From assembly GCA_011388675.1 (NCBI GenBank), contig DROW01000181.1, positions 1-49,340 of the forward strand: a stretch of 49,340 nt of DNA, given 5' to 3'. Source of the DNA: Chloroflexota bacterium. GTDB taxonomy: Bacteria > Chloroflexota > Anaerolineae > B4-G1 > DUEL01. The notes under the pieces are model-generated. The model had not been told where the DNA came from, did not search any database, and saw only the letters and a program-made list of their open reading frames with translations. Shown piece after piece: positions 1-49,340 of the stretch (positions within the stretch are counted from its first letter, which is position 1; the number at the start of each line of letters is the position of its first letter). Made by a program: the position numbers and the translations under genes.

Positions 1-155
1 CTGAGAGGCCGTGCCCCATTCGCCCGGCGACTCAAGCCGTGGGAAGCCGTCCCTCGATGGCTTCTGTCCTACAAGAGCCGGCGCTACAAGAGCCTGCGCC
101 GCGTAGAGCAAGCCGCCAGGCTACTTCAGCCCGTGCCGGGTCGACCCCTCTTCCC

Positions 156-1253
156 TCAAAGGATGATCAGGTCTCGGGGAAAAGTGGTCAGGCTCTCCGC
201 GCCGGTGGGAGTGATCAGAACGTCGTCCTCGATCCGCACGCCCCCCTGCCCGGGCAGATAGATCCCCGGCTCGACGGTGAAGGTCATCCCCGGGCGCAGC
301 GGCTCCGGGTTGCCGGCCACGATGTACGGCGGCTCGTGCACCTCCAGCCCCAGGCCGTGGCCGGTGCGGTGGACGAAGAACTCGCCGTAGCCCGCCGCTT
401 CGATCACCTCACGGGCCGCCTGATCCACCGCTTCCGCTGGCACGCCGGGGCCCGCCTTCCGCCGCCCCGCCGCGTTCGCCTCCCGCACCACCTCGTAGAC
501 CCGCTCCATCTCCCCCGGCAGGCCGCCCAGGACAACCGTGCGGGTGATGTCCGAGGCATAGCCGCCTACCACGGCCCCGCAGTCGATGACGATGGTCTCT
601 CCGGCCCGGATGGGCCGGTCGGAGGGACGGGCGTGGGGCGAGGCGGCGTTGGGGCCGGCGACCACGATGGGTTCGAAGGGAAGCCCCTCCCCTCCCGCGT
701 GCAGGATCTCGACGGTCAGCAGGCCCGCCACCTCCCGTTCCGTCATCCCAACCTCGACCTGATCCAGCGTAGCGCGGAGGGCGGCCTCCACCACCTCCAC
801 CGCCCGACGCATCTGGGCGACCTCCCGCGCGTCCTTACAGGCCCGCAGGTCGGAGAGCAGGTCGTCGGCGGGGACCAGTTCACACCCTGGGGCGTACCGC
901 TCCAGGTAGCGGGCTTCCATCAGCCGCATCCGCAGCCCCTCCACGCCGATCCGGGCCTCGGCCAGTTCCAGCGTCACGCTGGCCTGATGGAAGGCCAGCG
1001 CAGGCCCCTCCTCGTCGGTGTAGGGGAACGGATCGAGAGCGCAAAGGGCCGTCTCCAGTTTCGGCATCTCCAACGCCGGGAGGAGAATGGCTGGCGGGGC
1101 ATCCACGGGGAAGAACGCCAGCACCGGCCGCTCGCTGAGGTGAAAGGAGAGGCCGGTGAGGTACAGGAGGTTCGCTCCGGGCACCAGCGCGATGCAATCG
1201 AGGCCGTCCCGGACCGCCCTTTCCTGCAATCGTTGGAGGCGCTCCACCGTCAT
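156..1253 (-). CDS. pepQ: M24-family Xaa-Pro dipeptidase/aminopeptidase
   Basis: 365 aa. A creatinase-type N-terminal domain (about residues 1-125) precedes a pita-bread M24 metallopeptidase domain. The metal ligands are visible: Asp in VIDCGAVVGGYASDITR, His in HRTGHGLGLEVHEPP, Glu in TVEPGIYLPGQGG and a last Glu in VRIEDDVLIT. The family removes N-terminal residues or cleaves dipeptides with a proline in the second position, in the cytoplasm, using two metal ions. The ATG lies only 8 nt after a -10 box (TATAAT at 1262-1267) with no Shine-Dalgarno room, so the mRNA looks leaderless. The gene is divergent from the kinase operon. Dipeptidase versus aminopeptidase cannot be decided from sequence; the short length fits PepQ-like enzymes. 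Confidence 0.93.
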   Translation of the reverse strand: MTVERLQRLQERAVRDGLDCIALVPGANLLYLTGLSFHLSERPVLAFFPVDAPPAILLPALEMPKLETALCALDPFPYTDEEGPALAFHQASVTLELAEARIGVEGLRMRLMEARYLERYAPGCELVPADDLLSDLRACKDAREVAQMRRAVEVVEAALRATLDQVEVGMTEREVAGLLTVEILHAGGEGLPFEPIVVAGPNAASPHARPSDRPIRAGETIVIDCGAVVGGYASDITRTVVLGGLPGEMERVYEVVREANAAGRRKAGPGVPAEAVDQAAREVIEAAGYGEFFVHRTGHGLGLEVHEPPYIVAGNPEPLRPGMTFTVEPGIYLPGQGGVRIEDDVLITPTGAESLTTFPRDLIIL

Positions 1254-1261
1254 CGGGCCCG

Positions 1262-1290
1262 ATTATATCCGGTTTCCGACCAACGAGCAA
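1262..1290 (-). promoter_or_regulatory. promoter of pepQ
   Basis: On the minus strand TTGCTC (1290-1285) is followed after 17 nt by TATAAT (1267-1262). The expected start point falls at or within a few bases of the pepQ ATG at 1253. Confidence 0.75.
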
Positions 1291-1383
1291 CCTCGCTTTC
1301 TCACGGGAGGTCCCCGCAGGCACTCTCGCCTTCGTTACTCGGACGCGAGTTCCGCACCCCTGTCCCCACCTCGCGGATACGGT

Positions 1384-1478
1384 CCCCACCAAGAGGGGTG
1401 CGCTTCTGTTTGGGGCGAAGGTGTCCATCGGCCCTTCTCAATCCGCCCCTATTCTGAAGCACACCCCACCAAGAGGGG
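1384..1478. repeat. palindromic element copy A with 15-bp direct flanks
   Basis: The core (1399-1463) starts with TGCGCTTC and ends with GAAGCACA, which pair with one G-T wobble. Inside, GGGGC (1412-1416) pairs with GCCCC (1445-1449) and GAAGG (1417-1421) with CCTTC (1433-1437). The unpaired TGTTT and TATTCT face each other. The core is bracketed by two identical 15-mers, CCCCACCAAGAGGGG, at 1384-1398 and 1464-1478. A second core lies at 37221-37264. It sits directly upstream of the kinase promoter. Function unknown. Confidence 0.8.
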
Positions 1479-1482
1479 ACGA

Positions 1483-1510
1483 TTGCACAAACTGTGTTTC
1501 CGGCTATAAT
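1483..1510 (+). promoter_or_regulatory. promoter of the kinase operon
   Basis: TTGCAC (1483-1488), a 16-nt spacer and a perfect TATAAT (1505-1510). The start codon at 1528 is preceded by AAGGA at 1521, leaving a short leader of about 10 nt. Confidence 0.82.
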
Positions 1511-1527
1511 TAAATCCGTCAAGGAAA

Positions 1528-3498
1528 ATGAGCCCTGCGAACGAGTCGAGAGAACGAACATCCCTGCCTTCGGAGCGATCGTTGGATCTCACCGGCGGTG
1601 AGGCGTCCGACGATCTCTCCACCCGTCTCATCCACGGGGAAGAGAGCACCCTGCCTGGAAGGGGGCAGACGGACGGTAGGCTGGCACAGGGTTCCCTCCT
1701 ACAGGGCCGGTACCGCATTCTGAGCGTCCTGGGGTCGGGGGGGATGAGCACAGTCTACAAGGCTCAGGACCTGCGCTTCCCCCGCGTGGCCCGCCTGTGT
1801 GCGATCAAGGAGATGAGCAACACGATCCTCGACCCTCGTCTCCGGCAACAGGCTCTGACCAACTTCGAGCGGGAGGCTAGCCTCCTGGCGACCCTCAGCC
1901 ACCCGGCGATCCCCCAGGTGTACGATTACTTCACCGAAGGAGACCATTCCTACCTGGTTATGGAGTTCATCTCCGGCAAGGACCTGGAGGCCCTGCTGGA
2001 GGAGATGGAAGGCTTTCCCCCCGAGGAGGAGGTCATCCGCTGGGCGCTGGAGATCTGCGACGTCCTGAAGTACCTCCACAACCACAAGCCCCACCCCATC
2101 ATCTTTCGCGACCTGAAGCCTTCGAACATTATGCTCGACGACCAGGGGCGCATCCGGTTGGTGGATTTCGGCATCGCCAAGGTGTTTCAGACCGGGAAGC
2201 GGGGGACAATGGTCGGCACGGAAGGGTACGCTCCCCCGGAGCAGTATCGAGGCATCGCCAGCCCCCAGGGGGACATCTACGCGCTGGGGGCCACCCTTCA
2301 CCATTTGCTGACCAAGCAGGACCCCCGACTGGAGCCCCCCTTCTCGTTCCGCGAGCGGCCGATCCAGGCGGTGAACCCCCTTGTCTCGGACGAACTGGTG
2401 GCCATCATCGATCGAGCGCTGGAGTACGATCCTCAGCGTCGGTTCGCCTCCGTCGAGGAGATGCAAAGGGCGCTGCTCCGGCTGTCGGCGACCAAGGGGA
2501 TCTCTCCAGGCGTTTCGAGACCCCGGGCTGCCCCGGCGCGGGGGCCGAAGCCCCTCTGGACATTCGCCTGCGAGGACGAGATCCGTTCCAGCCCGACGGT
2601 CGTGGACGGTATCCTGTACGTCGGTGCGTACGACAACAACCTCTACGCCCTCGACGCCGGGAAAGGCACGTTCATCTGGAAGTACCCGACTGAGGGTGGG
2701 GTCGGTTCCTCTCCTTGCGTATCCGAAGGCCGGGTCTTTGTTGGGTCTAAGGATCACTCCCTCTACGTTGTCGATGCCCGAACGGGGCGTCTGGTGTGGA
2801 CGTTTCCGACCAAGGGGCCGATCTTCTCCTCCCCCCGGGTGCAGTTCGGCTACGTCTTCTTCGGCTCCGACGACCGGCACCTCTACGTCGTCCACGCCCG
2901 AAACGGGCGGAAGGGATGGACTTTCGAGGCGGAGGCCCCCATCCGATCCACCCCGGCCCTCGGAAAAGACGCGGTCTATTTCGGGGACGAGGGGGGCTCG
3001 CTGTACGCCGTCAACGTGGAGGGTCGGCTGCGCTGGCGGTTCCGTTCCCGACGGGGCATCACCTCTTCCCCCTGCGTTGCGGGGGATCTGCTGTTCGTCG
3101 GCTCGAAAGACTGGTACGTCTACGCCTTGGAGTTAGGGACCGGCTGGGCGGTGTGGCGGTATCGAACCGAGGGCCCGGTCGTCTCCTCCCCTGCGGTGGC
3201 AGAGGGTACGGTGTTCATCGGTTCCGCCGATGGGAAGGTGTACGCCCTCAACGGCGAGAACGGACAGGTGATCTGGCGGTATCAAACGGAAGGACAGGTT
3301 ACGTCGAGCCCTACGTTCTACGAAGGAGCCGTCTACATCGGATCCACCGATGGCTCGATCTACGCGATCGACGCCCAGACAGGTCGGCTCCGCTGGCGTT
3401 TCAAGACCGAAGGCCCGGTCGTCTCCACCCCTTGCGTGGTAAACGGCGTCGTGTACGTGGGCTCGTGCGATCGTCGGATCTACGCACTTCCGGCCTGA
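1528..3498 (+). CDS. Ser/Thr protein kinase with C-terminal PQQ beta-propeller
   Basis: 656 aa. Kinase domain about residues 60-325: glycine loop GSGGMSTVY (69-77), Lys94 in CAIKEM, catalytic loop FRDLKPSN (193-200, with Phe in place of the usual His), DFG at 213-215 and the activation segment GTEGYAPPEQ. From about residue 340 to the end, roughly eight repeats of the type 'SSPTVVDGILYVGAYDNNLY' and 'W.Y.TEG.V.SSP' form a PQQ-like propeller. I see no transmembrane helix between the two parts, whereas membrane-anchored kinases put the sensor outside. The propeller may therefore be an intracellular scaffold or ligand sensor (inference). First gene of an operon with a matching PP2C phosphatase and an FHA phosphopeptide reader. 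Confidence 0.95.
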   Translation: MSPANESRERTSLPSERSLDLTGGEASDDLSTRLIHGEESTLPGRGQTDGRLAQGSLLQGRYRILSVLGSGGMSTVYKAQDLRFPRVARLCAIKEMSNTILDPRLRQQALTNFEREASLLATLSHPAIPQVYDYFTEGDHSYLVMEFISGKDLEALLEEMEGFPPEEEVIRWALEICDVLKYLHNHKPHPIIFRDLKPSNIMLDDQGRIRLVDFGIAKVFQTGKRGTMVGTEGYAPPEQYRGIASPQGDIYALGATLHHLLTKQDPRLEPPFSFRERPIQAVNPLVSDELVAIIDRALEYDPQRRFASVEEMQRALLRLSATKGISPGVSRPRAAPARGPKPLWTFACEDEIRSSPTVVDGILYVGAYDNNLYALDAGKGTFIWKYPTEGGVGSSPCVSEGRVFVGSKDHSLYVVDARTGRLVWTFPTKGPIFSSPRVQFGYVFFGSDDRHLYVVHARNGRKGWTFEAEAPIRSTPALGKDAVYFGDEGGSLYAVNVEGRLRWRFRSRRGITSSPCVAGDLLFVGSKDWYVYALELGTGWAVWRYRTEGPVVSSPAVAEGTVFIGSADGKVYALNGENGQVIWRYQTEGQVTSSPTFYEGAVYIGSTDGSIYAIDAQTGRLRWRFKTEGPVVSTPCVVNGVVYVGSCDRRIYALPA

Positions 3499-3517
3499 AC
3501 GGCGAGGGGGAAGCCGA

Positions 3518-4381
3518 ATGGGGTTCTGGCGTATCTTTCGTCGGCGTAAAGTAGCACCTCGACCGGAGGAAAAGAGAGAAAAGGCTGAGGCGGCCCTGGC
3601 GGCAGACCACTTCCGGGTTGGGTGGGCCACCGACATCGGCCAGATGCGGCAGCGCAACGAGGACGCCGTGCTCGTGATGACGGCCTATCAGACGGGCGGG
3701 CACGGCCTGGTCCCCTTCGGCCTCTTCATCCTGGCCGACGGGATGGGGGGGCATCGCCTCGGAGACATCGCCAGCGCGCTGGCGATCCGGACCGTGGCTC
3801 GTCACATCATCGCGGAGACCTTCCTCCACACGCTGGAGGGAGAGGAGCCGGGGGCCGACCAGCCCGCCCTGCGCGAGATCCTCATCGACGCATACCATCG
3901 GGCCAACGACGCCGTCGCCAGGGAGGTGCCCGGAGCCGGAACCACGCTCACCTGCGTGCTGTTCCTCGGCTCGCGGGCTTACATCGCCCACGTGGGAGAC
4001 AGCCGTGCCTACCTCGTTCACCCCGACGGGCTGGACCAGATCACCCGGGACCACTCTTTGGTGGACCGGCTGGTGGAGTTGGGGCAGTTGACCCCGGCCG
4101 AGGCGGCGAACCACCCCCACCGAAACGTCCTCTACCGGGCCGTGGGACAGAAGGGCGAGTTGGAAGTGGAGACATATATGCGGGTGATCCCGCCCGGGAG
4201 CCGCCTCCTGCTCTGTTCCGACGGTCTCTGGGGCGTGGTGGACGAGGGGACGATCTCCCAGATCATCCGTGACGCGCCATCCCCCCAGGCCGCGTGCGAC
4301 CGGCTGATCCAGGCAGCCAATGAGGCAGGTGGCCGGGACAACATCACCGCGATCCTCGTGGAGCCACCGAGAGAGACGTGA
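3518..4381 (+). CDS. PP2C-family protein phosphatase
   Basis: 287 aa. The PP2C metal-binding motifs are present: QRNED (about 45-49), ADGMGGH (73-79), GDSRAY, SDGLWG and GRDNITAIL near the C-terminus. About 30 basic residues precede the domain. The enzyme should remove phosphate from Ser/Thr residues modified by the kinase just upstream (19-nt gap). A GAGGGGGAAG sequence precedes the ATG. The stop codon overlaps the next start (TGATG). No transmembrane segment is seen, so a cytosolic kinase/phosphatase pair is likely. Confidence 0.95.
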   Translation: MGFWRIFRRRKVAPRPEEKREKAEAALAADHFRVGWATDIGQMRQRNEDAVLVMTAYQTGGHGLVPFGLFILADGMGGHRLGDIASALAIRTVARHIIAETFLHTLEGEEPGADQPALREILIDAYHRANDAVAREVPGAGTTLTCVLFLGSRAYIAHVGDSRAYLVHPDGLDQITRDHSLVDRLVELGQLTPAEAANHPHRNVLYRAVGQKGELEVETYMRVIPPGSRLLLCSDGLWGVVDEGTISQIIRDAPSPQAACDRLIQAANEAGGRDNITAILVEPPRET

Positions 4382-5853
4382 TGGGCGACCTACCGGAGAA
4401 GGACCCCTACGAGGTTCTGGGAGTCTCCCCGCTGGCTACCCAGGAGGAGATCCGGCGGGCATACCGGGCGCTGGTCCGTCGGTACCACCCCGACAGCGGG
4501 ACCGAGGAGGCCTCGGCAACGCGCTTCCTGGAGATCCATCAGGCCTACGAACTGCTGAGCGATCCGGCCCGTCGTCGTGCTTACGACCGGCTCCACCGGG
4601 AGCGCCGGAGGCGGAAAGGGACCTCCTTCTGGTGGGAAGTGATCCTCAGTCGCTCCATCCTTCCCGCCCTGCCTGAGGAGCAGGTGCTGTACGTCCTGGT
4701 CGAGGTATACCCCTCCAAGCGGGTGCCCACCCGACGGGTACCGCTCAACCTGGTGTTGGTCATCGACCGCAGCACCTCGATGCAGGGGGCCCGGCTGGAT
4801 TACGTGAAGAGCGCTGCCCACCACATCATTGAGGATCTAGCCCCCCAGGACGTCCTGGGGGTCGTCGCCTTCGACGATCGAGCCGAGACGATCGTCCCCA
4901 GCCAGCCGCTGACCAACCGCGAGTACGTACACAGCAAGGTTTCCTCCATCTGGGCATCGGGCGGGACGGAGATCCTGCGGGGGCTCTCGGCCGGCCTGGA
5001 GCAACTGCGCCGCTACCACGGCCCGGACCGCATCAGCCACCTCCTCTTGCTCACCGACGGCCACACCTACGGCGACGAGGAGGCCTGCGTCGCGGAGGCC
5101 AGACGGGCCGCCGGGGAGGGCATCGGCATCAGCACGTTCGGGATCGGCGAGGACTGGCACGAGACGTTCCTGAGCGCCCTGGCCCGCGAGGCGGGAGGTA
5201 CCTGCGTCTACATCGCCGATCCAGCCCAGGCCCGCCGCGCGCTGCGGAGGGCGGTCCAGGGCCTCTGTGACATCCTCGTCCGCGATCTGTGGCTCACCCC
5301 ACGCTTCCCCGCACAGGTGCGGTTGGAAAACGTGTTCCGTTGCGCCCCGGACGTGGAGCGGCTGCGCCTGATAGGGGAAGAGATCAGCCTCGGCTCCCTC
5401 TCGGTAGATGCCCACCTCTCAGTGTTGCTGGAACTGGCGGTGGCCCCTATGCCACCGGGGAAGCACCGATTGATGCAGTTGGAACTGCGGGGTCTGTTGC
5501 CCGACGCAGGGGTGGAGGACCGCCTGGTGGCCGATCTGGAGATCGAGGTGCGGACGGAGGTGGAGGAACAGCCCATCTCCACCGCGATCATCAACGCGGT
5601 CAACAAGGTCAACCTGTTCCGAATGCAGGAGCGCGCCTGGCGGGCCCTGGAGGAAGGGCGGAAAGAGGAGGCCCGCCAACAGTTGGAGGCCGTGGCGACC
5701 CGGCTTCTGGACCTAGGGGAGACGGACCTGGCCCACATCGCGCTGCTGGAAGCCCAGCGTATGGCCCAGGGAGAGGAAGTTTCCAAACGGGCGAAGAAGG
5801 CGATTTACTTCGGAACCCGGCATCTGCGGCTGTCTGAAGGGGGGCAAAAATGA
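4381..5853 (+). CDS. J-domain protein fused to a von Willebrand factor A domain
   Basis: 490 aa from ATG 4381 (a GTG at 4378 is the alternative). Residues about 6-75 are a J-domain with the diagnostic HPD in RRYHPDSG and the ending SDPARRRAYDRL. Residues about 105-300 are a vWA domain with a complete MIDAS: DRSTS, the Thr of SGGTEI and the Asp of LLTDGH. The remaining ~190 residues look like the beta-rich and helical tail found after vWA domains in other bacterial proteins. J-domains stimulate Hsp70 ATPase; vWA domains bind partner proteins through a divalent metal. I infer an Hsp70-recruiting adaptor or scaffold in the kinase pathway. TGATG and ATGA overlaps on both sides show translational coupling. 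Confidence 0.9.
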   Translation: MGDLPEKDPYEVLGVSPLATQEEIRRAYRALVRRYHPDSGTEEASATRFLEIHQAYELLSDPARRRAYDRLHRERRRRKGTSFWWEVILSRSILPALPEEQVLYVLVEVYPSKRVPTRRVPLNLVLVIDRSTSMQGARLDYVKSAAHHIIEDLAPQDVLGVVAFDDRAETIVPSQPLTNREYVHSKVSSIWASGGTEILRGLSAGLEQLRRYHGPDRISHLLLLTDGHTYGDEEACVAEARRAAGEGIGISTFGIGEDWHETFLSALAREAGGTCVYIADPAQARRALRRAVQGLCDILVRDLWLTPRFPAQVRLENVFRCAPDVERLRLIGEEISLGSLSVDAHLSVLLELAVAPMPPGKHRLMQLELRGLLPDAGVEDRLVADLEIEVRTEVEEQPISTAIINAVNKVNLFRMQERAWRALEEGRKEEARQQLEAVATRLLDLGETDLAHIALLEAQRMAQGEEVSKRAKKAIYFGTRHLRLSEGGQK

Positions 5854-6359
5854 TCCAGTGTCCGACGTGTGGCGAAAAATACCGCCCGGGGACCCTTTTC
5901 TGCTCCAAGTGCGGCACCTATCTGCCGACCGGCGGCTCGCCGCGAACGGTGACCCTGCCGACCGACCGGCTCTCCGACGTTCCGTACACCCCCCCTGAGA
6001 CGGGAGGACTGGAACAGGAGGCGCCCGTGGAGTTGCGCGCCATCCGGGTGCGCGTGCTTGAGACCGAGCGGGAGGTTACCCTCCCTCCTGCCAGCGAACT
6101 GCTGATGGGACGTCGTGACCCGATGCGGGGGATCTTCCCCGACCTCGATCTGACCGCGGACGGAGGGATCGAGAAGGGGGTCTCCAGGCGACACGCGCGA
6201 ATCCTCCAGAAAGAAGGAAAGGTCTTCCTGGAAGACGTGGGCAGCGCCAACGGCACCTTCCTCAACGACCAGCGACTGATGCCGTACCTTCCCTATCCCC
6301 TTCGGGACGGCGATCGGATCCGGATCGGGAAACTGGAACTGGAAATCCACTTCGAGTAG
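5850..6359 (+). CDS. zinc-ribbon FHA-domain protein
   Basis: 169 aa. An N-terminal zinc ribbon, CPTCGEKY with CSKCG (about residues 4-24), is followed by a linker and an FHA domain (about 65-165) with conserved GRRDP, VSRRHARI and SANGTFL. FHA domains bind phosphothreonine peptides, so this is the likely reader of the upstream kinase, acting in the cytoplasm. It overlaps the preceding gene by ATGA. Phosphopeptide-binding Arg, Ser and Asn residues are all present, so binding activity is expected. Confidence 0.92.
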   Translation: MIQCPTCGEKYRPGTLFCSKCGTYLPTGGSPRTVTLPTDRLSDVPYTPPETGGLEQEAPVELRAIRVRVLETEREVTLPPASELLMGRRDPMRGIFPDLDLTADGGIEKGVSRRHARILQKEGKVFLEDVGSANGTFLNDQRLMPYLPYPLRDGDRIRIGKLELEIHFE

Positions 6360-6382
6360 GGAGTAGTGGACGGAGGAAGGGT

Positions 6383-6625
6383 ATGACGATGACGGTCTTG
6401 ATCCATATGGTAGGAGAGGATCCCATCGTCGCCGAGATCGAGGACGTGCCCTCTCCCCAGGATCAGTTCCTCACCTGTATGAACCCCAGGCGGCGGGACG
6501 GGCGGGAGGTCAGTTACCTGATGCCCGAACTGAAACTCCTGCTGCTTCCCTGGCACCGCATCCAGTGCATCGAGATCCTCCCCTCCGAAGAGGAGGAGGA
6601 ACTGATCACGTTCGTGCGCGAGTGA
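6383..6625 (+). CDS. small conserved-type protein of unknown function
   Basis: 80 aa, acidic, with a GGAGGAAGGG ribosome site just before the ATG and tight packing between the FHA gene and the response regulator (3 nt downstream). The middle has a hydrophobic strand pattern (LKLLLLPWHRIQCIEIL) and the C-terminus is rich in Glu. No family is recognised. A small beta-rich adaptor is possible, but nothing in the sequence proves it. Codon usage matches its neighbours and the operon position argues that it is real. Confidence 0.75.
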   Translation: MTMTVLIHMVGEDPIVAEIEDVPSPQDQFLTCMNPRRRDGREVSYLMPELKLLLLPWHRIQCIEILPSEEEEELITFVRE

Positions 6626-6628
6626 GAT

Positions 6629-7387
6629 ATGTCCTCTCCAGGCCCCCTCATTTTGGTCGTCGACGACGAGGAACACATCCAGCGTTTGGTGCGGATGAAC
6701 CTGGAGGTGGAGAACTTCCGGGTCATCACCGCCTCGTCCGGCACGGAAGCCATCGAACGGGTCCGGAAGGACCTGCCCGACCTGGTCCTGCTGGACGTCG
6801 GGATGCCGGGGCTGGACGGGTTCGAAACGCTCCGGCTGATCCGCGAGATCTCCGAGGTGCCGGTGATCATGCTGACCGTCCGCTCGGACGAGGAGGACAT
6901 CGTCCGCGGGTTGGAGTTGGGGGCGGACGATTATATCACGAAGCCGTTCCGCACCCGCGAACTGAGCAGCCGCATCCGGGCCGTGCTGCGCCGCACGCGG
7001 GGCGTCCCGCCGGAGACCGCCGTCCTCAAGATCGACGACTATCTCAGCGTGGATTACAACCGTCGGGAGGTCATCGTCGGCGGGAAACGGGTGAAACTGC
7101 GGCCGACCGAGTTCCGCCTCCTCTACCACCTCATCGAGAACGCCGGGTGGGTGGTCCCGCACGAGGTGCTGCTGGCGAAGGTATGGGGGCACGAGTACCG
7201 CGAAGAGGTCCACTACCTGCGGCTCTACATCACCTACCTGCGCCAGAAGATCGAGCCGGACCCTGCCCATCCCCGGTACATCCTCACCGAGCGGGGCGTC
7301 GGCTATCGGTTTGTGGACTTTCGGCACCCCCAACAAGATCAGGGGCAACAAGATCAAGGGAAGGAGGAGAAGCAGCAGAATGGGTAG
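6629..7387 (+). CDS. OmpR/PhoB-type response regulator
   Basis: 252 aa. Receiver domain about 7-120 with the acidic pair D12/D13, phosphoacceptor D56 in LLDVGMP, a Thr in MLTVRS and Lys in YITKPF. A winged-helix DNA-binding domain spans about 135-230 and ends in GVGYRF. The last ~20 residues are a Gln/Lys-rich tail ([12 protein letters not shown]). No histidine kinase is adjacent; the two kinase proteins at 41117-45112 are distant. It may be phosphorylated by another kinase or modified by the operon's Ser/Thr kinase (inference). It overlaps the next gene by 8 nt. Confidence 0.95.
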
Positions 7388-7895
7388 GACATGCAAAGTG
7401 ATCGTCACCGGTGCATTCAACGCCGGCAAGAGCTCATTCATCCGCACCATCTCCGACATCCCCGTGGTCAGCACCGAGCGGCGGATCACCGACGAACTGG
7501 CCCGCATCAAAGGGGAGACCACGGTAGCGATGGACTACGGCCAGGTGAACATTGGAGGGCGGCTGTTCCACCTCTTCGGCACGCCGGGGCAGGAACGGTT
7601 CGAATTTATGTGGGATATTCTTTCCAAGGAGGCCGACGCGCTTTTGATTCTGGTGGACAGCACCGACCGGTCCTCTTTCCCGACGGCCCGCCGCATCCTG
7701 CGTCGCCTGCGGAGCCGCCGCCGACTTCCCTACCTGGTCGTCGCCACCAAACAGGACGGGCGACGGGCGATGCCTCCCGAGAAGATCGCCGCCGCCCTGG
7801 GAGTCCGCCCCCCCTCCTTCGTCGTCTCGTGCGACGCCCGCAGCAAACAGAGCGTTCACGCCGTCCTCGTCCAACTGGCGCAACTGATCCGATAG
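7380..7895 (+). CDS. MglA/Srp-like small Ras-family GTPase
   Basis: 171 aa from ATG 7380, chosen because AAGGAGGAGA lies just upstream and the G1 loop then sits at the usual position. G1 is GAFNAGKSS, the switch II region is [10 protein letters not shown] (GTPGQ in place of DxxGQ), and G4 is TKQD. Stand-alone bacterial GTPases of this type act in polarity or signalling, usually with a roadblock/LC7 GAP; no roadblock gene is present here. Last gene of the signalling operon, followed by a terminator. Confidence 0.92.
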
Positions 7896-7917
7896 GATCC
7901 TGCCGCTGCCAGCGGAA

Positions 7918-7949
7918 GGGCACCGACCCCCTCGGCCGGTGCCCTTTTT
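7918..7949 (+). terminator. rho-independent terminator of the signalling operon
   Basis: GGGCACCG (7918-7925) pairs with CGGTGCCC (7937-7944) around an 11-nt loop, followed by TTTTT. Confidence 0.9.
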
Positions 7950-8041
7950 CTATCGCAACTCTAACACGCCTCTTGCGTGAATCTAACGAAAGGTCGGCAC
8001 AATGAAAGCGCCTGAAACCGGTGGGAAAGGAGGTGATGAGG

Positions 8042-8491
8042 ATGTCCAACCTGATGCGGTGGGAACCTTTCCGGGAACTGATCAGCCTGCGTGAGGCGAT
8101 GGATCGTCTGTTTGAGGAGTCCTTCGTTCGGCCTTGGGGGACGTGGCTGCGGCCCAGCGAGTTGGGCACGGTGGCCGTGGACATGTATGAGACCGACGAT
8201 GCCGTCGTGGTGAAGGCCTCCGTCCCCGGCGTCAAGCCTGAGGACTTGGACATCAGCATCACCGGCGACACGCTCACCATCCGGGGGGAGACCAAGCGGG
8301 AAGAAGAGGTGAAGGAAGAGAACTACATCCGCCGCGAGCGGTTCTACGGCACCTTCTGCCGCACCCTGACGCTGCCGGTCCCGGTGGTCGCCGATGATGC
8401 GGAGGCCGAGTTCGAGAACGGCGTCCTCACCCTGACGTTGCCCAAGGCGGAAGAGGTGAAGCCCAAGACCATCAAGGTCAAGGCCAAGTAG
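8042..8491 (+). CDS. Hsp20/alpha-crystallin small heat-shock protein (1)
   Basis: 149 aa from ATG 8042, preceded by a full anti-16S match AAAGGAGGTGAT (8026-8037); this start gives the same length as its downstream paralog. An alpha-crystallin domain covers about 40-145, with the family hallmark FENGVLTLTLPK near the end and a basic tail. Small heat-shock proteins form ATP-independent oligomers that hold unfolding proteins. It forms a tandem pair with the next gene, sharing the N-terminal signature REAMDRL(F/L)EESFVRP, so the pair arose by duplication. No CIRCE element is visible upstream. Confidence 0.96.
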   Translation: MSNLMRWEPFRELISLREAMDRLFEESFVRPWGTWLRPSELGTVAVDMYETDDAVVVKASVPGVKPEDLDISITGDTLTIRGETKREEEVKEENYIRRERFYGTFCRTLTLPVPVVADDAEAEFENGVLTLTLPKAEEVKPKTIKVKAK

Positions 8492-8504
8492 CAGGAGGTG
8501 AAGG

Positions 8505-8954
8505 ATGACCATCCGCAACTTCGACCCGTTCCGCGAGATGATGAGCCTCCGCGAAGCGATGGACCGGCTGCTGGAGGAGTCCTTCGTCCGGCCGCGCCGG
8601 ACCTGGCGGCAGGAGGGAACCCCGGATGCGCCGCTGCGGTTGCCGGTGGACGTCTACACGACGCCGGAGGAGATCGTGGTGGTCGCTTCGTTGCCCGGCC
8701 TGTTGCCGGAGGAGGTGGACATCACCATCGAGGGGGACACGCTGACCATCCGCGGTGAACTGCGTCCCCCGCTGGAGAACGTGGAGTACCTGTTCCAGGA
8801 GCGGCCCTACGGCCACTTCGCCCGCTCGCTGACCCTCAACGTTCCGGTGGATGTGGAGAAAGCGGAGGCGGTCTTTGAGAACGGTGTGCTGACGCTGACG
8901 CTGCCGAAGAAAGAGGCGGTCCGCCCGAAGTCCATCAAAGTGAAGACGAAGTAG
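8505..8954 (+). CDS. Hsp20/alpha-crystallin small heat-shock protein (2)
   Basis: 149 aa, 13 nt after its paralog, with GCAGGAGGTG as ribosome site. The alpha-crystallin domain runs about 42-145 with FENGVLTLTLPKKE. It differs from copy 1 mainly in the linker after residue 30 and in the beta5-beta7 region, which suggests different partner or client preferences within mixed oligomers (inference). Cotranscribed with copy 1 and ended by the hairpin at 8974. Confidence 0.96.
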   Translation: MTIRNFDPFREMMSLREAMDRLLEESFVRPRRTWRQEGTPDAPLRLPVDVYTTPEEIVVVASLPGLLPEEVDITIEGDTLTIRGELRPPLENVEYLFQERPYGHFARSLTLNVPVDVEKAEAVFENGVLTLTLPKKEAVRPKSIKVKTK

Positions 8955-8973
8955 TCGGCTTCGGGGCGGACCG

Positions 8974-9003
8974 AAGGGGCGGGAGGAAACCCCGCCCCTT
9001 ATC
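8974..9003 (+). terminator. terminator of the hsp20 pair
   Basis: AAGGGGCGGG (8974-8983) pairs with CCCGCCCCTT (8991-9000). The following T-run is weak (TTATCTTGTT). Confidence 0.75.
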
Positions 9004-9028
9004 TTGTTAAAATAGTACCTACTTCCTA

Positions 9029-9057
9029 TTGTATTGCCAGGTGCTCCGTGCTATGAT
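9029..9057 (+). promoter_or_regulatory. promoter of the pilin gene
   Basis: TTGTAT (9029-9034), a 17-nt spacer and TATGAT (9052-9057), 46 nt before the pilin start. Confidence 0.7.
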
Positions 9058-9103
9058 AAGAGCCGAAGCGAAATCCACAGGTTAGGAAGGAGGTGAAAGA
9101 GAG

Positions 9104-9262
9104 ATGTTGTACCTGCCGAATGAAGAGGGCCAGGGGCTGGTAGAGTATGCGTTGATCATTGTTCTCGTTGCTATCGTCGTGATCGCCGTCCTGACCCTGC
9201 TGGGCAACCAGCTGCAGAACGTCTTCAACCGCATCACCAACGCGCTGGCGCCGACGAGCTAG
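9104..9262 (+). CDS. Flp/Fap-type (type IVb) prepilin
   Basis: 52 aa, preceded by GGAAGGAGGTGAAAGAG. The protein starts MLYLPNEEGQGLVEYALI. The type IVb processing site G|QGLVEYALI is present, with Glu at position 5 of the mature chain, followed by one long hydrophobic helix (about 16-34) and a short polar tail ending LAPTS. A prepilin peptidase would cut after Gly9 and the helix would pack into a Flp pilus core for adhesion. No tad secretion genes lie in the window, so the gene is an orphan; it has its own promoter and a strong terminator. Confidence 0.9.
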   Translation: MLYLPNEEGQGLVEYALIIVLVAIVVIAVLTLLGNQLQNVFNRITNALAPTS

Positions 9263-9288
9263 TACGGCGGATCGCAGACGTCACCAGC

Positions 9289-9325
9289 CCAGAGCCCCCC
9301 TCGACGGGGGCTCTGGCCTTTTTTT
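9289..9325 (+). terminator. strong terminator after the pilin gene
   Basis: CCAGAGCCCCC (9289-9299) pairs with GGGGGCTCTGG (9306-9316), followed by CC and seven T (9319-9325). Confidence 0.95.
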
Positions 9326-9357
9326 GCGTCCCCTCGTTTCCCCTCCGACGAAACAAG

Positions 9358-9366
9358 TGATATACT
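9358..9366 (+). promoter_or_regulatory. extended -10 promoter of transaldolase
   Basis: TGATATACT is an extended -10 (TGn plus TATACT). A weak TTTCCC lies 18 nt upstream. The gene starts 38 nt downstream. Confidence 0.55.
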
Positions 9367-9403
9367 GGGGCAGTGGGAAACGGACGCGAGAGGAGGTAGG
9401 GTG

Positions 9404-10057
9404 ATGGCTCTGTTGTTTCTCGATTCGGCTGACCTGGACGAGATTCGAGAGGCGGCGTCGTGGGGGGTGGTGGACGGGGTGACGACCAACCCCACGCTGA
9501 TGATGCGCGCCGGCACGGCCGACCTGAAGGCGAACACGCTGGAGATCGTGCGCATCGTCCAGGGGCCGGTCAGCGCCGAAGTGGTCAGCACCGACGCGGA
9601 GGGGATGATCGAGGAGGCACGGGAGATCCTCTCCTGGTCGGAGCACGTCTTCGTCAAGATCCCCTGCACCGTCGAGGGCCTGAAGGCGATGCGGGAGATC
9701 TCTTCCTGGCCCAACGGGCGGATCAACGCCACGCTGATCTTCTCCCCCGCTCAGGCCTACCTGGCAGCCAAAGCCGGAGCCACCTACGCCTCCGTTTTCG
9801 TAGGCCGGATGGACGATGCGGGGCTAGAGGGAATGGCGGTGGTCCGACAGACACGGGACATCTTCGACAACTACGGTTTTTCCTGCTCGTTGCTGGCCGC
9901 CAGCATCCGACACACGGGCCACGTGGTCGACGCCCTTCTCGCAGGGGCCGACATCATCACCGTTCCCTTCAAGGTGCTCCGGACGATGATCCGCAGCCCC
10001 TTCACCGATGTGGGGCTGGAGCGGTTCCTGGCCGACTGGAAGAAGGTCGCCGGATAG
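9404..10057 (+). CDS. tal: transaldolase (fructose-6-phosphate aldolase-like, short type)
   Basis: 217 aa from ATG 9404 (GTG 9401 is adjacent and possible); AGAGGAGG precedes it. The short TIM-barrel class is recognised by FLDSADLDEI at the N-terminus, DGVTTNPTL and the Schiff-base Lys85 in HVFVKIPCT. Late strands carry ASVFVGRMDD. The family transfers dihydroxyacetone units in the non-oxidative pentose phosphate pathway, or cleaves fructose 6-phosphate; the two activities cannot be separated from sequence. The 3' end overlaps the convergent methyltransferase gene by 56 nt. Confidence 0.93.
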   Translation: MALLFLDSADLDEIREAASWGVVDGVTTNPTLMMRAGTADLKANTLEIVRIVQGPVSAEVVSTDAEGMIEEAREILSWSEHVFVKIPCTVEGLKAMREISSWPNGRINATLIFSPAQAYLAAKAGATYASVFVGRMDDAGLEGMAVVRQTRDIFDNYGFSCSLLAASIRHTGHVVDALLAGADIITVPFKVLRTMIRSPFTDVGLERFLADWKKVAG

Positions 10058-10751
10058 CCTCGCCTACGATGTGGATCCGCAGCGTAGGGGGGAACGACCG
10101 CTCAAGCAGGCAGGAGAGGCGGTAGAGGCCTTCAGTGAACGCCAGGTAGGTTGGATCTTCCACCAGGTCCAGCCCCACCACCTCCAGCCCGGCATCCACC
10201 AGCAACGCACGCAACCGATCGGGGGTGTTGGCCCGGTAGAGGGCGGGGAAGGTATCGGCGGTGGACCGGCCGTAGAGCCGCTTTACCAGCCGTCCCTGGG
10301 TCCGGCTCAGGAACCGGTTGAGCCACAGGAGAGGGTGACGCCGGTTGGGGGTCAGGAAGACGAAGCGGCCGCCCGGGGCCAACACCCGCGCCACCTCGCG
10401 GAGGGCCCGAGCAGGGTCCGGCAGATGCTCCAGCACCCAGGAACAGCAGACGAGATCGAAGGAAGCAGCGGGGAAGGGGAGCCTTTCCGCCTTGCCGCAC
10501 AGACGTCGAAAGGCGGACAGGCGGTGCTCCTGGAGGGAACGAAGGTCAGGGTCGATCCCCACCCATCGATCCAGCGTGTTGGGGAACTGTTCGACCACGC
10601 CGCCACGGCCGCACCCCAGGTCGAGCACCCGCGTCCCGCCCGTCAGGTGGGCCGCGATTCGGTCCCGATAGACGTGAGTGGCAGGCCGCCAGCCAGGGGT
10701 CTCCTCCGCGTACCGGTGGCGGTACGCCTCCTGTCGCTTGAGTGAAAGCAT
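10002..10751 (-). CDS. class I SAM-dependent methyltransferase
   Basis: 249 aa from the ATG at 10751, four bases after the cdd stop, with GAGGGG immediately upstream. The Rossmann SAM-binding motif is VLDLGCGRGG; the acidic residue after strand 2 is in VGIDPD, and motif LEHLPDPARALREVARVLAPGG is typical of Methyltransf_11 proteins. The N-terminus (Arg/Tyr-rich, YRHRYAEETPGW) and the C-terminus give no substrate clue. Small-molecule or lipid methylation is likely. It is the last gene of a leftward run glmU, CNNM/CBS, cdd, methyltransferase. Confidence 0.85.
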   Translation of the reverse strand: MLSLKRQEAYRHRYAEETPGWRPATHVYRDRIAAHLTGGTRVLDLGCGRGGVVEQFPNTLDRWVGIDPDLRSLQEHRLSAFRRLCGKAERLPFPAASFDLVCCSWVLEHLPDPARALREVARVLAPGGRFVFLTPNRRHPLLWLNRFLSRTQGRLVKRLYGRSTADTFPALYRANTPDRLRALLVDAGLEVVGLDLVEDPTYLAFTEGLYRLSCLLERSFPPTLRIHIVGEAIRRPSSSRPGTAPAPHR

Positions 10752-10755
10752 CCCC

Positions 10756-11157
10756 TCATCCGCCCCCCAGGTCCTCGGCGCTGAAACTGTCGGGGAGGAG
10801 GTCCGCCACGGTGGTCTCCCGGTAGGTTCCCGAGGTGTCTGCGATGAGCACGACGATCTCCTCGCCGAACTCCCGCAGGGTCTGTCGGCACGCGCCGCAC
10901 GGCGTCCCACCGTTCTCGGTTACCACGGCCAGGGCCACGAACTCCCGCTCCCCCTCGGAGACCGCCTTGGCGATCGCCACCCGCTCGGCGCAGAGGCCCA
11001 GGGGGTAGACGGCGTTTTCTACGTTGCATCCGGTATAGATCGCGCCGGACTTCCCTAAAACGGCCGCTCCAACGCGGTAGCGCGAGTACGGCGCATAGGC
11101 CTGCTCGCGCGCCGCCCTCGCCGCTTCGATCAGCACAGCCGGATCAAATCCTTTCAT
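10756..11157 (-). CDS. cdd: cytidine deaminase
   Basis: 133 aa, normal length for the homotetrameric class. Zinc and catalytic motifs are CAERVA (Cys plus catalytic Glu) and PCGACRQ (two Cys); the substrate motif GCNVENA is also present. It converts cytidine and deoxycytidine to uridine forms in pyrimidine salvage in the cytoplasm. The start lies inside the 3' end of the upstream CNNM/CBS gene (14-nt overlap), so the two are translationally linked. Confidence 0.96.
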   Translation of the reverse strand: MKGFDPAVLIEAARAAREQAYAPYSRYRVGAAVLGKSGAIYTGCNVENAVYPLGLCAERVAIAKAVSEGEREFVALAVVTENGGTPCGACRQTLREFGEEIVVLIADTSGTYRETTVADLLPDSFSAEDLGGG

Positions 11158-12460
11158 CGGGTTCCCTCTTTTCCAGGCGACCGCGCACTTTCCCGATGCG
11201 CCGTCCCTTCACCGTCAGTACCTCAATCTCCAGGCCGTCCACCTGGAGCCGGTCGCCCGGCTCCGGCACCTTACCCAGCGTGCAGTAGATCAGGCCTCCC
11301 AACGTCTCGCCCGCTTCGGAGGAGAGTTCGGTCCCCAGGAGTTCGTTCACGTCGTCCAGATCCATCCGAGCGTCGATGATGTATTCCCCCTCACCGATCT
11401 GCTCGAAGACCGGCTCCTCCTCGTCGTACTCGTCCTGGATCTCCCCGACGATCTCCTCCAGGATGTCCTCCACCGTCACCAACCCCGCCGTCCCGCCGTA
11501 CTCGTCCACCACGATGGCCATATGGATGCGGTGCTGTTGCATCTCCCGCAAGAGGTCATCCACCTTCTTCGTCTCCGGCACAAAGTACGCGGGGCGGAGG
11601 ATCTCGCGGAGCGAGAGGTCGGTGTGTCCATCCCGTAGATACGCCAGCAGGTCTTTGGCGTACAACAGCCCCACGATGTTGTCGATCGACCCTTCGTAAA
11701 CGGGAATGCGCGAATGGCCGGCCTCGACGACCCGCTCCACCGCCTCCGGAAGCGGGGTGTCGACGTCCAGGGCAACGATGTCGATCCGGGGGACCATCAC
11801 CTCGCGGGCCAGGGTGTCGCCGAAAGCGAAGATGGAGTAGATCATCTCCCGCTCTTCCTCCTCGATGATCCCTTCCTCCTCGCCGGCGTCCACCAGGGTC
11901 TTGATCTCCTCCTCGCTGATCAGCGAGGTTTCGCTGAACGGGACGCCTCCGAACGGGGCCGCCAGCCGGTTGGTGAACCAGACCAGCAGTCGCACCGGGG
12001 GCCACAGCGCGATCTGGACCAGCCGGACGATCCAGGTCAGCCGCAGGGCCCACCGTTCTGCGTGGGCCGCGGCCACCGCCTCGGGCACCAACTGGCCGAA
12101 GGTCAGAAGCAGAGAGGTGGTGCCGACGAGGATAAGGGTCAGCGCCCCCCCCTGTGCCCAGGCCATCGGCAGGCCGCTGCCGACCAGCGCGTCGACGAGA
12201 GGGGGAAGGAGGGTCAGGACCGCCAGGGCGGTTGCCAAGACCGCCAGAAGGGCGTCCCCCAGGTAGAGGGTTCCCAGCAGCCGACTGGCCTCCTCTGCCA
12301 GCCGCGCAGCCTGGCGGGCGTTCTGCACCCCTTCCCCGGCCATCTGTCGCAGTCGGCTTCGGCGGACGTGGGTGAAGGCCGCCCTTGCCGCCGCGAGCGC
12401 TCCCCGACCGACCACCGCTGCCAGAAGGCCCGCAAGCCCCAGCCAGTTCTCCAGGTTCAC
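11144..12460 (-). CDS. CNNM/CorC-type membrane protein with CBS pair
   Basis: 438 aa starting at GTG 12460, with a GTGA overlap on the glmU stop and GGAGGAC upstream. The N-terminal CNNM (DUF21) domain has about four hydrophobic segments (residues ~5-25, 60-80, 95-120, 135-160). Two CBS motifs follow (DTLAREVMVPRIDIVALD and DEYGGTAGLVTVEDILEEI), then a CorC_HlyC domain (about 345-430). Relatives are Mg2+ exporters or regulators of ion efflux; older annotations call them hemolysins. Membrane location is clear, but the transported ion is not. Confidence 0.93.
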   Translation of the reverse strand: MNLENWLGLAGLLAAVVGRGALAAARAAFTHVRRSRLRQMAGEGVQNARQAARLAEEASRLLGTLYLGDALLAVLATALAVLTLLPPLVDALVGSGLPMAWAQGGALTLILVGTTSLLLTFGQLVPEAVAAAHAERWALRLTWIVRLVQIALWPPVRLLVWFTNRLAAPFGGVPFSETSLISEEEIKTLVDAGEEEGIIEEEEREMIYSIFAFGDTLAREVMVPRIDIVALDVDTPLPEAVERVVEAGHSRIPVYEGSIDNIVGLLYAKDLLAYLRDGHTDLSLREILRPAYFVPETKKVDDLLREMQQHRIHMAIVVDEYGGTAGLVTVEDILEEIVGEIQDEYDEEEPVFEQIGEGEYIIDARMDLDDVNELLGTELSSEAGETLGGLIYCTLGKVPEPGDRLQVDGLEIEVLTVKGRRIGKVRGRLEKREPDERI

Positions 12461-13839
12461 CGGTTACGTCCTCCTACCTCCGCCCCTCCGTCCCTCACGT
12501 TCCGCTTCTTCACCCTCGCCGGCACCCCGTAAGCCAGCGCTCCGTCCGGCACGTCCCGCGTCACCACGGAACCGGCTCCAATCACGGCCTCCCGGCCCAC
12601 CCGGACCGGCGCGACGAGCATGGTGCCGGAGCCGATGAAGGCCCGCTCGCCGATCTCCGTCCGATGTTTTCGCTTCCCGTCGAAGTTGCAGGTGATGGTG
12701 CCCGCGCCGATGTTGGCCTCCGCTCCCACCTCTGCGTCGCCCAGGTAACTGAAGTGGCCCATCTTGGCCCGCGGTCCCAGCGTCGCGTTCTTGATTTCGC
12801 CGAAGTTCCCCACGTGAGCGCCGGCACCGACCCGCGCGCCCGGCCGCAGGTGGCTGAAAGGCCCGATGTCGCTCCCCTCTTCCATCACCGCCCCCTCCAC
12901 CACCGAAGCCAGCACGCGGCAGCCGTCGCCGATGGTGCTGTCCTCGATCAGCGAGTTGGGGCCGATCTGACACCGTTCTCCAATGACCGTCCGTCCGCGC
13001 AGGACCGTGTTGGGCCAGATGACCGTATCCCGCCCGATGCGGACGTCAACCTCGATATAGGTCGTCTCCGGATCGACCATCGTCACGCCGGCTTCCATCC
13101 ATTGGCGGTTGATCCGGCGACGAAGGGCCGCCTCGGCCTCGGCCAGATGGACACGGGTGTTGATCCCCAGCGCCTCCGTCGGGTCTTCGACGGGAACCCC
13201 CCTCACCGGCAACCCCTCCGCGGCAGCCATCCCAACCAGGTCGGTCAGGTAATGCTCCCGCTTGGGCAGGCTGAGTGGAATGCGGTCGACGTGCGACCAC
13301 AGCCACTCGGCGTCGAAGCAGTACACCCCGGCGTTCAGCTCCCGGATCGCCAGTTGTTCCGGCGTAGCGGTCGCTTCCTCGACGATGGCGACGATCGCCC
13401 CGGATTCATCCCGCACCACGCGGCCGAACCCCCGGGGGTCGTCGGCGATCAGGGTCAGGAGGGTGAGGGGACCGGCGTTCTCCTGCTGACGGTCCACCAG
13501 TCGGCGCAGCGTCTCCGGCCGCAGGAGCGGCATATCGGCGTAGGTCACGAGCACCAGGTCAGCCCGGCCCCGGAGCGTATCCCGCGCCTGCAACACGGCG
13601 TGTCCGGTTCCCTTCTGCTCTCGCTGTTCGACGTAAACGACCTCCTCCCCCACGGCCCGGCGGACCGCATCCGCCCCGTGGCCGACGACGAGGACGGGGG
13701 GGAGATCGGTCAGGCCGCGGACCGCGTCGATGGCATACAACACCATCGGCCGCCCAGCCAGGGGATGGAGCACTTTGGGTAGAGTGGACCGCAGACGGGT
13801 CCCTTGCCCGGCGGCCAGGATTACCGCACCCACGCGCAT
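12457..13839 (-). CDS. glmU: bifunctional GlmU (N-acetylglucosamine-1-P uridyltransferase / glucosamine-1-P acetyltransferase)
   Basis: 460 aa. The uridyltransferase domain begins LAAGQGTRLRSTLPKVLHPL, followed by VLVVGHGADAV, EQREQKGTGHA and the metal-binding YADMPLL. The second half (about 250-450) is a left-handed beta-helix of hexapeptide repeats, with the acetyltransferase His in HLRPGARVG and NFGEIKNA. It makes UDP-GlcNAc, the precursor of peptidoglycan. ATG 13839 has GGAGGAAGAC upstream. A hairpin followed by T-rich sequence (13855-13898) separates it from tRNA-Gln, so transcription may come partly by read-through. Confidence 0.97.
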   Translation of the reverse strand: MRVGAVILAAGQGTRLRSTLPKVLHPLAGRPMVLYAIDAVRGLTDLPPVLVVGHGADAVRRAVGEEVVYVEQREQKGTGHAVLQARDTLRGRADLVLVTYADMPLLRPETLRRLVDRQQENAGPLTLLTLIADDPRGFGRVVRDESGAIVAIVEEATATPEQLAIRELNAGVYCFDAEWLWSHVDRIPLSLPKREHYLTDLVGMAAAEGLPVRGVPVEDPTEALGINTRVHLAEAEAALRRRINRQWMEAGVTMVDPETTYIEVDVRIGRDTVIWPNTVLRGRTVIGERCQIGPNSLIEDSTIGDGCRVLASVVEGAVMEEGSDIGPFSHLRPGARVGAGAHVGNFGEIKNATLGPRAKMGHFSYLGDAEVGAEANIGAGTITCNFDGKRKHRTEIGERAFIGSGTMLVAPVRVGREAVIGAGSVVTRDVPDGALAYGVPARVKKRNVRDGGAEVGGRNR

Positions 13840-13854
13840 TGTCTTCCTCCGTAA

Positions 13855-13898
13855 ACAAAAATGGCCGTCATCCGGCTCCGACGGAGCCGGTCACGGCC
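13855..13898 (-). terminator. hairpin with T-tract between tRNA-Gln and glmU
   Basis: On the minus strand GGCCGT (13898-13893) pairs with ACGGCC (13868-13863) outside an inner CCGGCTCC/GGAGCCGG stem, followed by ATTTTTGTTT. It ends 15 nt before the glmU start, so it ends the tRNA transcript and could also attenuate glmU. Confidence 0.75.
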
Positions 13899-14015
13899 TT
13901 CTACCGGTACTGGGAACCCCTTTTTACTCGCCGATTCGTCCAAAGTCTAACCGATCGCTGGAGCAGCGGTCGAACCAGGGCCTCCGATCCGTCGGAGGTA
14001 CATCCGTCCACCAGG

Positions 14016-14086
14016 CTGGGGCGGTAGGATTCGAACCTACGATCACGGATCCAAAGTCCGTTGCCTTACCACTTGGCCACGCCCCA
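14016..14086 (-). tRNA. tRNA-Gln (anticodon TTG)
   Basis: 71 nt. Acceptor TGGGGCG pairs with CGCCCCA and the discriminator is G. The anticodon loop CTTTGGA gives TTG, and the T-arm contains GGTTCGAATCC. CCA is not encoded. Confidence 0.96.
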
Positions 14087-14110
14087 GCGCAAAGGGCATT
14101 TTCACCCGGA

Positions 14111-14139
14111 AATATATCACATCTTGTTCTCTTCTGCAA
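14111..14139 (-). promoter_or_regulatory. promoter of tRNA-Gln
   Basis: TTGCAG (14139-14134), a 17-nt spacer and TATATT (14116-14111), about 25 nt before the tRNA. Confidence 0.75.
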
Positions 14140-14181
14140 GCGGCCGAACTCCGATGGCCCCACCCCAGCGCCAGATGAGTC

Positions 14182-14221
14182 TTGACAGGCGATTAGTTTT
14201 GTGTTATTCTCTATTAAGAAT
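14182..14221 (+). promoter_or_regulatory. perR promoter with overlapping palindromic operator
   Basis: Consensus TTGACA (14182-14187), a 17-nt spacer and TATTCT (14205-14210). The predicted start point is about 14217, next to the ATG at 14220, so the message is leaderless or nearly so. ATTCT (14206-14210) and AGAAT (14217-14221) form an inverted repeat with a 6-nt centre. It covers the -10 and the start codon, as expected for an autorepressor site resembling PerR/Fur boxes. Confidence 0.72.
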
Positions 14222-14678
14222 GAATTTCCAAAACCTTTCCCAGGAGAGCCTGTCTCAAATTGCCCAACGCCTGCGCGACCACGGCTACCGGGTCACGCCC
14301 CAGAGGATGGCGATCGTTGAGGCGTTGTTCGCCTCCTCTCATCCGACGGCGGAGGAAATCCACCAGCAGATCAGCAGGCGGTTCCCGATGGTGAGCCTGG
14401 CCACGGTTTACAAGACCCTACGGGTGCTGACCGAACTGGGCATCGCCAGGGATCTGAAAATAGGGGAACGAAACCGATTCGACGGGAACACAGACCCTCA
14501 CGCCCACTTGATCTGCATCCGCTGTGGGCAGATCACAGACTTCCCGCTCTCTTCTCAGGGCGTGGCCCTCGCCGAGGAGGTAGAACCTCAGGGGTTCCAG
14601 ATGTTGTGGTACGACCTTGAGATCTACGGGATATGCAGGCAGTGCCAGGCGAAGAAGGGCTCTTCACCAACCCTATAG
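14220..14678 (+). CDS. perR: Fur-family peroxide-responsive regulator (PerR-like)
   Basis: 152 aa. A winged-helix domain (about 10-80, with TPQRMAIVEAL and SLATVYKTLRVL) is followed by a dimerisation domain. The regulatory metal site of PerR can be aligned: His41, Asp88 (in NRFD), His94, His96 and Asp107. The Asp in place of the Glu usual in Fur favours PerR. Structural zinc is bound by CIRC (99-102) and CRQC (139-142). PerR proteins oxidise a metal-bound His on contact with H2O2 and release their operators. No Shine-Dalgarno precedes the ATG. It heads the defence island (rubredoxin 12 nt downstream). Confidence 0.92.
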   Translation: MNFQNLSQESLSQIAQRLRDHGYRVTPQRMAIVEALFASSHPTAEEIHQQISRRFPMVSLATVYKTLRVLTELGIARDLKIGERNRFDGNTDPHAHLICIRCGQITDFPLSSQGVALAEEVEPQGFQMLWYDLEIYGICRQCQAKKGSSPTL

Positions 14679-14690
14679 AGGAGGTCAAAA

Positions 14691-14852
14691 ATGCAAAAGT
14701 GGGAGTGCACGATCTGCGGCTACGTCTATGACCCGGCGGTGGGCGATCCGGATAACGGCATCCCGGCGGGTACCCCCTTTGAGGAACTGCCCGACGATTG
14801 GGTCTGCCCGGACTGCGGCGCGACGAAGGACATGTTCGAGCCTATGGCATAA
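14691..14852 (+). CDS. rubredoxin
   Basis: 53 aa. Two knuckles, CTICGYVYD and CPDCGA, supply the four Cys of a mononuclear Fe site, with the conserved core [28 protein letters not shown] precedes the ATG. It is a cytosolic one-electron carrier. The next gene encodes a rubredoxin-reductase-like flavoprotein, so electrons probably flow NAD(P)H, flavoprotein, rubredoxin, then SOR and rubrerythrins, and possibly the seleno-peroxiredoxin (the last is inference). Confidence 0.97.
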
Positions 14853-14885
14853 GTCGGACCCACGTTCGGATGAAAGGTGTCATCG

Positions 14886-16073
14886 ATGCGATACGTCATC
14901 GTAGGTAACGGCGTGGCGGGCATCACCGCGGCCGCCGAACTGACCAACCGGGCTGCCGGCGCGATCGAAGTCTACACGAGCGAGCCGCACCCCTACTACT
15001 TTCGTCCCCAACTCCCCCCCTTCGTGGCCGGGGAGATCCCCCAGGAAAGGCTGTACGCCCGTCCTCCGTCCTGGTACGAAGAACGAGGGATCGAGGTCCA
15101 TCTTGCCTCTCCGGTGAAACGGCTACTTCCCGACCAAAAGCGCATCCTCCTTGCCGACGGTACGGAGGTCGCCTACGACCGCCTCCTGCTGGCAACGGGC
15201 AGCCGTCCGTTCATCCCCCCCGTCGACGGGGTGGATAAGGAGGGGGTCTTCGCGCTGCGCACTTTGGACGACGCCCTGACGATCCGGGAGTACGCGGCCC
15301 AATGTCGGGAGGCGGTGGTCGTTGGTGGCGGGCTGTTGGGGCTGGAGGCCGCCCGCGCGCTGAGTGCCCTCGGTCTGGCCGTGACCGTGCTGGAGTTTGC
15401 GCCACGGCTCCTGCCCCGACAACTGGACGAGGAGGGCGCGGTCCTCTTCCGCCGCCTGGTGGAAGGGATAGGCCTGCGGGTGGCACTCTCGGCGGAGACG
15501 ACGGCGATCCTAGGGAACGGCAAGGTGGAAGGAGTGGCCCTTCGTGACGGTCGGAAGTTCCCCGCCCAGATGGTTCTCTTCGCCACCGGGGTACGGGCCA
15601 ACACCGGTCTCGCTGCCGAGGCCGGGTTGGAGGTGGGCCGGGGGATCGTGGTGAACGAGCGGATGCGAACCAGCGCACCCGACGTCTACGCCGCCGGGGA
15701 CGTCGCCTCGTTCAACGGCCGCTCCTGGGCCATCATCCCCCAGGCCCGCGCCCAGGCCCAGGTGGCAGCGGCCAATATGGCTGGCGAGGAGGCCATCTAC
15801 GAGGAGATCGTCCCCTCCACAACCCTCAAGGTCGTGGGGGTGGACCTCACCTCGTGCGGGGTGGTGAATCCCGAGGAAGAGGAGTACCTTGAGATCCGCT
15901 CCGCCGCTCCGGAGGCAGGCCGCTACGTCAAACTGGTACTCGGAGACGGCGTAGCCACCGGCGCGGTCGTGCTGGGCGACCGCGCTCTGGCCCGGAAACT
16001 GGAACGGCTGGTCGTTCAGAAGGCCGCGATCGATCCGGAGGAGGCCCGCCGCTTGGTGGAGGGCGTAGCGTAG
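14886..16073 (+). CDS. FAD/NAD(P)-dependent rubredoxin reductase-like oxidoreductase
   Basis: 395 aa from ATG 14886 (GTG 14877 is a less likely start; GAAAGG lies 8 nt before the ATG). FAD-binding GNGVAGITAA is at residues 8-17; the NAD(P) Rossmann motif is VVGGGLLGLEAARAL, the ATG motif is LLATGSRPF, and the second FAD motif is VYAAGDVAS. The C-terminal domain (about 315-395) is of the kind found in NADH:rubredoxin oxidoreductases and nitrite-reductase-like flavoproteins. There is no CxxC disulphide, so it is not a thioredoxin reductase. Position directly after rubredoxin supports the role of its reductase. Confidence 0.92.
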   Translation: MRYVIVGNGVAGITAAAELTNRAAGAIEVYTSEPHPYYFRPQLPPFVAGEIPQERLYARPPSWYEERGIEVHLASPVKRLLPDQKRILLADGTEVAYDRLLLATGSRPFIPPVDGVDKEGVFALRTLDDALTIREYAAQCREAVVVGGGLLGLEAARALSALGLAVTVLEFAPRLLPRQLDEEGAVLFRRLVEGIGLRVALSAETTAILGNGKVEGVALRDGRKFPAQMVLFATGVRANTGLAAEAGLEVGRGIVVNERMRTSAPDVYAAGDVASFNGRSWAIIPQARAQAQVAAANMAGEEAIYEEIVPSTTLKVVGVDLTSCGVVNPEEEEYLEIRSAAPEAGRYVKLVLGDGVATGAVVLGDRALARKLERLVVQKAAIDPEEARRLVEGVA

Positions 16074-16202
16074 CGCTGAGGTACGCCAGGAAAGGAGAAC
16101 GGAAAGATGGGCGAAGTGGATTCCTGCGTCCAGCCAGCAGCGGGGCCCCTGATCCCAGAGGCCCCCGAGGAGAAAATCCAAGAAGGAAAGGAGGAGGTTA
16201 AG

Positions 16203-16802
16203 ATGATCGCACGTGTCGGCAAAGAGGCTCCCGATTTCGAGGCATCGGCCTACATCCCGGGCGAGGGGTTCAAAAACATCCGCCTCTCCGATTACCGAGG
16301 GAAGTGGGTCGTCCTCTGCTTCTACCCCGGTGACTTCACCTTCGTTTGACCGACCGAATTGGCGGCAGTTGCCGCCCGGTACGAGGAACTGAAGGAGTTG
16401 GGCGTCGAGGTCCTCTCCATCAGCACCGACAGCCGCTTCACCCACAAGATCTGGAACGAGAGCGAACTCTCCAAGATGGTTGAGGGTGGCATCCCCTTCC
16501 CGATGCTCTCCGACCAGGGAGGGCGCATCGGCACCGTGTACGGGGTGTACGACGAAGAGGCGGGGGTGGACATCCGCGGCCGCTTCATCATCGACCCCGA
16601 TGGGGTGATCCAGGCAATGGAGGTCCTTACCCCGCCGGTGGGCCGCAACCCGGACGAGTTGATCCGCCAGATCCAGGCCTTCCAGCACGTCCGGGCCACC
16701 AAAGGAGCGGAGGCGACCCCGTCCGGCTGGACCCCCGGTCAGCCGACCCTGAAGCCGGGACCGGACCTGGTGGGCAAGGTCTGGGAGGTGTGGAAGCCGT
16801 AA
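16203..16802 (+). CDS. selenocysteine-containing AhpC/Prx1-type peroxiredoxin (read through TGA at 16347)
   Basis: 199 aa if the in-frame TGA (16347-16349) is read as selenocysteine, residue 49. The active-site context is [14 protein letters not shown], where all relatives have Cys. The frame on both sides is intact and family-like: [48 protein letters not shown]-type hairpin follows at 16353-16380. The C-terminal motif that holds the resolving Cys in 2-Cys enzymes reads [10 protein letters not shown], with Thr172 in its place; the only Cys is Cys39. It should reduce H2O2 or organic peroxides by a one-selenocysteine mechanism with an external reductant. AGGAGG lies just before ATG 16203; ATG 16107 also has AAAGGAG and would add 32 residues. 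Confidence 0.93.
16347..16380 (+). promoter_or_regulatory. bacterial SECIS-like hairpin with its UGA codon
   Basis: UGA at 16347-16349. ACCG (16353-16356) pairs with CGGU (16377-16380), AAUU (16357-16360) bulges on the 5' side, GGCGGC (16361-16366) pairs with GCCGCC (16371-16376), and AGUU is the apical loop. The loop starts 17 nt after UGA. A 5' bulge with U and a loop with GU are the features SelB recognises in known bacterial SECIS elements. Confidence 0.85.
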
Positions 16803-16809
16803 CCGAGCG

Positions 16810-16844
16810 AAGGGAGGGGGCCGGCGGAGTCGGTCCCCTCCCTT
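16810..16844 (+). terminator. possible terminator or attenuator between peroxiredoxin and cydA
   Basis: AAGGGAGGGG (16810-16819) pairs with CCCCTCCCTT (16835-16844) around a 15-nt loop. No long T-run follows, so partial read-through into cydA is likely. Confidence 0.55.
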
Positions 16845-16866
16845 CCCCACGTCTCATCTGCGAGGA

Positions 16867-18195
16867 GTGGCTGTGGACCCCGTGACGCTAGCGCGGATTC
16901 AATTCGGCCTGACGGCCGCTTTCCACTTTCTCTACCCGCCGGTCTCCATCGGACTGGCCTGGCTGGTTGTATATATGGCCTGGCGATCCCTGCGGGACGA
17001 AGATCCGATCTGGGACCAGATGACGAAGTTCTGGGTGCGCGTCCTGGCCCTGGTCTTCGCCGTAGGGGTCGCCACGGGCATCACGCTGGAGTTCCAGTTC
17101 GGCACGAACTGGGCCGCCTACTCCCGCTTCGTGGGCGACATCTTCGGCGCTCCTCTGGCCGCCGAAGGGGTCTTTGCTTTCTTCCTCGAGTCCACGTTTA
17201 TGGGCGTCCTCATTTTCGGTCGGAATCGGGTCTCCCGGCGGTTCTACGCCATCTCCGCGCTGATGGTAGCGGTTGGCTCCACCCTATCCGCCTTCTGGAT
17301 CATCGTCGCCAACTCCTGGCAGCAGACGCCGGTGGCGTATCGGATCGTAGGGGAGGGGCCGTTCCGCCGGGCGGAACTGACCGACTTCTGGGCCGCGGTG
17401 TTCAATCCTTCCACCCTGCCCCGGTATCTCCACACCGTCTCCGCCGCGATCCTGACCGGTGCGTTTCTCGTCGCGGGCGCAAGCGCCCACTACCTGCTGA
17501 AGGGACGTCACCGGGACTTCGCCCGTCGATCCCTCCAGGTGGGGCTCGTCGCGGCAGCCATTTTCTCCCTCGTCGTCCCCGGCGTGGGGCACTTCCACTC
17601 GGTCCAGGTGGCCCGAACCCAGCCAGCGAAACTGGCCGCGTTCGAGGCGCTGTTCGAGACGGAGCGGGGGGCCGCACTGGTCCTCTGGGGCTTCCCCGAC
17701 GTGTCGGCCCGCACGCTTCGGCTGGAGATCTCTCTGCCCCGGATGCTCAGTTTCCTGCTCGATTTCGACCCCAACTCCTCGGTAGCGGGGCTGGACCAGT
17801 TTGCTGAGGAGGACTGGCCTCCCATCGCGGCCGCCTTTTATCCCTACCATCTGATGGTCCTCCTGGGCGGCTGGTTCGTCCTCCTTTCCTGGGCCGGCCT
17901 CCTGATGGGAGAGCGGCGGTACACCACCCGCCCGTTCCTCTGGGCCCTCTATGGCTCCACCGTGCTTCCCCTGCTGACGATGGAACTGGGCTGGCTGGCC
18001 GCGGAGTTCGGGCGGCAGCCGTGGGTGGTGTACGGGCTTCTGCGGACGGAGGATGCCGTCTCGCCAGTCGTCCCAGCAAGCCACATCCTGGCTACCATCC
18101 TCCTCTTCGCCCTGATCTACACCTTGCTGCTGGCCCTCCTCGTCTACCTGCTGAAGCGAGAGTTCGAGCGGGGGCCGGAGGAGGTGGCGAAATGA
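16867..18195 (+). CDS. cydA: cytochrome bd quinol oxidase subunit I
   Basis: 442 aa, start GTG 16867 (GTG 16873 also possible; GAGGAG lies close to both). About nine membrane helices. The heme b595 His is in LTAAFHFLYPP near residue 20, another heme-ligand His is in YLHTVSAAIL, and GRQPWVVYG is the signature before the last helices. The quinol (Q) loop is of the short type. The complex reduces O2 to water with very high affinity in the cytoplasmic membrane. In this island its job is probably to keep the cytoplasm anoxic. The stop overlaps cydB (ATGA). Confidence 0.96.
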   Translation: MAVDPVTLARIQFGLTAAFHFLYPPVSIGLAWLVVYMAWRSLRDEDPIWDQMTKFWVRVLALVFAVGVATGITLEFQFGTNWAAYSRFVGDIFGAPLAAEGVFAFFLESTFMGVLIFGRNRVSRRFYAISALMVAVGSTLSAFWIIVANSWQQTPVAYRIVGEGPFRRAELTDFWAAVFNPSTLPRYLHTVSAAILTGAFLVAGASAHYLLKGRHRDFARRSLQVGLVAAAIFSLVVPGVGHFHSVQVARTQPAKLAAFEALFETERGAALVLWGFPDVSARTLRLEISLPRMLSFLLDFDPNSSVAGLDQFAEEDWPPIAAAFYPYHLMVLLGGWFVLLSWAGLLMGERRYTTRPFLWALYGSTVLPLLTMELGWLAAEFGRQPWVVYGLLRTEDAVSPVVPASHILATILLFALIYTLLLALLVYLLKREFERGPEEVAK

Positions 18196-19220
18196 GTCTC
18201 ACGGCCCTGCAGACCATCTGGTACGTGCTGATCGGCGTGCTGCTCACCGGTTACGCCATCCTCGACGGCTTCGACCTGGGGGCGGGGGTTCTCCTTCCGT
18301 TCGTCGCCAGGGAGGATCGGGAACGGCGGCTGGTTTTCCACGCCATCGGCCCCTTCTGGGACGGGAACGAGGTCTGGCTGCTGACCGGCGCAGGGGCGCT
18401 CTTCGCCGCCTTTCCGCCAGTGTACGCTACCGTCTTCAGCGGCTTCTACCTGGCGATGATGCTGGTCCTCTTCGCCCTCATCGTCCGCGCCGTCTCCTTC
18501 GAGTTCCGCAGCAAGGTGGAGGAGCCCCGGTGGCGACGGGCGTGGGACTGGACCTTCTTCGTCAGCAGCCTCCTGCCCGCCCTGCTCCTCGGCGTGGCGA
18601 TGGGGAACGTGGTCCGCGGCGTCCCGCTGACGGCGGAGAGGGAGTACGCGGGAGGTCTTCTCCCGCTGCTGAACCCCTTCTCTCTGCTGGTGGGCGCGGC
18701 CGGGCTGGCGATGTTCGTGACCCACGGGGCGATCTACCTGCTGACGAAGACGGACGGGCCGGTGGCGGAGCGGGCGCGGCGGGCGGCCGTGGCGGGATGG
18801 ACGGCGCTGATCGTCCTGGCGGTTCTCTCCGCCGTCGGCGTGGCTCTGGACGCGCCGGAGCGGCTCGCCAACTTCCGGCGGACGCCTCTCGCCTGGGTAG
18901 TCCCCGCGCTGCTGGTCGCCTTCCTCGTCCTCACTCGGCTCGACCTGGCGCGGGGGAAGAACGGGAGGGCCTTCCTTTTCTCCTCGCTGACCATCGCCGG
19001 GCTAATGGGAATGGTGGGAGCGGGGAACTTCCCCTACCTGCTGCCAGCCCGCAACGTGCCGGAATACGGTCTTTCCATCTACAACGCCTCTGCCTCCCAG
19101 AACACCCTGACGGCGATGCTGGTCATCGCTTTGATCGGGATGCCGCTGGTCATCGCCTACACCGCCTATGTTTACTACGTGTTCCGGGGGCAGGTTCGGG
19201 CGACAGAGGAAGGGTATTGA
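18192..19220 (+). CDS. cydB: cytochrome bd quinol oxidase subunit II
   Basis: 342 aa from ATG 18192, in ATGA overlap with cydA. The N-terminal signature GYAILDGFDLGAGVLLPF and the motif PFWDGNEVWLLTGAGALFAAFP are diagnostic of CydB/AppB. Eight or nine hydrophobic helices are spread along the protein, ending in YTAYVYYVFRGQV. It forms the heterodimer partner of CydA. No CydX-like small subunit or cydCD assembly genes are visible nearby. Confidence 0.96.
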   Translation: MSLTALQTIWYVLIGVLLTGYAILDGFDLGAGVLLPFVAREDRERRLVFHAIGPFWDGNEVWLLTGAGALFAAFPPVYATVFSGFYLAMMLVLFALIVRAVSFEFRSKVEEPRWRRAWDWTFFVSSLLPALLLGVAMGNVVRGVPLTAEREYAGGLLPLLNPFSLLVGAAGLAMFVTHGAIYLLTKTDGPVAERARRAAVAGWTALIVLAVLSAVGVALDAPERLANFRRTPLAWVVPALLVAFLVLTRLDLARGKNGRAFLFSSLTIAGLMGMVGAGNFPYLLPARNVPEYGLSIYNASASQNTLTAMLVIALIGMPLVIAYTAYVYYVFRGQVRATEEGY

Positions 19221-19261
19221 CGATCGGCTCAGGGCAACACACTTCACTTCAGGAGGGAACG

Positions 19262-19447
19262 ATGGACTGGGAAGCATTTCTCAGAATTATGATCGAGGAT
19301 GAGAAAGCAGCGATCAACAAGTACCGACTGGCTATGGAGCAGGCCGACTCACCCTCTCTCAGAGACGCGCTAAAGCGACTGATGGACGAGGAAGGAGTCC
19401 ACATCGACATCTTGGAGCACGAGATCAGCAAGTTAAAGGCCGCATAG
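19262..19447 (+). CDS. 61-aa half-ferritin-like protein
   Basis: AGGAGGGAAC precedes ATG 19262. Two helices (about 5-27 and 32-59) carry a half di-iron site: Glu14 in EDEKAA and Glu44-x-x-His47 in DEEGVHID. The spacing E-x29-E-x2-H equals that of encapsulated-ferritin (EncFtn) cores, and a full site would need two chains. It starts 41 nt after cydB and 36 nt before a full-length Dps-like ferritin. No encapsulin gene or cargo-loading tail is visible. A dimeric iron-oxidising mini-ferritin is the simplest reading; a rubrerythrin fragment is the alternative, but it has its own ribosome site and clean ends. Confidence 0.8.
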   Translation: MDWEAFLRIMIEDEKAAINKYRLAMEQADSPSLRDALKRLMDEEGVHIDILEHEISKLKAA

Positions 19448-19483
19448 AGGCTTGCTTCGCACTACATCTTTAGGAGGTAAGAT

Positions 19484-19984
19484 ATGGGCACGAAAGGTCG
19501 ATCCATTATCGGGATGAACGTGGACGATCTGGTGGAGATGCTGAACAAGGCCTTCGCCGACGAGTGGCTGGCTTACTATCAATACTGGATGGGGGCCAAA
19601 CTGGCTAAAGGGCCGATGCGGGAAGCGGTGGCCGCCGAACTGCTCCAGCACGCCACCGAGGAGTTAGGCCACGCCGAGATGCTGGCCCTGCGCATCATCC
19701 AACTGGGCGGCACGCCCCCTCTCAGCCCGAAGGACTGGTACGAGATGACCAACTGCGGCTACGAGCCGCCGGAGGACCCCTACACCGAGGTCCTGCTCGA
19801 CCAGAACATCAGAGGGGAACAATGCGCCATCGAGGTCTACCAAAAACTGGCGGAGGCCACCAAAGATACCGACCCCATTACCTATAATATGGTAGTCCAG
19901 ATCCTCGCCGACGAGGTCGAACACGAAGAGGACCTACAGGCGTTGGTGGAGGACATCGGCCTGATGAAGAGCCGGGGAGCCTGA
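19484..19984 (+). CDS. Dps-like/bacterioferritin-family ferritin
   Basis: 166 aa with TAGGAGGTAA upstream. A four-helix bundle with a bacterioferritin-type di-iron site: Glu27, Glu60-x-x-His63 (EELGH), Glu112 and Glu144-x-x-His147 (DEVEH). Two cysteines, Cys91 (MTNCGYE) and Cys114 (GEQCAIE), lie around the third ligand, as in Dps-like 'thioferritins' of archaea and anaerobes; that comparison is from memory and should be tested. Such proteins oxidise Fe(II) with H2O2 and store the iron in a dodecamer. The neighbouring peroxide genes fit this role. Confidence 0.88.
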   Translation: MGTKGRSIIGMNVDDLVEMLNKAFADEWLAYYQYWMGAKLAKGPMREAVAAELLQHATEELGHAEMLALRIIQLGGTPPLSPKDWYEMTNCGYEPPEDPYTEVLLDQNIRGEQCAIEVYQKLAEATKDTDPITYNMVVQILADEVEHEEDLQALVEDIGLMKSRGA

Positions 19985-19991
19985 ACGGAAC

Positions 19992-20061
19992 ACGCATCAC
20001 GCACCACGCATCACGTCTCACGCATCACGCATCACGCATCACGTCTCACGCACCACGCACC
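19992..20061. repeat. heptanucleotide tandem repeat, ten units
   Basis: Ten head-to-tail 7-mers: five ACGCATC, three ACGCACC and two ACGTCTC. The array lies between the ferritin stop and the SOR gene. Its length is a multiple of seven and could vary between strains by slippage. Confidence 0.95.
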
Positions 20062-20116
20062 ACGACCATCAGGATACAGATCGTAGGAGACAAAAGGCAA
20101 GATAAGGAGGTGAAGA

Positions 20117-20488
20117 ATGAAAATCGGTGAGAAGATCCAATCGGCGGACTGGAAGGCGGAGAAGCACGTGCCCGTGATCGAGGCACCGGACAAGGTGGAG
20201 GCGGGGAAGCCGTTTCAGGTGACAGTCACCGTGGGCAAGGAGATCCCCCACCCCAACACGGTCGAGCACCACATCCGCTGGATCGACGTCTACTTCCAGC
20301 CGGAGGGGGACAAGTTCGTCTATCAGGTGGGCCACTTCGAATTCGCCGTCCACGGCGAAGGGACGGCCTACGCCCATCCGACGGTCACCTTCTCGATGCA
20401 GGTGGAGAAACCGGGCACGCTGATCGCCCTCTCCCTGTGCAACATCCACGGTCTTTGGGAGAGCAGCCAAGAGATCGGCATCGGGTAG
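20117..20488 (+). CDS. sor: superoxide reductase (neelaredoxin, 1Fe type)
   Basis: 123 aa, preceded by ATAAGGAGGTG. Only the catalytic domain is present, without an N-terminal desulforedoxin domain. Ligands of the Fe(His)4Cys centre can be assigned: His18 in EKHVP, His45 in IPHPNTVEHH, His51, Cys108 and His111 in LSLCNIHG. Glu16-Lys17, the catalytic pair before the first His, is also there. It reduces superoxide to H2O2 using rubredoxin; the peroxide would go to rubrerythrin and the peroxiredoxin. The stop is followed by five more in-phase TAG triplets. Confidence 0.96.
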   Translation: MKIGEKIQSADWKAEKHVPVIEAPDKVEAGKPFQVTVTVGKEIPHPNTVEHHIRWIDVYFQPEGDKFVYQVGHFEFAVHGEGTAYAHPTVTFSMQVEKPGTLIALSLCNIHGLWESSQEIGIG

Positions 20489-20502
20489 TAGTAGTAGTAG
20501 TA

Positions 20503-20598
20503 GGGGCGACCAGCAGGTCGCCCCAACAGACCCAACGTCGGGGCGACCCGCAGGTCGCCCCAACAGGCCAGACGTAAGGGCGACCTGCCGGCCACCCC
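20503..20598. repeat. palindromic GGGGCGACC repeats, three units
   Basis: Two 22-nt palindromes (20503-20524 and 20540-20561) of the form GGGGCGACCnGCAGGTCGCCCC and one decayed copy (20578-20598). The spacers are alike (AACAGACCCAACGTC and AACAGGCCAGACGTA), giving a 37-nt period. A fourth copy lies at 21132-21167. Confidence 0.92.
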
Positions 20599-20612
20599 AA
20601 GAGGAGGTCAAC

Positions 20613-21116
20613 ATGCACAAGATGACAAAAGCCAACCTGGAAGCAGCCTTCGCTGGCGAGAGCCAGGCTCATATGAAATACCTGATCTTCGCCAACCGAG
20701 CGGAAAAGGAAGGTTTCCCCAACGTCGCCCGTCTTTTCCGCGCCATCGCCTTCGCCGAGGAGGTCCACGCCACCAACCACTTCCGCACCCTGGGCAAGAT
20801 CGGCCAGACGGCGGAGAACCTGCAGGCGGGCATCGACGGGGAGACCTACGAGGTCGACGAGATGTACCCCGCTTTTCGCGCCGTGGCCGAGTTACAGGAA
20901 GAGAACAAGGCCGTCCGCACGATGACCTGGGCGCTGGAGGCGGAGAAGGTCCACGCCGGGATGTACGAACGGGCCCGCCAGGCGGTCCTCTCCGGCAAGG
21001 ACGCCGAGGTAGGGGACGTCTACATCTGCGAGGCGTGCGGCTGGACCGTCGAGGGGGAGCCACCCGATCGATGCCCCATCTGCGGGGCCAAACGGGAGGC
21101 CTTCCGTAAGTTCTAA
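20613..21116 (+). CDS. rbr: rubrerythrin (1)
   Basis: 167 aa with AGAGGAGGTC upstream. The di-iron four-helix domain (about 1-130) has Glu16, Glu49-x-x-His52 (EEVH), further Glu residues in the third helix and ExxH in EAEKVHAG. The C-terminal rubredoxin-like domain has CEACG and CPICGA. It reduces H2O2 to water with electrons from rubredoxin, in the cytoplasm. It sits directly after SOR, the classical anaerobe arrangement for disposing of the peroxide SOR makes. Confidence 0.97.
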   Translation: MHKMTKANLEAAFAGESQAHMKYLIFANRAEKEGFPNVARLFRAIAFAEEVHATNHFRTLGKIGQTAENLQAGIDGETYEVDEMYPAFRAVAELQEENKAVRTMTWALEAEKVHAGMYERARQAVLSGKDAEVGDVYICEACGWTVEGEPPDRCPICGAKREAFRKF

Positions 21117-21131
21117 TAAGCCTCCGGAACG

Positions 21132-21167
21132 GCCGGTAGGGGCGACCTGCAGGTCGCCCCTACCGGC
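21132..21167. repeat. perfect 36-nt palindrome, GGGGCGACC family
   Basis: GCCGGTAGGGGCGACCTG and its exact reverse complement meet at the centre. Same core as the repeats at 20503-20598. It fills most of the gap between the two rubrerythrin genes and would form a very stable mRNA hairpin. Confidence 0.95.
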
Positions 21168-21184
21168 GGGACGGATGATGTAAA

Positions 21185-21688
21185 ATGGGCGAGAAAACCC
21201 GGCGCAACCTTTACGAGACCTTCGTCGGTGAGGCGAAGGCCCATCGACGGCTGCTCGCCTTCGCCCGCAAGGCCGACGAGGAGGGATACCCCGACGTCGC
21301 CCGCCTCTTCCGCGCCGTCGCCTACGCCGAGGGCATCCACGCCGACCTGGCCCTTCGGCTGATGGGCGAGGCGGTGGTCAAGACCACCGAGGAGAACCTC
21401 CAGTCCTCCTTCGAGCGGGAGACGACCGTCAGCCAGGTCGCCTACGCCCGCTTCATCCGCGAGGCGGAGGAGGAAGGAGAGCGCGCGGCCGCCCTGGTCT
21501 TCAGCCGGGCGCGGGATGTCGAGGAGGCCCACGCCGCCCTCTACAAGCGCGCCCTGGGATGCCTCCTGCGGGAGGAGCCGTGTGTCTACTACGTATGCGA
21601 CGTCTGCGGCTACGTGGTCGAAGGGGAGCCGCCCGACGAGTGTCCTATCTGTGGGGCGAAGCGAGAGAAATTTGTCCGTATTGACTGA
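21185..21688 (+). CDS. rubrerythrin (2)
   Basis: 167 aa, a diverged paralog of the gene just upstream and of equal length. The di-iron ligands are kept (Glu16, EGIH at 49-52, VEEAH) and the C-terminal rubredoxin domain has CDVCG and CPICGA. It differs at the N-terminus (GEAKAHRRL instead of GESQAHMKY) and has an extra Cys pair region (LGCLLREEPC). The ribosome site is weak (GGATGATG), so translation may be lower than for copy 1. Peroxide reduction is expected; a distinct substrate or partner is possible. Confidence 0.94.
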   Translation: MGEKTRRNLYETFVGEAKAHRRLLAFARKADEEGYPDVARLFRAVAYAEGIHADLALRLMGEAVVKTTEENLQSSFERETTVSQVAYARFIREAEEEGERAAALVFSRARDVEEAHAALYKRALGCLLREEPCVYYVCDVCGYVVEGEPPDECPICGAKREKFVRID

Positions 21689-21692
21689 CCCG

Positions 21693-23186
21693 ATGGAACA
21701 CACCTCCCCCCCCTCCCCCCTCGGGAGAGGGAGAGGACGATGGAAGATCAGCGTTGCGGGAGCGATCGCTCTGAGCGGTCTCCTGTGCACTTTAGCAGCC
21801 TTTCCCGGCTCCAGCAAGGAGGGGAGCGACGGCCCCGCACTCCCCCCAGTCCTAGTCACCCGCCGCGGGGAATACGTCACGGGGCTCACCGATGCCACCG
21901 ACGAGGACCTGGCGTGGATGGCCCGTTTTGACGTCGTCCACGTGGGGGGATTGGCAGACCCTCTCTCCCCCACCCTGATGGCCGAACTGCGGGCCGCTGG
22001 CGTCCGGACGATCCTCGCTTACGAATGGATGCCGGCCGGCTACCACTACACCGATGGCTCGGGGGACGATCCCCTGATGACCTGGGCCTACACCCACCGC
22101 CCCACCGCTACCCTGAACCCCGATGGCCCTTTTCCCCACTGCACGGAAAGCGGCTACGACTGGTGTGAAGACTACTACTACGACCTGGGCAACCCGGAGG
22201 TCGTCTCCCGCCGGGTGGGATACCTGCTCGAGGAGGCCAAGAGGCTGGGATACGACGGCCTCTTCTTCGACTGGGCCAGCGGTCGGTTCATCTATGAGCC
22301 GGACTACGGACCGATCTCCCGCACGTACCGCTCTCGCCACCCCGACCGTCCCTATGTCCAAGCGGTGGCTGACTTCTATGCCGCCCTGCGAAACGCCGCT
22401 CCCGATCTGATCGTTCAGACCAACCAGGGGTTTCGCGAGGCGGAGCGCCTCCTCCCCCTCGTGGAGTACGATATGGCCGAAAGTTACATCACCGACTACG
22501 ACTACTTCTCCCGCACCCTCTACGTCCAGGGACGGGGGATGATCACCGTCCCCCAGACCATCTACTACCCACTGAGCGACGATCCGTCCAATGGTCACCT
22601 CACCGATACCCTCGACTATCTGGACTATCTGACCGCCATCGATGATGCCCACGCTGGCCCTCGTTTCCGGGGGACCGTCTATATGAATTACGTCGCCCCG
22701 GATTACGTGACGACAGGACAGACCATCTCCGGCTATGAAGTCTACACCGCCACGGTGCCCCGCAACGCCATCTATTTCGCCTACGCCGTGTCCAAACTGG
22801 CGAGCCAGATCGCCTACACCGAGGTGCCGGTGGACCACCGTCTGGAACGGGACCAGGTTTACTTCTTCGACCTGGGCTCCCCTCTGGGGGAGACATACGA
22901 GCGAGCAGCCGACGGCTACGTCCGGTTCTACAACCTGGGCCTGGTGCTGGTCGGTGAGTGGCAATCCGAGACGGAGGTAACCCTGCATTCCCCCTACATC
23001 CCGCCCAACGTGCCGGTGTACGACGCTTTCGAGAGGACCTGGCTGACCACAGGACCGGGTGTGCTGACCGTCACGGTCCGCCCCCGACCGGACCCCCTTA
23101 CCGGCCGGATGGCCCCGTCCGGAAGGGTGTATTTGTACGGGCTGACGAGGCGGCTCTTTCTGCCCCTTTCTATGCGAGGGAGATGA
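21693..23186 (+). CDS. secreted TIM-barrel glycoside-hydrolase-like protein
   Basis: 497 aa from ATG 21693, four bases after the rubrerythrin-2 stop, without a clear ribosome site. A hydrophobic segment (about 19-38) looks like a signal peptide or anchor. The middle has TIM-barrel features of putative GH families: DVVHVGGL, GVRTILAYEWMP, RLGYDGLFFDWASG (likely catalytic Asp), DLIVQTNQGF and YDMAESYITDYDYF. A C-terminal beta domain follows. The chain ends RLFLPLSMRGR, a hydrophobic LPL tail followed by basic residues. No substrate can be named. Its place in an oxygen-defence island is unexpected. Confidence 0.75.
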   Translation: MEHTSPPSPLGRGRGRWKISVAGAIALSGLLCTLAAFPGSSKEGSDGPALPPVLVTRRGEYVTGLTDATDEDLAWMARFDVVHVGGLADPLSPTLMAELRAAGVRTILAYEWMPAGYHYTDGSGDDPLMTWAYTHRPTATLNPDGPFPHCTESGYDWCEDYYYDLGNPEVVSRRVGYLLEEAKRLGYDGLFFDWASGRFIYEPDYGPISRTYRSRHPDRPYVQAVADFYAALRNAAPDLIVQTNQGFREAERLLPLVEYDMAESYITDYDYFSRTLYVQGRGMITVPQTIYYPLSDDPSNGHLTDTLDYLDYLTAIDDAHAGPRFRGTVYMNYVAPDYVTTGQTISGYEVYTATVPRNAIYFAYAVSKLASQIAYTEVPVDHRLERDQVYFFDLGSPLGETYERAADGYVRFYNLGLVLVGEWQSETEVTLHSPYIPPNVPVYDAFERTWLTTGPGVLTVTVRPRPDPLTGRMAPSGRVYLYGLTRRLFLPLSMRGR

Positions 23187-23266
23187 TCCTGCGGAGACGA
23201 CTTGCTTCCGGCACCGGTCGCCCCGCGCAAATTCCGTCCAGAAAGTTCAAGTTAAGGAGGAAAACA

Positions 23267-23746
23267 ATGGCAGTCTTTACAGCGGTCGAGGCACTGAATA
23301 TGGCCCTTCAGATCGAGAAGAACGGCGAAGCCTTCTACGAAGCCGCCGCCCGCAAGGTGCAAGATGGGGAAATCCGCGCCGTTATGGAGGACCTGGCCGT
23401 CCAGGAACGGCGTCACTACAAGGCCTTCCAGAAACTGACCGACCGGGTGGGCGAGCCGCCCACCCTCTCCGCCCCGGAATGGGAGGAATACGACGAGTAC
23501 GTGCAGATAGCGCTGGAGAACGCCCTCTTCGCCGGGCCGGACAAGGCCCTGGCGATGGCCGACCAGGTCCAGACCGCCGAAGACGCCCTGCGGATGGCGC
23601 TGGGCTTCGAGAAGGACACCCTTATCTTCTTCTACGACCTGCGGGAGATGATGCCCGCGGACGAGCAGGACATCGTGACCCAGATCATCGGCGAGGAAAA
23701 GGCCCACGTCCGTCGGCTGGCCCGGTTGCTGAGCAAGCGCGCCTGA
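23267..23746 (+). CDS. erythrin-like di-iron ferritin-family protein (no rubredoxin domain)
   Basis: 159 aa from ATG 23267, preceded by TTAAGGAGGAAAAC. Two-fold repeated helix pairs give a full di-iron site: Glu in EKNGEAFYEAAA, ExxH in QERRHYKAF, Glu in EKDTLIFFYDL and ExxH in EEKAHVRRL. There is no CxxC module, unlike the two rubrerythrins, so it resembles stand-alone erythrins or sulerythrin-like proteins. Peroxide reduction or iron handling is expected. It is the fifth di-iron-type protein within 4.5 kb. Confidence 0.9.
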   Translation: MAVFTAVEALNMALQIEKNGEAFYEAAARKVQDGEIRAVMEDLAVQERRHYKAFQKLTDRVGEPPTLSAPEWEEYDEYVQIALENALFAGPDKALAMADQVQTAEDALRMALGFEKDTLIFFYDLREMMPADEQDIVTQIIGEEKAHVRRLARLLSKRA

Positions 23747-23755
23747 GGCGTCCGG

Positions 23756-24514
23756 ATGGGCCGCTGGTCGCGCCGACAATTCATCCGCGCCGTCACGCTG
23801 GGGGGACTGGGCGCGGTGGCGGCCGCGTGTGGTGCCCGCCCGCGCACCCCCTATCCTTCCCCCACCCCGGCGGGCCCCCGGGCTATCCCCACCCAGCCGG
23901 GGCGGCCGCCGCTGACCAATCAGAACCGCCCGTCCTTCAAGCCCACCTGGAATATCCGCTACTTCCAGCCCTACGTCCCCATCGACCACGACCAGTGGCG
24001 GCTGACCGTCGAAGGGCTGGTGGAGAGCCCGCGCTCGTTCTCCCTGGAAGACCTGCAGGCGCTGCCGCGGGTGGAACAGAACACGCGAATGAAGTGCGTG
24101 GAGTGCTGGTCGGCCCGGGCCGACTGGGCCGGCTTCACCTACGCCGCCCTGGCCGAGATCGTCCACCCCCTCCCCGAGGCGACCTGGGTCTTCTTCGAGT
24201 GCGCCGACGGCTACTACGAATCCCTCTCCGTCGACGAACTCTCCCAGCCCCACGTCCTCTTCGCCTACGAGATGGACGGGGAGCCGCTGCGGGACGAGTT
24301 CGGCGCGCCGCTCCGCCTCATCGTCCCCCCGAAATACGGCTACAAAGGCCCCAAGGTCATCGTCCGAATGCGGTTCGAGACCCACCAGCAGCGGGGATAC
24401 TGGCCCACGGTGGGCCCGTACTCGCCCGATGGGACCATCCAGCCTGGGCGGGACCACCCGCTGGACCTCGGCGAGCCACGGGAGATCGACGGCGGGGAGA
24501 TCACCGAATACTAG
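23756..24514 (+). CDS. Tat-exported sulfite-oxidase/YedY-fold molybdopterin lipoprotein
   Basis: 252 aa. The N-terminus has a twin-arginine signal, SRRQFI, a hydrophobic stretch and a lipobox ending at Cys25 (AVAAACG), then a Pro-rich linker. The molybdopterin domain (about 65-240) has the metal-ligand Cys in RMKCVECW (Cys114; Cys117 is nearby) and RLIVPPKYGYKGPK. The family includes MsrP (methionine sulfoxide reductase) and sulfite oxidases. Repair of oxidised periplasmic or surface proteins would suit the neighbourhood, but the substrate is unproven. It starts 9 nt after the erythrin gene. Confidence 0.9.
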   Translation: MGRWSRRQFIRAVTLGGLGAVAAACGARPRTPYPSPTPAGPRAIPTQPGRPPLTNQNRPSFKPTWNIRYFQPYVPIDHDQWRLTVEGLVESPRSFSLEDLQALPRVEQNTRMKCVECWSARADWAGFTYAALAEIVHPLPEATWVFFECADGYYESLSVDELSQPHVLFAYEMDGEPLRDEFGAPLRLIVPPKYGYKGPKVIVRMRFETHQQRGYWPTVGPYSPDGTIQPGRDHPLDLGEPREIDGGEITEY

Positions 24515-24549
24515 GCACGGTTCCACCACCCTACCGAAGGAGGGCAGCG

Positions 24550-24942
24550 ATGGCCTTACAACCCGGATTGACCGGCGAGGCCGGTTGGGAGGTAACCGAG
24601 GAAGTTACCGCCGCCCGCTGGGGGAGCGGACTGGTGCCCGTCCTGGGCACCCCCGCGCTGGTCGCGCTGATGGAGCAGGCGGCGGTGGTCGCTCTGGAGG
24701 GCCATCTCCCCGCCGAAAAGACCTCGGTGGGGGTACGCATCGACGTCCGCCACCTCGCAGCCACCCCCGTGGGGATGCACGTCCGCGCCCACGCCCGGCT
24801 GACCCAGGTGGATGGACGTCGCCTCGTTTTCCACGTCGAGGCCTGGGACGAGGTGGAGAAGATCGGCGAAGCGACCCACGAGCGGGTCGTCATCGACCGG
24901 GAGCGGTTCCTGCAACGGGTAGGGGAGAAACGGAAGGGATAG
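24550..24942 (+). CDS. hotdog-fold thioesterase (FlK-like)
   Basis: 130 aa from ATG 24550 with GAAGGAGGGC upstream. The Thr-Glu-His triad of fluoroacetyl-CoA thioesterase FlK has an exact counterpart: Thr34 (GTPALVALM), Glu42 (MEQAA) and His68 (DVRHLAATPVG), each eight residues earlier than in FlK, with the same spacing. Most relatives hydrolyse other acyl-CoAs, so fluoroacetate resistance is not implied. It is the last gene of the rightward run and its stop lies inside a palindrome shared with the convergent gene. Confidence 0.88.
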   Translation: MALQPGLTGEAGWEVTEEVTAARWGSGLVPVLGTPALVALMEQAAVVALEGHLPAEKTSVGVRIDVRHLAATPVGMHVRAHARLTQVDGRRLVFHVEAWDEVEKIGEATHERVVIDRERFLQRVGEKRKG

Positions 24943-24955
24943 GACTATCCCTTCC
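24932..24955. terminator. bidirectional hairpin holding both stop codons
   Basis: GGAAGGGATAG and CTATCCCTTCC form a 24-nt perfect palindrome. It contains the TAG of the thioesterase (24940-24942) and the TAG of the convergent DUF456 gene (24947-24945). Confidence 0.7.
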
Positions 24956-25457
24956 ACACCTGCCACACGAAGAGCAGGACCATCGCCAAGCCGAGGAGAA
25001 GTTTGATCCCCCCGGAGACCAGGCAGCCGGCCAGCCAACCGGCCCCGGCCCGCGCGGTTTCCTTCCAGTCCCGGCGGCGCAGGTACTCCACCAGGAGGAC
25101 GCCCACGAGCGCTCCCCCCATCGCTGCGGGCAGCGCACCGATCCCACCCACCAGGAGCCCGACGACGAAACCGACGACCCCCAGCCCCGCGCCCGCCAGG
25201 AGGGCCTGCCACGAGGCGCCCCCCAGTTTCCCGCCGATCTGGCTGACCCAGATCTCGGCCGTGACGCCGACCGCTGCCAGCAGCGTGATCGCGCCGAAAG
25301 TGACGGGGTCGATGGTGGCAAACCCCTCTGCGATAGCGTAGGCCAGTGCCGCCAGCCAGATGAGCACCAAATCCGGCAGCACCGGCACCACCGTCCCCAC
25401 CAGCCCGACTACCATCACCACCAGGGCCACCCAGAAGGCCCACTGCGGCAGCACCAT
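24945..25457 (-). CDS. DUF456 integral membrane protein
   Basis: 170 aa from ATG 25457 (upstream in-frame codons run into tRNA-Lys and are excluded); GGGGGAA precedes the start. Five or six hydrophobic segments with Gly-rich turns: FWVALVVMVVGLVGTVVPVLP, TLLAAVGVTAEIW, GLGVVGFVVGLLVGGIGALP, GGIKLLLGLAMVLLFVW. This is the pattern of the DUF456 family, small membrane proteins of unknown function. It lies downstream of tRNA-Lys on the same strand and is probably read from the tRNA promoter. Confidence 0.85.
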   Translation of the reverse strand: MVLPQWAFWVALVVMVVGLVGTVVPVLPDLVLIWLAALAYAIAEGFATIDPVTFGAITLLAAVGVTAEIWVSQIGGKLGGASWQALLAGAGLGVVGFVVGLLVGGIGALPAAMGGALVGVLLVEYLRRRDWKETARAGAGWLAGCLVSGGIKLLLGLAMVLLFVWQVWKG

Positions 25458-25519
25458 TGCCCGATTCCCCCGTTTATGATAAACTCGGAGGCCGACCGGA
25501 CCTCCGAGGGTGAGGGCTG

Positions 25520-25593
25520 TGGGCCGTGCAGGATTCGAACCTGCGACCAAAGGCTTAAAAGGCCCCTGCTCTACCAGGCTGAGCTAACGGCCC
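25520..25593 (-). tRNA. tRNA-Lys (anticodon TTT)
   Basis: 74 nt. Acceptor GGGCCGT pairs with ACGGCCC, the D-arm is GCTCAGCCTGGTAGAGC, the anticodon loop CTTTTAA gives TTT, and the T-arm is CAGGTTCGAATCCTG. Confidence 0.97.
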
Positions 25594-25606
25594 TCGCGCA
25601 GGGGGA

Positions 25607-25635
25607 AGTATAACACGCCGAAGGGGGGTTGTCAA
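25607..25635 (-). promoter_or_regulatory. promoter of tRNA-Lys
   Basis: Consensus TTGACA (25635-25630), a 17-nt spacer and TATACT (25612-25607), 14 nt before the tRNA. Confidence 0.9.
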
Positions 25636-25642
25636 CCACTCT

Positions 25643-26152
25643 ATGCGCATCGGCATCCTTTCCGACACCCACGACAACCTGAGGAACGTCCAGGCCGCCG
25701 CCGACATCTTGCGACGCGAGGGGATCGCTACCCTCCTCCACTGCGGGGACGTCTGCGGCCCTGCGGTGATCGAAGCGCTGCAAGGCTTCGACCTCTACGT
25801 CGCCCTGGGGAACGTCGACCGGATGCCCGCGCTGGGTCTGGCGGTGGAGGCCCTCCACGGCGTCGGGCGGCTGGCCCGCTGGCACAGCCTGGTGCTCGAT
25901 GGCTCCGCCGTCGCCCTCCTCCACGGCGACGAGGAGCCGCTGCTGCACCACCTGATCCGATCTGGCGAGTTCGCCTACGTGATCCACGGCCACACCCACC
26001 GCCGGGACGACCGGCGGATGGGCACCACGCGCGTCATCAACCCCGGCGCGCTGGGAGGAACACGCCACGAACCCCGCTCTTTCTGCATCCTGGACCTGAA
26101 GACGGGCGAGGCCCGCTTCGTCGAACTTCAGGAAGGAGGACGCCGAGGATGA
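25643..26152 (+). CDS. YfcE/MJ0936-type metallophosphoesterase
   Basis: 169 aa. The five metal-binding blocks are in order: SDTHDN (7-12), CGDVCGP, GNVDR, HGDE and HGHTH. These small calcineurin-like enzymes hydrolyse phosphodiesters or phosphomonoesters with Mn2+; the natural substrate is usually unknown. No Shine-Dalgarno is seen before the ATG, which lies just inside the divergent tRNA-Lys promoter. The stop overlaps the next start (ATGA). Confidence 0.93.
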   Translation: MRIGILSDTHDNLRNVQAAADILRREGIATLLHCGDVCGPAVIEALQGFDLYVALGNVDRMPALGLAVEALHGVGRLARWHSLVLDGSAVALLHGDEEPLLHHLIRSGEFAYVIHGHTHRRDDRRMGTTRVINPGALGGTRHEPRSFCILDLKTGEARFVELQEGGRRG

Positions 26153-26568
26153 GCGAAGACCCGTTCCGATTCTCCATCGCCCTTGAGGTGTGCTGGCGCG
26201 ACCTCGATCCGCTCGGGCACGTCAACAACGCCGTCTACTTCACTTACTTGGAAACGGCACGCTTCCGCTACCTGCGCGACGTCTGCGGCATCACCGGCCC
26301 GCCCCAGGAGATCGGCTTCGTCCTGGCCGAGGCATCTTGCACCTACCTCTCCCCCCTCTCCCTCGGCGAGCGGGTCACCGTCTGGATCCGGGTCAGCGAA
26401 CTGGGCAACTCCAGTTTCGTCTTCGAATATCGGGTCGAGGGGGAAGACGGCCGTCTGGCAGCCACCGCCCGCACCGTCCAGGTCTGCTACGACCTCGACG
26501 CGGGCCGCCCCCGGCCGCTCCCGGCCGAGTGGCGGGAGCGAATCACCACCTACGAGTCTGATCTGTAG
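26149..26568 (+). CDS. YbgC/4-hydroxybenzoyl-CoA-type thioesterase
   Basis: 139 aa, hotdog fold. The catalytic block is WRDLDPLGHVNNAVYFTYLE, with the conserved Asp and the GHVNN turn, followed by ARFRYLRD. GGAGGACGCC precedes the ATG, which overlaps the phosphoesterase stop. It hydrolyses acyl-CoA or acyl-carrier thioesters in the cytoplasm. The C-terminal strand contains VEGEDGRLAATARTVQVCYD, as in close relatives. The specific acyl group is not evident. Confidence 0.92.
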   Translation: MSEDPFRFSIALEVCWRDLDPLGHVNNAVYFTYLETARFRYLRDVCGITGPPQEIGFVLAEASCTYLSPLSLGERVTVWIRVSELGNSSFVFEYRVEGEDGRLAATARTVQVCYDLDAGRPRPLPAEWRERITTYESDL

Positions 26569-26573
26569 TTATC

Positions 26574-26638
26574 ACCGTAGAGACGCAGAGGGCGCAGAGC
26601 CTTTTATGAATTCTCCGCGCTCTCTGCGTCTCCGTGGT
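26574..26638. repeat. inverted repeat of the GAGACGCAGAG type
   Basis: A 21-nt left arm (26574-26594) and right arm (26618-26638) share GAGACGCAGAG in inverted orientation, with four mismatches. It lies between convergent genes, can act as a bidirectional hairpin, and encodes the last residues of the leftward glycosyltransferase. Confidence 0.85.
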
Positions 26639-28217
26639 TCAAACGATAGAGATAGACATCTACCCAGAGGAAGTGGCCCTCCTCGATCCGGTCTCCGTGA
26701 GCCTCCAGCCACCGCCACACCAGGTTCCGCTCGTCCCACATCGCCACCTCGGAGCCGATGAACCACACCCGCTCCCGGCCCGAGGTCATCGACCTCATCC
26801 ACTGGGCGGCCTGTGCCTCGCTCATCTGGTATGTTCCCTCAGGGGTGCGATAGTTGGTGTAGAGCCCATCGGCCCAGCCGTAGGTGGGCGGCCCGAAGTA
26901 ATAATCGAAGGTATAACGGATGTGGGGAATCTGGAAGATCAGAAGATCCCCTGCCTCGTACCGCTCTTCGACGAAGGCGGCCGCTGCCCGCAGGTCGGCC
27001 TTGGTGGGCAGGGCGGACTGGACCCAGAGGTTGCCGCCGAAGACCAGCAGGACCGCCAGCGCCAGGGGGAAGGCCGCCCCCCTTCCCCACCGCCACAGGA
27101 AGTCGATCCCCGCGCCGCACAGCAGGTATAGCGCGGGAGCGGCCCAGATGAGATAACGGTCGGTGAACAGCGGCTGTCGCAGCGACACGGCCCAGATCCC
27201 CAGCAGCGGCACCGCCATCCAGCCGAGCAGACCGAGGAGCACCTGGCCTCCTCGCGCACGGCCCCTCCGCCCCACGAGCAGCGCCGTCACTCCGAGCAGC
27301 GCCGCCAGCCCTCCGGGGAGGGTACCCAGCAACCCTCCCCACGCCCGTATCCCCGTCGTCCATCCGGTCCACAGGATCCCCGCCATCTGACCCAGGGTGT
27401 GATGAGGGAAGCCGGTCTCGCGCGGCACCAGCGCGTACCGGATCTCCCACGCAGCCAGGGGGATGTAGGGGAGGGTCAACAGGGCCAGCGTGACGACAGC
27501 CCCCAGCCAGCGTCGCCGCCCACGGGGACGCCAGAGCAGCAGGAGGAAGACGTACAGCGGGACCAACAGCGCGCACCAGATATGGAGGTAGAAGGCCATC
27601 GTGGTCGCAGCGACGACCGTCGCCCACCACCGGGCCCGGCCTTCCTCCACGGCGCGCCGCAGCGCATAGACGGCCAGGAGGGCAAGGGCGGTGACCAGCG
27701 AGTACATCTTGACCTCCTGGCTGTACCAGACCAGATATGGAGAGAGGGCGATCAGCATCGCAGCAGCCGTTCCCGTCTCGCGACGGACCAGACGGGTCCC
27801 CAGCACGTAGACCAGCGGCACGGCGAGCACGCCGAACCACAGGGAGAAGAAGCGGAGAGCGCTGACCGAGGTGCCACCGAGGGCGATCCAACCGCGCAGG
27901 AGGAAGTAGTACAGCGGGCCGTTGTTGCGGATCATCCCCCTCAGGACGCCGACCAAGCGGCCCGAAAGCGGCTGATCCGGCCGCACCGAGGCGACCGGCG
28001 TCGGGGGGCAGGCGCAGGGAGGGAAGGCGGATGGGACGTAGGAGGGATCGACGGCCCGGAGCAGCGCCTGGGGAAAACCGAAGGCGTAGCACAGGGCATC
28101 GACCTCGTCCCGCCAGAGGGATTGGGCCTCCAGCGGGACCGCACGGACGGCGAAGGCCAGGAGCACGAGCAAAAGCAGGAAAGCGGTTCGGGGTCGGATC
28201 GCGGACGTACGGCTCAC
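26604..28217 (-). CDS. GT39/GT-C-type membrane glycosyltransferase
   Basis: 537 aa from GTG 28217, in GTGA overlap with the rhomboid gene. About ten membrane helices. The first extracytoplasmic loop has the acidic pair of GT-C enzymes, SLWRDEVDAL; LSPYLVWYSQEVKMYSL and FTDRYLIWAAPALYLL are typical of the PMT/ArnT-like superfamily. A C-terminal soluble domain (about 400-525) follows. It should transfer a sugar from a polyprenyl-phosphate donor to a lipid or protein outside the membrane. The C-terminal NHGDAESAENS is encoded by the inverted repeat at 26618-26638, so the native end has been replaced or extended by the repeat. Confidence 0.88.
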   Translation of the reverse strand: MSRTSAIRPRTAFLLLLVLLAFAVRAVPLEAQSLWRDEVDALCYAFGFPQALLRAVDPSYVPSAFPPCACPPTPVASVRPDQPLSGRLVGVLRGMIRNNGPLYYFLLRGWIALGGTSVSALRFFSLWFGVLAVPLVYVLGTRLVRRETGTAAAMLIALSPYLVWYSQEVKMYSLVTALALLAVYALRRAVEEGRARWWATVVAATTMAFYLHIWCALLVPLYVFLLLLWRPRGRRRWLGAVVTLALLTLPYIPLAAWEIRYALVPRETGFPHHTLGQMAGILWTGWTTGIRAWGGLLGTLPGGLAALLGVTALLVGRRGRARGGQVLLGLLGWMAVPLLGIWAVSLRQPLFTDRYLIWAAPALYLLCGAGIDFLWRWGRGAAFPLALAVLLVFGGNLWVQSALPTKADLRAAAAFVEERYEAGDLLIFQIPHIRYTFDYYFGPPTYGWADGLYTNYRTPEGTYQMSEAQAAQWMRSMTSGRERVWFIGSEVAMWDERNLVWRWLEAHGDRIEEGHFLWVDVYLYRLNHGDAESAENS

Positions 28218-28879
28218 CACCGCCTCGCCAGCCGCACCAGAAACCCAACGACCAACCCGGCCACGAAGCCGCCGATGTGGGCGAACCACGCGACGCCGCC
28301 GGTCGCCAGGGTCGCCGCCCCCAGACTGAGGAAGCCGTTGAATAACTGGATGACGAACCACATCCCCAACACGATCAGAGCCGGCACGCGGGCGACGCGC
28401 ATAAAGTAGAAGCCGGGGACCAGCACCCGCACCGGCGCGGCGGGATAGAGCACCAGATACACGGCCAGCACACCGGCGATGGCCCCACTGGCTCCCACGC
28501 CGGGGATCTGAGAATGGGGGGCGACGACGACCTGCGCCAGGCCCGCCGCGATCCCGGCCGCGAAGTAGAAGAGAGCATAGCCGACCTTCCCCAGGGCGTC
28601 CTCAACGTTGTCGCCGAAGATCCAGAGGTAGAGCATATTGCCGATCAAGTGGGTCCATCCGGCGTGGAGGAACATCGAGGTAACCAGGGTGAACGGCGCC
28701 CAGGGATACTGCGTCGGATGGGTGATGTAGTAAGGGACCGCGCCGAACGTCGTCAACAAAACGTCCACGTAGGGCCCCAGGAGCCACTCGACGAGGAAGA
28801 CCGCGACGTTGAGGCCAATCAGCCCATACGTGACCACCGGTATCCCCCGGCTGCGGATTTCATCCGAGATCGGGATCAT
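28214..28879 (-). CDS. rhomboid-family intramembrane serine protease
   Basis: 221 aa, six membrane helices. The nucleophile is in GVGASGAIAG and the partner His in AHIGGFVAG; the HAGWTHLIGNMLYLWIFG loop between helices is also diagnostic. It cuts single-span membrane proteins within the membrane. GGGGAGAAG precedes the ATG. The gene lies between UPF0316 (upstream) and the glycosyltransferase (overlapping by GTGA). Confidence 0.95.
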   Translation of the reverse strand: MIPISDEIRSRGIPVVTYGLIGLNVAVFLVEWLLGPYVDVLLTTFGAVPYYITHPTQYPWAPFTLVTSMFLHAGWTHLIGNMLYLWIFGDNVEDALGKVGYALFYFAAGIAAGLAQVVVAPHSQIPGVGASGAIAGVLAVYLVLYPAAPVRVLVPGFYFMRVARVPALIVLGMWFVIQLFNGFLSLGAATLATGGVAWFAHIGGFVAGLVVGFLVRLARRW

Positions 28880-28900
28880 CTTCTCTCCCCTACATCCTTA

Positions 28901-28964
28901 CTTCCCTGCTTCCTTGCTTCCCTGCTTCCCCACTTCCCCGCTTCCCCGCTTCCCTGCTCCCCTG
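28901..28964. repeat. octanucleotide tandem repeat, eight units
   Basis: Eight 8-mers of the form CTTCCCYG on the plus strand (GGGAAG-rich on the minus strand), with four units differing from the consensus by one or two bases. It lies in the gap upstream of the rhomboid gene and would give a purine-only stretch in the leftward mRNA. Confidence 0.95.
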
Positions 28965-28971
28965 CCTTCCA

Positions 28972-29502
28972 CTACCGCCGTCGATTCGGTCGGCGCCAGT
29001 ACCCCCGGTGCAGGGCCCGCGCCTCGGAGACCACCACGATCGCCTTCTCGTCCATCTCCTCGGCGATCCGGATCACCTCGGGGACGCTCTTGCGGGGCAC
29101 CAGCGCCTCGACGACGACGACGGGGGCCTCGCGCCCTCGGCCGTACAACTGGGTCGCCCCGAACCCCGCCGCCCGCAGGGCGTCGGCGACCTCGCCGCCG
29201 TGGGAGGTGGAGATGATCTGGACCTGTGCGTAGCCCAGGGCCAGCCGCTCCTCCACAGCCAGCCCCAGCCACGTCCCCACGGCGAAGCCCCCCACGTAGG
29301 CCGCGATGTTCAGCGCGTTGTCCAGATTGGTCACCACCTTCCCGATGGCGATCACATAGACGAAGGTGCTCAAACTGCCGGTGAGGATGGCCGGGAACTT
29401 CCGCCCCTGGACGGTGAGAATGGTGGACAACGTGCTGACGGTGATCCCTATGAGCCGCAACAGGAAGATGAGCAAGGCCTCCGCCGCGATGTCTGTCGTC
29501 AT
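28972..29502 (-). CDS. UPF0316 (DUF2179/DUF5698) membrane protein
   Basis: 176 aa. Three hydrophobic helices at the N-terminus (about 7-27, 35-56, 63-85) with the family blocks RLIGITVSTLSTILTVQGRK and NIAAYVGGFAVGTWLG, then a soluble DUF2179 domain (about 95-165). Function unknown; members are widespread in Chloroflexota and Firmicutes. The start overlaps nothing but lies 10 nt after rsgA, with GAGGAC as a ribosome site, so it belongs to the rsgA operon. Confidence 0.9.
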   Translation of the reverse strand: MTTDIAAEALLIFLLRLIGITVSTLSTILTVQGRKFPAILTGSLSTFVYVIAIGKVVTNLDNALNIAAYVGGFAVGTWLGLAVEERLALGYAQVQIISTSHGGEVADALRAAGFGATQLYGRGREAPVVVVEALVPRKSVPEVIRIAEEMDEKAIVVVSEARALHRGYWRRPNRRR

Positions 29503-29512
29503 ACCGCCGTCC

Positions 29513-30502
29513 TCACTCCGGTTCAGATTGAATCCCCCACCAGTACATATCGGCCAGTCGCTGATGCTCCTGGCGAAGGCGAACGTAACTTTCGTACCGG
29601 TGCTGATGGATCTTCCCCTCCTCGAGAGCCGCGATCACGGCACACCCCGGTTCCACCGTGTGGGTGCAATCGGAGAAGCGACACTGAGAGACGTAGGGCG
29701 CGATGTCCGGGAAGTAGGCGTCCAGTTCCTCCGGCTCCACGTCGAACAGGGCGAGCGCACGGATGCCCGGCGTGTCGGCGACCCAGCCGCCCTGGTCGAG
29801 CGGGAAAAGTTGGGTGACCACCGTGGTGTGCCGCCCCTTGCCGGTGGCGTGGCTGACCTCGCGCACCTTGAGCCCCAGCCCCGGCTGGATGACGTTCAGC
29901 AGGCTGCTCTTCCCCACGCCGGAGGGGCCGACCAGGGCGGAGACCTTGTCCTTCAGACGGGCCGCCAGTTCGTCCACCCCCTCCCCGGTCTCGGCGCTGG
30001 TGTAGATCACCGGGTAGCCGATCTCCTCGTAGATGCCGAACAACTGGCGTGGAACCTCGGGCTCGACCAGGTCGATCTTGTTGGCGCAGATCACGGCGGG
30101 GATCTCCTGCAGTTCCGCCCCCACTAGCAACCGATCCAGCATCCGCAGCCGTGGCTCCGGCTCGGCGCAGGCGAAGACGAAGACCGCCTGGTCCGGATTG
30201 GCCAGGATCACCTGCTCCCGTTCCGAGAGGAACCCCTTGCGGTCCCACCGTCGCGAGCCCCGGCCGCCGGGAGGGGGCTCCAACCGGGTGAGGGCCCGTT
30301 CCCGCTCCTTCACTTCCTCGATCACCCCGGTTCCGTCCGGCAAGATCTGGATCCGCACCCGGTCCCCCACCGCCACAGGGTCGGTATCCAACCGCGCACG
30401 CTTCAGCCGCCCTCGCAGCCTACAGAGGATGTCCCCCTGATCGGTGTGCACGGTGTAGAAGCCGCTCTGTGCCTTGATGACCAACCCGTCGATCCACTCC
30501 AA
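29513..30502 (-). CDS. rsgA: ribosome small-subunit maturation GTPase RsgA
   Basis: 329 aa with a TTG start (30502) behind GGAGGAAGGACA. An OB-fold (about 5-75) is followed by a circularly permuted GTPase in which NKID (G4) precedes GPSGVGKSS (G1) and DTPG (G3). The C-terminal zinc site is CRFSDCTHTVEPGC. It checks 30S subunit maturation at the decoding site. It lies 15 nt after the TPR gene. Confidence 0.96.
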   Translation of the reverse strand: MEWIDGLVIKAQSGFYTVHTDQGDILCRLRGRLKRARLDTDPVAVGDRVRIQILPDGTGVIEEVKERERALTRLEPPPGGRGSRRWDRKGFLSEREQVILANPDQAVFVFACAEPEPRLRMLDRLLVGAELQEIPAVICANKIDLVEPEVPRQLFGIYEEIGYPVIYTSAETGEGVDELAARLKDKVSALVGPSGVGKSSLLNVIQPGLGLKVREVSHATGKGRHTTVVTQLFPLDQGGWVADTPGIRALALFDVEPEELDAYFPDIAPYVSQCRFSDCTHTVEPGCAVIAALEEGKIHQHRYESYVRLRQEHQRLADMYWWGIQSEPE

Positions 30503-30517
30503 TGTCCTTCCTCCCCT

Positions 30518-32044
30518 CTACGGTGTCGGCGTGGGCACTGGCGTGCCCTCCGCCTCCTGGCAGAGGCGGATGCCTTCCAGGGCATTGGGCTCCTCCGGGT
30601 CGATCTGGAGGGCCGCCTCGAAAAGAGGATATGCCCGCTCGCATTGGGCCATATAGAAGTAGCAGAGCCCCAGGGTGTAGTAATGCTCGATGCGGGGCCC
30701 CCGCACCGGCTCGGCTGTCCCCTCGAACTCCACGCTGCCGTCCGCCTCCACGGGGAGCGGACCGGTGTTGAACGGCGTGCCGTCCAGCGCGTCCAAGCCC
30801 GCGAACCACCCCACGTACACCTGATCGGCCGGGAGGGGAGGCAGCCCCTGGGCGGAGAGGGTGTATCGCCCCGAGAGCACGTCCAGGACCAGCCGTCCCT
30901 CCGCACTTCCACCTTCCCTCAAGTAGATCCCCGGCTCCAGCGTCGCCGTCAGGCGGGTCCGCCGGTCGTTGCCCCACTCCAGTTCCCCCTCCAACGCCAC
31001 ATCGGGCGAGGGGTAGAGAATTGGATCCTGGGTCGATTCCACGGTGATGGAGAAGCCGTAGGCCTTCCGCCGGGCCGCCTGATAGGCCAGATCGATCGCC
31101 TTCTCGAAGTTGGGGATGGCCGACTCGTAGTTCCGGCGGACCCAGTAGGTGGTCGCCAGGTGGCCGTAGGCCGGGGCGTAGTTCGGATCCGCCTCGATCG
31201 CCTGCTCCAGGTACGACTGGGCCAGTTCGTAGTCCTGAATGGCGAAGTAGGTCCACCCCAACTGGTCCAGCGCGTCCGGCCGCTCCGGGTCCAGTTCCAC
31301 CGCACGCTGGAAGGCCTCCAGCGCGCTGGCCGTGTCGGTGAGGGCCAGGTAGTTTCGACCGATGTCCAGGTAAAGGTGGGCCAGGTACGGATGGATCTCC
31401 AGCGCCTGGCGGTACGCCTCGATGGCCCCGCTCCAGTTCCCCAGGTGCTCCAGGACGTATCCGTAGGCGCGGTGGGCGTCCACGCTCCGGGGAGCCAACT
31501 CCAGCGCCTTCTGGGCGGCCTCCAGCCCCTTCTCCACCCGCCCGTCGTCGGTGTACGCCTCGGCCAGATAGGCGTAGGCCTCGGCGTAGGCGGGGTCCAG
31601 TTCCACCGCGCGCAGGCAGGCCTCGATGGCCTCCGGCACTCGCCCGACCCAGTCGTAGGTCAGCCCCAGCACAGCCCAGGCGGGCGCGGATTCGGGAGCG
31701 ACGTCCACTCCCTTCTCCCCCCAATCGACGGCCTCCTCCGGACGCCCCTTCAGCACCAGCAGCCGAACCAGGGGCACGTAGAGGCTGACATCGTCCGGTG
31801 CCAGGCGGACCGCCTGTTTGTAGGCCTCGATCGCCTGCCCCAGGTCGCCCTGGATGTAGAAAGCCTCCGCCTCGTCCCGATAGGAGTAGGCCGAACGGGT
31901 GGGGGTCGGCGTCGGCGTGAAGGGGTTCTCGATCTGACGCCGCTGGATCAGGGTGTAGGCGTAAAGTGCTCCTGCGATGAGGACCAGCAGGAACAGCACA
32001 CGCCAGGGATTGGACCTTCTTCGCTTCCGCGGGCGGATGTACAT
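30518..32044 (-). CDS. membrane-anchored TPR protein
   Basis: 508 aa from ATG 32044 (in-frame codons further upstream overlap the promoter and are not used). A basic N-terminus (RPRKRRRSNPWR) precedes one transmembrane helix (about 14-33) and a Thr/Pro linker (NPFTPTPTPTRS). About nine TPR units follow (for example DVSLYVPLVRLLVLKGRPEEA and SVDAHRAYGYVLEHLG), then a beta-rich part (about 340-455) and two last TPRs. The C-terminus is PVPTPTP. TPRs are protein-binding, here probably outside the membrane. No specific partner is suggested. Confidence 0.9.
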   Translation of the reverse strand: MYIRPRKRRRSNPWRVLFLLVLIAGALYAYTLIQRRQIENPFTPTPTPTRSAYSYRDEAEAFYIQGDLGQAIEAYKQAVRLAPDDVSLYVPLVRLLVLKGRPEEAVDWGEKGVDVAPESAPAWAVLGLTYDWVGRVPEAIEACLRAVELDPAYAEAYAYLAEAYTDDGRVEKGLEAAQKALELAPRSVDAHRAYGYVLEHLGNWSGAIEAYRQALEIHPYLAHLYLDIGRNYLALTDTASALEAFQRAVELDPERPDALDQLGWTYFAIQDYELAQSYLEQAIEADPNYAPAYGHLATTYWVRRNYESAIPNFEKAIDLAYQAARRKAYGFSITVESTQDPILYPSPDVALEGELEWGNDRRTRLTATLEPGIYLREGGSAEGRLVLDVLSGRYTLSAQGLPPLPADQVYVGWFAGLDALDGTPFNTGPLPVEADGSVEFEGTAEPVRGPRIEHYYTLGLCYFYMAQCERAYPLFEAALQIDPEEPNALEGIRLCQEAEGTPVPTPTP

Positions 32045-32075
32045 CGACGCGACTCTCAATCCAGGATGTGCCGCA

Positions 32076-32104
32076 ATCATAACATCGGGCCAGCGGCAAG
32101 TCAA
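32076..32104 (-). promoter_or_regulatory. promoter of the TPR-rsgA-UPF0316 operon
   Basis: TTGACT (32104-32099), a 17-nt spacer and TATGAT (32081-32076), about 30 nt before the TPR start. Confidence 0.85.
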
Positions 32105-32179
32105 GCAGCCCGAGACGCCCTGGGGCCAGCGAAGACGTGTCCGATAGGGTGGATAGGCCCTGACCAGCAAGCGGTAGAT

Positions 32180-32208
32180 TTGCCACCGGGGTCGATTTGT
32201 CTTATAAT
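32180..32208 (+). promoter_or_regulatory. promoter upstream of tyrS
   Basis: TTGCCA (32180-32185), a 17-nt spacer and TATAAT (32203-32208). Transcription would begin near 32215, giving a leader of about 195 nt before tyrS with two hairpins. No coding region is seen in 32045-32409. Confidence 0.85.
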
Positions 32209-32270
32209 AACAACGGACTTCGCGTGGGGAAGGTTATGTTGGGAAGCGCGTTCGCCTATACCTATCATAG

Positions 32271-32320
32271 CGGATTGTAGCGCGCGGCGCGGCCGACGCG
32301 CCGCCCGGCGCTACAATCCG
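32271..32320. repeat. long GC-rich inverted repeat in the tyrS leader
   Basis: CGGATTGTAGCGC (32271-32283) pairs with GCGCTACAATCCG (32308-32320). Inside, GCGGCGCG pairs with CGCGCCGC around a GCCGA loop, with a CCG bulge on one side. This gives 21 bp in total. It looks like an inserted palindromic repeat rather than a regulatory aptamer. Confidence 0.85.
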
Positions 32321-32327
32321 TTCCCCG

Positions 32328-32355
32328 AGGCCCACCAGTGTGGGCCTATTTGTTT
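32328..32355 (+). terminator. terminator-like hairpin before tyrS
   Basis: AGGCCCAC (32328-32335) pairs with GTGGGCCT (32340-32347) around CAGT, followed by ATTTGTTT. It could attenuate transcription from the promoter at 32180. Confidence 0.65.
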
Positions 32356-32409
32356 ACTGGCTCATCCTTTCCATTCACATTTCGGGTTACCCAATCGGGA
32401 GCAGAGACT

Positions 32410-33627
32410 ATGGGGAAGAAGTCGATCGATGAACAGGTCGCACTGGTGATGCACGGCGCCGAGTTCGGCGACGAGCAGATCAAGGAACGGATGGCTCAGG
32501 AACTGCGAGAGCGATTGGCGGAGGGCCGCCCTCTCCGGGTCTACTGCGGCTACGACCCAACGTCCCCCGACCTGCACCTGGGCCACACGGTCACGATGCG
32601 CAAACTCCGCCTGTTCCAGGACCTGGGGCACCACGTGATCTTCGTCATCGGCACCTACACCGCGCTCATCGGCGACCCCTCAGACAAGGACAAGGCCCGT
32701 CCCCGGCTCACGCTGGAACAGATCGAGGCGAACGCCCAAACCTACGTCCAGCAGGCGTTCAAGATCCTCGATCCGGACCGAACGGAGGTCCGATACAACG
32801 GCGAGTGGCTCTCCAAACTGACCTACAAGGAGATCGTCGAACTGGCCTCGCTGTTCACGGTGCAGCAGTTCCTGGAGCGGGACAACTTCGCCAAGCGATA
32901 CAAGCGGGGCGACCCGATCTGGCTGCACGAGTTTATGTACGCCCTGATGCAGGGGTACGACGCCGTCGCTCTCCGGGCCGACGTCCAGATCGGCGCGACG
33001 GAGCAGCTGTTCAACCTGCTGGCCGGACGGCGGATCCAGGAGCACTTCGGGCAGCAACCCCAGATCTGCATCACCTACCCGATCCTCGTCGGCACCGACG
33101 GGAAACTGCGGATGTCCAAGAGCACGGGCAACTACATCGGCATCGACGAACCCCCGGAGGAGATGTACGGGAAGGTGATGTCGATCCCGGACGAGGCGAT
33201 GCCCAATTACTTCGACCTGGTTACCCGGTGGACCCCAGAGGAGATCGAGCGGTTGAAGGCCGGTCTGGCCGACGGCTCCATCCATCCGCGCGACGCCAAG
33301 ATGAGGCTGGCCTGGGAAATCGTGGCCTCCCTCCACGGCGAGGAGGCGGCGGACGCCGCCGAAGCCCACTTCCGTCGGGTGTTCCAGGAGCGAAATCTGC
33401 CGGAGCAGATGCCGACGTGGGAACTCAGCGAGCCGATCAACGTCGTCGATCTGATCTTCGCGGCCGGGATGGCCCGTTCCAAGAGCGAGGCCCGGCGATT
33501 GGTGCAGCAGGGCGCTGTGCGGCTGGACGGGGAGCGGGTGAGCGACATCGAAACGACGATCGAGCCGAAGGAAGCGGTGCTCCGGGTGGGCAAGCGTCGC
33601 TTCCTCCGCCTGGTCCCCGCTTCGTGA
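32410..33627 (+). CDS. tyrS: tyrosyl-tRNA synthetase
   Basis: 405 aa from ATG 32410 (GGGAG 8 nt upstream). Class I signatures HLGH (HIGH, in DLHLGHTV) and RMSKS (KMSKS) are present; the short connecting region and the C-terminal S4 RNA-binding domain (about 340-405, MARSKSEARRLVQQGAVRLDG) show the TyrZ-like subclass. It charges tRNA-Tyr in the cytoplasm. The leader contains a terminator-like hairpin but no T-box sequence, so control, if any, is by another mechanism. Confidence 0.96.
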   Translation: MGKKSIDEQVALVMHGAEFGDEQIKERMAQELRERLAEGRPLRVYCGYDPTSPDLHLGHTVTMRKLRLFQDLGHHVIFVIGTYTALIGDPSDKDKARPRLTLEQIEANAQTYVQQAFKILDPDRTEVRYNGEWLSKLTYKEIVELASLFTVQQFLERDNFAKRYKRGDPIWLHEFMYALMQGYDAVALRADVQIGATEQLFNLLAGRRIQEHFGQQPQICITYPILVGTDGKLRMSKSTGNYIGIDEPPEEMYGKVMSIPDEAMPNYFDLVTRWTPEEIERLKAGLADGSIHPRDAKMRLAWEIVASLHGEEAADAAEAHFRRVFQERNLPEQMPTWELSEPINVVDLIFAAGMARSKSEARRLVQQGAVRLDGERVSDIETTIEPKEAVLRVGKRRFLRLVPAS

Positions 33628-33676
33628 CGCGCCCCCTTTCTTCCAGGGGACCACGTTCTTCGTGAAGGCACGGCAA

Positions 33677-34462
33677 ATGCCCTACTGCGTCATCGACGGC
33701 CTGCGGATGCACTATCTGCTGGAGGGGGACGGGCCCGCGGTGCTCCTCCTCCACGGGCTGGGGTCCCGGGGTGAGGACTGGATGCCCCAGATCGTCGCTC
33801 TGGCGGGGGCGGGGTACACCGCACTGGCCCCCGACCTGCGCGGCCACGGCAAGACCGACAAGCCGCCCGGCCCTTACACGATCCACCAGATGGCGGACGA
33901 CGTCAATGGGCTGCTGGAGAGGCTGGTGGTCGAACGCGCGGCCGTCGTAGGGCTTTCGCTGGGCGGCTTGGTGGCCCAATCCCTGGCCGTTCGGCACCCG
34001 GCACGGGTCCGGGCCCTCGTGCTGGTCAACACCTTCGCCCGGCTCCGCCTTGCAAGACGGCGGGGATGGTCCCTCTTTCTACGTCGGGGCTGGTCAATGG
34101 TCGCCGGGGGGATGAAGAAACAGGCCGAAACGGTGGCCCGGGAACTCTTCCCCCGGCCCGAGCAGGAGGGACTGCGCCGAATCGCGGCCAGGCGGCTCGC
34201 GGAAAACGACCCCGCTGCCTACCAGGCCACCGTCTGGGCGGTGCTTCGCTTCGACGGGCGGCGAGACCTGGAACGCATCCAGGCACCGACGCTGGTGGTG
34301 GCAGGGGCGGAAGATACGACGGTGAGTCTGGAGGCAAAGCAAGAACTGGCGACGCGGATCCCCAACGCCCGGCTGGAGATCGTCCCGGGTTCCGGGCACG
34401 CCACGCCGCTGGATCGGCCGGAGGCGTTCAACCGACTGCTCCTGGAGTTCCTGCGCGGTTGA
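33677..34462 (+). CDS. alpha/beta-hydrolase
   Basis: 261 aa from ATG 33677 (GTG 33662 is in frame and possible). The oxyanion segment is LLHGLGSRGEDW, the nucleophile elbow VGLSLGG, the acid AGAEDTTV and the His GSGHATPLD. A helical lid insertion (about 125-185) is rich in Arg. Relatives include esterases, lipases and enol-lactone hydrolases. The neighbours (tyrS, GTPase) give no hint of substrate. Confidence 0.9.
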   Translation: MPYCVIDGLRMHYLLEGDGPAVLLLHGLGSRGEDWMPQIVALAGAGYTALAPDLRGHGKTDKPPGPYTIHQMADDVNGLLERLVVERAAVVGLSLGGLVAQSLAVRHPARVRALVLVNTFARLRLARRRGWSLFLRRGWSMVAGGMKKQAETVARELFPRPEQEGLRRIAARRLAENDPAAYQATVWAVLRFDGRRDLERIQAPTLVVAGAEDTTVSLEAKQELATRIPNARLEIVPGSGHATPLDRPEAFNRLLLEFLRG

Positions 34463-34509
34463 TCCCCCTTTGGGGAAACCTGCGGGGAGGTTGTCCTTCT
34501 CCCCCCTCG

Positions 34510-34518
34510 TGCTATACT
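34510..34518 (+). promoter_or_regulatory. extended -10 promoter of the GTPase-yhaM pair
   Basis: TGCTATACT, an extended -10 element, 19 nt before the GTG start; GGAGG lies at 34525-34529. No good -35 is seen at 17 nt, which is usual for extended -10 promoters. Confidence 0.6.
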
Positions 34519-34537
34519 CTCCCCGGAGGGAACGACG

Positions 34538-35593
34538 GTGAAGAACGAACGGACCGCGATCAACCTCCCCCGCCGCCTGGCCGACCTGCGGGGGTTGCTG
34601 GAGGCCCTGGACTGGGACCGGCTGTCGTTGGCCGTGCAGCAGGAGGCCGCCGCCCGACTGGCTATCGTCGGGCCGGTCAACGCCGGAAAGTCCACGCTCT
34701 TCAACCTCCTCAAGGGCCAGAAGATCTCCCCGGTCACCGCCGTGCCTGGCACCACGCGGGAGGTGGTCGAGGAACGGATGGGGCCGTTCATCCTGGTAGA
34801 TACCCCCGGCTTCGGGGAGGTCGACGGGGTGGACCGTGCGGAGATCGCGCGGCGGGCCGCCGAGGAAGCGGACGTGGTTCTCCTTTTACTGGATGCAGCC
34901 GCTGGCCTGCGCCAATCCGATTACGAGATCTACCAATCGCTCCTAGGGGCCGGGAAGCCCGTGGTGGTAGCGCTGAACAAAGCGGACCTGGTCCAGCGGG
35001 ACCTGTCGGCGGTGCTGGAGGACGCGGAGCGGAAACTGGGGGTCCGGCCCATCCCCATTTCGGCCAAGACCGGCTGGGGCGTGGCTGCCCACCTCATTCC
35101 GACCATCGTCGAGGCCCATCCCTGGATGCTGGTTGCCCTGGGGCGGGCGCTGCCCGCTTACCGGCGGCGGCTGGCCCAGCGGCTGATCCGCAGCGCCGCC
35201 CTCCTCAACGGCCTCATCGCCGTCGAGCCGGTGCCGGGGCTGGACGTTCCCCTCCTCCTGGCGGGACAGGTACGGATGGTCCTGCGCATCGCCGCCATCT
35301 ACGGCGAATCCCTCTCTGCCCGCCACGCCAAGGAACTCCTCACCACCATCGCGGGCGGCGTGGGGCTTCGCTATCTGGCTGGCGAACTGGCCAAAGTGAT
35401 CCCCGGGCCGGGATGGGTCGTGGCGGGTGCCGTCGCAGGCCTCGGCACCTGGGCGATGGGACAGACGGCCGTCGCCTACTTCGAGCACGGCAAGCGGCTC
35501 ACCCCGGTCCAGTTGAACGAGATGTATCGCCGCCTGCGCTGGCCCCGCCGTCGGCCACAGGCGGCGAGGGAGGGGAAAGGAGGTGAAGGATGA
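34538..35593 (+). CDS. Era-like GTPase with C-terminal DUF697 domain
   Basis: 351 aa starting at GTG 34538. G1 is GPVNAGKSTL (about 45-54), G2 lies in PGTTREVV, G3 is DTPGFG and G4 is NKAD. The C-terminal half (about 210-335) has amphipathic and hydrophobic helices (TIAGGVGLRYLAGELAKVIP, GWVVAGAVAGLGTWAMGQT), the DUF697 pattern seen in membrane-associated GTPases. Cellular role unknown; ribosome or envelope functions are both possible. It overlaps the next gene by ATGA. Confidence 0.9.
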   Translation: MKNERTAINLPRRLADLRGLLEALDWDRLSLAVQQEAAARLAIVGPVNAGKSTLFNLLKGQKISPVTAVPGTTREVVEERMGPFILVDTPGFGEVDGVDRAEIARRAAEEADVVLLLLDAAAGLRQSDYEIYQSLLGAGKPVVVALNKADLVQRDLSAVLEDAERKLGVRPIPISAKTGWGVAAHLIPTIVEAHPWMLVALGRALPAYRRRLAQRLIRSAALLNGLIAVEPVPGLDVPLLLAGQVRMVLRIAAIYGESLSARHAKELLTTIAGGVGLRYLAGELAKVIPGPGWVVAGAVAGLGTWAMGQTAVAYFEHGKRLTPVQLNEMYRRLRWPRRRPQAAREGKGGEG

Positions 35594-36588
35594 AAGAGCA
35601 GTTCATCCGCGACCTGCGACCGGGCGATCGGGTCCTCAGTTTCTTCCTCGTCCGCTACAAACAACTGGAGCCCTTCCGCGATCGGACGCGCGGGGAGTTC
35701 CTCACCCTGATCCTGGCCGACCGAACGGGTGAGGTGCTGGCCCGGGTCTGGGAGGACGCACCCGCCGTGGCCGAGACCTTCCAGGAGGGTCAGGTGGTCA
35801 AAGTGCTGGGGCGGATGGAGGAGTACCTAGATCGCTGGCAGGTGATCGTCGAGAAGATCCGCCCGGCCGAAGAGGGAGAATACGACCTCGCCGATTTCCT
35901 CCCCGCCACCGAACGGGACATGGGGGAAATGCTGGCAGAGGTGCGGCAGACCATCGACGAGGTGAAGAACCCACACCTGCGGGCCCTCCTGCTCCGCTTC
36001 TTCGACGACCCCGAGTTCGTCGCTCGCTTCTCCCGCGCCCCCGCCGCCCGGCGGGTCCACCACGCCTACCTGGGAGGGCTTCTGGAGCACACGCTGGAAG
36101 TGGTCCACCTCTGCCGGTCGCTGATGGAACTGTACCCCCAGATCCACCACGACCTGCTGCTCACCGGCGCGCTCCTGCACGACGTCGGCAAGACGCGGGA
36201 GTTCGTCTACGAGACCGACATCGCCTACTCCGACGAGGGGCGATTGCTGGGCCACGTGGTCCTGTCGCTGGAGATGGTGGACGCGGCCCTGGCGGAGATG
36301 GAGGACTTCCCGGAGGAACTGGCGTTACGCCTGCGCCATATGATCGTCAGCCACCACGGTCGGTATGAGTGGGGATCTCCCCGACGGCCGAAGACGCTGG
36401 AGGCGGCGGCTCTACACTACGTAGAGAACCTCAGCGCCCAGGTCAATCGGTTCCACCGCATCATCGCCACGCGCCGAGACCGCACCCGTCCCTGGACCGA
36501 GTACGACACGTTGCTGCGGCGGTTCCTCTACGCGGGACGGGAGGGGGAGGAAGACCTTCCCGCGGAGGAAGAGGGGCCTGCAGCGTAG
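35590..36588 (+). CDS. yhaM: YhaM-like 3'-5' exoribonuclease (OB fold plus HD domain)
   Basis: 332 aa with AAAGGAGGTG directly upstream. The N-terminal OB domain (about 10-90) is followed by an HD phosphohydrolase domain (about 150-300) with HHAYLGGLLEHTLEV, LLHDVGK (the HD pair) and SHHGRYEWGSP. YhaM enzymes degrade single-stranded RNA or DNA from the 3' end with Mn2+. It is translationally coupled to the GTPase upstream. The acidic C-terminal tail is variable. Confidence 0.92.
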   Translation: MKEQFIRDLRPGDRVLSFFLVRYKQLEPFRDRTRGEFLTLILADRTGEVLARVWEDAPAVAETFQEGQVVKVLGRMEEYLDRWQVIVEKIRPAEEGEYDLADFLPATERDMGEMLAEVRQTIDEVKNPHLRALLLRFFDDPEFVARFSRAPAARRVHHAYLGGLLEHTLEVVHLCRSLMELYPQIHHDLLLTGALLHDVGKTREFVYETDIAYSDEGRLLGHVVLSLEMVDAALAEMEDFPEELALRLRHMIVSHHGRYEWGSPRRPKTLEAAALHYVENLSAQVNRFHRIIATRRDRTRPWTEYDTLLRRFLYAGREGEEDLPAEEEGPAA

Positions 36589-36621
36589 GGTGCGCAGCGG
36601 TGGGGGCGGGGCACCACATAT

Positions 36622-36792
36622 CTATCGCTGCCGGAAGGCGGCCCCCCACGCCCCCCCGCCCAGTAGCACCGCCCCCACCGCCAACAACAGGACAGGCAGC
36701 GCGCTGCCGCTTGGAATCGGTACGCCCGCAGCGAACCAGAGGGCCAGGACCACGCCGCCGCAGAGCAGGTACCCCACCGTCCGAACCTTCAT
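36622..36792 (-). CDS. 56-aa two-helix membrane protein
   Basis: MKVRTVGYLLCGGVVLALWF begins the chain; a second hydrophobic helix covers about residues 29-50 and the end is FRQR. GAGGTGAGGG precedes the ATG and an extended -10 (36834-36842) lies about 40 nt upstream. The positively charged ends place both termini in the cytoplasm by the positive-inside rule. No family is recognised. The reading frame is short but has SD, promoter and membrane topology in its favour. It converges on the yhaM gene. Confidence 0.72.
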   Translation of the reverse strand: MKVRTVGYLLCGGVVLALWFAAGVPIPSGSALPVLLLAVGAVLLGGGAWGAAFRQR

Positions 36793-36833
36793 CCCTCACC
36801 TCTACCGGCGCTCAGATCAACTCTCCGCCTTTA

Positions 36834-36842
36834 AGCATACCA
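36834..36842 (-). promoter_or_regulatory. extended -10 promoter of the 56-aa protein
   Basis: TGGTATGCT on the minus strand. No -35 box is clear. Confidence 0.5.
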
Positions 36843-36900
36843 CACCGCGGGGGGACTTGCTGGACGAGAAGAGGACGCCCAAGCGACGCTTCACCACCGG

Positions 36901-37118
36901 AAAACCGTCGGTCGAGCGACGCAAACCCTGCGTTTCTCCGACGGCCCAAAGCAGCGGAAAGGGGGCCGAGAAAATGACGCGCCCACCTCAGGCCCTCCCC
37001 CAGATCAATGGCTAGGCTCGGAAAGGGATCCTCTCTTCGTCTGGGAAAGGGCCCGAGGTGGGCCACAAGAGGGTACCGTGCGGACCGGGCTCTCCTCACA
37101 CACCCACCCTCCGGTCCA
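36901..37118 (-). ncRNA. candidate structured non-coding RNA
   Basis: The 557-nt gap 36793-37349 has no convincing gene, but its minus strand has a promoter-like box (37125-37133) followed by three hairpins. They are GGACCGG/CCGGTCC (37117-37111 with 37088-37082); a 21-bp imperfect stem between 37063-37040 and 37004-36981; and CCGTCGG/CCGACGG (36944-36938 with 36911-36905) followed by TTTT (36904-36901) as a terminator. Expected length is about 218 nt. It does not match tmRNA, RNase P or SRP RNA by their signature sequences. It could also be a long leader of the 56-aa gene. Confidence 0.5.
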
Positions 37119-37124
37119 CTCACC

Positions 37125-37133
37125 ATTATACCA
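37125..37133 (-). promoter_or_regulatory. extended -10 promoter of the candidate ncRNA
   Basis: TGGTATAAT on the minus strand, a perfect TATAAT with the TGn extension. TTGCAA lies 22 nt upstream, too far for a normal -35. Confidence 0.6.
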
Positions 37134-37151
37134 GGGGAAAAAGGGGCGACC

Positions 37152-37170
37152 ATTGCAATCGCATTGCAAT
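37152..37170. promoter_or_regulatory. double ATTGCAAT palindrome, possible operator
   Basis: ATTGCAAT (37152-37159) and ATTGCAAT (37163-37170) are separated by CGC; each 8-mer is its own reverse complement. The pair is AT-rich in a GC-rich gap and lies upstream of the divergent promoters at 37125 (leftward) and 37272 (rightward). Confidence 0.45.
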
Positions 37171-37213
37171 TTCACCGCCCGGCGGGCGAGGCGAGACGGC
37201 GGCGCATCCGCAG

Positions 37214-37264
37214 GGAGGGGTGCGCTTCCGTTTGGGGACGAAGGGGTCCCTATTCTGAAGCACA
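37214..37264. repeat. palindromic element copy B
   Basis: The core is 37221-37264: TGCGCTTC, then CGTTTG, GGGAC, a short loop, GTCCC, TATTCT and GAAGCACA. It shares GAGGGGTGCGCTTC and TATTCTGAAGCACA with copy A at 1399-1463, but its inner stem has a different, still paired sequence. No flanking direct repeat is seen. It ends 8 nt before the -35 of the cNMP gene. Confidence 0.8.
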
Positions 37265-37271
37265 GGTTCGC

Positions 37272-37299
37272 TTGCTCCCCTGCCCCCCTGTGTTACAAT
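37272..37299 (+). promoter_or_regulatory. promoter of the cNMP/bPH gene
   Basis: TTGCTC (37272-37277), a 16-nt spacer and TACAAT (37294-37299). The same 16-nt spacing as at the kinase promoter downstream of copy A. Confidence 0.7.
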
Positions 37300-37349
37300 T
37301 GGAAACAGTGGCCGGTGCGTCGGGGCGCTCGGCGACCTGGAGGGAAAGC

Positions 37350-39116
37350 GTGGTAGCGCGGCACGAGATCGTAGAGCGGCTGAGGAGCGTCCGCCTCTTC
37401 TCCAACCTCAGCCTGTCCGCCCTGGAAGACCTGGCAAAACGGGTGCGCTCCGTCGAATACACACGGGGCACCCTCGTCTACCGCCAGGGAGAGCCAGGGG
37501 ACCGGTACTTCATCGTCCACCGAGGAAGCCTTCGGGCGACCCGGATCGACCCGGAGGGCGAGGCGGTCGAAGTACGGCGGCTGGGCCCCGGAGAGGGCGT
37601 CGGGGAGACGTCCCTGCTGCTGGGGGACGTGCGCGACGTGACCCTTGAGGCGGTGGAACGGAGCGTCCTGCTCTACATCGAACGGGCCGATTTCGAGCAG
37701 TTCCTCGAGGAACATCCCCGCGCCGAACGGGCGTTGGTGATGCGCCCCGACGTGGCGGAACGCCGTCGCTATCCCCGCTTCCCGTGGATGGAGGAGGACG
37801 AGTTCCCCATCAAAGTCCTCCATCGGCACCCGGTGATGCTCGTCCTCCGTCTGATCCCCTTTTTGTTCATCCTGACGCTTTCGGCCGCGGGCATCGGCGT
37901 GTCGATCTCGTGGATACTGTCCCTGGCGGACTACGGTGGGTGGCTCATCCCTGTGCTCTCCCTACTCCTACTGCTCGCCGCGACGATCGGCGCGGCGGGA
38001 GCGGTCGTGTTCGGTCTCTCCCGCTACGTGGACTGGCGGAACGACCTCTACATCGTTACCAACCGCAGGGTAGCCCATCGGGAACGAACCGGACTCCTGG
38101 GCCTGGGGAAGGAGAACCTCTCTGCGGCCCCCATCGACGCCGTCCAGGACGTCAACGTTACCCGGATCGGAGCGCTGGCATCGCTCTTCAACTTCGGCGA
38201 CCTGACCATCGAAACCGCGGGGGGAGGAGGGCGGGTCGAGTTCTTTACTATCCCACACCCGGAGGTGGTGCAACAGGCGATTCTCCAGCAACAGGCCAGA
38301 GCCCGAGCCCTGGCCCGCATCCAGCAGCGGGAACAGATCCGCCAGGTTATGTACCGCTACTTCGGAAAGGAACCGGGCAAGCCCTCCCAGGAACAGCCCT
38401 CCGCCCCGCCGGAGGAAAGGCGGGCAAGAAGCCGTCTGCGCGGTTGCCTCCTCCTCCCCCTCAGCGTCCTCAGATATTTCTTTCCCCCTCTATGGGAACG
38501 GAACGGCGAGCAGATCACCTGGCGCAAGCACTGGGTGGAGTTGTTCCGCACGGCCGGCCTCGCTCTGACGATGCTGGTCATTTCCCTCTCCGCCCTTGTC
38601 TCCCTCCTCGCCACCCAACCGGCTTCCCCCTCCCAGCCGTCCGCCGCGCAGCCGTTCCGCGTGCGTCTATCCCTCCTGGGATTCCTTTTCCTCTCCACCT
38701 TCGTCACCCTCCTGTGGTTCCTGTGGAAGTTCGAGGACTGGCGTAACGATTACTATCAGGTAACGGCGAACCGCATCATCCACGTGGAGCGGAAACCGTT
38801 CTACATCCGCCACGAGCGGCGGGAAGCAAGCCTGGATGCCGTGACCAACGTGCGGGCGGAGAGGACGTTCTGGGGGCGGGTTCTCCGGTATGGGGATGTC
38901 GTCGTGGAGACCCGCACTCCAGAGGGCGTGTTCCACTTCCGCGCCGTGGCACGCCCTGAGGCCGTCCAGCAGGAGATCTTCGCCCACGTGGCCGCTTTCA
39001 ACCGGCGACGTCAGCAGCAGGAGGCCCAGCGGCGTCGAGCCGAGATGGTGGACTGGTTCATCGCCTACGACGAATTTCGTCGCCCCCGTCCCGAATCCTC
39101 CCAAGAAGGTGAATGA
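37350..39116 (+). CDS. cyclic-nucleotide-binding protein with two membrane/bPH (DUF304-like) modules
   Basis: 588 aa from GTG 37350 (GGAGGG 6 nt upstream). Residues about 5-130 are a Crp-type cNMP domain (YRQGEPGDRYFIVHRG, LGPGEGVGETSLL). Then the same module occurs twice: two membrane helices (about 165-230 and 395-450) each followed by a bacterial PH domain. The two PH domains share the start DWRND-YV/QVT-NR-I/V and the pattern LDAV-NV/TNVRAERT, which shows internal duplication. It is a membrane protein that may couple a nucleotide second messenger to membrane or PH interactions (inference). No cyclase gene is present in the window. The last base overlaps def. Confidence 0.88.
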   Translation: MVARHEIVERLRSVRLFSNLSLSALEDLAKRVRSVEYTRGTLVYRQGEPGDRYFIVHRGSLRATRIDPEGEAVEVRRLGPGEGVGETSLLLGDVRDVTLEAVERSVLLYIERADFEQFLEEHPRAERALVMRPDVAERRRYPRFPWMEEDEFPIKVLHRHPVMLVLRLIPFLFILTLSAAGIGVSISWILSLADYGGWLIPVLSLLLLLAATIGAAGAVVFGLSRYVDWRNDLYIVTNRRVAHRERTGLLGLGKENLSAAPIDAVQDVNVTRIGALASLFNFGDLTIETAGGGGRVEFFTIPHPEVVQQAILQQQARARALARIQQREQIRQVMYRYFGKEPGKPSQEQPSAPPEERRARSRLRGCLLLPLSVLRYFFPPLWERNGEQITWRKHWVELFRTAGLALTMLVISLSALVSLLATQPASPSQPSAAQPFRVRLSLLGFLFLSTFVTLLWFLWKFEDWRNDYYQVTANRIIHVERKPFYIRHERREASLDAVTNVRAERTFWGRVLRYGDVVVETRTPEGVFHFRAVARPEAVQQEIFAHVAAFNRRRQQQEAQRRRAEMVDWFIAYDEFRRPRPESSQEGE

Positions 39117-39673
39117 TGGCGCTACGAACGATCGTCTTTTCGGATAACCCGATCCTGCGTCGGCGGTCCAGCCGGGTGGCCCGTATCACCCCGGACATCC
39201 GGCAGTTGGTCGAGGATATGTTCGAAACGATGCGCGCGGCCAACGGCGTCGGCCTGGCCGCAGTGCAGGTCGGCGTGCCGCTGCGGGTCATCGTCGTCGA
39301 AATCCCGGAGGACCTGGACGACCCTGACGCCGGGACCTCCCTGGCACTCGTCAACCCCGAACTGGCCCGTGTCTCCAAAGAGACCGAGGAAGGGGTCGAA
39401 GGCTGTCTCTCGGTCCCCGGCTGGCTCGGCAATGTCCTCCGCCACCGACAGGTTACCGTGAAGGGCCTCGACCTCAAGGGCCGAAAAGTCCGTCTGCGGG
39501 CCACGGGCTACCTGGCCCGCGTCCTCCAACACGAGATCGACCACCTCAACGGCATCCTCTTCATCGACCGCACGGACGAGATCTGGCCGGTCGAAGAGGG
39601 GGAGGAGGAGATGGCGGAGGCAGAGGCAGCCGCCCGACAGGGAGGTGGGAGGACCGAGGGACTTCTGGAATAG
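39116..39673 (+). CDS. def: peptide deformylase
   Basis: 185 aa from ATG 39116 (ATG 39113 directly precedes it; AAGG spacing favours 39116). The three motifs are GVGLAAVQVG, EGCLSVPG and HEIDHLNG. It removes the formyl group from new proteins using an Fe2+ or Zn2+ held by the Cys and two His. The last ~25 residues are an acidic and Gln/Gly-rich extension. It is coupled to the cNMP/bPH gene upstream and followed by the sigma factor at 14 nt. Confidence 0.96.
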   Translation: MALRTIVFSDNPILRRRSSRVARITPDIRQLVEDMFETMRAANGVGLAAVQVGVPLRVIVVEIPEDLDDPDAGTSLALVNPELARVSKETEEGVEGCLSVPGWLGNVLRHRQVTVKGLDLKGRKVRLRATGYLARVLQHEIDHLNGILFIDRTDEIWPVEEGEEEMAEAEAAARQGGGRTEGLLE

Positions 39674-39687
39674 TTGGATCGCTCCGA

Positions 39688-40284
39688 ATGGACGAAGCGG
39701 CCCTGATCCGCGCCGCCCAGCGCGGGAACCTGGATGCCTTCAACGAACTGGTGCTGACGTATCAGCACCGGATCTACAACCTCGCCTACCGCATCCTGGG
39801 GGACCCGGCCGCCGCGGAGGACGCTACCCAGGAGGCCTTTATCGCCGCCTACCGCAAGATCGGTTCCTTCCGTGGCGGCTCCTTCGTCTCCTGGCTCCTG
39901 CGCATCGTCGCCAACCGGTGTTACGACGAACTCCGTCGCCGGAAGCGACGCCCCAGCGTCCCCCTGGAAGAAATGGCGGCGGAGGACGAGGAGATCAACC
40001 CCGCCCTGATCAACGGCAGCGCGTCGCCAGAGGAGCACGCTGAGCGGGCCGAACTGATCCGTCTCCTTCAGACGGCCATCGCCACGCTCCCCCCCGACCA
40101 GCGGGTGGTCCTGGTCCTCTCCGACGTCGAGGGGCTCTCCTACGCCGAGATCGCAGCGGCGATCGACGTGCCGGTAGGGACGGTGAAATCCCGCCTGGCG
40201 CGGGCCCGCGTCCGTCTGCGGGACTACCTCCGGGAGCGGGGGGAACTTCTTCCCCGCGCGTATCGTCTTGAGGGTGAGGATTGA
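39688..40284 (+). CDS. ECF-type RNA polymerase sigma factor
   Basis: 198 aa. Region 2 (about 20-90) has YQHRIYNLAYRILGDPAAAEDATQEAF and SWLLRIVANRCYDELRRRKRR; region 4 (about 135-190) has LPPDQRVVLVLSDVEGLSYAEIA and GTVKSRLARARVRLRD. It belongs to the SigW/RpoE-like group, with an anti-sigma partner 3 nt downstream. No Shine-Dalgarno is visible before the ATG. Target promoters are unknown. Confidence 0.95.
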   Translation: MDEAALIRAAQRGNLDAFNELVLTYQHRIYNLAYRILGDPAAAEDATQEAFIAAYRKIGSFRGGSFVSWLLRIVANRCYDELRRRKRRPSVPLEEMAAEDEEINPALINGSASPEEHAERAELIRLLQTAIATLPPDQRVVLVLSDVEGLSYAEIAAAIDVPVGTVKSRLARARVRLRDYLRERGELLPRAYRLEGED

Positions 40285-40287
40285 AGG

Positions 40288-41082
40288 ATGGGATGGAAAC
40301 GGAAAGCGATGCGGACGGATGAACTGCTGTCCGCCTACCTGGACGGGGAATTGAACCCTAAAGAACGGGCCCGTCTGGAGGCCCGCCTGGCCGCCGATCC
40401 GGATTTGAGGGAGCGGCTGGAGGAACTGCGGCGGACGATCGCCCTGGTGCGGGGGTTGCCGCGGGTGAAGGCTCCCCGCAACTTCCTGCTGACGCCGGAG
40501 ATGGTCGCGCCGGCGCGTCGCCGCCCGGTCCTCCTGGGGCGACGGCTGGCCCCGGTCCTCACCCTCGCCACGGCGATGAGCGCGCTGGCCTGCGCGGTGG
40601 TGTTGATCGGCAACCTCCTGACGTTCGGCCTCGGGGGGATGGGGGCGGCTCCGGCCGCCGCGCCGCCCCGCCAGGTGGCCCTGGAGCCCGCGACGGAAGA
40701 GGCTGCCCTCGCCCCCCTCCCCGAAGAGGCGACCGAGGAGGAGCCGATGATAGCAGCGGGCGTCGTCACCGCGACGGCGAAAGTGAGCAGGACGGTCGTG
40801 CCCGAGGCCGCGCTGGCCCCTGGGCGAGCGATCTCCCCGACCATCGTCCCGTCCCCCTCTCCGACGCCTCAGCCGCAGATGGGGGCCGCCGATACGGGGA
40901 GAGAAGAGGCAGGGCCAGGCACGCCCGCTCCCCCGGCCCCGGCGGCAGAGAAAGGCGGCACGCTTCCCCCCGGCGCGCCGCCCCCCTCCCGACCCGGCTG
41001 GCCCCTTCTGGCTGGAGGGCTCGCTCTGCTCACGCTGGTCCTGCTGGTCGTCACCGTCCTGGCCTGGCGCGCCCAGGAGTGA
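40288..41082 (+). CDS. anti-sigma factor-like membrane protein
   Basis: 264 aa. The N-terminus has the anti-sigma fold pattern ELLSAYLDGELNPKERARLEARLAADPDLRERLEEL (about 12-48), but no His or Cys of the zinc site is present. One transmembrane helix lies at about 87-112, followed by an extracytoplasmic Ala/Pro/Thr-rich stretch (~115-235), and a second hydrophobic helix ends the protein (about 239-262). It should hold the sigma factor until an envelope signal arrives. Two membrane spans make both ends cytoplasmic. Confidence 0.85.
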   Translation: MGWKRKAMRTDELLSAYLDGELNPKERARLEARLAADPDLRERLEELRRTIALVRGLPRVKAPRNFLLTPEMVAPARRRPVLLGRRLAPVLTLATAMSALACAVVLIGNLLTFGLGGMGAAPAAAPPRQVALEPATEEAALAPLPEEATEEEPMIAAGVVTATAKVSRTVVPEAALAPGRAISPTIVPSPSPTPQPQMGAADTGREEAGPGTPAPPAPAAEKGGTLPPGAPPPSRPGWPLLAGGLALLTLVLLVVTVLAWRAQE

Positions 41083-41116
41083 ACCGCCGGCCCGGTGCGA
41101 TCCCGGGTCCGCAGGC

Positions 41117-42235
41117 TCAACCGGCTTCAGAAGCCACCGGCAGCCAGATCGTGAAAGTGCTCCCCTCGCCCAGCGTGCTCTCCACCTCGACGTCCCCCCC
41201 GTGCAGCCGGATCAGTTCCCGGGCAATGGTCAGCCCAACGCCCACCCCCTGCTGCTCCAGACGGTCCCTGCCGACCTGTCGGAACCGCTCGAACAGACGG
41301 GGGATCTCCTCCGCGGGAATCCCGATCCCTCGATCGATCACGGAGATCTCCACCCGGTCGCCCCGGGCGCGGGTCCGGACCGTCACCCGTTTCTCGTCCC
41401 GCAGAGAAAACTTGATCCCGTTGTCGATGAGACGCCCCAGCGCGTCGGAGAACAGCGGTTCGCAGAGCAGAACCGGAGGGAGGTCGGCCTCGGCCTCTAC
41501 CTCCAGGACCACCCCGTGCTCCGCCGCCCGCCGCTCGTATTGGTGGACCGTCCGTTCGACGACCGTACCCAGGTCGTGGCGGACGGTGGCGAGTTTCTGG
41601 AACTCCGCCGCCGTGTGCCCCGTGTCCAACCGGATCAGGAGCAGCAGGTCGTTGACCAACCGGGTGAGACGGTCGGCCCCGCGTTTGATCCCGGCGAGGA
41701 ACTCCTGCAACTCCTCAGCGGAGAGGTCCTCCAAGTCGTCCAGGGCCAGTTCGGCGTACCCCGTGACGTAGGTGAGGGGCGTGCGGAGTTCGTGCCCCAG
41801 AATCGTGGTGATCTGCCGTTTGAGTTCGTCGAACTCCTCTTCGGTCGCCTGGCGGATCTCCCGGGTTCGGGCCAGGCGGGATCGGATCGCCACCACCAGT
41901 TCCTGGGGGTCGAACGGCTTGGTGATGTAGTCCTCCGCCCCCATCGCCTTCCCCTTCAGCACATCCTCCCGCTCCGCCTTGGCGGTCAGGAAGATGAACG
42001 GGATGGTCACCCATTCCTGGCGGGCGCGGACCGCTTCGTAGAGGGCGTAGCCGTCCATCCGCGGCATCATAATGTCGGCCAGGATCAGGTCGGGGCGGAA
42101 CGTCTCCATCGCTCGCAGCGCCTCCTCCCCGTCGTCGGCGGTGAGGACTTCGAAGCCCTCCTCCTCCAGGATCGTCCGAATCGCGTTCTGCATCGGCTTG
42201 TGGTCCTCTGCAACCAGGATACGCGGCTTGTCCAT
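41117..42235 (-). CDS. receiver-histidine kinase hybrid (REC-HisKA-HATPase)
   Basis: 372 aa, no membrane segment. Receiver domain 1-122 with D54 (LILADIMMPRMDG) and Lys in YITKPF; HisKA with His148 (GHELRTPL); ATP-binding domain with N box DNGIKFS, G1 DRGIGIP and G2 GVGVGLTIA. An N-terminal receiver suggests that another kinase, probably the large one just upstream, passes phosphate to D54 and tunes this kinase. A cognate output regulator is not adjacent. GGAGG precedes the ATG; it lies 39 nt after the large kinase. Confidence 0.95.
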   Translation of the reverse strand: MDKPRILVAEDHKPMQNAIRTILEEEGFEVLTADDGEEALRAMETFRPDLILADIMMPRMDGYALYEAVRARQEWVTIPFIFLTAKAEREDVLKGKAMGAEDYITKPFDPQELVVAIRSRLARTREIRQATEEEFDELKRQITTILGHELRTPLTYVTGYAELALDDLEDLSAEELQEFLAGIKRGADRLTRLVNDLLLLIRLDTGHTAAEFQKLATVRHDLGTVVERTVHQYERRAAEHGVVLEVEAEADLPPVLLCEPLFSDALGRLIDNGIKFSLRDEKRVTVRTRARGDRVEISVIDRGIGIPAEEIPRLFERFRQVGRDRLEQQGVGVGLTIARELIRLHGGDVEVESTLGEGSTFTIWLPVASEAG

Positions 42236-42274
42236 CGCTCAAGCCTCCACGCTTTAGTTGGGACGAGCGGCCAG

Positions 42275-45112
42275 TCACCCGGCAAGAGGCAGCCAGACCG
42301 TGAACGTGGACCCCTCCCCTTCCTTGCTCTCCACGGTTACCCAGCCCCCGTGCATCTCCACCAGTTCCTTCACGATGGCCAGCCCCAGGCCGGTGCCGGG
42401 GATCTGCATCCGTCGGGGCGTCTCCCCCCGAAAGAAGCGGTCGAAGATGAACGGCAGTTCCTCCTCGGGGATCCCGATCCCGGTATCGGCCACAGTCACC
42501 ACCGCCCACATCCGGTCCTCGGCTTCCTTTCGTCCGACGGAGACCGTCACTCGACCGCCGGAGGGGGTGTAGCGGATGGCGTTGGTCATCAGGTTGTCGA
42601 GCACCTCCCTCATCCGCTCCGGGTCCACCTCCACCACCACCTCCTCCTCCGGGGGACGTTGCTCCAACGTGATGCCCTTCTCCTGGGCCATCACCCGGTG
42701 CCGTTCCACGGCGGATTGGGCCAGGCGATGGAGGGAGGTCTTCTCCAAAGAAAGCGCGACCCGCCCGGCGTCGATGCGGGAGAACTCCAGGATGTCCTCG
42801 ACCAGTTCCACCAGCCGGTCCACCTCTCGCTCTAGCGGCTTCAGATGTTCAGCCCAATGCGCGGGCTGTCTTCGCATCAGGCTCGCGTACAACTTGATGG
42901 TGGCGAGGGGGGTGCGGAGTTCGTGGGAGATGTTGGAGATGAAGCGGCTCCGCATCCGGTCCAGCGCACGTAAGCGGGTCACGTCGTGGATGGCGACCAC
43001 GGCCAGTTCCTCCCTCTCGCCCCCTGCGATCGGCGCGGCCCGCATCTCCAGGTCCAGGCCGGTGAGTTCCAGCACTTCCTCCGGCCGTTCCTCCGCCCGC
43101 GCCGCCAGATCGCGGATCACCTCCCGAAGCCGCCGCGCGTCATCGATGGAGAGGGTGCGCTCCAGCCAGGCCTGAGCGACCGGGTTGGCCTGGTGGATGT
43201 TCCCCTGGCGGTCGGCGACGACGATGCCGTCGGTGGTGCTGCGGAGGATCGCTTCCAGCCGGGCATACTGGGCGGCCAACTGGGCCGTCCGTTCCTGAAC
43301 CCGCATCTCCAGGTCCTCCGCGTACTTCTGCAACTGCTGGTAGAGGCGGGCGTTCTCAATGGCGGTCCCGACCTGGTCGGCGAAGGCTTGGAGCCGTCGG
43401 GCGTCCTCCGGGCCGAACTGTCCGGGGCGGGTGCCGTCCACGTTCAGGAAACCGACCGTCAAGCCCTTCACGCGGATCGGCGCGCCGACGTAAGAGCGAA
43501 TCCACTCCCAGCCGGGCTTGTGCACCCACCTCCTCTCGGCCGCCGTGTCCGGCACCACGACGGGAGCGCCGGTCTGGACCATCTTCGACAGCCCGTAGAG
43601 GGAGTGGAGCGGGATGGAGAGATCGAGGATCTCTGTGGCCTTCCCCACCCGCTCGTACCCTCGCGCCCGGACGATCCGGGCGTGGTCCCCCTCGATCAGG
43701 GAGATGTTGAACGCGTCGCCTGCGACGACCCGCTGTACCTGGTTCAGAATGCCCTCCAGAACCTGCCCCAGGTCCAATGTGCCGCCGACGACGGCGGCGG
43801 TCTCGGCCAGCGCTTCCGCCAGTTCCCGCTCCCTCTGCTCCGCCCGGTACAGCCGGATGTTGTGGATAGCCACGCCGATCTGGTCGGCCAGCGTAGCCAT
43901 CACCATCACGTCGCTTTCGTCGAACGCGTTCAGGTCCGGGCTCTGGGTATCGAGAACGCCGATCACCTCGTTCCCTATCCGGATCGGGACGCACAATTCG
44001 GAACGGGTGGGGATGCGGTCGGGATAGAAGTTGATGTAGCGGGGGTCTTTGCTCACGTCGTTCGCCAGTTCCCGCTCACCGTGTTTCGCGGCCCAACCGA
44101 CCAGCCCCTTGCCAAGAGGAACCTGATGGTCAGGAGGGAAAAGATCGACGAACTGGCCCGCGCGGGCCCGCATAACCAGCGCATTCCTCTCCTGGTCGAG
44201 AAGGAAGAGGGCGACGTGGTGGTAGCCGAACGCCTGCTGGATCAACCGGACCGCCTGCTGAATGAGGGCCTCCAGGTCCATCGTGGCGGCGATCTCCCGG
44301 CCGACCTGGTGGAGGAGAATCAACTGGGAGACGCTGCGGCGCAGCATCTCCTCCGTCTGCTTCCACTCGGTGACGTCTATCAACGTCCCGACGATGGCGG
44401 GACGTCCCTCGTAGTCGACCCGATGGCCGAAGGCCTCGCAGTAGATGACGGTACCGTCCTTGCGCACGCCACGGAAGACGTAATGGGCGCTCTCCGCCTC
44501 CCCCGCCAGCCGCTGCCGGATGCGTTCCTGCACCTCGGAACGATCCTCGGGGTGGACCACGTCGAGGGGGCTCATTTTGCCGATGACCTCCTCGGGCCGG
44601 TAGCCGAACCACTCCGCCAGCGCCCGATTGACGTAGATGATCCGGTCCTCGACGAAGAAATAAACGCCGACGGGCGAGTGCTCCAGCAGGGTGCGGGCGA
44701 TCTCCACTTGCTGCCGGCCTCTCTCCTCCGCCCGATCCCGCAACTGGAGGAGGATGCGGAGCCGTGCGATCAGTTCGGTGTCGGCGGGGGGCAGCCAGAT
44801 GACGTCGTCGAAACCGGCCTCCAGCCAGCGGACGGCATCCTTCCCTCGCGGCAGGGCGATCACCATCGACGGAGGGACCTCCCAGTCGCGCGTTCTGGTG
44901 GAGAGGAGGACCTCCTTCCACTGCTGCGCTGTCGCCTCGTCCACGATCACCAGGTCCGCCCGGCTCCAGACCAGGGGGTCCGTCTCCTCGGGCGAGGGGA
45001 CGATCACCCTGTAGCCGGCCGCCTCGACGGCCCTGACCAGGCGTCGACGGTCTGCCGGGTCGTGGCACAGGAGGGCGATCGTATGCTGGTCGTTTTTTCT
45101 AGGTGCGCTCAC
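42275..45112 (-). CDS. multi-sensor histidine kinase (pseudo-receiver, PAS, GAF, GAF, PAS, HisKA, HATPase)
   Basis: 945 aa from GTG 45112, chosen because GGGGGACGGAA precedes it and the promoter start point (about 45204) rules out the GTG at 45205. Domains: receiver-like 8-125 that lacks the conserved Lys (WLPP replaces KPxx) and is probably inactive; PAS about 135-255; two GAF domains about 275-425 and 440-600; PAS about 630-720; His730 in SHELRTPL; N box DNLMTNAIRYT; G boxes DTGIGIP and GTGLGLAI. No transmembrane helix, so it senses cytoplasmic or diffusible signals. Probably the partner of the hybrid kinase downstream. Confidence 0.93.
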   Translation of the reverse strand: MSAPRKNDQHTIALLCHDPADRRRLVRAVEAAGYRVIVPSPEETDPLVWSRADLVIVDEATAQQWKEVLLSTRTRDWEVPPSMVIALPRGKDAVRWLEAGFDDVIWLPPADTELIARLRILLQLRDRAEERGRQQVEIARTLLEHSPVGVYFFVEDRIIYVNRALAEWFGYRPEEVIGKMSPLDVVHPEDRSEVQERIRQRLAGEAESAHYVFRGVRKDGTVIYCEAFGHRVDYEGRPAIVGTLIDVTEWKQTEEMLRRSVSQLILLHQVGREIAATMDLEALIQQAVRLIQQAFGYHHVALFLLDQERNALVMRARAGQFVDLFPPDHQVPLGKGLVGWAAKHGERELANDVSKDPRYINFYPDRIPTRSELCVPIRIGNEVIGVLDTQSPDLNAFDESDVMVMATLADQIGVAIHNIRLYRAEQRERELAEALAETAAVVGGTLDLGQVLEGILNQVQRVVAGDAFNISLIEGDHARIVRARGYERVGKATEILDLSIPLHSLYGLSKMVQTGAPVVVPDTAAERRWVHKPGWEWIRSYVGAPIRVKGLTVGFLNVDGTRPGQFGPEDARRLQAFADQVGTAIENARLYQQLQKYAEDLEMRVQERTAQLAAQYARLEAILRSTTDGIVVADRQGNIHQANPVAQAWLERTLSIDDARRLREVIRDLAARAEERPEEVLELTGLDLEMRAAPIAGGEREELAVVAIHDVTRLRALDRMRSRFISNISHELRTPLATIKLYASLMRRQPAHWAEHLKPLEREVDRLVELVEDILEFSRIDAGRVALSLEKTSLHRLAQSAVERHRVMAQEKGITLEQRPPEEEVVVEVDPERMREVLDNLMTNAIRYTPSGGRVTVSVGRKEAEDRMWAVVTVADTGIGIPEEELPFIFDRFFRGETPRRMQIPGTGLGLAIVKELVEMHGGWVTVESKEGEGSTFTVWLPLAG

Positions 45113-45210
45113 TTCCGTCCCCCACACTGCCTCCGCGCCTTGCAGCAGGGCCCGATAGCCGGCCTGCTGGCGCGGATGCCCGCTTCCCGGTCCATCCAAG
45201 GACACAAGTT

Positions 45211-45239
45211 ATCATACCACATTTGAGGTCTTCTGAAAA
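45211..45239 (-). promoter_or_regulatory. promoter of the histidine-kinase pair
   Basis: TTTTCA (45239-45234), a 17-nt spacer and TATGAT (45216-45211) with TGG before it (extended -10). The leader to GTG 45112 is about 90 nt. Confidence 0.7.
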
Positions 45240-45335
45240 CCACAATGTCCGCAAGGGCAGGGCTGATCATTCCTCAAGAAGCGGTTGAGACCCCCTGCGC
45301 AAAAATGCGATGGCCCTGCCCCCGGGAATACGGCC

Positions 45336-45363
45336 TTGACATCTGTCCGATCTGCGGTAGAAT
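45336..45363 (+). promoter_or_regulatory. promoter of the tRNA-Ala pair
   Basis: Consensus TTGACA (45336-45341), a 16-nt spacer and TAGAAT (45358-45363), 13 nt before the first tRNA. Confidence 0.88.
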
Positions 45364-45375
45364 TAACGCCGACTT

Positions 45376-45448
<73 letters not shown>

Positions 45449-45457
45449 CCTGAGCGT

Positions 45458-45530
45458 GGGCCCGTGGCGCAGTTGGGAGCGCGTCTCAATGGCATTGAGA
45501 AGGTCGAGGGTTCGAGTCCCTCCGGGTCCA
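45458..45530 (+). tRNA. tRNA-Ala (anticodon GGC)
   Basis: 73 nt. Acceptor GGGCCCG pairs with CGGGTCC. The anticodon stem is TCTCA/TGAGA with loop ATGGCAT, giving GGC. Nine bases after the first tRNA-Ala and probably in the same transcript. Confidence 0.95.
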
Positions 45531-45572
45531 CCTGGCGAGGCGAAAAGGATGAGAAAGCCGTGGCCAAAAGAG

Positions 45573-45597
45573 CCCCTTCGTCCCTCCGGCGAAGGGG
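45573..45597 (+). terminator. hairpin after the tRNA-Ala pair
   Basis: CCCCTTCG (45573-45580) pairs with CGAAGGGG (45590-45597) around TCCCTCCGG. Only TTCTC follows, so termination would be weak and read-through into the diesterase gene is possible. Confidence 0.5.
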
Positions 45598-45621
45598 TTC
45601 TCGCGTTCGTAGGAGGGCGCA

Positions 45622-46395
45622 TTGGATTCCCTATGGCTTACCTGTGAAAGGCCCCTGAACATCGCCCACCGGGGAGCCAGCGCGGTGGCTCCGCAGAACA
45701 CCCTCGCCGCCTTCCGCCGTGCGGCGGAACTGGGGGCCGATGGGATCGAACTGGACGTCCGCCTCTCCGCCGACGGCGTACCGGTGGTGATCCACGACGC
45801 CGTAGTAGACCACACCACGGACGGGACCGGGCGGGTGGCCGACCTCCCGCTGGCCGCCCTGAAGGAACTGGACGCCGGCTCCTGGTTCGACCCCGCCTTC
45901 GCTGGAGAGCGCATCCCTACGCTGGACGAGGTGTTTGAAGAGATAGGGGACACGCTCCTTATCAACGTGGAGTTGAAGCCGGAAAAGGACCGGAGGATCG
46001 GAGAGGCGGTGGTCCGACGGGTGGAGCGTCACGGCCTGTTCGACCGCGTCCTCCTCTCCTCGTTCGACCCCTTTATCTTGCGCCGCGTCCGTCGCCTGAC
46101 CCCTCACATCCCGCTGGGCTTCCTCTACGAGGTCGCTCCCCTCTCCCGGCTCGCCCGGCTGTTGGCCTGGGCGATGCCCGACCTTCGGCCCGAGGCGGTC
46201 CATCCTCACTGGCGGCTGATCCGGCGCGAGGTAGTCCATCGCGCCCACAGCCGCGGACAACGGGTGATCGCGTGGACGGTCGACGCGCCGGACGCGATGC
46301 GCCACCTGATCGACTGGGGGGTGGACGGGATCATCACGAACCACCCGGACCAACTGCGAAAGGTGCTTTCTCAACCCCACCCGGAGGCGAGATGA
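45622..46395 (+). CDS. ugpQ: glycerophosphodiester phosphodiesterase
   Basis: 257 aa with a TTG start at 45622 behind AGGAGG; no in-frame ATG or GTG gives a complete domain. GDPD motifs: NIAHRGAS (His16, Arg17), ELDVRLSADG (Glu43, Asp45), VIHDAVVD (His58), VELKPE and AWTVDAP. It hydrolyses glycerophosphodiesters to glycerol 3-phosphate and an alcohol. No signal peptide, so probably cytoplasmic, recycling phospholipid head groups. ATGA overlap with the lipid kinase. Confidence 0.95.
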   Translation: MDSLWLTCERPLNIAHRGASAVAPQNTLAAFRRAAELGADGIELDVRLSADGVPVVIHDAVVDHTTDGTGRVADLPLAALKELDAGSWFDPAFAGERIPTLDEVFEEIGDTLLINVELKPEKDRRIGEAVVRRVERHGLFDRVLLSSFDPFILRRVRRLTPHIPLGFLYEVAPLSRLARLLAWAMPDLRPEAVHPHWRLIRREVVHRAHSRGQRVIAWTVDAPDAMRHLIDWGVDGIITNHPDQLRKVLSQPHPEAR

Positions 46396-47297
46396 CGGCG
46401 AAGATCATCCTGAACCCATACGCTGGCCGATGGAAAGCCCAGGCGGCCATCCCCGACATAGAACGGGCCTGCAAGGAACTCGGCCTGGACTATGAACTGG
46501 TCGTCACCGAAGGGCCGGGCCACGGGATCGAACTGGCCCGAGAGGCCCTCCTCGCTGGTTACAGCCCCATCGTCGCCGCCGGAGGGGACGGCTCCATCAG
46601 CGAGGTCGTCAACGGAATGCTCGCCGCCACCTCTGGCCGCCGACCGGAGGTTCCTCTGGGTATCATCCCCCTCGGCTCCGCCGACGACCTGGCCGACCAA
46701 CTGGGGTTGCCCAAGGACATCGTCGCTGCCTGCCGCGTCATCCTGGAAGGCTGCGAGCGGCTGATCGACCTGGGTCGGGTGAACGGCCGCTACTTCGACA
46801 ACAACTCCGCCGTGGGGCTCGAGCCGATGGTGACCGTCACCCAAGAAAGGATGCAGCGCGTCAAGGGTACCCCCCGCTACGTCCTCGCCGCCGTGCGGAC
46901 CATTCTCGTCCATCGCCCCTGGCGAATGCGGCTGGTTTGGGACGATGGAGAGTACGAGGGGGAGACCACACTGGTCTCCGTGGGCAATATGCGTCGGACC
47001 GGGGGTGCCTTCTATATGACCCCGCGCGCCGAGCCGGACGACGGCCTCCTCGACTTCGTCTTTGCCGGAGGGATGGGCCGGCTGAGGTTGCTCCGCCTTC
47101 TCCCCACCACCTTCGACGGGAGCCATATCGACCAGCCGGAGGTCCGCTACGCGAGGACGACCCGCCTGACCATCGAGTGCGATCCTCCCACCCCCATCCA
47201 GGCCGACGGCGAGTTGTTCGACCGGTCCGCCACTCGCATCGTTTACGAGGTGATCCCCTCGGCGCTGCGGGTGCTGGTCCCCTCGCCAGCCCCCTGA
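46392..47297 (+). CDS. diacylglycerol kinase-family lipid kinase (YegS/DgkB-like)
   Basis: 301 aa from ATG 46392 in ATGA overlap with the diesterase. The nucleotide loop is AAGGDGSISEVVNGM (GGDGS at 64-68), preceded by LNPYAGR and followed by IIPLGSADDLA. The C-terminal beta-sandwich ends with IQADGELFD. It phosphorylates diacylglycerol or a related lipid with ATP, returning it to phospholipid synthesis. The last 55 nt overlap the convergent deacetylase gene. Confidence 0.95.
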   Translation: MTAKIILNPYAGRWKAQAAIPDIERACKELGLDYELVVTEGPGHGIELAREALLAGYSPIVAAGGDGSISEVVNGMLAATSGRRPEVPLGIIPLGSADDLADQLGLPKDIVAACRVILEGCERLIDLGRVNGRYFDNNSAVGLEPMVTVTQERMQRVKGTPRYVLAAVRTILVHRPWRMRLVWDDGEYEGETTLVSVGNMRRTGGAFYMTPRAEPDDGLLDFVFAGGMGRLRLLRLLPTTFDGSHIDQPEVRYARTTRLTIECDPPTPIQADGELFDRSATRIVYEVIPSALRVLVPSPAP

Positions 47298-48163
47298 TGG
47301 ACTGACCCCGCGGAAACGTCGGGGGAGAGCGCACGAAAGTCGGTCAACCGCACACCCTGCGCCACCCATCGTTCCCGTACCCGGGGGTGGGTCAGGATCT
47401 CCAGTTCCCGCTCGCGCCCCTGGACGTACCCGCTGACGGCCGCCAACCGCGCATCCACCCGACCGGGGTGGCACATCAGTTCAGCAACCCCCACCGGCAC
47501 CTGTGCGATCAGGTCAAGGAGATGCTCCAACGTGGCCCCCTCACCGTAAAAGGAGAGAAAGCAGCGATCGGGCGCTGGCACGCTGGACCGGTGAAGAAGG
47601 GCATCGCACGCGGCGATGAGGGAAGGAAGGGATCGCGCGGGCACCCGGTGGGCCTCCGCCAATCGGTCCAGATCCGCCGTGGTTCGCCACGGATAACGGA
47701 TGGGCAGGCGGTATCGCTCCGCCAACTCCAGAAGGACGTGGAAGAGGGTGGGGGAGAGGTACAGCAGGTGATGATGGCTATCCAGATGGGTCGGCTCACC
47801 GCCCCAGGAGCGGAACCGTTCGATCTGGGCGACCAGTTCCGCCTCCACCTGGTCCAGATCGAGCGACGGAAGGCGGGGGAGGAGGTCGCGGATTGGGTGA
47901 AACCGGCCTGATGGATCGACCAGGGTGGACACCTGCTCGGGAGGCAAGACGGGACGGCCAGCGGTCAGGTTGAGGTGGACCCCCAGGCCGAGACGGGGGG
48001 CCTCTTCTCGGGCACGCTGCACGGCGGCCCGAGCGCCCGGGAGGTTGACCATCACCGTGGTGCTGGTGACGATTCCCTCGCGGTGGGCTTGGAGGATCCC
48101 TTCGGTGATGCCGGGAGTCCGGCCGAAGTCGTCAGCGTTGACGATGAGCCAGCGGTCTCCCAT
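47243..48163 (-). CDS. YdjC/ChbG-type carbohydrate deacetylase
   Basis: 306 aa. The family metal site is NADDFG (Asp11, Asp12) with HLDSHHHL, and GLGVHLNLTAGRPV is diagnostic. The barrel ends with ELMCHPGRVD. These enzymes remove N-acetyl groups from chito-oligosaccharides or hopanoid glycosides; the substrate here is unknown. The last ~30 residues are Ser/Gly/Thr-rich, probably a consequence of the overlap with the lipid kinase gene. AGGGACT precedes the ATG. Confidence 0.93.
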   Translation of the reverse strand: MGDRWLIVNADDFGRTPGITEGILQAHREGIVTSTTVMVNLPGARAAVQRAREEAPRLGLGVHLNLTAGRPVLPPEQVSTLVDPSGRFHPIRDLLPRLPSLDLDQVEAELVAQIERFRSWGGEPTHLDSHHHLLYLSPTLFHVLLELAERYRLPIRYPWRTTADLDRLAEAHRVPARSLPSLIAACDALLHRSSVPAPDRCFLSFYGEGATLEHLLDLIAQVPVGVAELMCHPGRVDARLAAVSGYVQGRERELEILTHPRVRERWVAQGVRLTDFRALSPDVSAGSVHQGAGEGTSTRSAEGITS

Positions 48164-48177
48164 AGTCCCTACGTGCA

Positions 48178-48215
48178 GTGAGGAAAGGGCGCGATTAATC
48201 GCGCCCTTTCCTCAC
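48178..48215. repeat. perfect 38-bp palindrome beside the rRNA genes
   Basis: GTGAGGAAAGGGCGCGATT and its exact reverse complement meet at 48196/48197. It lies between the 5S gene and the YdjC-like gene. The stem could stop transcription from the rRNA operon, but no T-run follows on either strand. Confidence 0.9.
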
Positions 48216-48237
48216 CCACCGTACAATCACCTGGCAT

Positions 48238-48260
48238 AAAAAAGGTCTCCTGGCAACGAC
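48238..48260 (-). terminator. terminator at the end of 5S rRNA
   Basis: The 3' strand of the 5S closing stem (CCAGGAGACC on the minus strand) is followed by six T (48243-48238). Confidence 0.75.
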
Positions 48261-48365
48261 CTACTCTCCCAGGGGGCTTCCCCCCAAGTACCATCGGCGC
48301 TGGCGGGCTTAACTTCCGGGTTCGGGATGGGACCGGGTGTTTCCCCGCCGCTCCAGTCACCAGGA
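48248..48365 (-). rRNA. rrf: 5S ribosomal RNA
   Basis: About 118 nt. It begins TCCTGGTGACTGGAGCGGCG and contains the conserved CCCGGTCCCATCCCGAACCC and GGAAGTTAAGCCCGCCAGCG blocks. The ends pair (TCCTGG with CCAGGA). Confidence 0.95.
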
Positions 48366-48426
48366 GACCTAGAACAACGCACCTTAACAACCGAATAGGG
48401 TGAAAGCCCCGATTTCTCCGCGTCAC

Positions 48427-49340
<914 letters not shown>

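Follow-up and report, generated by a model that had tools for sequence, protein, structure and literature searches.

Two palindromic elements in the window, by which we mean the whole 49,340-nucleotide stretch analysed here, share both outer arms (TGCGCTTC and GAAGCACA) and the facing strands GTTTG and TATTCT, and each lies ahead of a predicted rightward promoter with a 16-nt spacer (TTGCAC/TATAAT at copy A, TTGCTC/TACAAT at copy B). This raises the question of whether the palindrome is itself a functional unit, such as a structured regulatory site, or a mobile element, both of which had been put forward in a first-pass annotation of this DNA. We find that the two copies are very probably MITEs of an ISKra4-type element (p-MULT 4), inserted beside sigma-A promoters. 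Their features are as follows, where R1 denotes a sequence model of the right end and G001 a sister genome of the same genus:

1387..1395, + strand, left 9-bp target duplication of copy A, CACCAAGAG
1396..1466, + strand, copy A, the complete 71-bp element GGGTGCGCTTCTGTTTGGGG...CCCCTATTCTGAAGCACACCC (GGGTG...CACCC), R1 E=2e-12
1396..1415, + strand, left terminal repeat of copy A, the same end as GGGTGCGCTTCAGTTTGGGGGCGAGTT, the left terminal repeat of the ISKra4-type element in G001
1432..1466, + strand, promoter-proximal right end of copy A, matched by the R1 model
1467..1475, + strand, right 9-bp target duplication of copy A, CACCAAGAG
1483..1510, + strand, predicted promoter after copy A, 16 nt past the element, with -35 TTGCAC at 1483-1488 and -10 TATAAT at 1505-1510
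1528..3498, + strand, gene behind copy A, a Ser/Thr protein kinase with PQQ-like repeats whose G001 ortholog is 86% identical
37218..37264, + strand, copy B, an internally deleted copy from which the right-terminal CCC and the target duplication are gone
37272..37299, + strand, predicted promoter 7 nt past copy B, with -35 TTGCTC at 37272-37277 and -10 TACAAT at 37294-37299

The two copies, their promoters and the 15-bp flanks that match exactly on either side of copy A (1384-1398 and 1464-1478) had all been recognised correctly in the first-pass annotation. The palindrome assigned to copy A is also present, although its proposed extent (1399-1463) is too short and the element runs from 1396 to 1466. 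Likewise, the flanks do contain a target duplication, but one of 9 bp (1387-1395 and 1467-1475) rather than 15 bp: each flank reads CCC + CACCAAGAG + GGG, in which the GGG/CCC comes once from the element and once from the target.

Copies A and B are members of a dispersed family, not a mere pair. In the window, each half-pattern of the palindrome occurs exactly twice at zero mismatches, and dinucleotide shuffles gave 0.5-1 match even at three mismatches. The genome of origin is available as a draft of 2.63 Mb in 268 contigs (81% complete), and pattern searches returned far more than two copies there: with two mismatches allowed, the right end TATTCTGAAGCACA had 30 occurrences (reversed control, 0), and the left end TGCGCTTCnGTTTGGG was found at 21 places, versus 3 for its control. 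With the R1 model there were 35 matches at E<=10, of which 20 had an E value below 1e-8. After one duplicate view and two doubtful matches had been dropped, 27 right ends were analysed, among which 15 copies retain both ends.

Alignment of the copies sets the limits of the element at GGGTGCGCTTCAGTTTGGGGGCGAAGGTGTCCRTCGG-CCCTTCTCAATCTGCCCCTATTCTGAAGCACACCC, so that a complete element reads GGGTGCGCTTCAGTTTGGGG...CCCCTATTCTGAAGCACACCC; it carries no gene and is about 54-161 bp long, the commonest complete form being 71-72 bp, with deleted shorter forms of 50-62 bp and longer ones of 96-161 bp. The left end, GGGTGYGCTTCAG and then TTTGGGG, and the right end, AATAGGGG, form an imperfect inverted repeat. 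A perfect 9-bp duplication stands at the predicted junction in four of the 15 two-ended copies, CACCAAGAG in copy A and GAGCGTCGA, CTACACATC and CTAGCGCGT at three other loci with the same ends, and is no longer visible in the remaining 11; the best of 210 mismatched left/right pairs reached 6/9. The family is therefore multicopy, short and free of coding genes, with terminal inverted repeats and target site duplications, as MITEs are.

Four long forms (L017, L018, L020 and L030, on contigs C99, C199, C258 and C243 of the same genome) have in common a G/C-rich middle, CCCTCACCCCCCACCCGGCCCGCCGCTGGCGGGCC...GGGCGTCCAGGCCCTT, which is possibly a nested repeat, and short forms may arise via recombination between flanking GGCCCT motifs. 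A further dispersed repeat whose nature we have not assigned, CGAAACGAAGGCAAGAGYGCCTGTAGGGGGCCTCTATAGGGTCAGCAATCG...CCTTCCGGGTGGCG, occurs at L021, L024, L040 and L049 (contigs C258, C53, C32 and C120).

The claim that the palindrome is a structure kept by selection fails. It had been based on an inner stem that appeared to compensate between the copies, yet alignment of nine short copies makes the GTCCC of copy B homologous to the subterminal GGTGTCC in the left half of the element and not to the GCCCC of copy A; in copy B, an internal deletion of about 22 bases has brought the final 15 bases up against the left half. No covariation was found, with none of the 16 pairs of the proposed structure changed on both sides. 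Copy A does fold well (z -4.85), as would be expected of any inverted-repeat element. Rfam gave no match at either copy, and no intrinsic terminator was found at copy A by a scan whose strict promoter rule also misses the copy A promoter, TTGCAC having too few matches.

What the copies do share is their distance to promoters. In 14 of the 27 copies the -10 of a predicted promoter (score >=8) starts 38-42 nt past the right end, or in 15 if a weaker promoter at L056 is included, as against a mean of 0.062 and a maximum of 2 in 500 dinucleotide shuffles of the right flanks. In most of these 14 the -35 starts at position 17, leaving a gap whose mode is 16 nt, such that about half of the family has a -35 within about 13-17 bp of the repeat end. 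The other half has no predicted promoter at the standard distance; in three of these copies a -35 lies about 10 nt away. A promoter at the standard distance also faces the left end in three of the 15 two-ended copies, one with a misplaced right promoter (L061) and two with promoters on both sides (L068 and L078), and given these and the misfits the preference of the right end for the promoter is strong but not absolute. The promoter-proximal end is often retained where the distal end has been lost, which may reflect ascertainment, since the model used for searching derives from right ends.

Judged by sequence, two copies, L066 and L075 (contigs C199 and C118), appear to lie directly upstream of the promoters of tRNA-like genes. 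A second palindromic repeat, CTGACCTTTGGACAGGAGTTCGGACATC...GTGTCCGAACTCCTGTCTAAACCCCAG, was noticed in G001 (L150-L269, for example L246:3671, L240:6991 and L235:563) and, in the genome of origin, near the right flank of L060. It mostly has about 137 bp between its cores and 83 right-type ends in 1.5 Mb, with the -10 starting 41-44 nt past the core in 30 of 39 good promoter matches and no target duplication in 24 two-ended copies.

Comparison with the sister genome, of whose 3.4 Mb about 1.5 Mb was screened for empty sites, bears on whether the element arrived at these promoters or had always been there. R1 found no match to the family in G001. Copy A, L058, L070, L077 and L078 each have their promoter conserved there with no element ahead of it. 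At L058, the cleanest case, a single G001 contig carries both flanking genes and the same promoter but lacks the element. Further left, the intergenic sequence of G001 has diverged and the exact nine-base empty site is therefore unreadable. Judged from these sequence comparisons, the element is an insertion, not an ancient motif. Neither outcome that the first-pass annotation had named as a refutation, a family of only two copies or an empty-site comparison without insertion, was observed.

The ends of the family point to its source. Three G001 contigs, C26, C116 and C121, have an ISKra4-type 3' end at their edge (...AYNSPPN*), where the transposase match covers a 23-position stretch of the profile (399-421, E 8e-4), while C103 and C125 carry the two matching 5' ends; the element is thus known from end fragments only. 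Its terminal repeats are GGGTGTGCTTCAGTTTGGGGGCGAGTT and GGGTGCGCTTCAGTTTGGGGGCGAGTT, of the shared type GGGTGYGCTTCAGTTTGGGGGCGAGTT, and the second of the two is the left end of the MITE, with an end identity of 20-24 nt between the two elements. The flanks of C103 and C116 share the 9-bp CCTCCATCA, the target duplication of one insertion split in assembly. These ends, too, have predicted promoters beside them, with the -10 at 34 or 40 nt, and the left end on C125 also faces TTGACA/TATAGT. Right ends of the type CCCCYATTCTGAARCRCACCC recur in other genomes of the class (16 matches in G042, five each in G024 and G041), and in G029, G045 and G047 the right end comes directly after ISKra4-family transposase frames (NF033572), which stop (TGA, ...LPPS*) inside right ends such as CCCCCATCCTGAAATGCACCC, with the -10 at 38-40 nt.

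The family thus has ends in common with autonomous transposons, the left being that of the ISKra4-type element of G001 and the right close to ISKra4 ends of the class, and its 9-bp duplications agree with the 8-9 bp direct repeats of the ISKra4 family. Neither end of the sister's element, TTTGGGGG, is identical to the right end of the family, AATAGGGG, and the exact parent has therefore not been found. There is no NF033572 transposase within the element, which makes it a non-autonomous derivative and not an ISKra4-family insertion sequence, and as no ISKra4 transposase was detected in the draft genome (81% complete), the mobiliser cannot be placed in the same cell.

These properties match a published group of transposases. 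Insertion upstream of sigma-A promoters has been reported for the p-MULT 3 elements (TnGBS and ISLre2) and for ISKra4-group members of p-MULT 4: the -35 lies 13-17 bp from the inverted repeat, the distance from the right repeat peaks at 16 bp, direct repeats of 8-9 bp are made, and unequal inverted repeats fix the orientation of insertion (Guerillot et al. 2014, PMC3942029). A survey likewise finds ISLre2 and ISKra4 peculiar in their distance to genes (PMC9208149). In all features tested, the family described here agrees with this promoter-targeting group, apart from its lack of a gene. With ISKra4 it shares terminal repeats, 9-bp direct repeats and a position about 16 bp upstream of the -35, and transposase genes of ISKra4 in the class end inside such repeats; it differs in being gene-less and about 54-161 bp long, and in its unequal repeats and mostly one-sided promoters, whereas published ISKra4 members have near-equal repeats and promoters on both sides (PMC3942029). 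It resembles TnGBS/ISLre2 in its oriented insertion, in a right end 15-17 bp from the -35 and in its unequal repeats, but those elements use another transposase family, found neither in the genome of origin nor in the sister, and TnGBS are large conjugative elements of streptococci. Small size, lack of genes, inverted repeats, target duplication and multiple copies are also typical of MITEs in general and of Correia, RUP and BOX-type repeats, from which the fixed promoter distance sets the family apart; to our knowledge, such a distance has not been described for any of them. A search of the open-access literature found no description of a MITE of ISKra4 or TnGBS/ISLre2. The earlier description of the palindrome as undescribed accordingly holds for this particular family, but not for its ends and promoter targeting.

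We therefore asked how far other readings can account for the same observations. A structured or protein-bound regulatory site, held at a fixed position upstream of co-regulated promoters with the palindrome as the functional unit, would explain the fixed position and mostly fixed orientation, the stable hairpin of copy A and the survival of the promoter-proximal end in copies without the distal one. It would not account for the 9-bp target duplications, the absence of the element from the same promoters in a same-genus genome, ends shared with transposons, or a varied inner sequence lacking compensatory changes, and we judge it highly unlikely. Just as little probability attaches to a MITE of another DDE family, such as ISLre2 (p-MULT 3), that shares the promoter targeting and resembles ISKra4 at its ends by convergence. 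ISLre2 elements do keep this distance and a fixed orientation when they insert (PMC3942029), and the orientation preference of the MITE is nearer to theirs than to that of published ISKra4 members. Against this stands the 20-24 nt end identity with the sister's ISKra4-type element, and no ISLre2 transposase matched in the genome of origin, the sister or G042, weak matches in G045 and G047 being the same genes that score better as ISKra4. An ISLre2 transposase was rejected as parent, as there is none in the genome of origin or the sister.

The palindromes are also short, dispersed and outside genes, as REP/BIME-type palindromes spread by a RAYT (Y1, TnpA_REP) transposase would be, and the first-pass annotation had likened them to REP sequences. 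This reading is scarcely credible and was rejected as already contradicted by the duplications: the family has true 9-bp duplications, of a kind not made by Y1 transposition, and ends that match DDE-type ISKra4 elements, and the suggested check for a RAYT gave no match to Y1_Tnp (PF01797) in the genome of origin. The sister genome has two Y1-type (IS200/RAYT-like) transposases, L284 on C24 and L285 on C125, which are not linked.

The reading that we favour, a MITE of an ISKra4-type element, implies the following course of events. The palindromes would descend from an ISKra4-family (p-MULT 4) insertion sequence by internal deletion that left them without a gene, and would most likely have been moved in trans to promoter DNA by an ISKra4-type transposase, which would bind the two unequal terminal repeats. 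They would enter sigma-A promoter regions directly ahead of the -35, generating a 9-bp duplication, with the right end mostly facing the promoter. Following the proposal made for TnGBS, which draws an analogy with Ty3, the target cue would probably be promoter DNA occupied by RNA polymerase. Copies would later degenerate, losing internal sequence and the duplication, as copy B probably did, and the transposase would by now have been lost from the genome or lie in its unassembled part. An unlikely extension is that a promoter-seeking MITE with unequal ends, having placed the same hairpin-forming sequence in one orientation and at a fixed position ahead of dozens of promoters, has been retained where it serves several of these promoters as a common upstream control element.

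Few bacterial transposons target promoters, and the palindromes form a well-supported new MITE family within a known, unusual group of them. Its unequal ends and mostly one-sided promoters extend the idea of end asymmetry to an ISKra4-type element. An unequal-ended family, a near-equal-ended sister element and many sites in one genome together offer a compact test of whether this asymmetry sets orientation, one that would lie outside the ISLre2/TnGBS group. The family also carries a warning, in that repeats just upstream of promoters may mimic shared regulatory motifs and yet be footprints of transposons, and it marks promoters where a genome has no transcript data.
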